DNA of 64,000 nucleotides from Brachyhypopomus gauderio (taxonomy: Eukaryota > Chordata > Actinopteri > Gymnotiformes > Hypopomidae), in assembly GCF_052324685.1 (NCBI RefSeq), contig NC_135218.1, positions 16,722,479-16,786,478 of the forward strand. The letters are read 5' to 3'. The translations under genes and the position numbers were made by a program. The notes under the pieces were generated by a model. It searched no databases. It saw only the letters and a program-made list of their open reading frames with translations, and had not been told where the DNA came from. Within the stretch, counting starts at the first letter, position 1, and each line of letters opens with the position of its first letter. Of the stretch, positions 1 to 64,000 are shown one piece after another.

Positions 1-1097
1 GCACTGATCAGTATTCTTTCCGTTCCCTCTTCTTCAAGTGCAACATTTGACCTGTTCTAAATTCTTGTCTGACTTCTAAGCATGTAGATTACATTTTGTA
101 TAAGAAGCAAATCAAGCATCTTCATGCCTCAGACATTAAAACTTAATACCACTTTTTAAAAAATCCCAGTGTCTACTATCAATTTAACAGGTTTCCTACA
201 CAGTGACAAATGCTTAAAATATCCCCTTCACACATCTCATGGGCATTATAGGTCTTTCTCACCAGACTGATGTCACACCTTCACATTGAAAGGAAAAGCC
301 CCCCATAGTGCACAGATCCTTCTCACTCATTACTGCCCCCTGCTGTCGCCATACTGCGACTGCTCCCATTCTGTCAGGTCCAGAAATGTGTATCACATGA
401 CTAAGCAAAATATTATGTAAAATCTTTAAATCAATAAATGTCACCAGCTGTATTTTTTTTTTTTGAAAGATTGCAGAAATTCATACAGACTTCACCCCTG
501 GTGTATTTATAATATAGTTTAGATATGAATATTGCGACATCATGTGATCTAGATGTTGGTGTGTTCATTAAACTGATTAAGAATCTCGAGCAGCCCGTAT
601 ATTTGGGCTGGCCTGTGTTTGGATATCTCTGATGGCCCTGCAGGGCTCCCTGCTGCCTGCCTTTTATGCTCCCTGCCTTAGAGTCATCCATAGCCACATC
701 CCAGCATGCACCACAGGGCCAACCGTTCTCTCCCTCTTGCCAAATGCTACACAGTGCGCTCTAGGTTATTTACACTATGTCCATCATGTCATAGCCAGTT
801 CCACAGCCTTGACTCACTCCAGCATTGCCAAGAACAATTTCTTTTTTATGGATACTTAAAGTTTGAATTACCTTATTATGCCCTATGTAGAATGCATAAA
901 GGGTTTATGAATTCTAGAGTTCCACACCAGAAGCACAGGCTGCCTGCCACGTTACCCTTTGACCTATGTCCTAGCCACGCCCCTCCCCCGTGACATTTAA
1001 TAGACGTGTGTGTGATTCACGCTACTGTCCTTGTTTCCCCTTCTCCCCACCTCCCTCCTCACGCCTCCCCACCCTTCTGCGCCCCCCCTCAACACAG
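1..1097 (+). other. sgip1 intron, 5' end of window
   Basis: This stretch lies upstream of the first recognisable sgip1 exon and ends in a pyrimidine-rich tract followed by an AG at about 1096-1097. Short open frames on both strands resemble nothing I know and contain no splice-bounded conserved peptide. It reads as intron. Confidence 0.6.
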
Positions 1098-2001
1098 AGA
1101 CAGACCAGCCCTCCCTCGTATGGTTTGACAGAGGCAAGTTTTATTTAACATTTGAAGGTAAGTCGGGCTTTCTACCCGAAGACGTAGCGTGTGCACACTC
1201 AAGTCTCATCTGTCTCTCCCCTTTTCTCATCCACATCTCTCTCGGTCTTGCTCCCCGCTGGGTCCTCCGCCCGTAGCGATGCTAAGTCTCTCCGCACCAA
1301 AGTCAGTGTTTGCTCCCTGTTGCTCCTGCTGGTTTCAGCATCACGGCACACATCTGTCCACAGAGCGCGGCAGTCTTCTTTCAGAACCATCATCTTCGTT
1401 TTCTTGTCACGAATCTGATTTTATGTCTTTTTTTTTTTGTGGCTCTTTTAATTGTTTGATTTTGGTTCTTTTGTCTGTGACACAGCAGCTCAGCATCAAC
1501 TGCATGTGTCTGAACTTCCTGTTTCATTCTTTTCTTTTCACACCTTACCAACTTTTCATGTGTTTTGTTGTTGAGTTTTTGGACTGTGTTTGCTGCTTTT
1601 AAGCTACTTATTTGATGCTGCACGTGGAATTATGTTAAGATGACACTCTGTTAGGAATCTTTTGGCAGAAAAGTGAAGCCCAAGGCTTTCTCATTTCTTT
1701 TGCTTTAAATGGATATTTGACAGTTGTAGGTTTTAGAGGCTTTTGGTTCTGACTGTTGAAAAACACTGGAGAGAATATGCATTGTGTTCACTGGTGTCGT
1801 AAATGTACTGTGTGTCTGATCACCTGTCTGATTTCCTGTCATTTTGTTTTCCTTTTTTTTCCACTTAATTTCTTGCAGTGTTACTTGCCATGTTCTACTG
1901 ATACTTATCTAGAATGAACCAGGGTCACGTTCTAGACAGAAATGGTTTCTGCATTGCTGGTTTCCTCATTCGGGGCTTCATTAAAACTTGTTTAATGTAA
2001 G

Positions 2002-2044
<43 letters not shown>

Positions 2045-3388
2045 CTAGGCTGCTCTCGAGGTCCCAGTCCCCTCACAATGGGAGCCCAGGACACACTCCC
2101 AGTGGCTGCAGCCTTCACTGAGACGGTCAACGCTTACTTCAAAGGCACTGACCCCAGCATGTATGTCTGAATGAAGCTAGCAGCTCACTTGTGTGTGCTT
2201 GGTTTAAAAAGAATACCTATATACAAAAGAATACCAATATTGCTTTGCTTATCATGCAATACATTGTTAATGTTGTGACCACAAGTTTAATTTTGAACAC
2301 TTGAAAATTAGAATTTTGTGAATTTCCAACTCTTCAAAGGCCTTCTTTAGTCCGTTAGCTGCTGCTGGTATTTGGTCTAACCCCAGTATCTATCTCAAAG
2401 GTGTGTGGTGAAGATCACAGGGGAGATGGTGTTGTCTTTCCCGGCTGGCATCACCAGACACTTTGCCAATAACCCATCGCCTGCAGTGCTAACCTTCAGC
2501 ATAACCAACTGCAGCAGCCTGGAACACGTCCTTCCTAACCCCCAGTTACTGTGCTGGTAAATAACCCTTCTAATGGCACTCTACCCCAGCTCAGACAGGA
2601 CTAGAGCACAGCACTTTACCCGCCCTTTGTGAACAATTGGAGACTTCATTCACATTCCACACTGACTTTACCCAAAGCCATAATCATGGAACATTTGTCA
2701 TGGTGGGCCTACTTTTTGCTTAATGCTTTATTTGCATCATTTACTATATTTCTTTTGTCTACAACAGTCTTATCTCCCAATAAATCCCAGTTATATTCAG
2801 ACCAGCCTTTAGCTGTGTTTTCTAGCTAGAGAATTGTAGCTGAGAAGGCTGTTTTGCCCTTGGTCTGGTGTCAGATCCCTGAGTCAGCTGATGGTGACTC
2901 ACACATAACCAAGTCAACAGTGAGTTCATCACTCCCACTGTCTCGTCATTGCCAGCATCTCTCTGGACCAGAAGCGACCCTGAGCAAAGCTGATCTGACC
3001 TGCTTTAGATTTGGCCATGGGTTTAGTCTTAAGCCTCGCGCAAGACTCACTCCCATAACAACCTCCTCTCATTAATCCTCTAGTGACACCACACAGTCCA
3101 AGCCCAGCTGCAAGGAATTCTGGGTGAACATGCCAAACCTCATGGCTCACTTAAAGAAGGTGTCTGAACAGAAACCTCAGGCCACGTACTACAATGTAGA
3201 CATGCTGAAATATCAGGTAAGAACTGACATACTGGAAAATAATGATGGTTGGACTTTCATAATGTGTAGTTAAGATGTGTGTTGAATGGGCAAATGAAGA
3301 CTCGGTTATTAATCAGGTAAAATGGGGGAAAGCAGCATGGACAATATATTAAAAATAGATTAAAAGATGTATATGCGTTGTAGATGTG

Positions 3389-3457
<69 letters not shown>

Positions 3458-4433
3458 ATATCTGTAATATGCCATATATCTGGACGTGTGTGTGTATGTG
3501 TGTGTGCGCGTGTGCATATTCATTAGGTTTCGGCTCCTGGTCCACAGTCAGCTCCTCTCAATTTGGCCGTGAACTGGAGGTGTGAGCCCACCAGCACTGA
3601 TCTGAGGATAGACTACAAATACACTGGCAGTGCCATGACCACGCCAGTAGCCCTCAATAATGTCCAGTTCCTTGTCCCTGTGGATGGAGGGGTCAGCAAA
3701 CTTCAGGCTGTACTTCCACCGGCTGCCTGGTGAGGGAGCTAGAACTGCAATTTGCTGAAGTTCCCATAGGGTAGCTAGTGCACTGTGGTCTTAATATAGT
3801 TAATATGTATAGTGTAGCATTTAATGTGGATGTGGTGCATTGCAAGGTGCTGGAGACTTGAGCGTTGAGCTGTTTGACGGCGGCAGCTGGAACAGAAGCT
3901 GCGTGGAGATGCCCTGATTCTGACGGATGATGTTTTCTTCTTTTGATCTATAAAGGAACGCAGAGCAGCAGAGAATCCTGTGGAAGATTCCGGATATCTC
4001 CCAAAAGTCTGAAAACGGAGGTATAAAACTCAAACTTTTTAAGTGCTTAAATCCAGTTTCACTTACTTTAATTTATTAGATCCTTCTGTGATAGACCCCT
4101 TACCCATGGGTGCTTGTCTGTGTGTATGGCCGGCGTGCTCTGTGATGGCCTTCAGGGGTGGGTTCCTTGCTGGCACGCTTCCAGCTGACGGAGGGGCCCA
4201 GTAAGCCCGCAGCTCTGGCTGTGCAGTTCACCAGTGAGGGCAGCACCTTGTCGGGCTGCGACATCAAGCTGGCTTGCCCCGGCTACCGATTCTCCCTCAT
4301 CAAGAAGAGATTCGCTGCAGGTGAGTGAAAATGGCCCAGATGTAAAACGGTGCTGGTGTATTCTACCGGGAAGTCATAGGATGATTATTTGTTGTTTGCT
4401 TAATTTTTAGGAAAATATTTGGCGGACAACTGA
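1098..4433 (+). CDS. sgip1: SH3-containing GRB2-like protein 3-interacting protein 1 (3' part: mu-homology domain)
   Basis: SGIP1 is a muniscin that binds membrane and endocytic adaptors and promotes clathrin-mediated endocytosis, mainly in neurons. Eight exons are visible: 1098-1157, 2049-2160, 2401-2556, 3084-3215, 3527-3729, 3956-4020, 4156-4320 and 4411-4433. All have GT-AG borders and compatible phases. The first gives [16 protein letters not shown], then [20 protein letters not shown] opens the mu-homology domain. It runs through VNWRCEP and [16 protein letters not shown] to LSGCDIKL and the C-terminus KKRFAAGKYLADN, followed by TGA. The LADN end and the WFDRGKFYL segment favour SGIP1 over the relatives FCHO1 and FCHO2. 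The N-terminal membrane-binding and proline-rich parts lie left of the window. Neighbours insl5 and dnai4 match the human SGIP1 neighbourhood. Which teleost duplicate (a or b) this is cannot be told. Confidence 0.93.
2003..2043 (+). repeat. (GT)n microsatellite at sgip1 3' splice site
   Basis: About 20 GT units end directly before TCTAG, the acceptor of the exon at 2049. The tract occupies the place of a normal polypyrimidine tract. Confidence 0.95.
3393..3452. repeat. (AT)n microsatellite in sgip1 intron
   Basis: About 30 AT units lie inside the 311-nt intron 3216-3526. A GT-rich stretch (3485-3516) follows before the acceptor CATTAG. Confidence 0.95.
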
Positions 4434-6075
4434 CATCAAAGACCCACGTGAGAGAGTGTGTCTCTTATGGACTAAATGAAAACTACTCTGAACATAAGAC
4501 CGACGAACAAAATGGTCTCTGCCTGACCCTGCAGAGAGTCTCTGTATAGATTCTGACCCAGGCAGAACCCACACTCCAGCAGTATTGTATAAGTTACGTA
4601 TAGAAATCGTGGACCGTTTTAGGGTGTACTTCTCGTATTTGTAAACTGTAAACATTTCGGAACTGTATTGCTGTTAGACAGCACGGGCTTCCCTTAAGGT
4701 TAGCCTCTCACCTGACTAACAACTTGATGTTCAACCCACTGGCTGTGGCTGCCTGAACACACAATATCTCGCTACATGTGATATAGATCAGTGTTAAAAC
4801 GAATCAATGATTTTAACCAGAACGGGACGCTCTGGATGATGTCAGGTAGGATCGATTAAGTCCATGAGCAGTCACACTCTTTCTGTTAATGAAGAAATGT
4901 TTCATCTAAGACCTAAAGGCACTGGATAGGAAAGAGGGCTGTTCGTGTCTCTTTGCCACAAGGGGGCGGTATATTGTGGTGTTACACAGTGACTGTATGT
5001 CATTCAGGTTAATAAGTGGAGCTTTTGGAATGTAACTGAATGGGGTATCTAGAGTAATAAGAGATGAGTTGTAATGTCCGACATGGCCCACGTGTAAATG
5101 TAAAGATCAGGTTTTTGTGGACACACTATGGTAATGTCATATTTTAGATACATTTTTTTTATTTATTTTTCATCTGAGATTTAGGCAGCCACAGCTTAAA
5201 ATATGTCCTGCTTGCAATTGTATGAAAAAGGTTTTTCCCTTGAGAAAAAAGTAATTTTAAATGGATAATATATATCTTGAAGGGCGTCTGGTGTTTTTCC
5301 TTGTATTGTTGAATAGCCTTTCTGTTGTTCCCAAGACAGCAGTGTTAGACTTCTGAATACATCATTCTATTTTTATTTATTCATGATGATTTGTTGTACA
5401 AAAAAAATATACAAAAACTCTGTGACTCTGTATATGTATAGACTTTGAATGGTATCACAGGTTAGGACCCTTAAAGTTATAAATATTTGATTTTTTTTGT
5501 TATCTGTGTAGTTGGGTAAACTGTGTACAGTATAATGCTGAGGTATAATTTTTAAATTTATTTCAAATATAATTTTTTTAACTCGAGTGCACCAGAAGAT
5601 TTGAACTGTATATGGATAGGGATTTTAAAAGGCTGTATAAAGTATCTACCTGGGTAAATCATGCTTTATGAAAGCAGTGTTATGTATATCTGCACTATTA
5701 GGTAAAAAATAGATTGTCAACTTTTGGACGTTTAAACTATTTCACCATTAAGCCCGATGTGTGCAATCTGAATCTCACCTCTTTGCTTCAGTGGATTTTA
5801 TTTACAGTCTTTAGCATGAACCCCTATCCAAATTGCCCCAAAGCTTAAGGTTACTGATTTAATTTGCAAATGGTGAATGTCTCTGTGAGATTACAAGGAC
5901 AAGTTTTGGGGAGGGGTGAGGATGACCAAATTGCTTCTACCTTTTTTGTCCTTTTCGTTTTGTTTTTTTTTTTTTTTTTTTGTATTTGTGTGTGTATCTC
6001 CAGAACTGTCCTCAAAGAGAGAATAAGCTGCATATTTTTTAAATGTTAAAAACTACTAATAAAGTGAAAAACTAT
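4434..6075 (+). other. sgip1 3' untranslated region (probable)
   Basis: After the sgip1 stop codon the sequence is AT-rich with no credible coding frame. An AATAAA at about 6057 is a plausible polyadenylation signal, giving a 3' UTR of roughly 1.6 kb. The extent is an inference from that signal. Confidence 0.5.
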
Positions 6076-6472
6076 TGTTTCTTGTGGAAAAAAATACCAC
6101 TGTGCTACTGTTGAACTTCCCAGATGTTCTGATATTCAATGACAACAACAAAAACATTGAGTAACTATAACTCAAAGTATATGTTGCAGAGATTGTGCTG
6201 GTTGAAAGAGAACACTGTCACTTTTTGAAGTACAGAGTTGTATTCCCATGGTGGAAGAGCAGTACCCTGGATATTAACGCTGTGTCGTACAGTTTACTCC
6301 ACTGGTTTCCTAACTGCACTGAGTTCATTAGATATAAAAATTGTAAGTGTCCATTGATTAAAAGAAAATCCCATGAATGCAGTTCTATGGAGCAGTTCAG
6401 TTTGTCTTCATAGTCCAAAGTGAAGTGTTGCCCAGGATATGTTATGAGGCAAGGAACTTTGTATGTCAGCCA

Positions 6473-6650
6473 CAGAGGTGTCAATTCCAGGTTCAGAAAG
6501 TAAAAGTCCTCACCAGAATTTTGCTCAGGCTTCCTGGATTGTGTTGATTTCACTAATTTTACCTGGATTGCACTAATTAGAAAATCTAGCAAGCTTGAGC
6601 AAAATCCTGGTGAGGACTTTTACTTTCTGAACCTGGAATTGACACCTCTG
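6473..6650. mobile_element. Fold-back hAT-like MITE (178 bp)
   Basis: The element begins CAGAGGTGTCAATTCC and ends with the exact reverse complement, GGAATTGACACCTCTG. The two arms are near-perfect inverted repeats of about 59 bp around a loop of roughly 60 bp. The flanking 8-mers, GTCAGCCA (6465-6472) and GTTAGCCA (6651-6658), match at 7 of 8 positions. That fits an 8-bp target-site duplication of the hAT superfamily. There is no transposase, so it is non-autonomous. Confidence 0.85.
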
Positions 6651-6658
6651 GTTAGCCA

Positions 6659-7550
6659 GGTAGTGTAAGAGAAATCATGTGTGATCGTGTGTGTGTGTGT
6701 GATTGTACATGTGTAAGTGCATGAGTGAGTGTGTGCATGTGCGACTGTATTGATGGATCATTATAGATTCTTCCCAGCAACAGGTGCAAGCTGTGTTTGT
6801 ACAAATGATGTTAACATTGAACTGAGTTACTTTGCTCTTTCCAAACCAATAAAACACGTAAGCGGAATGTATGAACTTGTATTTACGCATATGTTTAATC
6901 TTTACTTAAAATGGTTGGCCACACTGAATGTGCAAGTCATCAATTTTGCTCACTTTTTGGACCAGCATCCAGACAGGGATTAGGCCTACACAGGGATTAG
7001 GCCTAGAACTGAAACTGCATTGCCAGTGGTGATCCAGTTACAAGTGGACATCATTTTTAGTCCAGCCTTTAAAATGAATCTGGGAATTTGGCTTCTTATG
7101 TATGACATTAAGACTTACATAACTTAATGTGCATAACAGCCTGAAAAGTTATAGATCATTTGAAACGATTCTGGAATCAAACAACCATTTACAAATAAAG
7201 CAGATAACACCGCACAGGCCTGTGAATATGCAACTGTATTTATCAGACAAAACATGCAAGCTATACATTTCAATCAGATTTGCAGTTTCAACAACATGAA
7301 CAGTCCTGAAATTAAAATCTTTTAATGCATAAAATTGTTGGCATCAAATAGGTCAATTTTTTTCTTAAACAAACGTTCAAACAAGGCAACCTTTGCTATA
7401 TAATGCTTGTTTATACGCCCTTAGCAACTACACTATTACTGATTTGCAACTGTTATACCATGAGCAGAAAGAAAGGCCTAATACAAATTAGTTTGAGGAT
7501 CCCTGAGTCCCCAGTGATCGTGCAAGAGGAACAGTGAGTCCATGTGGCCC
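6659..7550. other. Intergenic, sgip1 to insl5
   Basis: No coding exon is visible. There is a short imperfect GT-rich tract (about 6690-6745). A tandem pair of 18-mers built on GGATTAGGCCTA lies near 6976-7006 and looks like a decayed repeat end. In the human order as I recall it DYNLT5 lies between SGIP1 and INSL5; I see no trace of it here. Confidence 0.5.
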
Positions 7551-8803
7551 TCAGCACAGCAACGCCAGGTCACTCTTTAGACAGCCCATCCGACAACATA
7601 TTTGGTTGAGATCTCGTGTGGACAGGTTCGATCCCGCTCGCTCATTCAGACTCTCGGCACTGCTCTGCTCTCCATTAGAAATCCCTGTGAAACACACACA
7701 CACACACAGCTCACTGTAGCATACCTGCTTTTCCACTGGGATGCTCACACACTAGGTTGACATTGTGTTTAGTACCATAGAGTAGTTGAAGTTGAAGTAC
7801 TAGTTCTACTAATCTGGTCGCATTGCACAGGAGACTCCAGTTTCAGGCAGGTGCACTGACTTATGGCCCCATTCATTTTATTTCATACAACAATCTCACA
7901 TACAAGTAACAAGATGGAAAACGGTAAGACGAAACAAATCAGTGGACTTGGAGTCAAATCTGATGTTCTATTATATTTCTTATGATCAGACACCAGAGAT
8001 GTCTTTGTATGTCATATGATTACAGTACAGCAGAAATCCAGCAACCCAGTTTGATGTATCCATTAGTAGTGCACATTAACATGGTGTGGTGTTTTCCTGG
8101 ATGGAACAGGTCCACTTTTAGAGGGACCACTGCACCAGGCCTGGACATTACGGCTGTCATCAGCCCTGGGAATTCACAATCTAGAGCAGATGCTCAAAGA
8201 TCAAATAAACCACACGTCACTGGGAAATCTGGACAGGCTGTCACTGATGATTTTCTGGTTTAGTCAGCACACAGAGGCAGGGGGCAGGATTGCTGATGGG
8301 CATAGAAAAAGACATAGAAAAATATGCCTGAAGTGTGCAGACTCCCTAGAAAAATATGCCTGAAGTGTGCAGACTCCCTTTAACTCCCTAGATATACTAC
8401 GATGTCAGTTTACACAGGAAAAGGGGAATGTCAGAAATCATATATACTTATTTTGTAGTTATATTTTGATTATTTTAACTAGGATTATTTGGAACAAATT
8501 AACTATTTAAAAATAGCCCTATGGTAACTATAGTAAATATAGTAAGTACAGCTAAAAGGGCTGTAAAAGGGTACTACAGGTGAAGTTCTCACGGAGTGCA
8601 GAGTGGAATGACGCACCTTGTAAATTTTGTGGAGTGAGCAGCCTCCTCCACCTGGAGCCTCCGCAGGTGTAGACCACGGCCCGAATGAACTCGCGACCAC
8701 AGAGCTTCACCGCCCTGACCTCCGCCTGCGCCTCCCACACACCGCAGGCAGCCACCAGCAGCACGTAAGACCACAGAAGCAGCGGAGACCTTGGGGCTCG
8801 CAT
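7551..8803 (-). CDS. insl5: Insulin-like peptide 5 (relaxin-family hormone precursor)
   Basis: INSL5 is a secreted hormone of the relaxin family; in mammals it is a gut peptide acting on RXFP4. There are two exons: 8617-8803 (start codon, signal peptide, B chain) and 7551-7684 (C-peptide end, A chain). Phase is kept across the intron, giving 106 residues. The start MRAPRSPLLLWSYVLLVAACG gives a typical signal peptide; an in-frame ATG farther upstream would bury it and is less likely. The B chain contains KLCGREFIRAVVYTC and ends SRWRR, a basic processing site like that of INSL5. The A chain is QICCRMGCLKSDLALLC, the relaxin-family CC-x3-C-x8-C pattern. All six cysteines are present. The connecting peptide is only about 30-35 residues, shorter than the mammalian one as I remember it. 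Position between sgip1 and dnai4 supports the call. Confidence 0.93.
7689..7711 (-). repeat. (GT)n tract at insl5 3' splice site
   Basis: About nine CA units on the + strand (GT in insl5 sense) lie immediately upstream of the acceptor TTTCACAG of insl5 exon 2. Confidence 0.85.
8315..8378. repeat. Tandem 32-bp duplication in insl5 intron
   Basis: Positions 8315-8346 and 8347-8378 are identical head-to-tail copies beginning TAGAAAAATATGCCTGAAG. This is a recent simple duplication inside the 932-nt insl5 intron. Confidence 0.95.
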
Positions 8804-11082
8804 ACTGGATCGCTGACTTTCCCGTGTGGCTGAGCGCACGTTCGCTTGACTCGGTCCCTTTAGCACCGTCTTCAGGGCTGGAAGCCGATGACCAAAGTTC
8901 AACACAGCATGCGTTCCTTATATAGAGAGATTCTCCATCCTTATGGACCCATCTGCCTCATTCACTTCCACTTTAAACCCCACCCTCAGCACAGTGATCC
9001 TTACAGCCAAGCAGATTTACATTGTCAGTTATCGATAATGACAGGATGCGTGTGTGTGTGTGTGTTTTAAAGGACATTCTTGACAGGTAGTTAAGTGCTT
9101 TACTGCCTCAATATGGAATCAAATGACATCCTTTTGGGACAGGGCCATATCTCCTGACTGTTCCAGGTTAATGGTCCGATTGCAGTGATATTCACTATAA
9201 TGCAATGCTAATCAAGTCATAGCTCGACCAGCACAGCTCTCCCCCAAAACAGACAGACGATATTTGCTGATTTGGCCGACAAATTATGCTCCCTAAATCC
9301 ATTTGGTCCACAAATAAAGAGTGCAAATAACCAGCATCACCATATAACCTGCTGTGAAAGATCACAGCATCTCTCTTGGGGTGGTTAATATGTCCCCAAA
9401 CTAAGAATGTGTCAAACCTCACTGCCAGTGCTTAAAAAAAGAAATATAATACCTAAAGTACATGCATGATTCAAACCGTTTGGACATGTTTAAAAAATCA
9501 TAATGCTTTTCAGACATTTACTTTACTACTGTTAATGCACAGCTAGTGTCCTTCAACAGCGCAAGTCCACAGAGAGGTGAATATTTAAGGTCTGTGAGTA
9601 CACACTGTACCCACATGTTTCATTTAATGGAAACACCTTGTACGAGTACAGGGTAATAGCCCATCTGTTACCATGTGCAATTGTTCTTAAATATCCACTT
9701 CTCTTCATCATAGGATATCTGTTGGCTAGATACTTCTGACCTCTTTCAACACTGCAGTCTTTCAGTTTGAAAATGTCAAGGTGATCATTGTACCTAATAT
9801 TCTTATACCAGAGCCATACCCACTACCATGCCAGTATCAACATCATGGAGAGGAAGCCACACCCACTATCACAGCAGTATTACCACCATTGCGGGAGAGT
9901 CACGCCAATACCATGCCAATATCACCGCTGTAGTGAGCGAGCCACACCCACCACCATTCCAAACAAGGTCAGTTTCATTGCTGTGGTTGTTGCCACAACC
10001 ACTACCATCCCACTAACAGGCCAAAAACTGGCCAATGATGAACCAGTGGCCAGTGAGTAGTGTGGTTGACAAATTGTACATGGCCCTATATGGCATACAG
10101 TATGTAATTGTATATGTATGAAATGCACCTATAAGAATAGGTGTTTGGTGAGCACAGGTGTTTGGCAGGTGTTTTAGTAAACTGGACAGTGAGCATGTAT
10201 AACAAAGGTACATCTGAGCTCCATTTCTTCCAATCACTGACATTCTTGTAAAACTCTTAACTGTATTTGCTCACCGCTGCCCTGACTAGACCCTGCAGCA
10301 CTAAACTGTTTGTTTTGCACTGGAGGCGCCAGATTATGGATCTCTCAAACAGGTCATGGATTACAACTCTTCCCATAATGACAGCCATTTGCTAAGGTCT
10401 GATGAGGTGTTGATGACACTGGGTGGGTTGTAATCTATCACAGGGTCTCATAGAGTTCGCATTAACTCTCTGCACAGCTGTCAGCCTCTTCAAACTCCCG
10501 AGAGATCTTTCATCTGTTACATTTGGAAGCTGTTTTGACAGTTTGACATTTGTCCAAATGTTTTCTACTCTTTCTTTCTATGTTGGCGCAAGACTGTGGA
10601 CTTGCATTTTCTCCATTTGATTCATGCTAAACTTGTGAATATTGAAATCTTGAACTGTATAATAAACTAGTTGTTAGAAAGTTGTATAAAATGTATAAAA
10701 TAAGGAAGATAGGAAAGATTGAAGATCAATCAAAAACAAGTGTTTCTAGTTGTTCAAAAAATGGGACATGAAAACTTCAGGAAGGGTAAGTGGCTGTTTA
10801 AAATGTACAGGCCTGGTGGTTCAGACATACTGTCAGCTGTGACCTACTGTCAGTGAGGACAGTTTTTGGCAGGTGTAACTGTTTGGAAAATACGTTTATT
10901 TCCCTTTTATGAGAAAGCTGAATGCCCTTCTAGACATGACCAGTCTGCTGTAAATCTCATTGTTATTCTGAGCTGGAGTCACTGAGTCTGACGAATAATG
11001 GAGATTAGTGTCACAGTGATGATGGAGTGGAGCAGGTCCATCCTAGCGGCCAGCAGGTCCACGGGACACGACCCCGCCCTCC
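8804..11082. other. Intergenic, insl5 upstream to dnai4 3' end
   Basis: The insl5 promoter should lie in the first few hundred bases, but I see no convincing TATA box or factor site. A degenerate tandem stretch with ACCATGCC/CACACCCAC-type units occupies about 9810-9960. No conserved coding exon was found, and there are no RNA-gene features. Confidence 0.45.
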
Positions 11083-14000
11083 TCAGAGCTGACTGGCCAA
11101 TGAGGACCTGATAATGTTGTGCAGTGTATCCACCTGTCGTGAAAGGAAAGGACATGTATGAGCACCGGTGAACCTCGTGACAGTTGTGGGGATGCGTGTG
11201 GTGCTTCACCTCTCTGCCTTCTCCCACTCTGAGATTCTTCAGCTTGTAGACGCTGACCTGGCCCCCACTGTCGCCAACCAGGACACAGTCTGTGTTGGCG
11301 GCAAACAGAAGAGAGGTGGGCTTCACCCCTGGACGGGCCACGCTCACAATGGTTGGATCCAGACTGTGAAGGAAAGAGCGACAGGAGTGAAGAGGAGCCC
11401 GGGGGAGATGAAGCTGGAGAGAAAGGTCCAGGTTCTTACATGCTGGCTCCCAGGTCCCAGATCTCCAGCCTGCCCTCATTGACTGCACCAAACACGGTGG
11501 CCCACCTGGGTGACCACATTATGTCATGCACGGCCTTGTGGGTTGAGGTGAAGCCCAGAACAGGTGTGAAGATATCCTGCTTCCAAAGCTGAACGGTCCA
11601 GTCAGCGGAGCAGCTCAGAAACACATCTGGACACAAGGGTGACCATGTGATCTTATACACGGGACCCTATGCAGATGAAAAGAAATGTGTTTTCCTAATC
11701 AATAAGAGGCTTTTAAAAGGTTGCTGCAACAAGTTGGTATATCATGGTAAAGGGTTTTTTTTGATAATTTGACAAATACAGACATAGAGACCTGGAAACA
11801 GAAACAAATTCCTGAAGACAGACATCATGTGGACATGATGCAATGCTAGGATGTCCTGACCTCTCACAGGTGTACCTCTGCGTACAGTGTGAACCTACTC
11901 TGTGTGCCGTGTAGGTCTCGAGGAATTGCTCATTGTTTGAGCAGGAGCACTTGTGAATCAGACCCTCTTCTGTCCCAACCAAATAGATATTTGAATCCTG
12001 ATACACAGAAATATATGACAACAATACAAACACAAGCAGAGGCTCCATGACTAAATAGTAAGATGGTGTTAAGAGTGTGATCCAGTGCAGAGATGCTAAC
12101 ATTCTGGTGAAAATGGAAGCACAGGCCAGGTGCGTGGCGGGAGATCAGAGCATCACTCTTCCTCTCCTTCTCTCCCAGGTGCTTCCTCACGCCGCTTGTC
12201 CTCTTCAGCTTCATCAGATCTACATCGCACACATCCAGATGAAACCAAACCATTTTATTTGTTAAGGAATGACAAGAACCAAAACTGGGTTTTGCCCAGT
12301 CGCACATGTGACTCAGGAAGCCCTAGCAGCCCGGCGGAGCCGTTGTCACGTAAACGTTCACGTTTCACGGGGAGCCTGCTGATTCAGTGCCTCATCCTAT
12401 GGCCCCTGGAAGACTATTCTGGAGAAGCTTCCATGCATGTTTATAATGTACTGTTTACGCTTACTGTTTACATTTACTGTTTACGTTTGCCGCTTACCGA
12501 TGCTGTGGAGGCCTTTACGAAGAAACCACTTGCTGATCCTCCCATCGGCAGACACGGAGATTAGCATCTCGCTTTTGTCCTGAGCTGCAGGACCGTGCTC
12601 GCTGTTCACCCAGCTCAGCTGCCACACGGGACCCGTGTGTTTGTGAGCACAATCACTGTAAGAGACGGAGGGCCAGGGTCAGCCCTGTATCATTAAGGCA
12701 TTCTTTAAAAGACTGGTCTGTTTACGTTCCTAGACTAACAAGGAACCATAATGGTCAGTATTTTTAAACTGGTATACCCCATGATATGTTAGTGTTTACT
12801 GTGTGACACTGTGAACACTCTCTCGTGTCTTCAGCCTCTGGAAGCATTAGAGGTCATGGGAAACAGTGGATACAAGAATGTCATTGGTTGGAAATGTTTC
12901 ATCATGTTGATTAAAACTCATGTTAGTCATGTGACATTTACATCTGTGTAGAAGTGTAGGAAACACTCTGTGACATGTTTATCCACTGTCTCTGGAAACC
13001 TCTTACACTTCACTCATTTTGTTAGTTTGTGGTCTTCCCATCATAAATCCATAAATCTATTTTAGTGCTAAGTAGCACACTAAACCATACGTTCTTATGT
13101 TAACCGTTTGTTTCTCATATCAAGGCATTTCTCCATTTCATATGAGAATCGTGAGTGGCCAAAATCTTTTTAGCAAATTACATTGATTTTATCACGATCT
13201 GATCACGCCAAGTGAGAGGTAAAAATAATACATCTATGCTTATAGCGCCACCTGCTGTCAATGACTGGTGTTTCCTCTGTGCTCTGCACATTGTAGATGG
13301 CAATACTGCCGTCATGCATGCCCACTGCCAACTGACTAGGACTGCAAGATGAAAAATCTAGTGCAGTCACACCACTCTCGCAGTAGAAGACCTTCTCAGG
13401 CCACTGCAACACACACACACATACACAGTTAATTTGTTAATGTACCAGCTGTGAAGAAATTGATTTAATACACTGGTGTACATCTTTAACTCTATTTATG
13501 ACTGATGAAGATTAATGAGTGTGAATCATACAGTAGGGTTCTTCAAAGACCAGCAGCAGACTAGCCCAGATTTCTGATCTTTGAAGTCAAACTGGCCGTA
13601 TCCCACAGCCAGAAGGTCCTACAGCAGAACACAGGAGGAGTTACACTGCAACTTCACATTTTAGGAGGGAAAGCACTGGGGAGAAATTGACTATTATGTA
13701 GCTCATAATAATAATGAGAAGACATGGATGTAGGTATAGCTGGATAGCTGGGGTGTAGGGTGTAGTTACTGGATTCTTCTTGTTCCAGGCCATGGTGCTG
13801 ACATTGTGGCCCATGGTAAGCTCACAGTTGAAGGCCCAGAGGCGCTCCAGGGCTGGGTTGAGAGAGACGTCGTCCTGGCCTTCTCCCTCATCTCCTCCAC
13901 CAGCCGTCTGCGTTCTGTCTGGGTCTGCACAGACAACACCACAAGCTCAGGTTAAGACAATTCAATAACAGAGAGTGCAGCTGTGACGCACACTAAACAA

Positions 14001-16593
14001 AGATCAAAGACACTAGTCTTTGGGGACCCTAAAGATAAACAAAGATTACATTGTAATTGATGGTAAATAAATAATTTGTTTGAAAAATACTGAATATTCT
14101 TTTATTAAGTCACACTTCAGCGTGTATAGTTAAAAAAAAGAATCAAGTCATGCTTTACCTGGCAATATTGGCAGCTGTCTGTATGCAGCGAGTTTGGGCT
14201 GGTAGATATTCTCCAGAACAGTCCTCTCCATTACCAGCAGATCCTGCAGGAACTTCTCGGAGTGCAGGACTTCATCTGGGTCAGATTCACTCTCTACCTG
14301 AACCACAAAGGCCTCCATGTCTATTCGGGAGCTGGAAGTACTAGCTGTTTTCAGAGGGTGGATGAAAATGAGAATTTATCTGTGTATTGGAAATAATCTC
14401 CAGCAGTTAAATTAATCAGGTTCAGCACTGAATCAGTGAATATCTGTAACAACAATAACAAAACAAAACAAAAAAAGATCTCCAGTAATGACCTGTGCTG
14501 GAGCCACTGGTTCCAGACATGGTTCTGTCAAGAGCTCTAGATGAATGGATGTGATGAAGGGTGGAGGTGTCCAGGATGGTGGAGCTCACTCCATCTGCAG
14601 CGTTATCTGCCCCATCTGTCCCTACGCCACTCACAAATGAGTCATACAAGTCCCAGTTGGTGGCCATGGTAGCTGCAGGAGGTTTTCAGTGTAATGATAA
14701 TTGTCAGTGGAAAGTTTACTGATGATCACCACAAAACCTAAACTTCACATGAGCTTCTTAAGAAAAGTTTTAATTGCACACAAATGACACAAACAGTGTA
14801 GGAAATATATAAGCAAAACATTCTTACTACATTAAATTAATGTGATATATCTGGTATAAAATGGAAACATACAGTTAGTTGCAGTTAAAGGACTTTAAAA
14901 AAATTCAGTTCATTAAGTTACTTGCCTTTCTCCACCATAGAGATGCTATCGCTCTGGACCTCTTTAGCTTTGGGCGCCCCGTTAAACGTCTGCATGGAGC
15001 GCTCCATGTATCTATCATTGCCATGCCTGTTTTTGCAAAGCTCCTGATAGGCCATGTTCCTCTCCCTGCAGGCGAGGTAGCAAATGACAGACAAATGAGA
15101 CATGACAATGAAGGCGTTCCTGTGAAAAGCAGATGGTAGATGGGGTATTTCTATAAAAATCCCAAGTAGGACAGCCGAGTGGTTCCACAGCGATAGCAAG
15201 ACTTCTTGCAAAGCAACTAATGCAATATCATCATACATAAAACTGTTCATCATAGTACTGAACATTTATTCTACATTTTTAATCTCTACTTGTACAGAGA
15301 AATACAGTGAATGATGATGTCAGGTCTTACTTGACCATTTCAGCCTCCTCGGAGTCCACAGACACAGACACTGCAGGCATGTCCAGCAGCCAGACGGTCT
15401 CTGTCTCCGTGAGGTAACAATCCACCATGCAGTCTAACATGTGCTCCTTTATCTGCTCCTTTATCTCCTCTCGCCGCACCTGGACATCTTCGTGAAACAA
15501 ATGCATGACCCAAGAAGGTTTCAAATACAGAGCCAGTAGATTCAAATGCATTTACAGTGACTATATGGCATAAGCTTTACTATGTTTAGGGGACGTTCTC
15601 CTATGTCCTGACTCTCAGACTAAAGTAAGAGATTAAATTTGTCTGAGTTTTGTAAGTTTATTTTTGGATATTTATAGGGAGATAAAGGGGCAAACCTGAC
15701 AGACTAAGGGATATGTCCCTTTTTGTAGATGGATCTTCAATTTCATCATTCATGGATTCCATTGTAGACTGACTCGATCTGGATACTGAGCTGCTCCCAA
15801 ATACAGACCTGCAATGAAAAAATAATGCTGACTTTCACTGGAACTGCTTTTCATAAGCATACCCAACAATGGCAAAAATGATCTGAGCTCGTGTGCAGAA
15901 TAATGCCTAGCAGGTTGATTTTTTGTTAAGTGCTTACAAAAAATAATGTAAAATACCTTGTAAATGGTGGTGTAAAGCTTGCATTGGTGGTTTGGTATGC
16001 CGTGGACAGGAAGTCAGAGAGGGTACTCCCAGAAGACTCATGGGTTGTGAAGATTTTACTTTGTTTGGTTTGCAAAGCTCCAGGTTCGGGCTGGTACAGA
16101 GGCTGAGGTGTGACATCCTTTCCTGATTGATCGAAGACCTTAAGTAGAAAACAGAACCCTGTGAGCCTGGTTAACGGTGGCTGCACAAGTACCATGTACA
16201 GTGTAGTCTGGGTTCATGGGTTCACTACCTGCACCGTTTGTTTGTGGGTTTGAACAGAACCTCTGTCAATAACTTTACCATCCCCTGAGAAAGTGAAGCT
16301 CGTTCGGCGTATAGAGGCGTTCACACTCCTCGTATTTGTTACACTTTGGTTTACGCGAAGCAGTCCAGATGTCGACTGATTCGGCGTCCTTGACCTGATG
16401 TAAGGGAGAACATTTGACCTGCACACCACATTCACTACCTAACCTTCAAAAAAAGGTTATTTAAAGGTGTTTAAGTTAGCTAGTCAGCTACAATGCAAAG
16501 AACTAAAACGATGTAATGTTATTCTATCGTTAAAATAACTTACGTCGTCACTTTTAAAGTAGGCTTTATTTGCTTGGATGTTTTTATCGACAT
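11083..16593 (-). CDS. dnai4: Dynein axonemal intermediate chain 4 (WDR78)
   Basis: DNAI4/WDR78 is an intermediate chain of the inner-arm I1/f dynein of motile cilia. About 17 exons are visible on the minus strand. The start MSIKTSKQIKPTLK is at 16593-16544. The next exons cover about 16230-16395 (TSFTFSGDGKVIDRG), 15957-16138, 15690-15807, 15331-15490 (ETVWLLDMP), 14930-15066, 14493-14670 and 14158-14345. WD-repeat exons follow at about 13765-13926, 13545-13622, 13250-13404, 12498-12656 (VWQLSWV, SVSADGRISKWFL), 12108-12225, 11902-11999, 11440-11666 (SCSADWTVQLWKQ) and 11210-11363. The terminal exon 11083-11133 ends LASQL and a stop. Order and motifs match the family: a variable N-terminal half, then a C-terminal WD40 propeller. 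Some borders, especially in the N-terminal half, are approximate. A cilia-type X-box lies just upstream of the start. Confidence 0.9.
12440..12497 (-). repeat. Donor-like 13-bp tandem repeats beside a dnai4 splice donor
   Basis: Read in dnai4 sense, the exon ending ...CACAGCATCG is followed by GTAAGCGGCAAACGTAAA, then CAGTAAATGTAAA, CAGTAAGCGTAAA and CAGTACATTATAAA. Units of 13-14 nt repeat a GTAAGC-like splice-donor core at the true exon border (12498/12497). Confidence 0.75.
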
Positions 16594-17228
16594 TTTTCAC
16601 ACTACTGAAGATGAAACTGCTGTAATTATTTCGGCCACACGTCCAAACCGCCCGAAAGAACGTTGGTTGCTGTAACTATGGTAACAGGTTCTCCTCCGGA
16701 CCTGCAGGAGGCGACATTCACCCCCATAGCGCCGCACACAGTCAAACGTGCTCAGAAGAAATGTGTCCCTAGCTTGTGCAGCTTTGCATATTTCTTTTTT
16801 ACCTAGCTGTGAATTATTTTCAGAGGTTTAAGACTGCCTGCACGGAGAGTAGCCTGAGCAGATAAAACCGAAGTTGTTTTTATAGCTAGTAAGAGGACAC
16901 GTTGTGGACTTACTTCCTTTACTTTCCCTTTCTAGCACGCTAGCTTAGCTATCTCCAGCTTAGCTGGCTGTCATATGTACGTGTGGAATATCACTGACTC
17001 TTATCATCTCGCTTACTGAACTGTATTAGTATCATAAGGGTAACAAAACTTTTTTCCGTAATGAAAATTTCTTATATGTATATAAATGTACTTTACATAT
17101 GTTAACTTGTTGGTTACTGCTCTTATGACAGAGTTGTGTGGAAGGTGAGTGAGCTGTTGAATATTAAACTGGCTGTGCTCTCCCTCCCTCTCTCCTTTTA
17201 AGAGTTTTCCGGGGCAGAGCTGCCCAAA
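16594..17228. promoter_or_regulatory. Shared divergent promoter region, dnai4 / pars2
   Basis: Only 635 bp separate the dnai4 start codon (minus strand) from the pars2 start codon (plus strand). The interval must hold both promoters and 5' UTRs. No TATA box is evident. It contains an X-box-like site close to dnai4. A bidirectional promoter is an inference from geometry. Confidence 0.6.
16672..16685 (-). promoter_or_regulatory. X-box-like (RFX) site upstream of dnai4
   Basis: In dnai4 sense the sequence is GTTACC-AT-AGTTAC. The RFX consensus is GTNRCC-N(0-3)-RGYAAC; the left half-site matches fully and the right half-site matches at five of six positions. It sits about 80 bp upstream of the dnai4 start codon, a usual place for X-boxes of ciliary genes. 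RFX control is inferred from motif, place and gene function. Confidence 0.55.
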
Positions 17229-19976
17229 ATGGAGGGTCTGATGCATCTCCATATCCACAAACTCCACGCCATACTGCCCAGATCACTGAGCAAAGCGTGT
17301 AGAAGGAGCCATCACTGTGTGTCCCAGCCCGCCCCCTCATCTCCCCCCCGTCCTGTCACTCCAGTGCCACTGGTGTCGCGCATCTTCCAGCCCTCGAATC
17401 TCCGTGAAGGTCAGGAGGTCGGGGACCTGACGTGCCGCAGCCAGAGGCTGATGCTGCAGGCGGGCCTGCTCCAGCTGTCCAGCCCCGGTTGCTTCCACTA
17501 CCTGCCCTCCGCCCTGCGCTCCATGGAGAAACTGGTGAGGCTCATCGACCAGGAGATGCAGGGCATCGGCGGGCAGAAGGTGGACATGCCGGCGCTGTGT
17601 GGGGCTGAGCTGTGGAGACGCAGCGGCCGCTGGACGCTGATGGGCAAGGAGATGTTCCGGCTGCGTGACCGTCACAATGCCGAGTACTGCCTGGGGCCCA
17701 CGCACGAAGAGGCCGTCACAGAGCTGCTCGCCCTGCAGAGCACACTGTCCTACAGGCAGCTGCCTCTGCTCCTCTATCAGGTATTCAGAACGCCTCCCCG
17801 CTAGGGTTGCAGCGGTAACCGGTTTCACGGTATACCACGGTATTAAAATGCACGGTTATCATACCGTGTGCGTTTGCTTATTACCGGTAAAAAGCAAGCC
17901 AGCGGAGAAACTGACCCGCGCATGCGCAACTCCGCTCCGGTTCAGCTACTCAGCACACAGCAGTGAGAATGGCAGAAAGTGCATCAGACTTAACACATTA
18001 ACACAAAAAGCTAAACTAAAATCAGTGGCGAAAATGACGTAATCGCGGTGGCTCCGCAGGTGCGCGAGGGTCTCGCGCGCTGTCGATTCGCGAGGTCGTG
18101 CACCTCTCGAATTTTGTAACTTTGCGCGCGCTGCGCCTCAGCGCAATGAACAGTCATGTTTGCAGGATTCATACACGTTTAAAAGGTGGAATTAAAACAC
18201 TTGTACGTCACTTTAAAGGTCCGTTTCAATATTTCCCAGCACCTTAAACTTAATTAAGTTAAATATTTATACATATACTCGAAATAATTCGCTTTTTCAT
18301 CACATTATTTAATGGTTGTTTATTTCCAAAACGCAATCTTAACGTCTTCACGTTCTCTCATGTTTCGTCCTGGAATTACAAGAGGCTCGTATTTGTTAAC
18401 GTAAGACAAAAGAACTGTGCGGAGTCGCGTGCTACGGTCACTAGTGAAAGTATAAACCTAGCTTTTTATGGTCCTTGCTTTCACTGGATGTGAAAGACGC
18501 TATTAATTTACATGCGTTCAAATTCTAACGTACCTGTTTTTGATATGTTAAAACCAGACTCGGTGTGAAAGCCTTAAAATATAAATCTCTATTGTGAGGG
18601 TCATGTCAGAAATAAATCCTCTCTTTCTGCAGTATCTGGTTATATTCTAACTTGGCAGTACAACGGACGTTTACAACAGTTGTTGATCAGACACTGACCC
18701 AGGCTGAGTTTATCAGATATTAAATAATTTAAACTTAAATAATTGTACTGAAATCCATGATTTAGGTTTCTCTAATTTTGCAGTATTTATATAAACATGT
18801 GTACAGCTTATTTTTTTAAAGGACACATTTTGTATACAATAGTTCCAGGTTTCTACAATAAATAGTTAATTGAACAAAAATAACTTGTTGTAATTTCTTT
18901 AAGGGTCAGTGTATCTTTTAATAATATACAAACTAACTGTGATACCGTGATAACCGTGATACCGCGGTATTTTCTGAGACGGTTATCATACCGTGAAAAT
19001 CTCATACCGTTGCAACCCTACTCCCCGCTCAGTTCATATGAAATAGTTTTGAAGAAACGGTTTCTCGCTTCATTCTCCGACGTGTGATCTGCAGGTCACC
19101 CGAAAGTTTCGCGATGAGCAGAAGCCGAAGTTCGGGCTGCTACGAGGCCGGGAGTTCTACATGAAGGACATGTACTCGTTTGATGTTAGCGAGGAGGCGG
19201 CCCTTCACACCTATCGGTCTGTGTGCGGTGCGTATGGGCGTCTGCTCCATAGACTGGGCCTGAGGTGGATGCAGGTGCAGGCCGACACGGGCACCATCGG
19301 TGGATCGCTCTCGCACGAGTTTCACCTGCCAGCCGAGGTTGGAGAAGACCGTTTGCTCATGTGTGGGAACTGTGGTTTCTCTGCCAATGTGGAAACTGTG
19401 GAAGCCGGGAGAACCGACTGCCCCCGGTGTCTCACAGAACCCCTGACTGAGTCCAAAGGCATTGAGGTGGGACACACCTTCTACCTCGGCACAAAGTATT
19501 CGCAGGTATTCAATGCCACATTTACCAACGCTGAGAACAAGCCCACGCTGACACAGATGGGCTGCTTCGGCCTCGGGGTCACACGCATCCTCGCCGCCTC
19601 CGTTGAAGTGCTCTCCTCTGAGGACTCCGTCCGGTGGCCTGGACTCCTCGCTCCTTACCAAGTTTGTATCCTACCCCCTAAAAAAGGCAGCAAAGCCAGT
19701 GAGGGGATCCCCGTGGCCGAGGAGCTGGCCCAGCACCTAGGGAACCACTTACCTCATCTGAAAGGGGAGGTGGTCCTGGATGACAGGACCCAGTTGACCA
19801 TTGGCAAGCGGTTGAAGGACGCTGTCCGGCTGGGCTACCCCTATGTGGTGGTGGTGGGACAGAAGGTCATGGAGGAGGAGCCCGTGTTTGAGGTGGTGTG
19901 TCAGCAACGTGGGGAGGCCGTGTTCCTAAGCCGAGACGGCCTGCTGGACCTTTTGAGTGGAGTGGAGACAATTTAG
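17229..19976 (+). CDS. pars2: Prolyl-tRNA synthetase 2, mitochondrial
   Basis: PARS2 charges mitochondrial tRNA(Pro) with proline, using ATP, in the matrix. There are two coding exons, 17229-17780 and 19095-19976, joined in phase 0 (CAG|GTATTC ... CTGCAG|GTCACC). They give 477 residues, close to the human length as I recall it. The N-terminus is basic and serine-rich, fitting a mitochondrial targeting peptide. The class II synthetase core includes GPTHEEAVTELLA, VTRKFRDEQKPKFGLLRGRE with FYMKDMYSFD, and motif 3 GCFGLGVTRILAA. The C-terminal anticodon-binding domain begins near PYQVCILPPKK. It resembles the short bacterial-like ProRS without the large editing insertion. Its intron carries a hAT insertion. 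Adjacent ttc4 and ttc22 are also PARS2 neighbours in human. Confidence 0.95.
17802..19020. mobile_element. Non-autonomous hAT transposon inside the pars2 intron
   Basis: The element starts TAGGGTTGCAGCGGTAACCG and ends CATACCGTTGCAACCCTA, so its ends are inverted repeats (TAGGGTTGCA...TGCAACCCTA). Subterminal CACGGTAT/ATACCGTG motifs repeat near both ends. It is flanked by a perfect 8-bp duplication, CTCCCCGC, at 17794-17801 and 19021-19028, the hallmark of hAT transposition. The 1219-bp body has no transposase frame. The perfect duplication suggests a fairly recent insertion. Confidence 0.93.
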
Positions 19977-20343
19977 CGTAACCGAATTGGCGTCTTCTGT
20001 ATAATGAACTGCAGTTATATGTGTACTGGTCAAAACTACCATGGATAGTTTGTGAACATAATTATTTGTCTGTCATGTATTGATTTATGTTATCTGTACC
20101 CATCTTTCAAATAGACTTCTTTTAATAATAATCTCTTTGGTTTATTATTGTTGTTTTCTGTTTGAGGAATTAAAATTATGCAAGTTATGGAAGTTCTTTA
20201 CTCTATAAACATGTTAAATAAAAATGTACATTAAATAATACTATTTAATAACACCCAATGTATCCATCATACACCCATCATAATCGGCTCCCGGCCAGAT
20301 GGTGGCAGTAAGCAGCTGCGGCGCGTTCGTGTGACGCTACAGT

Positions 20344-20351
20344 CCGGAAGT
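20344..20351 (+). promoter_or_regulatory. ETS/GABP-type site upstream of ttc4
   Basis: CCGGAAGT, a strong ETS-factor core, lies about 115 bp upstream of the ttc4 start codon; a CACGTG E-box follows about 10 bp later (near 20361). Such pairs are typical of TATA-less housekeeping promoters. Use in vivo is inferred. Confidence 0.45.
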
Positions 20352-20466
20352 ATAACGTGCACGTGTGTTTACCAAACGTATTCCGTTATGCCACTTTAGG
20401 CGGTTAGCTATCTACCTAAGGAGTTATAATACAACAAACAGCGGTTGCTGTATAAAAAGTAAAACA

Positions 20467-21586
20467 ATGGCATCACTGGCTCCAGGAGAGGATAGCGACG
20501 ATGGCATGGACGAATTTATGGAGAAATTTAAGACGCATAAATACAAAAATGCATTTAACGAAAGCAACTGGGAAGAGGTAAGAACAGCCAGGTCTGTTGT
20601 TTCTTAAAGATGGATCTAGTTAGTCCTCCCGTTAAAGTGCGGTTCTCTTTTGTTACAGGAATTTGATAAGGTGCCCATGTTCATGAAGACAGCTCCCGAG
20701 GACATAGACCCAATGAAGCACCCCGACCTTGCCTGTCTACAGTCCATTATACACGACGATGAAAGGCCTCCGGAGGGTATCACTAGTGTACCTGCTGTTG
20801 ATGGATGATTCAGTTAAGAGCACTGCGGTCACTTGTTTAGTACTGCGTCGTACTAATGCCACCTGTATTCCCACAGAGCAAGCCAAGAGTCTAAAGGATG
20901 AGGGCAATGATTACTTTAAGGAAAAGAACTACAAGAAAGCAATCGTGTCCTACACAGCAGGGCTGAAAATGAACTGCCCTGACTCGGACCTCAATGTCAT
21001 TCTTCTTACTAATCGAGCCGCTGCCCATTTCCATCTAGGTATTAATTTCACCCATCCAATTTAAACACTTAAAGATCCGATCTAACCCAGTTTAAACACT
21101 TAACATTTCTTTGGATAAGTCATGTGAGGCATTAAATTTAAGCACTCAAAACGCATCATAATCTTGGTGTCCAAATAAAAGTCAGATCTAGGCTTAATTT
21201 GTAACATACATAATGATACATGGTACAACTGGCAGTCAAATGCTTTTATGACTGCTCAGCCACAATGTTAATAAAATTGAGTGTCAAACACTGTAATAAG
21301 TGCACAAGTAGATCCAGTGTAGCTTGTGTATTGTACTTGTTAGATGAATTTGTTATAGTTTGGATGTTTCCTCTTTTGGTAGGAAATATGCGCTCTGCTT
21401 TGAATGATGCCACCTGTGCAAGGAAAGTGAAACCTGCCCATTTAAAAGCCATCATCAGGGGTAAATGACTCCATATTATGCTGTTTTGGATTGTGAAAAA
21501 GTGCATTAACATGAAATACACTACCCATTTTAGGAATGATTACAGATTTGTGCAAGATATGTCAGTCACCAGTCTGTAAGCTGCAT

Positions 21587-21617
<31 letters not shown>

Positions 21618-23063
21618 AAGGGGCCCAGTGTTGTATGGAGATGCGTAATTATGAAGATGCGTTACAGTGGTGTGATGAGGGCCTGAAGGTTCTGCCCACT
21701 GACAAGAAACTGCTGGAGCTCCGAACCACAGCAGACAAACAGAGGGTAGACACAGCTAAGACCAGCACATAGAACCATAAACCAGATCACAGCACACAAA
21801 CAGAAGACTAAGACCAGCATACATAACCTTAATCCAGATCATAGCTGCATATACAAATTAGCACTCACCATTCATATTACCAGCTTTGCTTTATTCTGTG
21901 ATAAATGATTTATCAAATTAATGTGTGTCACACACAAACCACTTTGAGTTTTATTAATATATCTTCATTTTACACAATGTTTTCATACTGGAACTCTTGT
22001 TCAGTAAGATGCCTATTCATGTGTTGTCCGTGTGCTTTAGAGGGCAGCAGAGAGAGATGCAAGAAAATCTAAAGCTAAAGAGAAGAAGAATCAGAATGAG
22101 AGGGAAGCCTTACTAGCTGCTATTAAGGTAAGAGTAAAGCGAGCTATTACATTATTCAATATGTATTCCAAATGTTCAAACTGCTCCACGTGTTATTTGC
22201 CCCAGGACCGAGGTGTTCGGCTCCTGCAGCAACCACCTCAGCGTCGGGGATCCGAAAGTGAGGAGGATGGGGATGATGATGGATCCACAACCGCCATGGC
22301 AGAGCTGCGTCTGGACGGGCTCAGCTCCCAGGAGGCCACAGGAGCGCAAGTGTACCTGGATGAGCAGGGCGCCCTCCACTGGCCAGTACTGTTCCTGTAC
22401 CCTGAGCATAGCCAGACTGACTTGATCTCAGCGTTCTGTGAAAACTCGACGTGTGTACCTGAACACAGCATGGTCGGATTTGGTGCGTCTGATGTGTGTG
22501 GAGGTTATAATATGAAATATTGCAATATTTCTATTTCCTGCTGTTCAGCTTCATAGATCATTTGGCAGTCATGTTTGGAGAAGAATTGCCTCCCTGGGAC
22601 ACAGAAAGAAAATATCACCCACAACATCTTCAGGTGAGTCTAGAGATCTTGCTAAGCCTAAAAATGTTTCCAGTGTGAACATGCAGGGCACATCAACTTT
22701 CCAATACTTCAAGACTTATTTCCTTTACATTCTTGACTCATCTACACGGTCATCTTTGGCGTATCGTTATAGGTGTTCTTTGAAGACCAGGAGACAGAGC
22801 ATCTTTATGAAGTGGATGTGGGAACATCACTCCTGAAGGTCCTTCAACTCCCATGGTATTCACACTGAAGTCTTTCTCCCTTACACGCTCACAGATTGGA
22901 TAGCTGTGTTTAATGCAGTATAGCAAGTGCTTGTCTTATTGCTGTGTTTTCTTCTTTTAGTTGCTCTGTGAAGGCAGGAACACCCAGCTTCATTGTGATG
23001 GTAAAAGGGTCTCCATTTTGTAAGCAGTTTTTATCCAGCAAGAAAGTTCATAGACCAAAGTGA
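20467..23063 (+). CDS. ttc4: Tetratricopeptide repeat protein 4 (Hsp90/Hsp70 co-chaperone)
   Basis: TTC4 is the vertebrate counterpart of yeast Cns1, a TPR co-chaperone of Hsp90 and Hsp70. Ten exons were traced: 20467-20577, 20659-20776, 20877-21038, 21383-21460, 21621-21745, 22041-22127, 22206-22450, 22549-22633, 22773-22855 and 22961-23063. Their summed length is divisible by three and encodes 398 residues, near the family length. The start MASLAPGEDSDDGMDEFMEK leads into FKTHKYKNAF. The TPR region contains AKSLKDEGNDYFKEKNYKKA, LLTNRAAAHFHLGN and YEDALQWCDEGL, with conserved asparagine and arginine residues of a carboxylate clamp. A basic helix follows (RKSKAKEKKNQNEREALLAA), then the C-terminal wheel-like domain (WPVLFLYPEHSQTDLISAF, FIDHLAVMFGE) ending HRPK. 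It lies 490 bp after pars2. Confidence 0.94.
21590..21617 (+). repeat. (GT)n tract at ttc4 3' splice site
   Basis: A GT tract with one TTT interruption runs to GTGAAG, the acceptor of the exon at 21621. No pyrimidine tract separates repeat and AG. Confidence 0.9.
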
Positions 23064-24300
23064 AGCACTGAAGAAGTGAGTGTACTAACCATCGTCTCAG
23101 CTCCAGTCATAATGGAGTTTGCTACGTGTAGATCTGCTTTTGAAGCCACTGTGTTGAAACAGTGTGGTGGAAACACCTTCACAGCAGCACTGGGTAAAAT
23201 GGCCCTTCCTAAGAGACTTTGACAAGGCATCAGACAAGGCATGTTTACAGGAAGACACCATGACCGTTTACTGGAGTTCAAACACCATATTTTATTCACA
23301 GTAGTTCTGTGGGAGCTTCCAGGTTGCAAAGCTGTGTCGTTTTATAAAACACAAAATCGGTTCACCTGACTCGAATCATAACACTGACATGGATCAAATA
23401 ATAAACAGTTTTCAAATAAAGTCCTTTCACAAGATATTGATGCTTTGCTCCACATTTTGTATCCTGTGGTAACAGAGACTGCTATGACAGTGGGCTGGCT
23501 CTGTGGTCCAGTGATGAGGGTCCTATGACCTGCAGAACCTGGTATCTGACCTGTGCTCTTCACAGGAGGGATTGTCAGAATACTGTCTGAAAGAGGTTAA
23601 GTTTCTAATTCTAATTCTGTTTAGCCCCAAAGTACATGCTGTTTTACCTGGGTTTATTACCTGGGTTTATTTCTGCTCTAGTCCAGAATCCTGTTTCAAA
23701 TGACAGTACAACACGGTTCCATTCAGTTATGACACCAAACTTGAAGTCACGTAAATCAAACCGTTCACTTTTGGTTTATTAAAACGAGAGAAATGCAGAT
23801 TTTATCCAGGAATGTGGGCCGCACGTGGTACGCTCTGGAGTTCCACTGTCTTTTCTAAATATACATCAGTGATGATATACATCCGCCCCATTACACATGC
23901 TGAATATCTGTCTTCCTCCCTGGTTATTTGCACAAACATCCAGGGACTTTATTCAAGAGTGTGCACGTATTGTAATGCACACACTGAGTTATTACATATA
24001 GTTTTTGTTGTTCATAATTGCATAACTGGAGGAAAGTAAAGATATCAGTGTTTGTAATGTCAGGAATTCTTTTTGATAATAGAACTTCAGTTGGCCTCTG
24101 TATTGCAACACTATTAGTAACAATTGTTTTGTACTGTACATTGTACATCACTCTCAAAGATGATGAAAATCAGTATCCTTGGGTACAGTCACTCTTATCC
24201 AACACAGTTCATTTCTCCTTACACTTCTCCTTAGCTTATCTGCATTACAACCACACAGTTGAAGGAAGCAGTATGTGGCTTCCAGCTCCTCCACGTCTCC
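23064..24300. other. Intergenic between converging ttc4 and ttc22
   Basis: This holds the 3' UTRs of the two convergent genes. An AATAAA on the plus strand near 23415 could end ttc4. No further coding exon is visible on either strand. Confidence 0.5.
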
Positions 24301-27300
24301 TCACACAGAGAGAGACCTGCCCAGCGCAAGGTGTTTCCCTGGAGGCTGCAGGGTCTGCAGGAGCCTCCTCACCATCCCCAGCCTGCCCTTCTTCACCAGC
24401 TCCCTGGACAGCTCGGCCACCTCCTCGGTACGCTCCCGGCACAGCCTCCTTATCTCCGCCTGGACGGCGCCGGCGCCCAGCCTCTCCTCCGCCTGCCCCA
24501 CGCACTCCTCCAGCTGCTCCACGGAGCGGCCCGTGTCGGCCGAGCTCCTCAGGCAGCTGTCCAGCAGGGCCCGGAGAAGCAAGGGCAGGGCCGCCGTCTC
24601 CTGGCTCCCGGGACGCTCCAGCTGCAGGGCCCGTCTGAAGCAGTCGATGGCGTTCTGCTCCTCCCCTTTGAGCTGCAGGCAGCGGCCACGCAGGAGCTGG
24701 AGCTCCGGGAGGGCGGGGCCTAACGGGCACTGCAGGGCATGGGCCAGGCTGACCAGAGCCTGGTTGACCGCCATCTCATCCACCATGAGGCTCTCCTGCA
24801 GAGCGTCTACACCCATGTAGTAAAAAACCTGATGAGGAAGGTAGAAAACTATGAGGCAGCGTATGATGTAACCAGATGTAGAACATCTACACACGTCTGT
24901 CTTGCCTTGTTCTTCTCAAAAACTGCCGTGCTCTTAAACATGGAGGCAGGCTAGTGTCTGTGGAATTGTGGGAAAAGGAATTGTGTGAATCAGCATTCGT
25001 GCCTCACCTGACCCATCTCCAGGTGTGTCCTTAGACAAGGCCGAACACTCAGAACTTGCTCGAGGTCAGCACGGGCCTCTCTCAGGTCTTGCCGGTCTGG
25101 ACTCCCATCCAAGCCTTGCTTTGCCCTGTCCAAGGCCTTCACATAACCTGTGACCTTAAGCTGGGAGGGTTTGTACAACATCAGTCTCCATATGAAAGAC
25201 TAGCACATTTATTACATACTTGAAATTTACAGAATAAAACATAATGGCAAATTAGGCAAATAAAAGTTACTGGTCCAGTATAATCTTTTTTGCCTTGTAC
25301 TCAAGAACACTGGATTTTATAATAAACCATTGAGGTGCAGTATGACAGATTTAATTAATCGACTGTATATTAGATGAATATACATGTACTATACATCAGT
25401 ATAATAATGGGAGTGATGGTTAATTAATCAGTTAAGAAAACTCCACATTTTGGCCCTGTAAACTTCAGTGTTATTTTAGTTCAATTTATTTAATTGCAAG
25501 TTGAAACATCTCTCGTTTTCAGGCTCTTGGTTGGATCTAAAGTGCCATCAGCAGTATGCTCATTGAGATCTGGTCCTGCTGCTAGTTCTACATGCTCATG
25601 ATCATTGAGATCTGGTTAATTAATCTGATTAATTATAGTCCTCTGAAATGGGGAGGAAAAAAGGATAATCTGATACATATAAAGACGCTCTGGATAAAGT
25701 TGCTCACCCATATCTCTTGGACTGGCAGGGGTGTGAGGTTTAGACTTACTTTAGCCCAGGGTATGAGGTTTAGACTTACTTTAGCTCAGGATGTGAGGAT
25801 TAGATTTACTTTAGCCTGGGGTTTGAGGATTAGACTTACTTTAGCCCGGATGCAGTAGGCTTGCCAGTTAAGTTCTGGATCAGGCAGGGTGGTCAGGGCC
25901 ATATTGCATATACCCGTAGCCATCTCATGTTTCCCCGACCGAAAAAATACATTGGCCAGCTGATTCAGTGTAAAGGCGTCATCGGTGGCAAGTTTAATGC
26001 CCTGTAAAAACAACCAGGGACACACAGTTTGAATTGCTTAAAGTCAACAGCAGCTCCTTTTTTCCATGCACAAGCCATTTTGGATGTTAACATGAAAGAG
26101 GGAAAGTACTCTAAGACACTTGAGGACATGTTTGTCCAAGGCAAACCCTGTTTGGATGGAATTTATGGTTAAGGAATAACTGGTGGGGAGCTAAAGGCAC
26201 TATTAGCCTCTTAACACATCTCATAGTTATATCCTGGCTTCTAGTAGAGTTTTAAACAGTTAATACAGACATTTGTATTGATGTACGATGACTGCAACTA
26301 AATGAAGGAAGTTGCATTGGAAAACATTGTGTATTTACATCACAATTGCACATTGTTTTATGTAATGACAGGGAGTATATACTCCATCAAAAGTACAATA
26401 AAGTCTAGACACAAACGTTGAACCAGCTATTTAGCAAGAGTTCATACACCGTGCAGCATTATCATCTGATATGTAAATGAGTATACAGTACCGATCCATA
26501 ACATGACAGCGGGTCAGAGCCAGAAAGGCCACAGTCGTGAACTGACATCGGTACAGTAGGGAATTCCTCTGTCCTCTCCAGCATGAGGCCAATATAACAC
26601 CAAGAAAGAGCTAGCAACACAGGCAGGTTTGTCAGCACAGTGACAGGCTTTTGGGATCATTTATAAGCCCTGAAAGAGGGCAGAGATAGAGCCGATGCAA
26701 TATTGACATTTAAAACCGGACACACGAGCACTAGTTTAACTGTGTGTTAGTCTCCTGTATTTAATCGTAATTAAACCAGACTATTCAATAACATTCCATA
26801 AAATATAACCACAAGATATCAATGTACATATAAACTGTATAAGATCAACTGTAAAACTACATAGATCAAAGTAAACGCTAGTTCATTAATGTGATGTCCC
26901 ACAGTGACCCAGAGTGCTACCTTTGAGGTGTGTCCTGTCAGAATTCAGAGTCTCTGTTAGCAATTTGAGAGCTTGGTTGAAGTAGGTGAGTCTGGCAGTG
27001 TCCATATCCATAGAATCGTTGACAATGTCAGTTAGTCTATAAAAGCAAATAGATTTTGTGATTAAGTATTTATTTATTGTTTGGAAGGTGCTTAAACAGC
27101 TGCTTGCAGAAGTTTTGTCTTATATAAACAAAGTAGCCAAAGTACAATTTAACCAAAGTCAAAGTATAGTGAACTCTTGGTTACACATTCACATTATGAA
27201 TGGGAATTATACAACCTTATATAAATTGTTGCCATTTTGAAATACCAGCTCAACTTTTCTTCTGTAGGTACCTACAATAATTAGCAACAGAAAATGTACA

Positions 27301-27936
27301 GTATTTAGCATTAGTGTTTTACTCCAGAGATTCAAAATGGCTTATTCTTTTATCAGAATGAGAAAGTCTCACCAGGTCACCGCCAAGACAGAGTGCACGT
27401 TTATAGAGTGTCAGTGCTGCGATCAGTCTCTCCTGGAGCTCCTCGTCTTGCTCGATCTCCACATCATGGGGATAGGCGAAAGCCTGCTCCGCCAGGCACT
27501 GAGCGGTCCTGAGCCTGCAGTCCGCCTGGCCCTCATCCGTCTCTGGATTGACGAGCGAGGCCACCCGCTCCAGACACTCCCCTTGCTCCCGTTCGCGGCC
27601 GAGCCGCTCGTACACGTGGGCCAGGTCGGCCCAGGCGTTGAGGTTCCAGGGCGCCTCCTGGCAGACGCCGCGGAAGGCCTCTTCGGCCGCCTCCAGCTCG
27701 TCCAGGTGGTAGGCCAGGAAGCCCAGCATGTTGCGTACGGCGTACTGCAGCCCCCCGGCCTCGGCCTCCAGCTCGGCCCGCAAGCTTTCCCGCTTAAGCT
27801 GGGTGTCACGGCGGCGGAGAGTGACCGGCCCGTCCACTTCACCGTTCAGATGGAGCGGCAGGTGAAAGTGGCCAGGGATGTATGTCAATCCTTCAATGAG
27901 AGACTCAATGTCCTCCTCTTTGCTGGTGTCCTCCAT
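24301..27936 (-). CDS. ttc22: Tetratricopeptide repeat protein 22
   Basis: TTC22 is a TPR protein of poorly known function. Seven exons were resolved on the minus strand: 27381-27936, 27216-27261, 26921-27036, 26492-26610, 25840-26001, 25008-25154 and 24301-24828. They total 1674 nt, an exact multiple of three: 557 residues, against about 569 in human as I recall. The start MEDTSKEEDIESLIEGLTY is preferred over an in-frame ATG 33 nt upstream because the conserved acidic start follows it. Recognisable stretches are NLNAWADLAHVYERLGRE, WYFKMATIYIR (46-nt exon), VPMSVHDCGLSGSDPL, NQLANVFFRSGKHEMA, DPELNWQAYCIRAK, and ALPELQLLRGRC near the C-terminus. The first splice donor is taken at GGCG|GTGACC; a stronger-looking GTGAGA 6 nt downstream would create a stop in the next exon. 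The last exon is GC-rich. Confidence 0.92.
25731..25850 (-). repeat. 30-bp x4 tandem array carrying copies of the ttc22 splice donor
   Basis: Four 30-bp units (25731-25760, 25761-25790, 25791-25820, 25821-25850) run head to tail. In ttc22 sense each holds GCTAAAGTAAGT (GTAAAT in one). The unit nearest the exon contains the true exon end, GGGCTAAA|GTAAGT, with the border at 25840/25839. Exon sequence is therefore part of the repeat unit. Confidence 0.93.
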
Positions 27937-28783
27937 GGTCGTCAGTCTCTCTCTCGTACAGACACGCACACTGTCACTAGGACAGGGACAGAAATGTTGT
28001 CGTGTTTTAAGCAGGACAGGTAATACAGGTTTGAGGTGGAGGAGGAAAAGTAGGCAGGGAAGGAATGAAGAATGATTGAAGAATGACGTGGCTTGACAAG
28101 TGCTTTCTTGTTTACTGTGCAGGTCACTGCTAGCTGGTTATTGATTGGAGGATTTGGAAATGGTTTGGGGCAGTTGGGTGTGTCTGGCGAAAAGGTGTGG
28201 GAACCGTTTGCTCACATTTGATGACACACAGTCAGTGGGTTTTTTTAATTAGGGTTCACACACGTTTAGTCTTCTGTTAAGAATAGATTTAGAAGACATA
28301 CATTGGGCAGTGCACTCACCTACACCGTATGTTTTTTAAATGTTGTTTTTCACTCATGCTGCTCCAATCCTCATACCTGCCCCACCCCCACACCTGGCAC
28401 AGGAAGGTAAAGATGAACAGGGGTCCAAACCCCAGCAGGCTACACCCGTGTTTCTCTGACTAGGAAGAAACCCTCTGAGCAGGACCCAAATATTGATAAG
28501 GGGGAACAAGGGAGGGTAGTAAAGAAGGAGGAAAAAAAACTGAGGGTAACCTCAACTAAGCTGGGTGAACAGGCATTCACACCTGGGACACGACACATGG
28601 CACAAACAACTGTGCTACCACTGTGCTACAAGAGAATAAGAGCAATGCTGGGGAGAAAACTGAAAGCTCAAACATGAGGAGTGTGCTCTGCAGAAAGCAC
28701 ATGGCTCACCCAACTAAACAGGATGTGTCATCTAGCCCCGCCCCCACCTGTTAAGTCTGTTTTGTTTATATATCCAGCCCTGA
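27937..28783. other. Upstream region of ttc22
   Basis: Only non-coding sequence is seen. The ttc22 promoter should be at the left end; no clear TATA box or strong factor site was recognised. Confidence 0.4.
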
Positions 28784-29010
28784 TGGAGTCCAACCTCAAC
28801 TGGAAAACATTCTGACTTAGTGCTGGCCATCCAAACCAAGCTCCTGCTCCATTTTTACAGGGACTGGATAGCCCATAGCAGTTCCCTATATACCCAGAGT
28901 GTCCATCAGAGGGATTCCTGGGAGACGGAGTCGAATGCCTTCTCCAAGTTCACAATGCACATATGGACTGGTTGAGCAAACTTCCATGCACCCTCTAGAA
29001 CCCTCACAGA
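28784..29010 (-). pseudogene. Decayed LINE reverse-transcriptase fragment
   Basis: On the minus strand the translation reads roughly GAWKFAQPVHMCIVNLEKAF then DSVSQESL. After an in-frame stop it continues with LLWAIQSL, SRSLVWMAS and FPVEVGLHQG. This corresponds to the reverse-transcriptase core of LINEs common in fish (VDLEKAFDRV ... LRAIRSLY ... VGLRQG). In-frame stops and loss of both ends show a dead, 5'- and 3'-truncated copy. Confidence 0.75.
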
Positions 29011-29281
29011 AATTTGTTGAAAATATGAATTTTCATGAATGAATAGTTGACATTTTTAAATATTTCATTAATTGATTTATATTGAATTAAGGTCCTTACA
29101 TTTTAAAAGAACATCTGTCCTGATTAAAAGTGTGCATGTGTCATTTACTGCAATTGCACAACATTTATGTAACTATGCACCCATGTGCCAGAAAATTCTG
29201 CTCAGATCCGAGTCAAAACTGAAAATGCTTGTCAATTCAGCTATACAGACGTACACAACAGAAGACAATGTTCCTCTAGCA

Positions 29282-29535
29282 CAGGGGTGCCCACAAGTTT
29301 TCAGCTTGCGAGTTACTTAAGATGACCAAGTCAGAAAGATCTACCTATTACTTTTTTAGTGGCGTGTGTCAATCGTTGACGGGGGGGTCAAACCCTAGAC
29401 GTCAGATTGGCTACCATGTATGTCAATATACAACCGTCAGTGCAGATGTATGATAGCCTGTCATTCATCCACTACTTTTTAATGTCATGCAATCTACCTA
29501 CACTTCCTTCTCGATCCATGTAATTGGCACCCCCA
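29282..29535. mobile_element. hAT-type MITE (254 bp)
   Basis: The element begins CAGGGGTGCCCAC and ends with an imperfect inverted copy, TTGGCACCCCCA. It is bordered on both sides by a perfect 8-bp duplication, CTCTAGCA (29274-29281 and 29536-29543). There is no coding capacity. It lies about 200 bp downstream of the caspase gene end. Confidence 0.85.
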
Positions 29536-29724
29536 CTCTAGCACCATGGTTCAGCACAGAAGGTAAGTGCGGATTTTATATTTATTGTTGGTATCTGGGG
29601 TAAATATATACATATGCATGATAATGTAAATCACAGTAATACGAGATTAAAACAATCTTAACAGTCTCATTAATGTAGAACAAAATAGGTCATGGTGACT
29701 GTTGGAGGTGTTTAAAGACGGCTG

Positions 29725-30802
29725 TCATTTTCTGAAAATTAGCTTCTTTCTCAGGGTGAAAGAGGAAATTGGAGTTGCCTTTGCATCATACAACATTCGA
29801 GTCTTTTTGTCCATCACCATTCCTTCGCTCCTACTGACCTCGTCATTTACTCTGGTCAGGACTGTAAGGATGTCATCACCCCTAGGAGAACATGAGTGAC
29901 ATGCATTATGAGTCTGAAACAAATGTACTCTGAAAACAGACAGAACATGGACAAACTCACCATTTACTTCCTTCTTTTAAATGTCTACAGAGTGACTGAA
30001 TGAACCATGAGCCTTCTTCAGGAGATCGAAATGCTTTATAGCCGTCTACTGTGGACATGGCGAACAGGAAGTCAGAGTCTTTAGGGATGGAATAAGACTC
30101 TGTGTCAGAAGTGAGATCGTCATTTTCGAGCAGACATTTTTTCTGTGTTTTTGGTCCTCTGCATGCCTGGATAAAGAAAACCTTGGGCTTGCCAAGTAGA
30201 GAGGGACAATTTTCCCCATTAAATGGAGAGAAGATGTCCTCTGTAGGACACAGATACCCATCACATCCTAAAACACCTTCACTTATTCCATGACTAAGCA
30301 CACAGCAGACCCAGCAGTGTCCATGATGTTGTTGCTTGCTGTATTCCAGCATGAGTTCCTTCATGCGCTGTGCGCTCAGGTCATTATGCATCTCTACTTT
30401 AAAATCCAAGATCCCAAACACTTCCTCTAGGGCAACTGAAAGAGAAAAAACAGATTTGGGCTATTGTGAGAAAGCAGATTATAGATCCATTAGTGTTTCT
30501 GGTCAATAACCCTGTTGCCCATATTGGACATCACCTGAAGTTCTGTACATGCAATATTTATCACTAATGCAAATATATTATGCCAATATTGATGCAAATG
30601 AGCATAGTCATTCCAGATTCATCGTATACACAACATGTAGGAAGATGCGCATCAATGTAAAATGGGTTTCAAAAATGAGAATATAGAAGTTCAGACCAGC
30701 ATCCTTTCTGGAACCTGGTCGGTTGTTTCTAGGATTTGCAAAGTGTTCATTATTGATGATCACACACAAACCACGTGGTTCACTACTCATTGCGTATTCC
30801 TC
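29725..30802 (-). CDS. Caspase-8-like protease, catalytic-domain exons (5' end not found)
   Basis: This encodes a cysteine-aspartate protease of the caspase-8/10 group. Three exons join in phase: 30697-30802, 29961-30435 and 29725-29881. The first opens the large subunit with [20 protein letters not shown]. The second carries the catalytic histidine (CVLSHG), the catalytic cysteine in QACRG, an acidic inter-subunit stretch ([11 protein letters not shown]) and the small-subunit motif [15 protein letters not shown]. The third runs [15 protein letters not shown] to the C-terminus FTLRKKLIF before the stop; this ending is characteristic of caspase-8, not of caspase-1 or -3. Both catalytic residues are intact. 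No intact prodomain was found in the window. A decayed CARD exon lies 3.6 kb upstream in the same direction. A fish caspase-8 paralogue with a CARD in place of death-effector domains is one possibility. Alternatively this is a truncated or dying copy. Confidence 0.82.
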
Positions 30803-31020
30803 CTATAGGGGGAAAAAAAACCATAGGCTACATCAACATGTTTGCAGTGTTGGACTATTTGTGTTGGGAGACCTGCTCTGGTCCTGGAGACCAGCACAGA
30901 AACAACCAACACGTAGCGACATACTCAATACAGAACAGACAACCCGTAATACGACACGGAAGCGCTAAACACGAACAGGACTGTAAGAAACCCAACGTAC
31001 AACAAGCGACAATGAACAGC
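30803..31020. other. Sequence upstream of the caspase catalytic exons
   Basis: The first bases are the acceptor region (CCCCCTATAG in caspase sense). The rest resembles repeat-derived DNA continuing into the duplicated segment to the right. Confidence 0.4.
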
Positions 31021-31624
31021 AACTTACAAGACCAAACTTAGGATATAAATAGACCATACTAACACATGAAACACATGAACGCTAACGAGGGAGCAGGTTA
31101 CAAATCATGAGGCGGGACAGAAAGGCACATGGCTAACAAAACATGCATGATTGACAGGTGGAGGAGGGGCTAATCGTGACAGTAAACCAACAGGACAAAC
31201 ACAACGGGGAAACGAGACTCCAGAGTCTAGCAAAGAAACACAATAACTAACGAGTCTAACATGAATGAGGACAGGAAAACGGGACCAACATGGGGAATAA
31301 AGTTTAATAGCGAACACCCACGATACGACAGCAGAAGGAATATATACACAACCTGAACGAACGACTAGGGAGAACGTAAAAACGACTAGGTATTTAAACT
31401 GAAAACATGAACATATACGGGAGCAGGGACCTCAAAAGAGGGGATAACATACCATAAGGAGACCAGGGACAACTTACCAACAACGACCGACCAAACTTGG
31501 GATATAAATAGACCATAGGCTACTAAACGTGAAACACTTGAAACGCTAACGAGGGGGAGGTTTACAAATCACGAGACAACAAAACATGCATGATTGACAG
31601 GTGGAGGGGCTAATCGTGACAGTA
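31021..31624. repeat. LTR-like repeat with two direct copies of ~155 bp
   Basis: Segments 31021-31183 and 31471-31624 share long blocks in the same order. Examples are GGATATAAATAGACCATA, CATGCATGATTGACAGGTGG and GGGGCTAATCGTGACAGTA. Read in reverse the copies begin TGTCACGATTAGCCCC, like the TGTCACG start of many fish LTRs, and a TATAAATA lies inside. Probably these are remnants of a Gypsy-like LTR element in minus orientation. Exact ends and target duplications were not determined. Confidence 0.6.
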
Positions 31625-32269
31625 GAGCATTATGTACATTCTTAAGATGAATGAATGCTCAATTTATATATTTTTATATCGCCCGATAAGAGTATCACAT
31701 TATTGAACGCTGTTAACGCCAATAACGGCCCACCACACACACACGCACACACACGCACACAAACGTGTGTATATATATATCACACACGGGCAAGAATTGC
31801 ACACAGCATACTCTCAACCAGTGGTCACAGCCCCCTGGGGGACTGAATCAGGTGTAGGAAAAGGAGAGAGGACAGACCCAGGACAGAGTACCATCCACCT
31901 GCAGACATTCAGGAAACACACTCCGAGAGAATTTATTTGGAGAAAAGCCACATTTAACTAATCTCCATGCATTTTAACTGTGGGAGGAACATTTTCCTTA
32001 GCAGCCCTGGGATACAGACATTGGGAGGTAATTCTATCAGCATTGGCTAAGATCATTTAAATGAGTTGACAGCCTCCTTCTTAGTTGTTTTAGGTCTCTG
32101 TGTATAATGTATTGTCTCTAACAAGGTCAGAATGTTGCAGAGTTTAACTTTATCTTGTAGGTGTCTGGTGCTGTGAGCTGAGGACATCTGATTTGAATAA
32201 TATTTAAAAAACAGTCAAAATCTTCCAATGGGATATAACGACATTGTTATGGTGAGCCGGTCCCAGCGT

Positions 32270-32500
32270 GAAAGTCCCACTCCCCCACACCGTCACTCCT
32301 ACTTCCTCACACACACACCCTCTGTCACTTCCACTCCCTCACACACACACGCCCTGTCATTTCCACTCCCTCAAACACACACCCTCCATCACTCCCACTC
32401 AATCACACACACACCCTCCGTCACTCCCACTCTTTCACACACACACCCTCCGTCACTCCCCACTCCCTCAAACACACACCCTCCGTCACTCACACTCACA
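32270..32500. repeat. Minisatellite, ~30-bp CACAC/CTCC units
   Basis: About seven imperfect units of the type CACTCCCTCACACACACACC / CTCCGTCACTCC repeat head to tail. No coding sense is apparent. Confidence 0.8.
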
Positions 32501-33015
32501 ATCGTGGACTCTCATCATAGGATCACTTCTGCGAGTGAGAGAGACACTCTGGTGCTGCTTCACTTTATTCAAAGCGCATTGCGCCTGTCACTCTGCTTCA
32601 TATTAAGAGTTTGCGTGTCTTATTGTATCTGTCTTATCTATTTGGAGATTCTTAACACTGCATGTCAAGTAAGGTGGGCAATTACATTATAATTCCTGAA
32701 CATGCATAAAAATATGAGTTCTTTGTATGTGTGTTGAACATTTTCTGTAGGTTATTGTACGGGGAGCATCACCTGTGCGACCTCCCCTGGAGAGTGTATC
32801 AGTTGTACACCAATACTGATCTACAATTAACTGGGACCTGTTATTCTCTTCAAGTGATAGTGGAGTCTGCCTTCTTTATTGTATTATGTATTAATTACTT
32901 TGTTGCTGGTTTGTTTATGGATAATTTAGTGGTGCTAACTATGATGTGGAATTTGGGAACCATAAATATGTGAAGTGAGAATTATGTATTGCTGTAAACT
33001 TAACTGCTTTATATG

Positions 33016-33311
33016 TGTCACGGTACGGCGGGCCCCCTACTGGTCGCCCCCGTGTACAGCGGCAGCTGTCCTGTCAATTGTTGCGTTATGTTCGTCCCTC
33101 AGGTGGGCGGAGCCCGTGATCCGTCTCACCTGAGGGTAGTTTGTTTGCCTATATCGGTCTTGTCTTTGTACCAGTTGACCGCTAGTTATTATATCCTTTA
33201 TTTGGATCAGTTCACGGGTTTTGGTTTGCGCACTTTCTCAATTAAACTATCCCTTTCCCTGAGACTTGGAGTGATCGCTTCCATTTTATTTCGCTCAACC
33301 TGCCCGTCACA
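33016..33311. mobile_element. Solo LTR, Gypsy-like (296 bp)
   Basis: The segment begins TGTCACGGTACGG and ends CTGCCCGTCACA, the TG...CA ends of an LTR. It is flanked by the same 5-bp word, ATATG, at 33011-33015 and 33312-33316, a typical LTR target-site duplication. No internal gag or pol sequence is next to it, so it is a solo LTR left by recombination. Confidence 0.88.
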
Positions 33312-33927
33312 ATATGGCATCAGGTTGAACAGAAAGACATTGAGAGTCTTATTCCAGAGTAGGGTGTTCTTATCTGTTATGTAAATGTATGAGTGAAACA
33401 TATATTTAGTATTCTTCATTACCTTGGTGATCAGTTCATCTAAGAAAACAGTTATAAAAAAATTCAGAAAATACATATATACATTATGCTATATTAAAAG
33501 ATTTCCGGATGAGTTACTGCAATAAACTTCAGCAAGATACGCAGAAATATTAAAAATTGTAATCAAGACCACAAACTTCACAGAGAAACAGAACGATTCT
33601 GTCAGAGGTTGTTCTTATGTATAACAACCAAGAACTTTTAGATCTTCATGGAATGAATGTTATGATTTTAACATCGACCTTTTTTGAATAATTTGGCTAC
33701 TCTCTCCTCCTCCAACAATTTCAGAAGCACTTTGCATGCACAGATAAGATGTATATGATACATTTAATATCTTGAAATTCCCAAGTAATTTCTGCCCATT
33801 GTGGGAGAGGGTTATTGTGCCATTTCTGATAAGCATGTATGTGGTCTGTCAGTTCAGTTTTAGACAGCAGCACATTTGTGTGTTTCTGCACCTGTCTGGG
33901 TGACATTTCAGTGCTTGTGTGTTGGAT

Positions 33928-33929
<2 letters not shown>

Positions 33930-33985
<56 letters not shown>
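33930..33985. repeat. (GT)n microsatellite
   Basis: About 28 GT units on the plus strand. Confidence 0.95.
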
Positions 33986-33986
<1 letters not shown>

Positions 33987-34206
33987 CGATCAGTGTGTGC
34001 ATGTTGCATCTGTGTGTGTGTTGATGGGATGTAAAAGAAGAGTGGTGATTGTAAATTGTCCTTGACGTATGATGAATAATCTACATAAGTATAACTAATA
34101 AAAATACACAAGCAAACACAGAGTGCTGCAGCTGAGATTCCTTCTTGGCCATTGATTACTCAGATATTAAGGCATGAGAATTTACAGTATTAATTATTTT
34201 TACAGT

Positions 34207-34228
34207 GCACACACACACACACACACAT

Positions 34229-34307
<79 letters not shown>
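34207..34307. repeat. Compound (CA)n(TA)n microsatellite
   Basis: About 20 CA units with one TA break are followed by about 30 TA units. The tract lies just beyond the splice donor of the CARD pseudo-exon. Confidence 0.95.
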
Positions 34308-34310
<3 letters not shown>

Positions 34311-34363
34311 CATACATAAGACATTCTTTACATTTAGACCATTGTTTGCCCATTGTACCTTAC

Positions 34364-34640
34364 CTCCAGGTGGTACAGTTTGTGTAGTTCCACTTTAGCG
34401 AAACATTTTTGTTGCGTTTTTGTAGTTTTTCTATCAGGCAGCTGGCTGTAGGGCCTTTCATTGTAACGATATCAATCAAACAATGTGCTCAATCAGCTTA
34501 TTGTGGATTCTCCTGTAGGATTGATTCCACTTCTTCACCATCTAACATGTTCTCATCTTTCAGATCATCCAGCAGTTATTTGATCACAGTCTCTGACAAA
34601 CTCTCCTTTATCTGAGTTCTCCTTTAACATTTAAGCTATT
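34364..34640 (-). pseudogene. Decayed CARD-domain exon
   Basis: On the minus strand the translation reads SLSETVIK-stop-LLDDLKDENMLDGEEVESIL, then QENPQ-stop-AD-stop-AHCLIDIVTMKGPTA and SCLIEKLQKRN. This follows a caspase-recruitment domain from helix 1 to helix 6, of the kind found in fish ASC/NLR/caspase proteins (VIKQLLDDL, KADRAR-LIDMV-RKG). Three in-frame stops replace usual Q, K and R codons; at least two fit C-to-T changes. A shift of frame appears near the start (GEFVR is in another frame) and another near the end (VELHKLYHLE). A perfect splice donor, CTGGAG|GTAAGG, remains at the border 34364/34363. The direction is that of the caspase-8-like exons, suggesting a lost prodomain exon of that gene. 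Confidence 0.75.
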
Positions 34641-37445
34641 CATCTAGGGAAAATTGCATATTTATCATGGCCTAGATTACAAACAAACTCATAAAAACAC
34701 AGGCCTCCCTATAGGTTTCACATAAACACTAACTCTAGCCATTCCTACCATTACTCAGTTACTAATATACAGATATTTAGCTTATTTTTTTCCCACACAA
34801 ACTCACACAGGACTACCTCTATGCTTCATATACATACTTCTCTAGCCATTTCCAACACACTGATATTTAGCTTTTTTTCATCCACACACACTAAGCTAAT
34901 TTCAGCATGTGAATTGATTCTATGATCTGAATAATTTTGTCTATATATCCCACACTGTAGGGCCTAGAAACAAAATTCTACTTCTGTTGCATTCCTTGGC
35001 TCAAGCCAAACAAAAAAGCCTCAAGAAGTCATGTTTACTGCTTACATGAAAAAACACACAAACACACACATACACACAAAGCTAATCTCAGCATGCGATT
35101 TACTTCTATGATCTGAATCATATTGCCATTACAATTTCTTTTGATCTTTTGGGCCTTTAGTGCCTCAATTGAATTTTTTTTTTTTGCACATTTGTTTATC
35201 TGTACATTTTTTGCACTGAAGTAGCTTTATTTCACTTGAAGGTCTAAAGAACCAAAAAAGTAAACAACAACAAAAGTAAAGATCTATTGGATTAAATATT
35301 TTTTCTATAGCCAAGCCTATTAAGTAATAACTTTGTGTATATTTTGCTCAAATTCCCTTTTGGATATAACATGTTCTTAAGAAGAATACAGTGTGCCTCA
35401 GTACTCAAGTCAGTTTGATATGATATGCATGCAGATAATCCTTAATGATTTAAGTGTGCTCTAGGGAAGGCACTGAGGCCCAGCTGGGTCATGTTGATTT
35501 CAAATACATTTCAGTTAATAGTTATATATTTATATGTATTATATATATATAGTTTTATAGTTATAGTGTTTGGTTGTGGATGTATATTGGTTGATTGCCA
35601 TTTGGTCATTTTTTACATGCATGTGCATTGCCAATGTGTGTGGGGAGGATATACCAGTAATGGAGTAATGGAGTAACAGAGTATTACAGTAGGATATATC
35701 GTTTTAAATAATAATTTTACAATTACCTTAAATGGAAAACGATTTAACCAAAGTACGCTGCAGTTCAGTGCACTGATGCTTCGAACAGGAGACATATGGA
35801 AACAGTTTTCAATTTCTTCCATTGGCCACCAGATGTCAAACAAGTTCCTTGTCAAAAGATTGTCACATGTCATTTTTGTATTACAAATATGAAATCTACT
35901 GCTCGAAATGAAGATAAATAAATTAATTAGTAATTAGTAGTCAGTTTTCGGAATAGTTATTATTTGGTTGAAACCAACTAACATATAGGCCTACCAGACA
36001 GAAATAATACATTTTGAAACGTTTTTGGAAATGCATTTGATCAAGATCACTCTTCAACATGTATTTAGAATCTCTGATTAAAGCACAAAATGATTTATAC
36101 AAGGTGAAAGACTGCGGCACTTCAGCAATACAAGCGCATCTGGTGGTGACCATAAACCTCGTATCTGCTTACACCAGTACAAAAACACTTAATGTGTTTT
36201 TTTAATGTCTTTTTAATGTCTATGTCTACGGTAAATGGTCCGTTCTATGCGCCTATGTTCCTTCATGATGCCTTTCCCAATAAGGAGATCCTCACTGTGT
36301 AACCCACAGTTATATCATCTTCCAACGCTCGCGGCTCCATAGAACTCCACAGCGACCGGCGGCACGTGCGAGTTTCCAACATTAAGCGTCCAAGCTTGCG
36401 GTAGTCCCCAAAGACTCCAAAGTTTTTTCCTCTACTTCGCTTTTTTCCCTGCCACTAACGAAAGTTTGAATCTCCCGTCTTTTATAACGTCCCGTCTTTT
36501 ATAACGCTACGTTAGTTATACTGGGAAGGCATCGTGCAGAAGCAGCAGGGTGGAATGTAATGTGCTTTTGAAGGAATGAGAAACTGTGGTTCATATATTT
36601 AGACTCCACTTGAAAAAGAACAGTGATTATGGTTTTACCATATTCACTATGAATATGATGTTATTATGCAAGTACCCTGTTGGACACACGCACGTTTGAT
36701 TGCCCAGTGTTGGTGTTGAGAAAATGGCGTGGCCAATTTGTGCCCAATCCTACTCGTGTACCCATATCAAAATCTGACATGCGTATGTGTATGCGCTCAT
36801 AGTTTATAAATGAATGTTGCGATATTATAGTAATTGGCTGGTCCGTTCCTACTACAATACTTACGGCAGACAACTTGTAGACTCCGGGGTGTTTTATTCT
36901 GTGCTCGCTGTTATGCAGGTGGAATTTGCGTCTGGGCGTTTGTTATAACGAAAATGGGGGAAGACCGTCCAGCACCCGTGGGACTGAAATAATCTTGGAC
37001 TGAGGAATTTGTGATTTGGCAGAACCCAGACAGGACCGAGGCAGCCTGGAGAAGAACTGACGCCAGTAGCTGAGAACAGCCCTGACAGTCGTGTGATGCC
37101 CAACTAGAGACATTCTCCGGGTCTATAGTGCGCAACAGAGCATGATAGTCATTTCGGAAAACAGAATCGTCTAAAATCTACGTATAATTTAATAGGCTTG
37201 GTTTCTTTGTCAGTATGTCCTGTCACCTTATGTGACGCATTTTTATGAAGAGGTAGCTTATTGCAGTTGAGTGCGATCCATGCATCGTAACCGCACTGAG
37301 AGGACTGTCGAAGCCATGCGTTGTTTAATTACTTAAAATATTTGCTGCAATCTGTCATATCAGCATAGTCACTTAGACGTCGTAAGATACGTGGACGTTT
37401 CGCAGAAAGTTGCTCATATTTTTGTAACAACAGCAGGCCTTTATC
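34641..37445. other. Gene-free stretch before lurap1
   Basis: The left part is AT-rich with poly-T and CACACA runs. About 35720-36150 has features of decayed transposon ends (CACTGATGCTTCGAAC; CCACCAGATG at two places) that I could not assign. A 17-bp direct duplication (CCCGTCTTTTATAACG-type) lies near 36475-36510. The last few hundred bases should hold the lurap1 promoter and 5' UTR. No coding exon was recognised. Confidence 0.4.
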
Positions 37446-39858
37446 ATGGACGAAGTTGCCGGCTGTGAATCCGTCGCAGATTTAAAAGATCTGGAGGTTA
37501 AAGTCGGGAGGAAAACGCCAGAGGGACTGCTCAAATGGATGCGAGAGGAAGCAGCATCCCGTGGAGACCGCAAGTTAAGCTGTCAAGAGAGCTGTGACTC
37601 TGAAAGGAAAGGTCTTGATGAAAAGATAAGGAAACTCAAAGTCGATATGGTAAGACTTTTATTACAAGCTTACTATCTCGTCGGGTTACTGTGGGCCAGC
37701 AGTATGTCGCTATTAATAATTAAGGAGACTCTGCAAGGTTTGGCTACTTCAGACGATTAAACTGCTGTGTCGGTTTTATATGGTCAAAACGCTTGAACGA
37801 TAGCTGAGATATTCAGCCATTGCAACCTCACGATCTTGCCAGGTTGCCATGCAACACAAGAACCTTTCCACTGATACTTATTTATTATCATGCATAGAAT
37901 GGACATATGGGCATTTATTGTACAAACCAAAGATTATATTTTTGCTTACAGAGACATCTTACAAAAATATAATATAGGGCACAGTAATTGGGCAATAGCA
38001 AAAAAATACTACTACACACACACACACACACACACGAAAGTGTTTGGACAGGTGTGTGTGATTGGGTCATTAGTTAATGCACCAGAGAGCTGACAAAAGG
38101 CCTAGACTTGATTCTAGATGTAGCTATCTGGAACTCTGCAGGACCCAAGAAGTGTCAAGACAAAAAAAGTAACATTGCTGTTGGATTGCAGTCGAAGCAG
38201 TTCAACCAGACACAGGAGAAACAATCCATGGATCTAAATGAACTGGTACATTAAAAGAGAAGAGCAGAGCCATTAAACTAAATCACATACCTTGCAATAA
38301 GCACTCATGAGCTTATCCATAGCAAAAGATCTGGCAGACGAAACAGAAGACACAATAAAGGGAGTAGACATATCTGGCCCCAGAGGGCTGTCATAGGATG
38401 CAGTCAATGCCAAGTGCAGAAAGGTAATGTATTAGCTTGCTAAAACATGCATACAAACCTGTAGAATTCAGGGACTGACGTTTATTTTGTGGACAGATGA
38501 GATTAAGATGGAAAGGTGGAGAAATAAATGAAAGGTTTGGAGATACAGGAGATCCTGCTTCTGTTGTGGAGCCTTCAAACGTGTCTGCAGCCTGTGGTGG
38601 TAGGAGCACGGAGGGCAGGTAGTGGCACTGGTGTGATCATGTGTCTCTTAAAACTCAATTTATAGCACTTGATGAAATGATGAAAAACATACTGCTAAAT
38701 CCATTTTTTTTAGAAACAGGACAAGTCAGTCACCCTTACCTGAACCTCAGTGAGCGTGTATCTCAATTTCTGAAGGCATAAGTAAATGTATGAAGCCCCT
38801 CACACAAACAGGAAGTAAAAATGAAAGTGTGGAGCATCAGCAGAGATGATTGCCACCATCTGGTACAGGTCCGAAATGAATGACATTCAGCGACTGAAAA
38901 GTAAGAACCCTAAATAAAAAATTACATTTAATTTTATGACAATATAAAAATTTCCAGTTACTATTATCCCACTATAGAGAAAGGGACATGCTTGCTGTAT
39001 GTACGTTTTTAAAGCTCAAAATAATGAGCCAAATCAAGACGTTTGTCACTGTCATGCACTATACTGTTCATATGATAATACCTCACACCCTATAAAAGGC
39101 ACACGAGCTCTCCCACAAGCCCCCACCTCTCTCACCCCTGCAGTTTCACAGTACTGGACATGTCACATCACTGCAGTGGAACCAACCCTCCCGTATGTCG
39201 ATACATGGCCCTGTCATCTTCTCTTAGTAAATCACAGAAACGTCACAAAGCAGGACTTACTGCCTTTTTATTTGCACCTGACAGGCTGCCAGTGTTTTAG
39301 TACACAGACATTAAGGTGGGACATCACTGTTGGGCCTCTACACATGACAAATGTATGAGACAGCACAGCTTGTGTGCCACATGCCTAACACTGAATTCTA
39401 ATATTCTAAATCTAATACTGTTTCTCACCTCCCTCCTGATAGTCCACGGCGGTACTGAGACGCTGCCAGATCTCAGCACCTCTGACCTCGGGCTGTTTGG
39501 CCGTGTCACCCGGCTCTTGTCTGGCAGTGTGTAACCAGTCCTCCTCGCTCAAAACACACCCCTCTCCCCCCACACGCAGGCAGGCAGAGATTAAGCCGCA
39601 TATCAACGCTCGCAGAAGAGGTGCACGAAGGCTAATTACGTCAGAGTAGATGTGGTGTTGGAGCAGGTCTCTGTTCGATCAGAAGTTCGATCAGAGACAG
39701 TGAGGGCTTGCTTTGTCCTTCAGTGCATAGGGACATTAAAACCTGCAGCATCTGCTACGGGACATAAACAACACAAGGTGACTGTTTTGAACACCTGTGT
39801 GCTGCATAACACGCAGAAGCAAGTCCTCAATGACTTTGTGTATTTGTTCATTTACATG

Positions 39859-39894
<36 letters not shown>

Positions 39895-40467
39895 TGGGCT
39901 GATGTGCTGACGGACAGAAGAGACAACTATTAGGCTGGCTTTGATGGAGAGAGGGAGGGAGGAAGGGAGGGACAGAGCTGAAAGACGAAGCACGGAGAGA
40001 GGGGGAGTGTAAGGGCATGATGCAGGAGACGCAGCAGACGCAGGAGCAGGAGACGCAGGAGACGCTGAAGGACGGCACATTGCTCAGGCTGAGCTGAAGC
40101 GTCAGGGAGATTAGACTTCGATCTCAGTGTTTCACACCATATGGTGTTTGTGCAGGTGCACGTCTAGGGATATATAGGCACGTATAGACACAGAGATGGC
40201 CCCGGGTATTTATGTCTAGTCGTGCACTCAGGTGTGTGCAGTTTGACATGGGGCTGCCTGCTACTTTGTGTTGGGTCACTGGGCTGCAGCTCAGCATTAT
40301 GGGAAGGTTTAGGTTTGTTCTTTGCCACATATGGGCAAAATTGTTTTCATCAGACTTTGCTTTCCACATGTGTTACAAATTATTGCATAGATGGCATAAA
40401 AACTTTGAGTTCCTGACACTAAACATAATATAAAACAGAGAACATGTAGGAAGACATTGGTTACCAC

Positions 40468-40557
<90 letters not shown>

Positions 40558-41248
40558 GAGTGACAGAGTGAGTGAGTCCTACCCTGTATTTGTGGTGTGA
40601 TACGTAACAGAGCAGAATGCATCAGCAGGGAAAATGAGAATTCCAGGGATTATGACTGGAAGTGTGGTGGGGAAATGGGATGTGTGAAATAAAGAGCCTT
40701 GTCCACTCCAGACCCAGTGTAGCGGTCTCCTACAGAGGGACAGCATGGATGGAAAGCACACAGCACAGTAGATAAGGAGAGACGTTTACAAGAAGTCAGC
40801 TAATGAGCTCCAGTATTTATAAAATATTTATTCAATACTTTCCTAATCTAGATATCAGAAGCTGTGGGCTCATAAGCTGTGTGAGGAAGGAGCACACAGT
40901 GTAACCTTTCTGTGACCTTTGTTGAGAGATATAGATAGAACCCAGCATTACTGATGGATGGGATCGTGCATGCTGGTCTGCTTGTAGAGAGTGTGAGTAA
41001 GGCAGAGTATTGAAGGATAGTTCAGCTGCACTAGAGCTGAGATGGGAAAAAGCTGCATTTACGAGCGGCTCCGTTTGCCTGTGCCTGGGGCGTAGGGCCA
41101 GACAGAGTCCTGCCCAAACCCTCAGAGCTGAATACAGCCACGTGAACCCATCTCATATACCCCCACTCTGCCATCTCTCTGTCTCTCTCCCTCTGTCTCT
41201 CTCCCTCTCTCTCTCTCTCGCTCTCTATCTCTCTCTCTCTCTCTCTCC

Positions 41249-41280
<32 letters not shown>

Positions 41281-43018
41281 GTGTAAAGCTGTGAGTATGT
41301 AAGCTTGCATATGTGAAGCATGACTTTATCTCGAGCTTTAACTGTAAATTTATCACATTCAGTCTTGATTAGGGTATCTGGGTTTCACAGGCTATGCGTT
41401 TCACATCCTTTATTCCATCTCCCCCATGTCCTGACCATTGTCTTCCGTTTACTATAACATACCCTTTCTGTTTTCTGTGGTTTTATTTTGACAGCTCTCC
41501 CTCTCTTTCAATCTCTCTCTCTCTCTCTCTCTCTCTCTGTCCCTCCTCTTGTACTCTTTATAGCTCGCTTTCTCTCTTTTGTACAGTAATTAGTGAGACT
41601 GACGTCACCAGTAAATAATGCAGTTTTGCAAACCATATCCAGCCAATTTTTCCGCCTTATCTGGGTTTCCACTTCCTTCCTTTTCAGTACTTATTTGTTG
41701 CTGGAATTTTATAATCTGCGACCAGTCCTGCTGCTCTTCTGAGTTTTAGACTGGTTATCATCGAGGTGGCGAGAGTTGTAAATGCTGAATTACAAGAAAG
41801 ATTCAGTGCTCATATCAGAAAATATGAACAGATTGCTACATTATGCCTCAAAACATATTCTGTGTTTAAGAGTGCGGGAATTAGGTTTCCCCTCATTTAA
41901 GCACCTAGCTGGCTGTATCCTGAATGGATGCAGGAGTTCTGTGACAGCTCTCCTGCGACTGCAACTGCGAACCTGAGAACACAGATGGGCTACGACAGCC
42001 TGGTGGCCAGCGGGAGGCAAAGGCCCTGATGCATGCTGGGTGTTGGAGGAGAGTCCGCAGGAGACAGGGTGCACCTGCAAAACTCCATAATCTGGAGAGT
42101 GGTGCACTGAGGGACCAGATCGCTGCCTGACGCATGTCATATTATACAAACATATGTTCGATTTGGATGTTATCACAGCAGTCATCACATCAAAATTCAC
42201 CTATAAATAGATCCAGTTAGTAATGAACAGGAATTACATATATTAGTGCATTTGTGCACTATTTTATACATTTTGTGAGGAACTGTTTTGACAGTTAAGC
42301 CATGAATGGAGATTACTACATTGATTTACAAAGTGGTTGGAAGAGCAGTTAGGAAATCAATGGTCTCCATTTGGACCCCTCATTGATTTAATCCCCAGGG
42401 TTCTGCGAGAGTGGGATAAAGAGTGTGTGTTTATGGTTATGAGATTATGTATTACAAGTGCTCCGTGTCCATTTAGATTCTGTCTGTTCAGAGACACTTT
42501 AGTCTATTACACAAGAACTTCACAACATATTCATATAGATGTATGAAGCAGTTTCACATATTTTTGTTTGTTTTTTTTTCCACTTTGTTTTTATCCATAT
42601 GTAAGACGGGGTTTGAAATAAGATTAGAGAAACAAGCTCCAGGTATAATGTTTACAGTTTGCTTTCAGGTTGTGTTAGTCTAGGAAAAGCTGTGTATTGT
42701 GTTGCGGGCAGGGAACTGGTGAGGGGTTTACCCCAGAGCATTGGGTTGTCCAAGGGCTCCATAAATCTCAACAGCACTTACCATAATGGTCCTCTGGCAT
42801 GACTCCACAACACTGGGGTCAGGCAGGCATACCCACGCTGGCCCCACCAGCCTCATTTCAACTGATGTACTGTAGATCTGGAAAGTGATTCTAGCAGTTT
42901 TTTTCATTATCCTGTCTTCTGTGAACTCCAGATACATGTAGAGATGTATCACTGGGTTCAAATGCAGGATGATATGACCTTTTTGTCAGTTCTTAAGGAC
43001 TGATGTCCCAATGTGACC

Positions 43019-43071
<53 letters not shown>

Positions 43072-43802
43072 GCCGTCAGGCTCACCTACGTGCGGTGGAC
43101 GTGAGGATCCTGCAGCAGCTGCTGGCGTTGCACGAGGGCATCGAGGCGGTGAAGTGGCTCCTGGAGGAACGTGGCCCCCTCACCAGCCACTGCAGCAGCC
43201 TGACGGGCAGCCAGTACAGCCTGGGGGAGGCCGACACGTCCTGGAGGGGCAGCTGGAACAGCCTGCAGGACCAGCCCGACAGGCTGGACAACATCTCCAT
43301 CGGCAGCTACCTGGACACGCTGGCCGACGACCTGGACGAGCACTGCTCCTCGGGCGGGGCCGAGTCCGCCGTGCGTCACGCCTCCCCACCGGACACGGAC
43401 ACCTCCGCCCGGACTGGGGATGGAGCCGGAGCGAAGACGGGCGGTGTTGCGTCCGAAGCCAGGGTGTGCCAGGTGAAAGGCGAGCCCCATAAAGAGGAGG
43501 GCCCGGGTCGGACCGCAACAGCTCCCATGGCTGGGAAGCCCTCGCCTGAGATCCACCACGAGTCAGGATCCTGCAAGAGTAACGGCGTCCTAGAGGCTGC
43601 AGTGCAGAACCAGGTTTCTGAGAAGGACTCCCCTAAAACCCATGCACCTGACAGGCTGGGGAAGAGTGCCAGCCCTAAAGGCAAACCCTGCAAGAACGGC
43701 AAGGTAGAGTTGGAAAGCTGCAAACTGAATGGCAAAGTACACTTGGAGTATGATGCACACTGGCGCTGGGTGCAGTCACAGGACGATGTGACTTTTTTGT
43801 GA
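37446..43802 (+). CDS. lurap1: Leucine-rich adaptor protein 1
   Basis: LURAP1 (LRAP35a) links MRCK kinase to myosin 18A and has been reported to activate NF-kB. Two exons, 37446-37649 (68 codons) and 43080-43802, join in phase 0. The protein has 308 residues, against about 239 in human as I recall. Exon 1 carries DLEVKVGRKTPEGLLKWM. Exon 2 opens with HLRAVDVRILQQLLALHEG and IEAVKWLLEERG, then LTSHCSSLTGSQYSL, RGSWNSL and DNISIGSYLDTL. These are the family signature in the usual order. The C-terminus YDAHWRWVQSQDDVTFL ends in a conserved DDVTFL that resembles a PDZ ligand. The extra length lies between the SIGSYLDTL block and the C-terminus, in a low-complexity Lys/Ser/Pro/Gly-rich segment. 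The LURAP1L paralogue is less likely. The 5.4-kb intron holds large microsatellites. Confidence 0.92.
38014..38034 (+). repeat. (CA)n tract in lurap1 intron, near the donor
   Basis: About ten CA units lie 365 nt after the lurap1 splice donor, in the sense strand. They are complementary to the GT tract at the other end of the same intron. Confidence 0.9.
39861..39891. repeat. (TC)n microsatellite
   Basis: About 15 TC units in the lurap1 intron. Confidence 0.9.
40470..40555. repeat. (CA)n microsatellite in lurap1 intron
   Basis: Around 43 uninterrupted CA units. Confidence 0.95.
41161..41281. repeat. (TC)n/(CTCC)n polypyrimidine tract
   Basis: Roughly 120 bp of almost pure pyrimidine on the plus strand (CT units with CCCTCT interruptions). 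A shorter TC tract is at about 41514-41540. Such mirror-symmetric tracts can form triplex (H-) DNA. Confidence 0.9.
43021..43070 (+). repeat. (GT)n tract at lurap1 3' splice site
   Basis: About 24 GT units are followed by CGCCGTCAG, the acceptor of lurap1 exon 2 (43080). Only nine bases separate repeat and exon. Confidence 0.95.
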
Positions 43803-46687
43803 GGATTTAGAAGACATCTTAGATGGTCTTAGATGGACTTTAGGTGCCCTCAACCAACACAGGGGACACAGCTCCTGAGACATAGTCGCCTAGATCAGCC
43901 CTCCCAAACTAACTGATGAGATTAGAGGTAAAAAAAAAAAAGATTAAAATGTTTGATGTCAAAGAGCCCCATGGGTCCAAACTTTAAATGAAATGGTTTA
44001 ATTTAATCAACTAAAACGAATAAGTGCAGGTGTTTATATGATTAGTTCAACAGTATGCATAGTTATTGTGGAATCTCATTTTGTCAGTAATTCATTTTAA
44101 TTTCCTTTCTTTAAAGTGACTGAAGTGATAAACTGTTACATTTTCTTTGTTTAATATCAAAGTGTTCATATTCATATTTTCTCTTCCCTTAATGTGTATA
44201 AGCAAGAACTTTAAAGGAATATCAGTACGAAAGCTTTTCATCTATGGTTATTTCTAATTATGATAAATTATGTTAATTTTGTGTAAGATTAAGTAAGGCT
44301 GGAATGGTATAAAACCACGTGTCGAGCAAGGAAGAATTTCTTATGTATTTTAGAAAGGACCAAAGTTTATAGCTTTAACAAATCTAGGGGTCAGGACATT
44401 ATTTTTCTACTTGTGCTCACAATTTTAAGGTTGCATAAATATGACACAGGTATGAAACATGCGTTGGTACAGCAGCTATTGTGTGGTTAGCCTGTGACCT
44501 CACTCACAGCTTCGAGTTTGGAATATGCAAAGACAAAAACTAACGTTAAAGCTTGTTGCATTAGTAGTTCATAATCCAGTCCTATGAGGAGCCATCGGTT
44601 CCAAGTCCAAATGATAATTGGCTCTGGATATGAGTGATGAACATATGGGTCTGAACATATGTCTGTCTGAACATTAGTCATAGAATTAGAGCGTTTTTGT
44701 TTATGCTTGTATAATTGCTTACTTATAATTGCGAGCTGCTTGCACAATATAACCAGCCTGTTGAAATATATATTTAATTTGCTAATTCAGATAAATGATG
44801 TAACTGTAGTAATTTGTGGCCTTCCCATGCAGAGCAATTGAACCCGTTTGATTGCAAGTGTGCAATAAGTAGTGCAGGGTTCTGAGGTGTTGCAGGACAC
44901 AACCTTTATGGTTGTGATGTTAGACACCCAGTACAATGCAGGGGTAGGCCGTTATGGCACTGATGTCTGGGCTTGTGTATTCGAAGGGTGACATATCATC
45001 TGCTGTGCACACTGCATGTATTAACTATTAAGAAGAATGTACTTGTTAGGTAATTGAAGTTCAGAACAGTATACATCACGTAGTCTGTATACATCACACG
45101 TCCATCATGATGTCACTGGATAAGGCTCTATCCTGCCTGTTTTTGCTAATACCAAGTCAACTGCGATGTTGTACTATTTTAATACTTGGAAGGAGCTCAG
45201 TGAATCCACAAGTAGTGTTTAACATTCAGAGCATTATGTAATAAATTGTGACACTTGGTCCATGTAGATATACTTTGGGAAACGTTGTTCTCTACACTAT
45301 GCCAGCAGCATGAGGCGTATGAAAGACAAACAAACAAGAGTAATGTTCCCACCGTACTCAGAGCTGGTCTCCCCCTCCTTCACTCCCACACAGAGGCCTA
45401 ATAATGTCAGTGCTTCTAGGAATAGTTTCCATGACTACGGGGGAGGAGGAGAGGGGGGTGTCTGCGGGGGGGTCCTGCTGTCAGGAAACACAGACAGTCC
45501 CAGGGCGTGTAAGAGGGGACAGATAGATGATGATGTGAATGAGAAGAGAAAGAGAAAGAGAGGGTGGATTGAGTGATGATGGCAAAGTAGAGGACAAGTG
45601 CCAAAAATATAGCAAAAAAAATAGGTTAAAGAGAGCACAAAGTGATGATGCAGACAGCACAAGCATGAGATTTTGCCCTCATCAATCACCCCCACCCCAC
45701 TCACCACCCCTCCATTTCTTTACCATTTTGCCATCCTTTTTAGAATGTGGCAGAAGACTTTACAGCCAAAGACAATCAAAACAGGTTAAAAGCGCATCAT
45801 TCTCCATAACTTCGTGTAGGTAGTGGTCTGTGCCCTCCACTCTAAAGCTGACAATGAGGGTTGTGTTGACATTCCCATTTTTAAAAGCTTTCTACTGGTG
45901 GACTCATTCCTGCCTCTGGCCCAGTAGGTCTCCCGGGCTGTTAATGGGTTCCAAATGAGAGATTTTCCTTTAGTGAGCGTGTTGGCTAGCACTAACTCCA
46001 GACACCCCACACTCCCACTGCCTGGCCTGCTGTCTCTGTTCTCCAGCATGGCACCCACCCTTTGCCCTTTTGCTTACTTTTCCAGCAGAAAAGCTGATAC
46101 CAACCTACACTGAACTAATTATATGTATGAACCGAGCATCATATAAAAAAAGACAAGATGGTTTCTTCATTGGTTTTTGGTACAATGTCTTTTTTATTCA
46201 CTGTTGACAGTGGTTTGGAGAAAATCTTTCCCTCACCCTCTGTTATACACGTTTAGTATGGCTGCTCAAACACATTTGCATGCCGTGATGCGCTTTTTCC
46301 TTGGCTATCTGATGATGTGTAACAAGAACTGCGTTCAACTAGCCTATTTTGAGACTTTTATTATATCCTTTTGCTGCATAAGAAATATTGGCAGGTGTGA
46401 GCAGTACTAATGCCAGCAGTAGTTCCTTTAAGCTGAAGGTTTGCCATTCACATTTGCCCACCCATCTGGGTTTATATTGCAAATTGTAAAGCACTGTTTT
46501 ACATATTTATTTGTGACTTGTATTATTTATTATGCCCTGTTATATTATATTGAGCTCACTAGTTGTAATAATAATTAGTTTAAAATCTCATTCAGTTTCA
46601 TTTGTGTTTACAACCTATTCTTAAAAAAATGCCAATACTACCCCAAACAGAAACTATCTTCAGAAACTTTCTTTCTCTCTCTCACAC

Positions 46688-46789
<102 letters not shown>

Positions 46790-48005
46790 CTTGATCTATC
46801 CATCCTAAACAGCCTACACCAACTTTACATCTTGTGCATGGTTTTTCCCACGCTCTAGTTGAGTGGGCTGGTCTTTGCTGACATTAGGAGGCAGGTCACA
46901 TTCTGCGGGGTGATGGAGAGGAGGGCCTGGCTTCTCTGGAAGGCTGTTGTAGAGCTGTTGTCGGTCAGTAACAGTTGTTTTGCCCTGAGGAGGACAGAAG
47001 GCAGAGCAGGAACTGAGCTGACGGCCAACCCCACACCTGCTGCATCGGGGGCTTCATCCTCTCCCTGTTCACCAGCACCTGGATACTAGTGAAACAGAGA
47101 ACCTGTTGCCGAAAAATGAGCTGTTAAAAGTCCTTCTCCTCATTCCCCCTGCCACATCTTGCTCTCTTTCTAGAAAAGTAAGAAATGCCTGTATCAGATC
47201 TGTTTTAATAAAATGCAGAGTTCATGATCTGTGCATCAAATCACAAAAGGACTGAGGATCTGAAATGTTATACACCCGATAACAATACAGATGAATTCTG
47301 GCAAAATTGTGGGGTTTTTTTTTAACTTGTACTTATTTGTATGTTTGTTTTTGGTTGTATGTGAACTCTGTTTGGAAGAATTTTCACTCTGAATGATGAT
47401 CAACTCATGCTTATAATGTGATTAAATATATTTCATAAATTATGTGTTTGTATGATCATGTTATTTGAGGAGAATAACCAATGAACCCTGAAAGCTCTGA
47501 AGTCTAAAATAGATCCTGTCCACCCTCCAAAGTTTTCAGATAGGACCTTTGGCATCCTATCAAACATTCCTTTTAAAACAGAGGGGAAATATCCCAGTGT
47601 AGCACATCAAGATTAAAGACCACTGTGTTTATTCTGTTCCAGTGAGATTCTTTGATTTTCCTACACTAACATTACAGAGGCAATCCTTACAAATGATTCA
47701 AAAATTTATTTTTATTGCAATTTAATTGCCATGGATTTATTTCCTTTCTTTCAAATGATTAGTTTTGCTTTTAAAAAGTTATACCTTTATCTTATTGGTT
47801 ATTTTAGATTTTCCAGTTTTGCCTGAACAGAATAAACATTACTAAATATTTGACCTACAAATTGCTGTCTATTATAAGGACATATTCTCAACAGTTCTAG
47901 ATTCTTAAATGAAAGCCAATGCTAGATGAAGTGGCTAGGCAGACATTATCATTTCTGGCTTGGCTTTATCTAACCTAATTCATACAAATGGCATTCCCCC
48001 AGAAT

Positions 48006-48025
48006 GTGTGTGTATGCGTGTGTGA

Positions 48026-48102
<77 letters not shown>

Positions 48103-48115
48103 CGTGTGTGAGTGC

Positions 48116-48198
<83 letters not shown>
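48006..48198. repeat. (GT)n microsatellite with duplicated interruption
   Basis: About 190 bp of GT units. The word TATGCGTGTGTGAGTGCG occurs twice (near 48012 and 48098), so the array grew partly by segmental duplication of an already interrupted tract. Confidence 0.95.
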
Positions 48199-48202
<4 letters not shown>

Positions 48203-51200
48203 GAAGCATCTCAACCAGGCCCAGCTGGGCAGGTGAGCTCTCATGTCAAAGACGTCCCACCTCACATCTGGCACGCGTGTCCAGTCATGACACGTGGACT
48301 GTCTGCACTCCGCCAAGGGTTAACAGCTATGGACAGACTCATCATCTGAACGCAAATGTTGTTGTTTTCTTGTTTGATTACAAAGGATTGTTTCCCTACT
48401 TTTTGTTTTTATGATTATTTGGTACTACTGACCAAACTAAGATTATTCCTCATTCACACCATTCAGTACCGCTGACTTTATATGCTCATATTAGAGGCTT
48501 TATTTCCAGGACCAACCCTGGAGAGACTCATTCCAAAAAAATGTTCTGGTGGTTATAGTTCTGCTACGGCTTTTTTCCTCTGCTTGTCACTCTGGGTTAC
48601 CCCCATCACTCCGCACGCATAAGCTGTCTTATATAGGAAAAATCCATGAATTTAGTCTAATCTCCACTCTGTGATCCCTTTCCCCGACCCCAAAAAATTT
48701 CCTGCTTTCCCCTCCTCACAGCGCAACCACACCCAGACGGACATGTTTATGCAGCTGTAGTGCCTCCCTATGAAAGAACTCTTGTAAACAGACACATGAA
48801 ACACACATTACACAATATAAATGCTTCAGCCCTACCAACTTACTCTAACGAGATAGTGGCTACTTTGATCAAATGTTTGCTGTGGATGATACAGTCTGTG
48901 TGTTCTACAGCCTATATATTTAGGACCATAACTGCTGAAAACTGATGAAAGATTCATGAGTTTGATTCATATCTGATTGTCTCAGTTTCCAGGTTAACTC
49001 TGCTATCTCATAATTGAGATGTTTTGCTAAAGTTAAACTATGAAATCTGACATTCTTTATAGATATACAGAAAATGTGCCCGTGTGACCCTCCACCACTG
49101 CTATTTCAGACTGTTGTACTAATACCTATGTACAATATGAGCACGCTCTAAAAATGGAAATGCAATGTCTGTCATAAGCTCCACATAGGCGTGGGGATTT
49201 CTCACAGATCCTCACAGAAGAGCAAAACTATGACAATGGCTATTTGAGACCTTCTCTTTTTATCATGGCTTGATGTCAAACTCCCTCAACAAAATTACAT
49301 GTCGGTCTAAGTTCAGAGCCACAATGGTAGAAACATGTTTTGATTCTGAGAAATGCTGTTTTCATAAATCTCCATTTCTGCAATCATAGTTTTGGTTTCC
49401 TACCACAAACCTATATGACTGTTATTGTCAATATCAAGACATTATCCATAAAATGGCCATCTCCTGAGAAGAATCTTGAATGTGACAACTTGAGTTAGCT
49501 TGTGGTGGCTTCAGCTGGTTCAGAGCTAAATAAACCTTTCATTGTTTAATTAACCTCTGATTTAATATTTATACACATATGAAATCGATCAGCCTATCTA
49601 ATCAGTGCTAATAGAATCATTCACTGCCATCTCTACTTGACTTTCCACCACAGGGTCTCTTTTTGTCTCAGTCCATCATCTCTTGTGTATGTGTGTGCAT
49701 TTAAGGCTGGGATTTAAGGTCGAGATACTGGGAACCCAGTTTCCTTATAGCTTAGTAAACAAATGAATAGTGTCTCCAGGTTACGAGCTGGAAGTTGGGG
49801 TGGCTTGCCAGACTAGAGTGTGTTCTTCTGGGCATGCCCGCTTCTCTGGGACAAAGGGCCAGGAACGGGCCACATGCTTCCCACGCAGCGATGTAATTAG
49901 ATTGACACGGGACATAAGGGCCACGGGGACTTGTTCAGGGACCTTAAATTGATAACAGCAATATACACAACCACTGAGAAATCTGTTTTATATTACAGAA
50001 TACATATGCATGTATTTCCCAAAACATTATGGGAACGCTTTTAAGTTTTTTTTTCTGTAGTTTAAGCCAATTCATTTTTGTTCAATTCAACTTGGTTTAT
50101 TGGATTTCTTAACTATAATTCTTACTTTTATTCTGGAATTTTATCATGTTTTTTATTGTGGTCTCTGAGATACAACTATACAAGCCCCAAATAAAACTAA
50201 ACAACAGATCGTTGTTGTACACATTTGGATTCAGAACTGAAGCAGCTCCAATTAGCATGACTAACAGCTCATTCAATTGAGTGGCTGGCCTGAATGGTCC
50301 CAGTTCTGGACCTCGTACATTTAATTAGCCAGGGACAAGCAAGCCTTGTGTCGGTACCACCAACAACCAACCGAGTGCTTCACTGAACACACATGCACCC
50401 ATATGTGGCAGACCCAGGCCTGATCAGTCATGCTCAGGGTCAAAGCCCCAACTTTCCTGAACAGGTGTCATGATCTTCACCTGAAATTGAATGGAAATAT
50501 ATAAAGAGGAGATGCAAATTAGTGGGACACTGGAATTATGGGATGTTCATCTTTGTAGAGTTGACAGAGACCAGGTTGTTCATCAGTTTGGTTGGGTGAT
50601 GTAGTTCTGTTGTCAAAAACCAAGGCAAGACAAATATGATATATGTAAGTGTAGTGGTCAATGCTGATCTTTGTAGTCGTTGCTTGCATTGATGTACTGC
50701 AGCTGTAATAATGTTAAGAAACTCAAAAGAAGCTGTTACGTCTGCATGCGCATGTGTGTTCGATGCCACAGGGGTATATAGGTCAGCATTCTGACAAGGA
50801 ACATGTGAGATACATGTGTACTTACAGCCACAAACACGTGAGGAGACCAGTTAGGATTTCCAGAGTGATGAATACGAGGTTAGGAGGCGAAGTAACCTCG
50901 CCTTCTCTAAAAGTGATCTCAGCGGCCCATAGCCAGAGAGACAGGCAAAGCGGGAATGTTTTGTGTATGTTTACAGGTATGTGTGTGGGAATAGGACTCA
51001 GAGTTCCCAGAGAGAAGGTGCGAGGGAGACATTATGAAATCACTCTTCACTGTGTGACGTGTGCTGCAAGTCTCTGCTTGTGACTCATTGTGGTTTCCAA
51101 AGTGAAAAGAGAGATTAAAGGGCATTTTATCATTCTTATGTGGGAGTGCATCCTTTCCTCCCAGAGCACACACACTCCCTACGTGCTCTGTAGCTGCACT

Positions 51201-54200
51201 CACTGCAAAGCTCTGAACACAGACTTCCATGGGAATCTGGTCATTTTTTCCGGGCACAATCTGACCTTTGACCCAGATGCATGGCTCCCAGTGCTGACAC
51301 CCAGAAAGGTCAGAGGCTGAAGCTCGGCAATGCAGCATTTGCATCCACACAGCCCCACATTTTCATCCTAATGCCCAAACACCAGCAGAGGCAACCCAGT
51401 CTTAGCTCCCAGAAGAGGAGCCATGTCTAGTGAATACCTAAATAACGAGAATGCAATGATGTAAGCTTGAAGGCTTGCAGGTCATGTAACAGAACATTTA
51501 ATTCCTTCTGTAGGGATATTTTTAAGGACTGCACTTATTTCTTGTGTAAATGAAACCTAATACCTACAGTACATATTCCAGGCACCGATACATCTTGAGA
51601 CATAATCTTCTAGATTGTTTTTATCTGCATGACCAAAAGCTCCTCTCCTCAAACCCCTTCTACTGTTCCCCCTCATCATGGTGTTTTGCTCCTGCTCTGG
51701 ATAGCCATGACTCAATCATTTCCAGATGACTCCAGCTTGACACTGCAAGATAAATGAAATCAGATGCCAGCATTTATGTTTATGATTGTTGTGGTACAGG
51801 AGAGCTATTTCCTGGGAGGTGGGGTGGCTACTGGAGAGGTGTTTGTGTGGGAAGAGAAGACAGCTTCTATCCTAGATGGATGGAATTGGATCAATGGAAT
51901 TGGGAAGAGACAGGTCAGGAGAACGTCTCTGTGCATTGACAGTTGAAAACAAGTCAGGAGATATTTGCCCTGAAATAGCGAGTCATACTTTAACAGCATG
52001 TTACAGTGCATTAACCGACCCCTTTTAAAAGCAACAATACACTACGTGCATGCACATGCTAGTGTCATTACATTTTCCTCAAAATGACACAAATGTGAAA
52101 CATAAACGGAGCTGTTTCTGTGAGTTGACCATGTCTGTTTATTAGCTTTAAGGAGGCAATAGTGTAAAGTTTTAAAAGACAGAGTTAGAGATGCTGGTCT
52201 CTCTTGTTTCTGCTGGTGCCTGGTGCCCATGGCCCAGCAGTCATGGCGGGAAGTGGAGGGCATGTTTCTTCTCCTGAAGGCTCAAGGCCAGTCTCTAAAG
52301 CATAACTGCAACTGCCTGGGTTTTTTTTTTTGCAGACTCCTACATTTTAAGCATACCTCTGGGTTTACAAATGACACTTTGAAAATAGCTCAGTTTATTT
52401 AGTGGAAAGTTTGTGCCCCTTGGGTATAACACCAACGTCACTGGATGCTAATTCTTCCCAGGTGAAGGGTCGTTATCTCCTGGGATGAAGAGAACGCTCA
52501 CACACATTTGCCTCATGTCTGTCTTATATGAAAGGCTAAGATTCTTCTACTGTGCTAGTGCAAGTTAGTGCATACACAGAACCGCTGCAAGCAATTCTGT
52601 CTTTAAAAGCTAAACTCAACATCAGAAGAGAAAATCACCTCTGTGGCTCAAGATTCCAGGGGATACGCAGAATCAACGCTGTGGAACTTCTTTCTTATGG
52701 AACGCCAGTCGATTTTTCCTGTAGTAAATCATAGGCATACAGTACATGATAGGAAACAAGGCAAGTGGCCAGAGCGTCCTTGGAAACACCCCCCCTCCGC
52801 ACACACCCCACTATAATAAAGTATTTCAGCTATGGGTATATTACTAACATGACTCAATAGAACATGCCAGAGGGCCAGGGGACATATACAGTTACTTCAT
52901 TTATTGTGACTACAATTACCAGCTCACATTGAACTATTGTATTACAGTGCCTGGTGGCCACTTTATTCCCACGTGCTGGCATGGTGCTGACAGAACCTGT
53001 GGGACTCAAAAAGAAAACAAGCAATAACAACAACAAAAAAAAGGATTTTTAGAAACAGGAAACCCAAATGCTTTTAAATGAAAAACCAACAAAACGGCCT
53101 CCTGATGCAGTGTAGTGTTTAGTTTTGTCCACCTTTCATTCTCACTGCATTCTCCTGAGACTGTGTTTTTGATTCATCCCACATTGATTTGAACAAACCA
53201 TGAAACATTTCACCATAAGCTGCTGATAACCTTCTATTAGTTTTGTAATAAATAAAAAAACAAAACATGATCAAAGATGAAGAATCTCTTTTAAGTCAAT
53301 TTAATGAATCTGATTAGGAAAGGACAGACTCAAATTCATCTTTAATCTCTGGCAATATCTTCTTTTCCCTGTGAACACTCAGCCAACCAGGGCTATCAAA
53401 CCGTAATTTATTTTTTGTGGACATAAAATCATAGTGGTAGAATAAATTCAATGAAATTTTTCTGGAATTTTCATGGGAGTCAATAAAAAGACAGACAGTA
53501 CATTTTTTCCTTAATCTGACATCCATGAGTTTTAATGTTTTATCACAATATTCTGATCAGAACTCATATTAAAACTACTTTAATTTAAGCAGAGAAAATA
53601 ATCTGACGTGATTACAGGATCAGAACAAAAACATAACTGTTATTAGTTATATCATAAGACTCAGATCTCAGGGTGAGGATTCATCAGGGGCAAAGAATGT
53701 TCAGAGAAAATGCATTTAAATAGATATGGCAGATCAGTCTAATTTACATGGAAATCTTACCATCTGGATTACTAAAAGCCATATATAATAGAATTACAGT
53801 ATGTATACTATGGATTCTACAATAAATGAGAAAACTTTGATCAAAGAGGCAAACGACAGTAAGGACATAACAAAAACAATAATTAATATATAGAGATGAA
53901 GGGAATAGAAAAAGATAGAAAGACGTGCAAAAATGGGTTGTTGGACTGAATTTAAAGATGAAAATAAACGCAAGAGAAGCAATGGAACAAAGATGAAGGT
54001 CTACCAGAACGAGATGGGTGAAAGATTAAGAGGACCAGCAGGCTATAAGGATGGAAGAATCAATAGCTGCGTAGATCAGCTCGCACTGAATCCCGACAAC
54101 AGCCAGTTAATCTCTCAACGTATCCACGGGGTGAAGCACCACCCGCACTCAGCGCAGACAGGCAGGGGGTCTGATCACACACACTAGCAGATACCCCGCC

Positions 54201-54299
54201 GAGTTTAAAACCCGCTTCCTGCCGCAAACACGGAGACTGCAGGCCCAGCACTGCGCGGAAAAAACATTCATGTGTGTGTACATTCTTGTCATCAGCCTC

Positions 54300-54560
54300 C
54301 AGGTAATTGCACATTCATGGCGGCCCGAGTCCCTTTACACGGCAGTAATTCTCTGCCGTTTGAAAGTGTAGAAATCTGAGATTGCTAATCTGACGTTGAA
54401 GAGTGGTGAAGGGTGCTAAAGTCTGGGAAAACGCCCTGTGCAATTTGGTAATTGCTTTTAATATGTGGCTTTTTTCTTGAAATGCTGCCAGCGTTCTCCA
54501 CGGAAAAGTCCCTAATGAGGGTCTTTTATGGCTTCTGCTTTAGTGTCTTTTAAGATTATT
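54300..54560. promoter_or_regulatory. Candidate conserved non-coding element (weak)
   Basis: Compared with the surrounding sequence this stretch is free of repeats and rich in homeodomain-like TAATTG/GGTAATTG and TTAATATG words with G/C-containing spacers. It has the look of a developmental enhancer between widely spaced genes. This is an impression only; conservation cannot be tested here. Confidence 0.2.
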
Positions 54561-56078
54561 AACGACTACAGCAGACATTTTCCTCCCCATTTTTTAAAAC
54601 CAGAAATCATCCCGACGTTGCTGTCTCGCTTGTTGATACTAGAATGGCACCATAAATTTGCTTAAAACCTTCGGGTGCTGGAATGTGCAAATGACCCCAT
54701 GTTGTTCAGCACCCGTCTTACTTTCTGCTAAATGCTGAAAAACGAGCTGGTTTACTGGAATCAATGCTATGATTCGTTTTTACTCATAAAAAAGAGAAAT
54801 CTTTCCATTTCCTCAGTCTATGTAGATTAATGTTGCTTTGCTCCAACTATAAATTTATCCATAACTAAAAATTGTGATTTCAATGCTGAACTGTGATTTT
54901 TCAGGACTCATTTCTCAGACATGGAGGCAGTCTTAGGCTGAAGTGCTAGTGGTGAGTCAGACATGATTATTAGTCTAGACGTAGGCTTAATTGGGGCACG
55001 AAATCTGGACTTAAATACATTTCACTTCCTGGGCCACAGACAGGGAGCAGCATTCTCCATTTCCAGCCCTAGGACTTTTACAACACTGATAATATACTCC
55101 CTCTAGTGTTCACCAACCAGAACTACAGGTTCAAGAGGCCCCAGTAAAACATTAAAGTGATGAAACAGTCAATATAAATACTCAATGTTCAAAGGTGTTC
55201 GTTTATACTGGAGTATGTATGGTAAAGCATTGGACTGAATTATGACAAATTATGACAAAGCTGCACTTTTACAGTTTAATGGTTTTATCTTTACAAAAGA
55301 GGTAACACTGCAGATATTCCTACAGACGCCATAAAAAAAATCTGAACAGTGTTTCATATATTCATCTATATATTGAAAAGTACAAGTAATAATATTAATA
55401 ATTTTAATATAACAATAGCACAAACGACAATGACAATTGTAATAAAAGTGGATCAAAAAGTGACATTTTGCGTAAATAACATTAAAGAATCAGGTAACAG
55501 AAACAAAATCAGCCAAATTTCCATTCTACTGTACATCAAACACTTTCAGTAAGTGCTGTTTGTTTGAAGTTTTATAAAATACGTCAAAAAGCAGGAAGCA
55601 GTTTTATTTCCTTCAAGGAAAAGTACTATAAAATAAGTTACAGTACAGTGAATTTGTCTAAACTGACTTTGTTCCCGTTTTCCAGCCTTAGGTAAGCACA
55701 CACGCTGACGATTCACAAGTACACTGTAAAAGGATCATTTGTTCTTATAAAACAGCTGTTTGCCCTTCTTAACATTCAGAGAAAATCAGCCAATATGTTA
55801 ATATTTAATTACACAAAATGGTGTGTGCGCGCATTAGTAAACCCACACACACTCGCACGCACACACGCAAACTCTCTCACACTCACTCACACACACCTTT
55901 TGTACAGCTTTCCACAGCTTTCTGTTGAAACTTGCATGTTAATATTTTATTCTTTGTGCTGAAATAACTATATGGTTCTTCTAATTACTTCATGGACTTG
56001 GATACAAAAAAATAAAATAAAACAAACAAACAAAAAAAGACCAGCACTTCATATCTGTTCTGGTGTCCAGGAGGAGAG

Positions 56079-57393
56079 TCACACGTCATCGGCTGGCAGA
56101 GGTGGGATGTTGAACCTTGGTCTAGTGAAGAACGCCATCTTCTCTCTGTTGGGCACAGGACTCAGCTGTTACTTTCTATATCAACGAGAGACTAAAATGG
56201 CTCCAAAACACAGAATACGGACACAAGCTACAGAACACGGCGGGCGAGTAATAAAGACAGCGGGAACCTTCTGGAAACTTCTGCCATAACTCAAACCATT
56301 AAGCCCAGTGTGGAGATCAGAGCCAGGTGCTGGGAGATGCTGACACGGCAGTGGGGAAGTGGTTGTGCTGGTGGCCCACCTGAAGGTCTGCACGGGGAGA
56401 GGCTCCTTGGGGGTCTGTCCCCTCATCTGCAGCACCTCCTTCGAGGCCTTCCTGAGTCTCCTCTCCGCAGCCTCCTCCTGCCTCTGCTCCTGCCTGCTCT
56501 GCTTGGCCTGACCGAGGGGTGGGGGGGGAAATGGAGGTGACATGCATTAATAAACAAGAAGAATAGCAAAAAGTTCAAGCCAAAAAGATACACACCCACG
56601 TACCTATGTTAATTATCTCCAAAAAAGATTTTGTTTAGTCAGGAAAATAGAGGGACAACACTGCACCTCTCCCAGGCTCTACCCGTCTCCGGGCCCCTCC
56701 CAGGCTCTACCCGTCTCCGGGCCCCTCCCAGGCTCTACCCGTCTCCGGGCCCCTCCCAGGCTCTACCCGTCTCCGGGCCCCTCCCAGGCTCTACCCGTCT
56801 CCGGGCCCCTCCCAGGCTCTACCCGTCTCCGGGCCCCTCCCAGGCTCTACCCGTCTCCGGGCCCCTCCCAGGCTCTACCCGTCTCCGGGCCCCTCCCAGG
56901 CTCTACCCGTCTCCGGGCCCCTCCCAGGCTCTACCCGTCTCCGGGCCCCTCCCAGGCTCTACCCGTCTCCGGGCCCCTCCCAGGCTCTACCCGTCTCCGG
57001 GCCCCTCCCAGGCTCTACCCGTCTCCGGGCCCCTCCCAGGCTCTACCCGTCTCCGGGCCACTCCCAGGCTCTACCCGTCTCCGGGCCCCTCCCAGGGTCT
57101 ACCCGTCTCTGGGTCCCTCCCAGGGTTTACCTGTCTCTGGGCCTCTCTCAGGAGTCCCCGAAAGCGCTCGTCTCTCAGGGCCCAGTGCTGCTCTGGCGGG
57201 CCCCGGGGCCCCTGGCCTGGCTCCTCAAGTCGCAGCTTGAGCTCACGCAGGGCCATCAGCTCCTCGCTCAGCTGCCTCTGCCGTGTCCGGCACGCCTGGA
57301 GGTCCAGCTCCAGGTCGAGGGAGGTGCGCGTAGGCTGCTCGGCCAGGGAGGAGCGGTGAGGCTGCTGTGTGAGGAGCATGCACACACACACGC

Positions 57394-57453
<60 letters not shown>

Positions 57454-57683
57454 AATTAGGATGATCAGACAGTTACTACATTACTAGCCCATACAAGCGG
57501 AATCATTGTGTTTTGCTGGGGGTTTTGCACACCTGTTTGTATCTGAGGGTTCTTCTCTCCAGAGTGTTTCTGATGAAGGGCGACTTCTTTGGCAAAGTGG
57601 AGCTGTCACTGTCACTGCGGTACAACTGAAGGTGACAGAAGATATCAAGCACAGCAGAGGCAGCCTTAGTAGGTGTGTGTGTA

Positions 57684-57715
<32 letters not shown>

Positions 57716-59647
57716 GGGAGTAAAACGGGGACACACTCACCCTGCAAACGTACTGGCTGCGGGCTCCCGGTGAGAATGTGTGCGAGCGTGCCAACGTGCT
57801 GCTACGCAGGAACGGGGGGGCGTGGCCCCATCGCCCCGCCCTCTCTTTATGCTGCATGCGCATCAGCTCTGTGTTGGTTGCCTTGTCAACCTGAAAGCGT
57901 TCACAAAAACGCAAAACTCCAGCAGTGATGTACCAACGGAATCAGTCCCTCTTCATCTAAACGTCTTTCCGCCTTAGTTGTTTGTTTTATTTTTACCATC
58001 ATAGTATAGGAAAGTTCTCCAGACACAGATATGCAAGACACTTACCTTTATAACAAGGGACCTATCAGGGACACAGCGCCCCCCTGTGGCAGTACAGATG
58101 CCCTCAGCACAGAGGCCCTCAGTACAGGGTATAACAAACGCTGTGCTATTACTGCAGCCACTGTCCACAGACTCTGCCTGCCAGCTCCTGCAACACACAC
58201 ACCACACACATGGCTACAAGAAGAGGGACACACACACACCACACACACACGGCTACAGGAAGAGGGACACACACACGGCTACAGGAAGAGGGACACACAC
58301 ACGGCTACAGGAAGAGGGACACACACACACCACACACACATGGCTACAAGAAGAGACACACACACCACACACACATGGCTACAAGAAGAGGGACACACAC
58401 ACACACCACACGCACATGCGCACACACACACACGGCTACAGGAAGAGGGACACGCACCACACACACGGCTACAAGAAGACAGAACACACATGGCTACAGA
58501 CAGAGGGAACACACACCACACACACGGCTACAGACAGAGGGAACACACACATGGCTACAGACAGAGGGTACACACACCACACACACGGCTACAGGAAGAG
58601 GAACACACACACGGCTACAGACAGAGGGAACACACACCACACACATGGCTACAGACAGAGGGTACACACACCACACACACGGCTACAGGAAGAGGAACAC
58701 ACACACGGCTACAGACAGAGTGAATGTTGTTCCCACATGAAGAGTTGCACCAGGACGACTCTGCCTGCCTCACAATACCTGACAATGCACCTCGTCACAC
58801 GCAATAAGAGTTCAGAGTATTTGTGAGGTCCAGGTCACATAGGTCACACGAGCAGAAGGGGTGTGCGTACCTCTCAGACGCCACCTCCCCCTGCTCCTCT
58901 TTCCTTTCCAATTCCTCCTCACTCAGATCCAACCCTCTCTTCATCTCGCCCCTCTGAGCCCTCACACACACCTACAGAGAGAGGCAGAAAGGACCACATC
59001 TCAGCACACTGGGTGATAGAAGCTGAACAAAACCACTAGGTGATGCGGATGAGGGCAGCTAGAGGTCAGCCACCTGTGGCCTTGCCTGGGTTCTGCCATC
59101 CTCTTCATCCTCCTCATCCTCCTCGTCAACACTGTGGCTGGGCTGGCACAGGCTGCTGGGCTCAGGCCGGTGGTTCTCTGTTCCACCACCAGGGGGCAGC
59201 AGCATCTGCACTCGATACCACTGGAACGACATGTCAACACTGCCTGCACAGTCAGCCAGGGCCACCTGGGTCGATCCCTGACATGTGCAGCCAGACACAC
59301 ACACACACACACAAAACAGACCCAACATTATTTCCGTCACCCAAGCACGTCGCAGCACACAGATTTCCCTGCTCACACACACACATCACATTGGGGTCTG
59401 GTGGCCTCAGTCTCACCAAGAACATGTGGGTTTGTAGTGTGATCTCACCAGAAGTTCCTCCTGGCCGAGCGGGCCCAGGGTGCAGAGCTGCAGGTACAGG
59501 GCGTGGGAGATGGCGCCCCCTGCAGGCAGCGTGATCTGGAAGCCTTCATTGAAGCTGATTGCCGATCGCAGTTCCTGGGCCTTACAGCAGTAGTATGTGC
59601 ACGGTCGGGCAGGGTCTACAGGGAGCACGTGCACCTTCACAAAGCTG

Positions 59648-59689
<42 letters not shown>

Positions 59690-61166
59690 TAAACACCGAC
59701 ATTGAAACAGGACATTCAAGCAGTGACAGGGTTTAAGTTTATCAGTAACACTATCACAGCATTTTCTAATAAGCAGCTATTAGTCAAAAATGTTTAATAG
59801 CCATTAATTTGAATGAATAAATGATGGTTTAATCCCAGCTTTCCCCATTAATCTCACTGAATAAAAGATGATTTAATCCCAGCTTTCCCCATTCATTTGA
59901 ATGAATAAAAGATGGTTTAATCCCAGCTTTCCCAATTAATCTGAATGAATAAATGATGGTTTAATCCCAGCTTTCCACATTAATCAGAATGAATAAATGG
60001 TGGTTTCATCCCAGATTTCCACATTAATTTGAATGAATAAATGCCTCCATACATGCTCCTTAAAACTGTGCCAAGCTCTCTCAACATGTGCCACACGGTT
60101 AGACATTTGCTTCTTAAATTCAAGCTGGAGTGTGTTGTACTTAATAAGTTATCAATAACAGAGCCTTCATAGTACTAGTTTGACACAATCATCATGTCAA
60201 TCTGTACAAAGTAAATCTACAGGAATAAAACTAAATGCATAATTATTAACAATAAAACACCATTAGCTAATATTTAACTTGCTATTCATCAGAACGAGTT
60301 TCCAGTTCATTTATCCACATCATAAAAACAAGATCTCGTATTACTGACTAATGTTATTCCACCTCGGCCAGGGTGATGTGGTCATGATGAGGTAATGTTT
60401 TAGAGGAAGGCTAAAAACCCGGAACAACAGATGAGAACTGGATTCACGCTCTGGCATATCGAGAAACGTGCAGGTTGTAAATGAATGCAAATGTGAGCAT
60501 TATAACGTGAATGCACAAATGTAAAAGTGATCACTGTACTTTGCGGACTCACACTTTGTGGCCATCTCTCACGACGGCCTTGTTCAGATTCCTCATCTGA
60601 AGAACATGCAGCAGCAGAGATATGGAGCTTGAGTCGTACCTGCAGACAAAAGTGTGATGAGCACCCACACAGCCCAGAGAGAGAGAACTGCTGATCAGAC
60701 AGGGAGAGAGACGGGGGGGGACCACAGGCTTACAGGAGTCCCAACTGAATCTGAGGGGTTTCTGGAACACTGACGGCATCTCGGGAGAACATGACTTCTT
60801 CTGCCTCTTCTGTCCTGCTGGGTGGAAAAGTTCAGCAAGTTTAATATACCCTGAGTTACCACCACCAGCACCACCATCACCACCACCACCACCACCACCA
60901 CCACCATCACCATCACCATCACCACCTCCCACCCCCTGAAACAGATCCACCATAAACCAGCACTGCATACTAATGAACACATAATATTCACATTTTCCAA
61001 TATAAAACGTGTGTGTGTGTGTGGATATGCTCTAACCTCCTGCTCCAGGCCTCGAACACACCACTGTCGGTCGCTAGCACGTCGTCACACACACCAGCGG
61101 AGACACGCCGGGCTCTGCGGCTGCTTCGGTTCACGCCGTTAGAGCGCAAAGTCACCCCTGCACGTC

Positions 61167-61202
<36 letters not shown>

Positions 61203-63277
61203 TATCATCAAATTTGAAGAGAGGGTCTCAGAAAAATAAAATTCAGTAAGCCGTCTCACCTGCTGCACTATAAGCCCCTTGGACGCCGCCGTCTCTGTGG
61301 CTTTTGCCCTCCAGAAGGGGCGCCGTGGAGCACGAGCCCGCCACGTCGCCCTCCCCGGCCAGAGCGGAGTGCTGCAGGGCCGCGGCCGGCCCGCGGAGAC
61401 CCTCCAGCACCAGGCCGCGCCCGGCCAGCTCCATGTACTCCTCAGTCATCTGGGCGAGGGGGCAGTCCGGGGGGCCCACGTGGTAGGGCGTGTCCATGGG
61501 CGAGCTGGGCGGGGACAGAGAGGAGAGGGAGGAGCGCGAGGAGAGGGAGGCCAGCGAGTGGGGAGCGTCTGGCCCGCGTTTGGCCCCCGGGCGGTGGGAG
61601 GGCTCCGGCTGTAGCGGCTCGGCAGGGGCGTCGGGGCGCTCGTACTGGGGCGGGCCGTAGATGTCGCTGAAGCTGACTGAGCTGAGCGAGCCTCTGCTGG
61701 AGGTCAGCGAGCCGCGGCTGGAGGCCAGAGATCCACGGCTACTGCTGCTGGATACCGTCAGCGTGCTGGCCGAGAGACTGCAGAGGCACAGGGGGAAGAT
61801 CAGAGATCACGCCGCATCACACCAGGATTAGGACGTTTGAGGAGCGCGTGTTCGGGGACGTGTGTGGTGGGGTGTGTAGGGGGCGTGTGCATGGCGGGGC
61901 GTGTGCGTGTAGGGGGCGTGTGTGTGGCGGGGTGTGTGCGTGTAGGGGGGGCGTGTGCGTGGCGGGGCGTGTAGGGGGCGTGTGCGTGTAGGGGGCGTGT
62001 GCGTGTAGGGGGCGTGGCGGGGCGTGTAGGGGGCGTGTGCGTGTAGGGGGCGTGTAGGGGGCGTGGGCGTGTAGGGGGCGTGTAGGGGGCATGGGCGTGT
62101 AGGGGGCGTGTGCGTGTAGGGGGCGTGGTGGGGGCGTGTGCGTGGTGGGGGCGTGTAGGGGGCTTGTGCGTGGTGGGGCGTGTGCGTGGTGGGGCGTGTA
62201 GGGGGCGTGTGCGTGGTGGGGCGTGTAGGGGGCGTGTGCGTGGTGGGGCGTGTAGGGGGCGTGTGCGTGGTGGGGCGTGTGCGTGGTGGGGCGTGTGCGT
62301 GGTGGGGCGTGTAGGGGGCTTGTGCGTGGTGGGGCGTGTAGGGGGCTTGTGCGTGGTGGTGCGTGTAGGGGGCGCGTGCGTGGTGGTGCGTGTAGGGGGC
62401 GCGTGCGTGTAGGGGCGTGTAGGGGGCGTGTGCGTGTAGGGGGCGTGTGCGTGTAGGGGGCGTGTGCGTGTAGGGGGCGTGGTGGGGGCATGTGCGTGTA
62501 GGGGGCGTGTGCGTGGTGGGGGCGTGTGCGTGGTGGGGGCGTGTGCGTGGTGGGGGCGTGTAGGGGGCGTGTGCGTGGTGGGGCGTGTGCGTGGTGGGGC
62601 GTGTGCGTGGTGGGGCGTGTGCGTGGTGGGGCGTGTGCGTGGTGGGGCGTGTGCGTGGTGGGGCGTGTAGGGGGCTTGTGCGTGGTGGGGCGTGTAGGGG
62701 GCTTGTGCGTGGTGGTGCGTGTAGGGGGCGCGTGCGTGGTGGTGCGTGTAGGGGGCGCGTGCGTGGTGGTGCGTGTAGGGGGCGTGTGCGTGGTGGTGCG
62801 TGTAGGGGGCGTGTGCGTGGTGGTGCGTGTAGGGGGCTTGTGTGTGGTGGGGCGTGTAGGGGCGTGTGCGTGGTGGGGCGTGTGCGTGGTGGGGCGTGTA
62901 GGGGGCTTGTGCGTGGTGGGGCGTGTAGGGGGCTTGTGCGTGGTGGGGCGTGTAGGGGGCGTGTGCGTGGTGGTGCGTGTAGGGGGCGTGTGCGTGGTGG
63001 GGCGTGTAGGGGGCGTGTGCGTGGTGGGGCGTGTAGGGGGCGTGTGCGTGGTGGGGCGTGTAGGGGGCTTGTGCGTGGTGGGGCGTGTAGGGGGCGTGTG
63101 CGTGGTGGGGCGTGTAGGGGGCTTGTGTGTGGTGGGGTGTGTAGGGGCGTGTGTGTGGTGGGGTGTGTAGAGGCGTGTGTGTGGTACCTCTTCAGCTGAG
63201 AGTGGAGATAGGTGGTGATGCGGGTGGCTTCCTCCAGCTGCCTCAATAGCACATTCCTCTTCTCCTGCTGCAGTATC

Positions 63278-63353
<76 letters not shown>

Positions 63354-64000
63354 ATTCTTTCTCTTCAGAAATGCCATTTATACAGAAAAAAATTAAAGGA
63401 CTAAAGGATACTAAGAGAACAAATGCACCAAATCACTATCATAACGGGACCTTCCTGAAGGGGAACCCTCTTCTAACCCTCAGAGGACCCAACTAACCCT
63501 TAGAGGCCCCGGCTGAGAGCATGAGGTCGCCTTCATTGCCCCAAACATCTTCACTAAAGCCCCACAGCTGGCTGCCTCTGAAACTGCCGTCATTATGCTC
63601 AAGAATGCACCATCAGCTCTTCACTGCCATCGCTATTTTATGCCAGCTTGCTGATAACCCCCTCCACCCTCCCTCCACCTCTACCAGTGGAACTCGTAAG
63701 GGTCTACTACAGACCGAAGCAGGACTGGAGGGGGTCAGGGGTCAGGGAGGGTGGTAGTGGCGTCTGCTGACCTCTGGGTGGCGCCGTGACTCTGAGCGCT
63801 CTGGGCCTCCTGCACCTCCTCCTCCAGCCTGTGCCGCTCCTCCTGCAGCTGCAGGATGACCTCCGGGGGGCGCTGCTGCTGGCCGAGGAGCGACAGCTCC
63901 TGCAAGAGCGCCTCCTTCTCCCTCAGGAGCTGCAGACAGTCGCGATCCCGGTCCGCCTCGGCTCGCCCCGACCAGCTTTCACTGTCCAACTGGGCCAGCT
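56079..64000 (-). CDS. WWC-family (KIBRA-like) scaffold protein, C-terminal part
   Basis: WWC proteins are Hippo-pathway scaffolds that bind LATS and aPKC. Fifteen exons are visible on the minus strand: beyond 64000-63772, 63188-63277, 61260-61777, 61037-61157, 60734-60814, 60553-60639, 59449-59644, 59074-59277, 58871-58971, 58046-58187, 57741-57890, 57533-57625, 57131-57364, 56380-56507 and 56079-56145. All phases agree, giving about 813 residues. In order: coiled coil (LREKEALLQELSLLGQQQ; ITTYLHSQLKSLSASTLTVS); serine-rich region with SSRGSL repeats; C2 domain (SSSISLLLHVLQMRNLNKAV, SFNEGFQITLP, QVALADC, WYRVQMLLPP); acidic stretch DEEDEEDEED; RSHTFSPGARSQYVCR plus SDSDSSTLPKKSPFIRNTLE, the aPKC-region signature; second coiled coil; and the C-terminus EKMAFFTRPRFNI...PADDV, a PDZ ligand. 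WW domains lie outside the window. Which paralogue it is (WWC1-3 or a fish-specific copy) is unresolved. Confidence 0.94.
56668..57145 (-). repeat. 28-bp minisatellite spanning a WWC exon-intron junction
   Basis: About 16-17 copies of a 28-bp unit (plus strand: CTCTACCCGTCTCCGGGCCC plus CTCCCAGG) fill most of the intron 56508-57130. In gene sense the copy nearest the exon reads AGAGGCCCAGAGACAG|GTAAACCCTGGG. There the bar is the real splice donor (57131/57130). It matches the array consensus AGGGGCCCGGAGACGGGTAG plus AGCCTGGG at 23 of 28 positions. The exon end is thus the outermost unit. Confidence 0.93.
57379..57451 (-). repeat. (GT)n tract (gene sense) near a WWC 3' splice site
   Basis: CA units on the plus strand with a few CG breaks lie just upstream (gene sense) of the acceptor CTCACACAG of the exon ending at 57364. 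Confidence 0.9.
58192..58727 (-). repeat. Acceptor-like tandem array beside a WWC 3' splice site
   Basis: About 16 units of 25-57 bp each carry GGCTACAGGAAGAGG or a variant (GGCTACAAGAAGAGG, GGCTACAGACAGAGG) plus CACACA. In gene sense every unit reads CCTCTTCCTGTAGCC, a pyrimidine tract ending in TAG, followed by GTGTGT. The array occupies most of the intron 58188-58870 and ends at the true acceptor GTGTGTTGCAG of the exon 58046-58187. Confidence 0.9.
59295..59312 (-). repeat. (GT)n tract (gene sense) near a WWC 3' splice site
   Basis: About nine CA units on the plus strand, 15-20 nt before the acceptor of the exon ending at 59277. Confidence 0.85.
59649..59687 (-). repeat. (GT)n tract (gene sense) at a WWC 3' splice site
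   Basis: About 19 CA units on the plus strand. In gene sense they run into GTATCAG, the acceptor of the exon ending at 59644. Confidence 0.95.
59805..60050. repeat. ~51-bp x5 tandem repeat in WWC intron
   Basis: Five imperfect copies of a unit containing GAATGAATAAATGATGG and TTTAATCCCAGCTTTCCCC repeat head to tail. The unit is AT-rich and lies mid-intron, far from either splice site. Confidence 0.9.
60856..60926. repeat. (CAC)n trinucleotide repeat
   Basis: About 23 CAC/CAT triplets (ACCACCACCATCACC type) in the WWC intron 60815-61036. An open frame through it would give poly-Gly or poly-Val and is not coding. Confidence 0.9.
61169..61198 (-). repeat. (GT)n tract (gene sense) at a WWC 3' splice site
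   Basis: About 14 CA units on the plus strand lead (gene sense) into GTCGACGTGCAG, the acceptor of the exon ending at 61157. The whole intron is only 102 nt. Confidence 0.95.
61855..63186. repeat. G-rich ~25-bp minisatellite (~1.3 kb) flush with a WWC splice donor
   Basis: More than 50 variant units of GTGCGTGGTGGGGCGTGTAG plus GGGGC type run through nearly the whole intron 61778-63187. Higher-order variants (GTGGTGGTGC; GGCTTGTGC) recur in blocks. In gene sense the array begins within the first few intron bases after the donor AAGAG|GTACCACACACACGCC. Runs of four to five G on the plus strand could form G-quadruplexes. Confidence 0.95.
63282..63350 (-). repeat. (GT)n tract (gene sense) at a WWC 3' splice site
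   Basis: About 34 CA units on the plus strand. In gene sense they run straight into GTGTAG, the acceptor of the exon ending at 63277, with no pyrimidine tract. Confidence 0.95.

Follow-up and report, generated by a model that had tools for sequence, protein, structure and literature searches.

In a TTC22-like gene of Brachyhypopomus gauderio, the modelled 5′ splice site of exon 5 lies inside a four-copy tandem array of a 30-bp unit, and every unit carries a GTAAGT donor or a GTAAAT variant of it. The array is best read as a tolerated, near-neutral minisatellite that would have grown from the exon 5/intron 5 junction and would cause low-level noisy splicing rather than act as a selected switch. 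We give this reading a probability of about 0.6. All positions refer to the window, the whole stretch of 64,000 nucleotides that was analysed.

Results

Gene model of the TTC22-like gene

The coding span of the gene lies on the minus strand (24301-27936) and was recognised by its GT-AG introns, its open frame and the Pfam TPR models. The gene model, rebuilt from the window, has seven exons and one open frame of 565 aa, and six of its six introns are GT-AG. Exons 1-4 lie at 27936-27373, 27271-27216, 27036-26921 and 26610-26492, and exons 5-7 at 26001-25840, 25160-25008 and 24828-24301. An acceptor before 26669 would put a frameshift into exon 4; with the one before 26610 the frame stays intact. 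The donor of exon 4 (TCG/GTACTG, 26486-26494, minus strand) is weak relative to the consensus, with a score of 0.89 in a weight matrix of approximate donor frequencies.

Exon 5 (25840-26001, minus strand) is 162 nt long and in phase 0 at both ends; the frame runs on from exon 4 and continues into exon 6, which starts with CTTAAG at 25160. The acceptor of exon 5 reads TTTTTACAG followed by GGCATT, and its phase 0 donor reads GCTAAA/GTAAGT at 25840/25839. Intron 5 (25161-25839, minus strand) is 679 nt long.

TPR_8, TPR_1, TPR_2 and TPR_14 scored above the Pfam whole-protein cut-offs, with no single stretch passing alone; residues 70-107 and 432-462 were the best-scoring TPR-model stretches. TPR_12, TPR_7 and ARM_TT21_5th were below the whole-protein cut-offs for the 565-aa product. 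A PDB sequence search with the product returned 16 weak matches, mostly to designed proteins, and none was named TTC22. The name TTC22, and with it the putative orthology, is based on the human protein sequence and the gene order as we take them to be. The human protein is presumably a TPR protein of about 570 aa encoded by seven coding exons, and the product fits these figures for size and exon count (565 aa, seven exons). Among the neighbouring features, an open stretch at 19053-19973 (plus strand) holds class II tRNA synthetase and anticodon-binding domains (Pfam), and another at 17202-17801 had no Pfam match; together the two were read as a probable PARS2. A caspase-domain stretch was found at 29960-30460 on the minus strand (Pfam).

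Four units in register with the exon end

Tandem Repeats Finder (TRF) placed the array at 25729-25847 on the minus strand with a period of 30, 4.0 copies, 85% matches, 0 indels and a score of 175, in agreement with the four tandem 30-bp copies described in the initial annotation. The array straddles the modelled exon 5/intron 5 border (25839/25840). The last 11 bases of the exon had been assigned to the outermost unit; this number has to be corrected, as the TRF end at 25847 leaves eight exon bases inside the array. Beyond these, the C at -10 is still shared by the four units, but agreement ends at -11.

The units were cut ten bases before each GT and read on the minus strand. Unit 1 (CCGGGCTAAAGTAAGTCTAATCCTCAAACC, 25820-25849) holds the native donor, with its GT at 25839-25838, and extends to either side of the TRF array end. 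Unit 2 (CCAGGCTAAAGTAAATCTAATCCTCACATC, 25790-25819) has a donor-like GTAAAT at 25809 (+30). Unit 3 (CTGAGCTAAAGTAAGTCTAAACCTCATACC, 25760-25789) has a donor-like GTAAGT at 25779 (+60) and an in-frame TGA at 25788-25786, and unit 4 (CTGGGCTAAAGTAAGTCTAAACCTCACACC, 25730-25759) has a donor-like GTAAGT at 25749 (+90). Judged by the gene-model evidence, unit 1 spans the real exon border.

Pairwise identity among the four in-register units was 23-28 of 30 bases (26/30 for units 1 and 2, 27/30 for units 1 and 4, and 28/30 for units 3 and 4, the closest pair). Units 1 and 2 have TCTAATCCTCA, whereas units 3 and 4 have TCTAAACCTCA; GCTAAAGTAA is common to all four and recurs every 30 bp, exactly in step with the exon end. 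At an offset of 30 the array matched itself at 76 of 89 bases, far above chance (window mean 25.2, sd 6.7). Five other stretches reached at least 60/89 at this offset (34206, 40436, 41147, 46659 and 47972, the last with 81/89), and all five overlap simple repeats of 2 to 4 bp (TRF). GTAAGT occurs 16 times on the minus strand of the window, and only in the array, which has two such pairs, do neighbours stand 15-100 bp from each other. On the plus strand it occurs ten times, with no neighbouring pair at that distance.

Strength of the native and copied donors

Extra donors had been predicted at +30, +60 and +90, two of them perfect GTAAGT, and they were read exactly there: the GTs at 25839, 25809, 25779 and 25749 belong to GTAAGT, GTAAAT, GTAAGT and GTAAGT, respectively. 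Pairing of units 1-4 with the 5′ end of U1 gave duplex energies of -5.1, -1.8, -5.1 and -5.1 kcal/mol, and three consensus donors gave -10.1 to -11.7 kcal/mol in the same calculation. In a simple donor weight matrix, built from approximate frequencies, units 1-4 scored 8.76, 4.9, 8.76 and 8.76. By these simple scores the native donor and its copies at +60 and +90 are of equal strength, and the +30 copy, without G at +5, is clearly the weakest of the four. The AAA on its exon side makes the native donor a modest one. The ready-made alternative donors of the initial annotation are thus upheld only as sequence potential at +60 and +90, where the copies equal the native site, but the in-frame +30 copy falls clearly behind. 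A further donor-like sequence, TGGGTGAGC, lies at +132 in intron 5 (25702-25710, minus strand), outside the repeat, and scored 7.4 in the same weight matrix.

Hiding of the copies by RNA structure was considered and set aside. The predicted fold left the four donor sites similarly unpaired (0.67-0.79), and it says little. In work on duplicated donors, the intron-proximal of two equal sites has reportedly been preferred. If this preference applies here, the native site should be the loser, a difficulty that the best explanation leaves standing. In DOK7, SRSF1 binding, distance and strength reportedly govern which of the competing donors is taken (PMC5585400).

Coding consequences of downstream donor use

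Use of the +30 donor (GTAAAT) would insert VSLILKPQAK after residue 339, in frame with the 30-bp period, as expected from the ten in-frame residues proposed for this site. It is the only extra copy in frame without a stop. The human protein presumably reads YCTRAK and then IHIRAY at the same place, with no gap, and this is one of the grounds for the name TTC22. The initial annotation also had a TGA enter with use of +60 or beyond, and this TGA was located: it starts at intron nt 52, so that use of +60 or +90 would add 17 residues and then terminate at nt 52-54 of the intron. By arithmetic on the model, the stop lies about 160-190 nt upstream of the exon 6/7 junction. According to the usual rule of nonsense-mediated decay (NMD), a stop that far before the last exon junction leads to decay of the transcript, and +60/+90 transcripts would therefore be expected to be cleared. 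Leaky or regulated use of these two copies is plausible from their sequence.

In the proposed explanation, the exon-attached outermost copy would stay the main donor, because in the gene model only this copy yields a protein without insert or stop. The +60 and +90 copies would most likely be competing or decoy U1 sites, given their equal U1 complementarity, and the ten residues would be inserted on the rare occasions when the weak +30 site is taken.

The same features could instead belong to a functional alternative-donor cassette as in IFI6, with measurable downstream use giving a ten-residue isoform and unproductive isoforms. The 30-bp period keeps the frame at +30, the two copies further in match the native site in strength, and two downstream repeat units of IFI6 are reported to serve as donors (PMC4526556). 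By analogy such a cassette may be conceived here, but it appears doubtful, as the only in-frame, stop-free copy is the one without G at +5 and the weakest of the four, and the insert between residues 339 and 340 would fall in a TPR helix, as judged by eye, the best TPR-model stretches being elsewhere.

The copies may also bind U1 snRNP as decoys or enhancers and so set the efficiency of exon 5 definition, or be poison donors, with copy number tuning TTC22 dose via decay. The two perfect GTAAGT and the TGA are so placed that splicing at either donor would bring a premature stop ahead of a remaining exon junction. The stop, however, depends on the state of one base in unit 3, and selection is not needed to explain it; we hold this reading to be unlikely. 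A heritable splicing rheostat, in which the unit number and the single TGA unit would determine how much of the exon 5 transcript pool goes to decay, is very unlikely. If it were true, length alleles would change TTC22 dose and leave the protein untouched.

Origin of the array

The pattern GCTAAAGTAARTCTAAWCCTCA was searched in the 796.5-Mb genome of the same species with up to two mismatches. At least four matches were obtained, those found all lying in this array, and the reversed pattern, used as a control at the same mismatch limit in the same genome, gave 0 matches; genome pattern counts are lower bounds. A 201-bp region compared with the same genome (one assembly) matched once, to itself. 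A dispersed repeat or transposon is thus unsupported, since the genome matches that were found are the array's own four units. As all matches found lie in this array, it most likely grew locally, and most likely from the junction. Growth from the junction into the intron is the simpler direction because the GCTAAA part of the unit codes for residues that we take to be conserved. The earlier claim that the 5′ splice site seeded the tandem expansion has good anatomical support from the genome matches, from the empty reversed control and from an exon part that is coding in an intact model. From this anatomy, a 30-bp tandem duplication starting at the exon 5/intron 5 junction would have proceeded to four copies and would have carried the last exon bases and the whole donor into intron 5.

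Derivation of the whole unit from the exon tail was not supported. In local alignment the 40 nt upstream of unit 1 scored 8, where shuffled sequences averaged 6.8 and 26.5% of 2,000 shuffles reached 8; when alignments were anchored to units 2, 3 and 4, their scores were reached by 88%, 49% and 71% of shuffles, respectively. The similarity of units 3 and 4, the highest of any pair, suggests stepwise growth. The signals of unit history conflict, as units 1 and 2 share TCTAATCCTCA, yet unit 1 is nearer to unit 4 than to unit 2.

Minisatellites form a considerable background in the window. Merged arrays with a period above 10 number 22 and cover 3,606 of the 64,000 bases, a count that omits a period-10 row at 31736 and the shorter periods, except for a period-9 row merged with a period-15 row at 40022. 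From this coverage, of which one 1.3-kb array makes up more than a third, 0.68 chance border overlaps would be expected with the 12 internal TTC22 borders alone. An array touching an exon border is in itself no great surprise; the donor inside the unit is the notable part. The frequency of minisatellites in the window would favour a chance placement, in which the array arose in the intron and resembles the exon end by coincidence, or in which an assembly error added copies. Coincidence is opposed by GCTAAAGTAA, which every unit carries at precise 30-bp steps from the exon end, and by the lack of a unit match outside the array among the matches found in the same genome. The units moreover differ at several bases, which would be unlike a simple assembly duplication. 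Chance placement in either form is highly improbable.

Other arrays were seen in the window. A G-rich 1.3-kb array at 61860-63185 has a 27-bp unit (GTGCGTGGTGGGGCGTGTAGGGGGCGT) in about 47 copies (TRF), and an array at 56669-57152 has a 28-bp unit in 17.3 copies with 97% matches and is perhaps young (TRF). At 23644-23671, downstream of the TTC22-like stop, a 13-bp unit in 2.2 copies reads TAAACCCAGGTAA on the minus strand; it is donor-like, probably by chance.

Discussion

Donor-bearing minisatellites are already known from IFI6, and the TTC22-like gene is a further example in another gene. In IFI6 the unit is 12 nt long and present in about 26 copies, the array runs from the end of exon 2, use of the copies has reportedly been shown in mRNA, and the copy number is polymorphic. 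The minisatellite of this human gene (also G1P3, 6-16) reportedly provides multiple splice donor sites, as the title of the 1995 work of Turri, Cuin and Porter has it. The two systems share a tandem array with units of about 10 bp or more (here 30 bp x 4.0) that runs from an exon end and has a donor-like site in each unit (here GTAAGT in 3/4 and GTAAAT in 1/4, at a modelled border). The present array differs in its 30-nt unit and four copies, in its gene and lineage, and in the putative status of its extra donors. It also differs in that two of the three extra donors lead to a stop. No report of such an array for TTC22 was found in the open-licence literature, TTC22 being named in only part of that search; papers found for TTC22 together with splicing and fish appear to deal with other matters.

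Tandem or GYNGYN alternative 5′ splice sites resemble the array in having close competing donors with in-frame or NMD outcomes (PMC2423196, PMC1779574). Tandem donors with unusually high alternative use are reported to be three to six nucleotides apart (PMC2423196), whereas whole 30-bp copies are found here. In the model of alternative 5′ sites arising from constitutive exons, a constitutive exon likewise gains a competing donor; there the new site comes by mutation, and the words 'duplication' and 'duplicated' are absent from the main text of that paper (PMC1876488). Copying of a splice signal by tandem duplication is also described in PMC4974935, but a new intron forms in that case, whereas here an existing intron gains extra donors.

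With near-identical donors spaced 30 nt from one another, the array offers a natural experiment on donor choice by the spliceosome. If the copies are unused, equality of donor sequence does not decide the choice. If they are used, or vary between individuals, repeat-length variation would be linked to splicing in a manner that could be read from junction counts.
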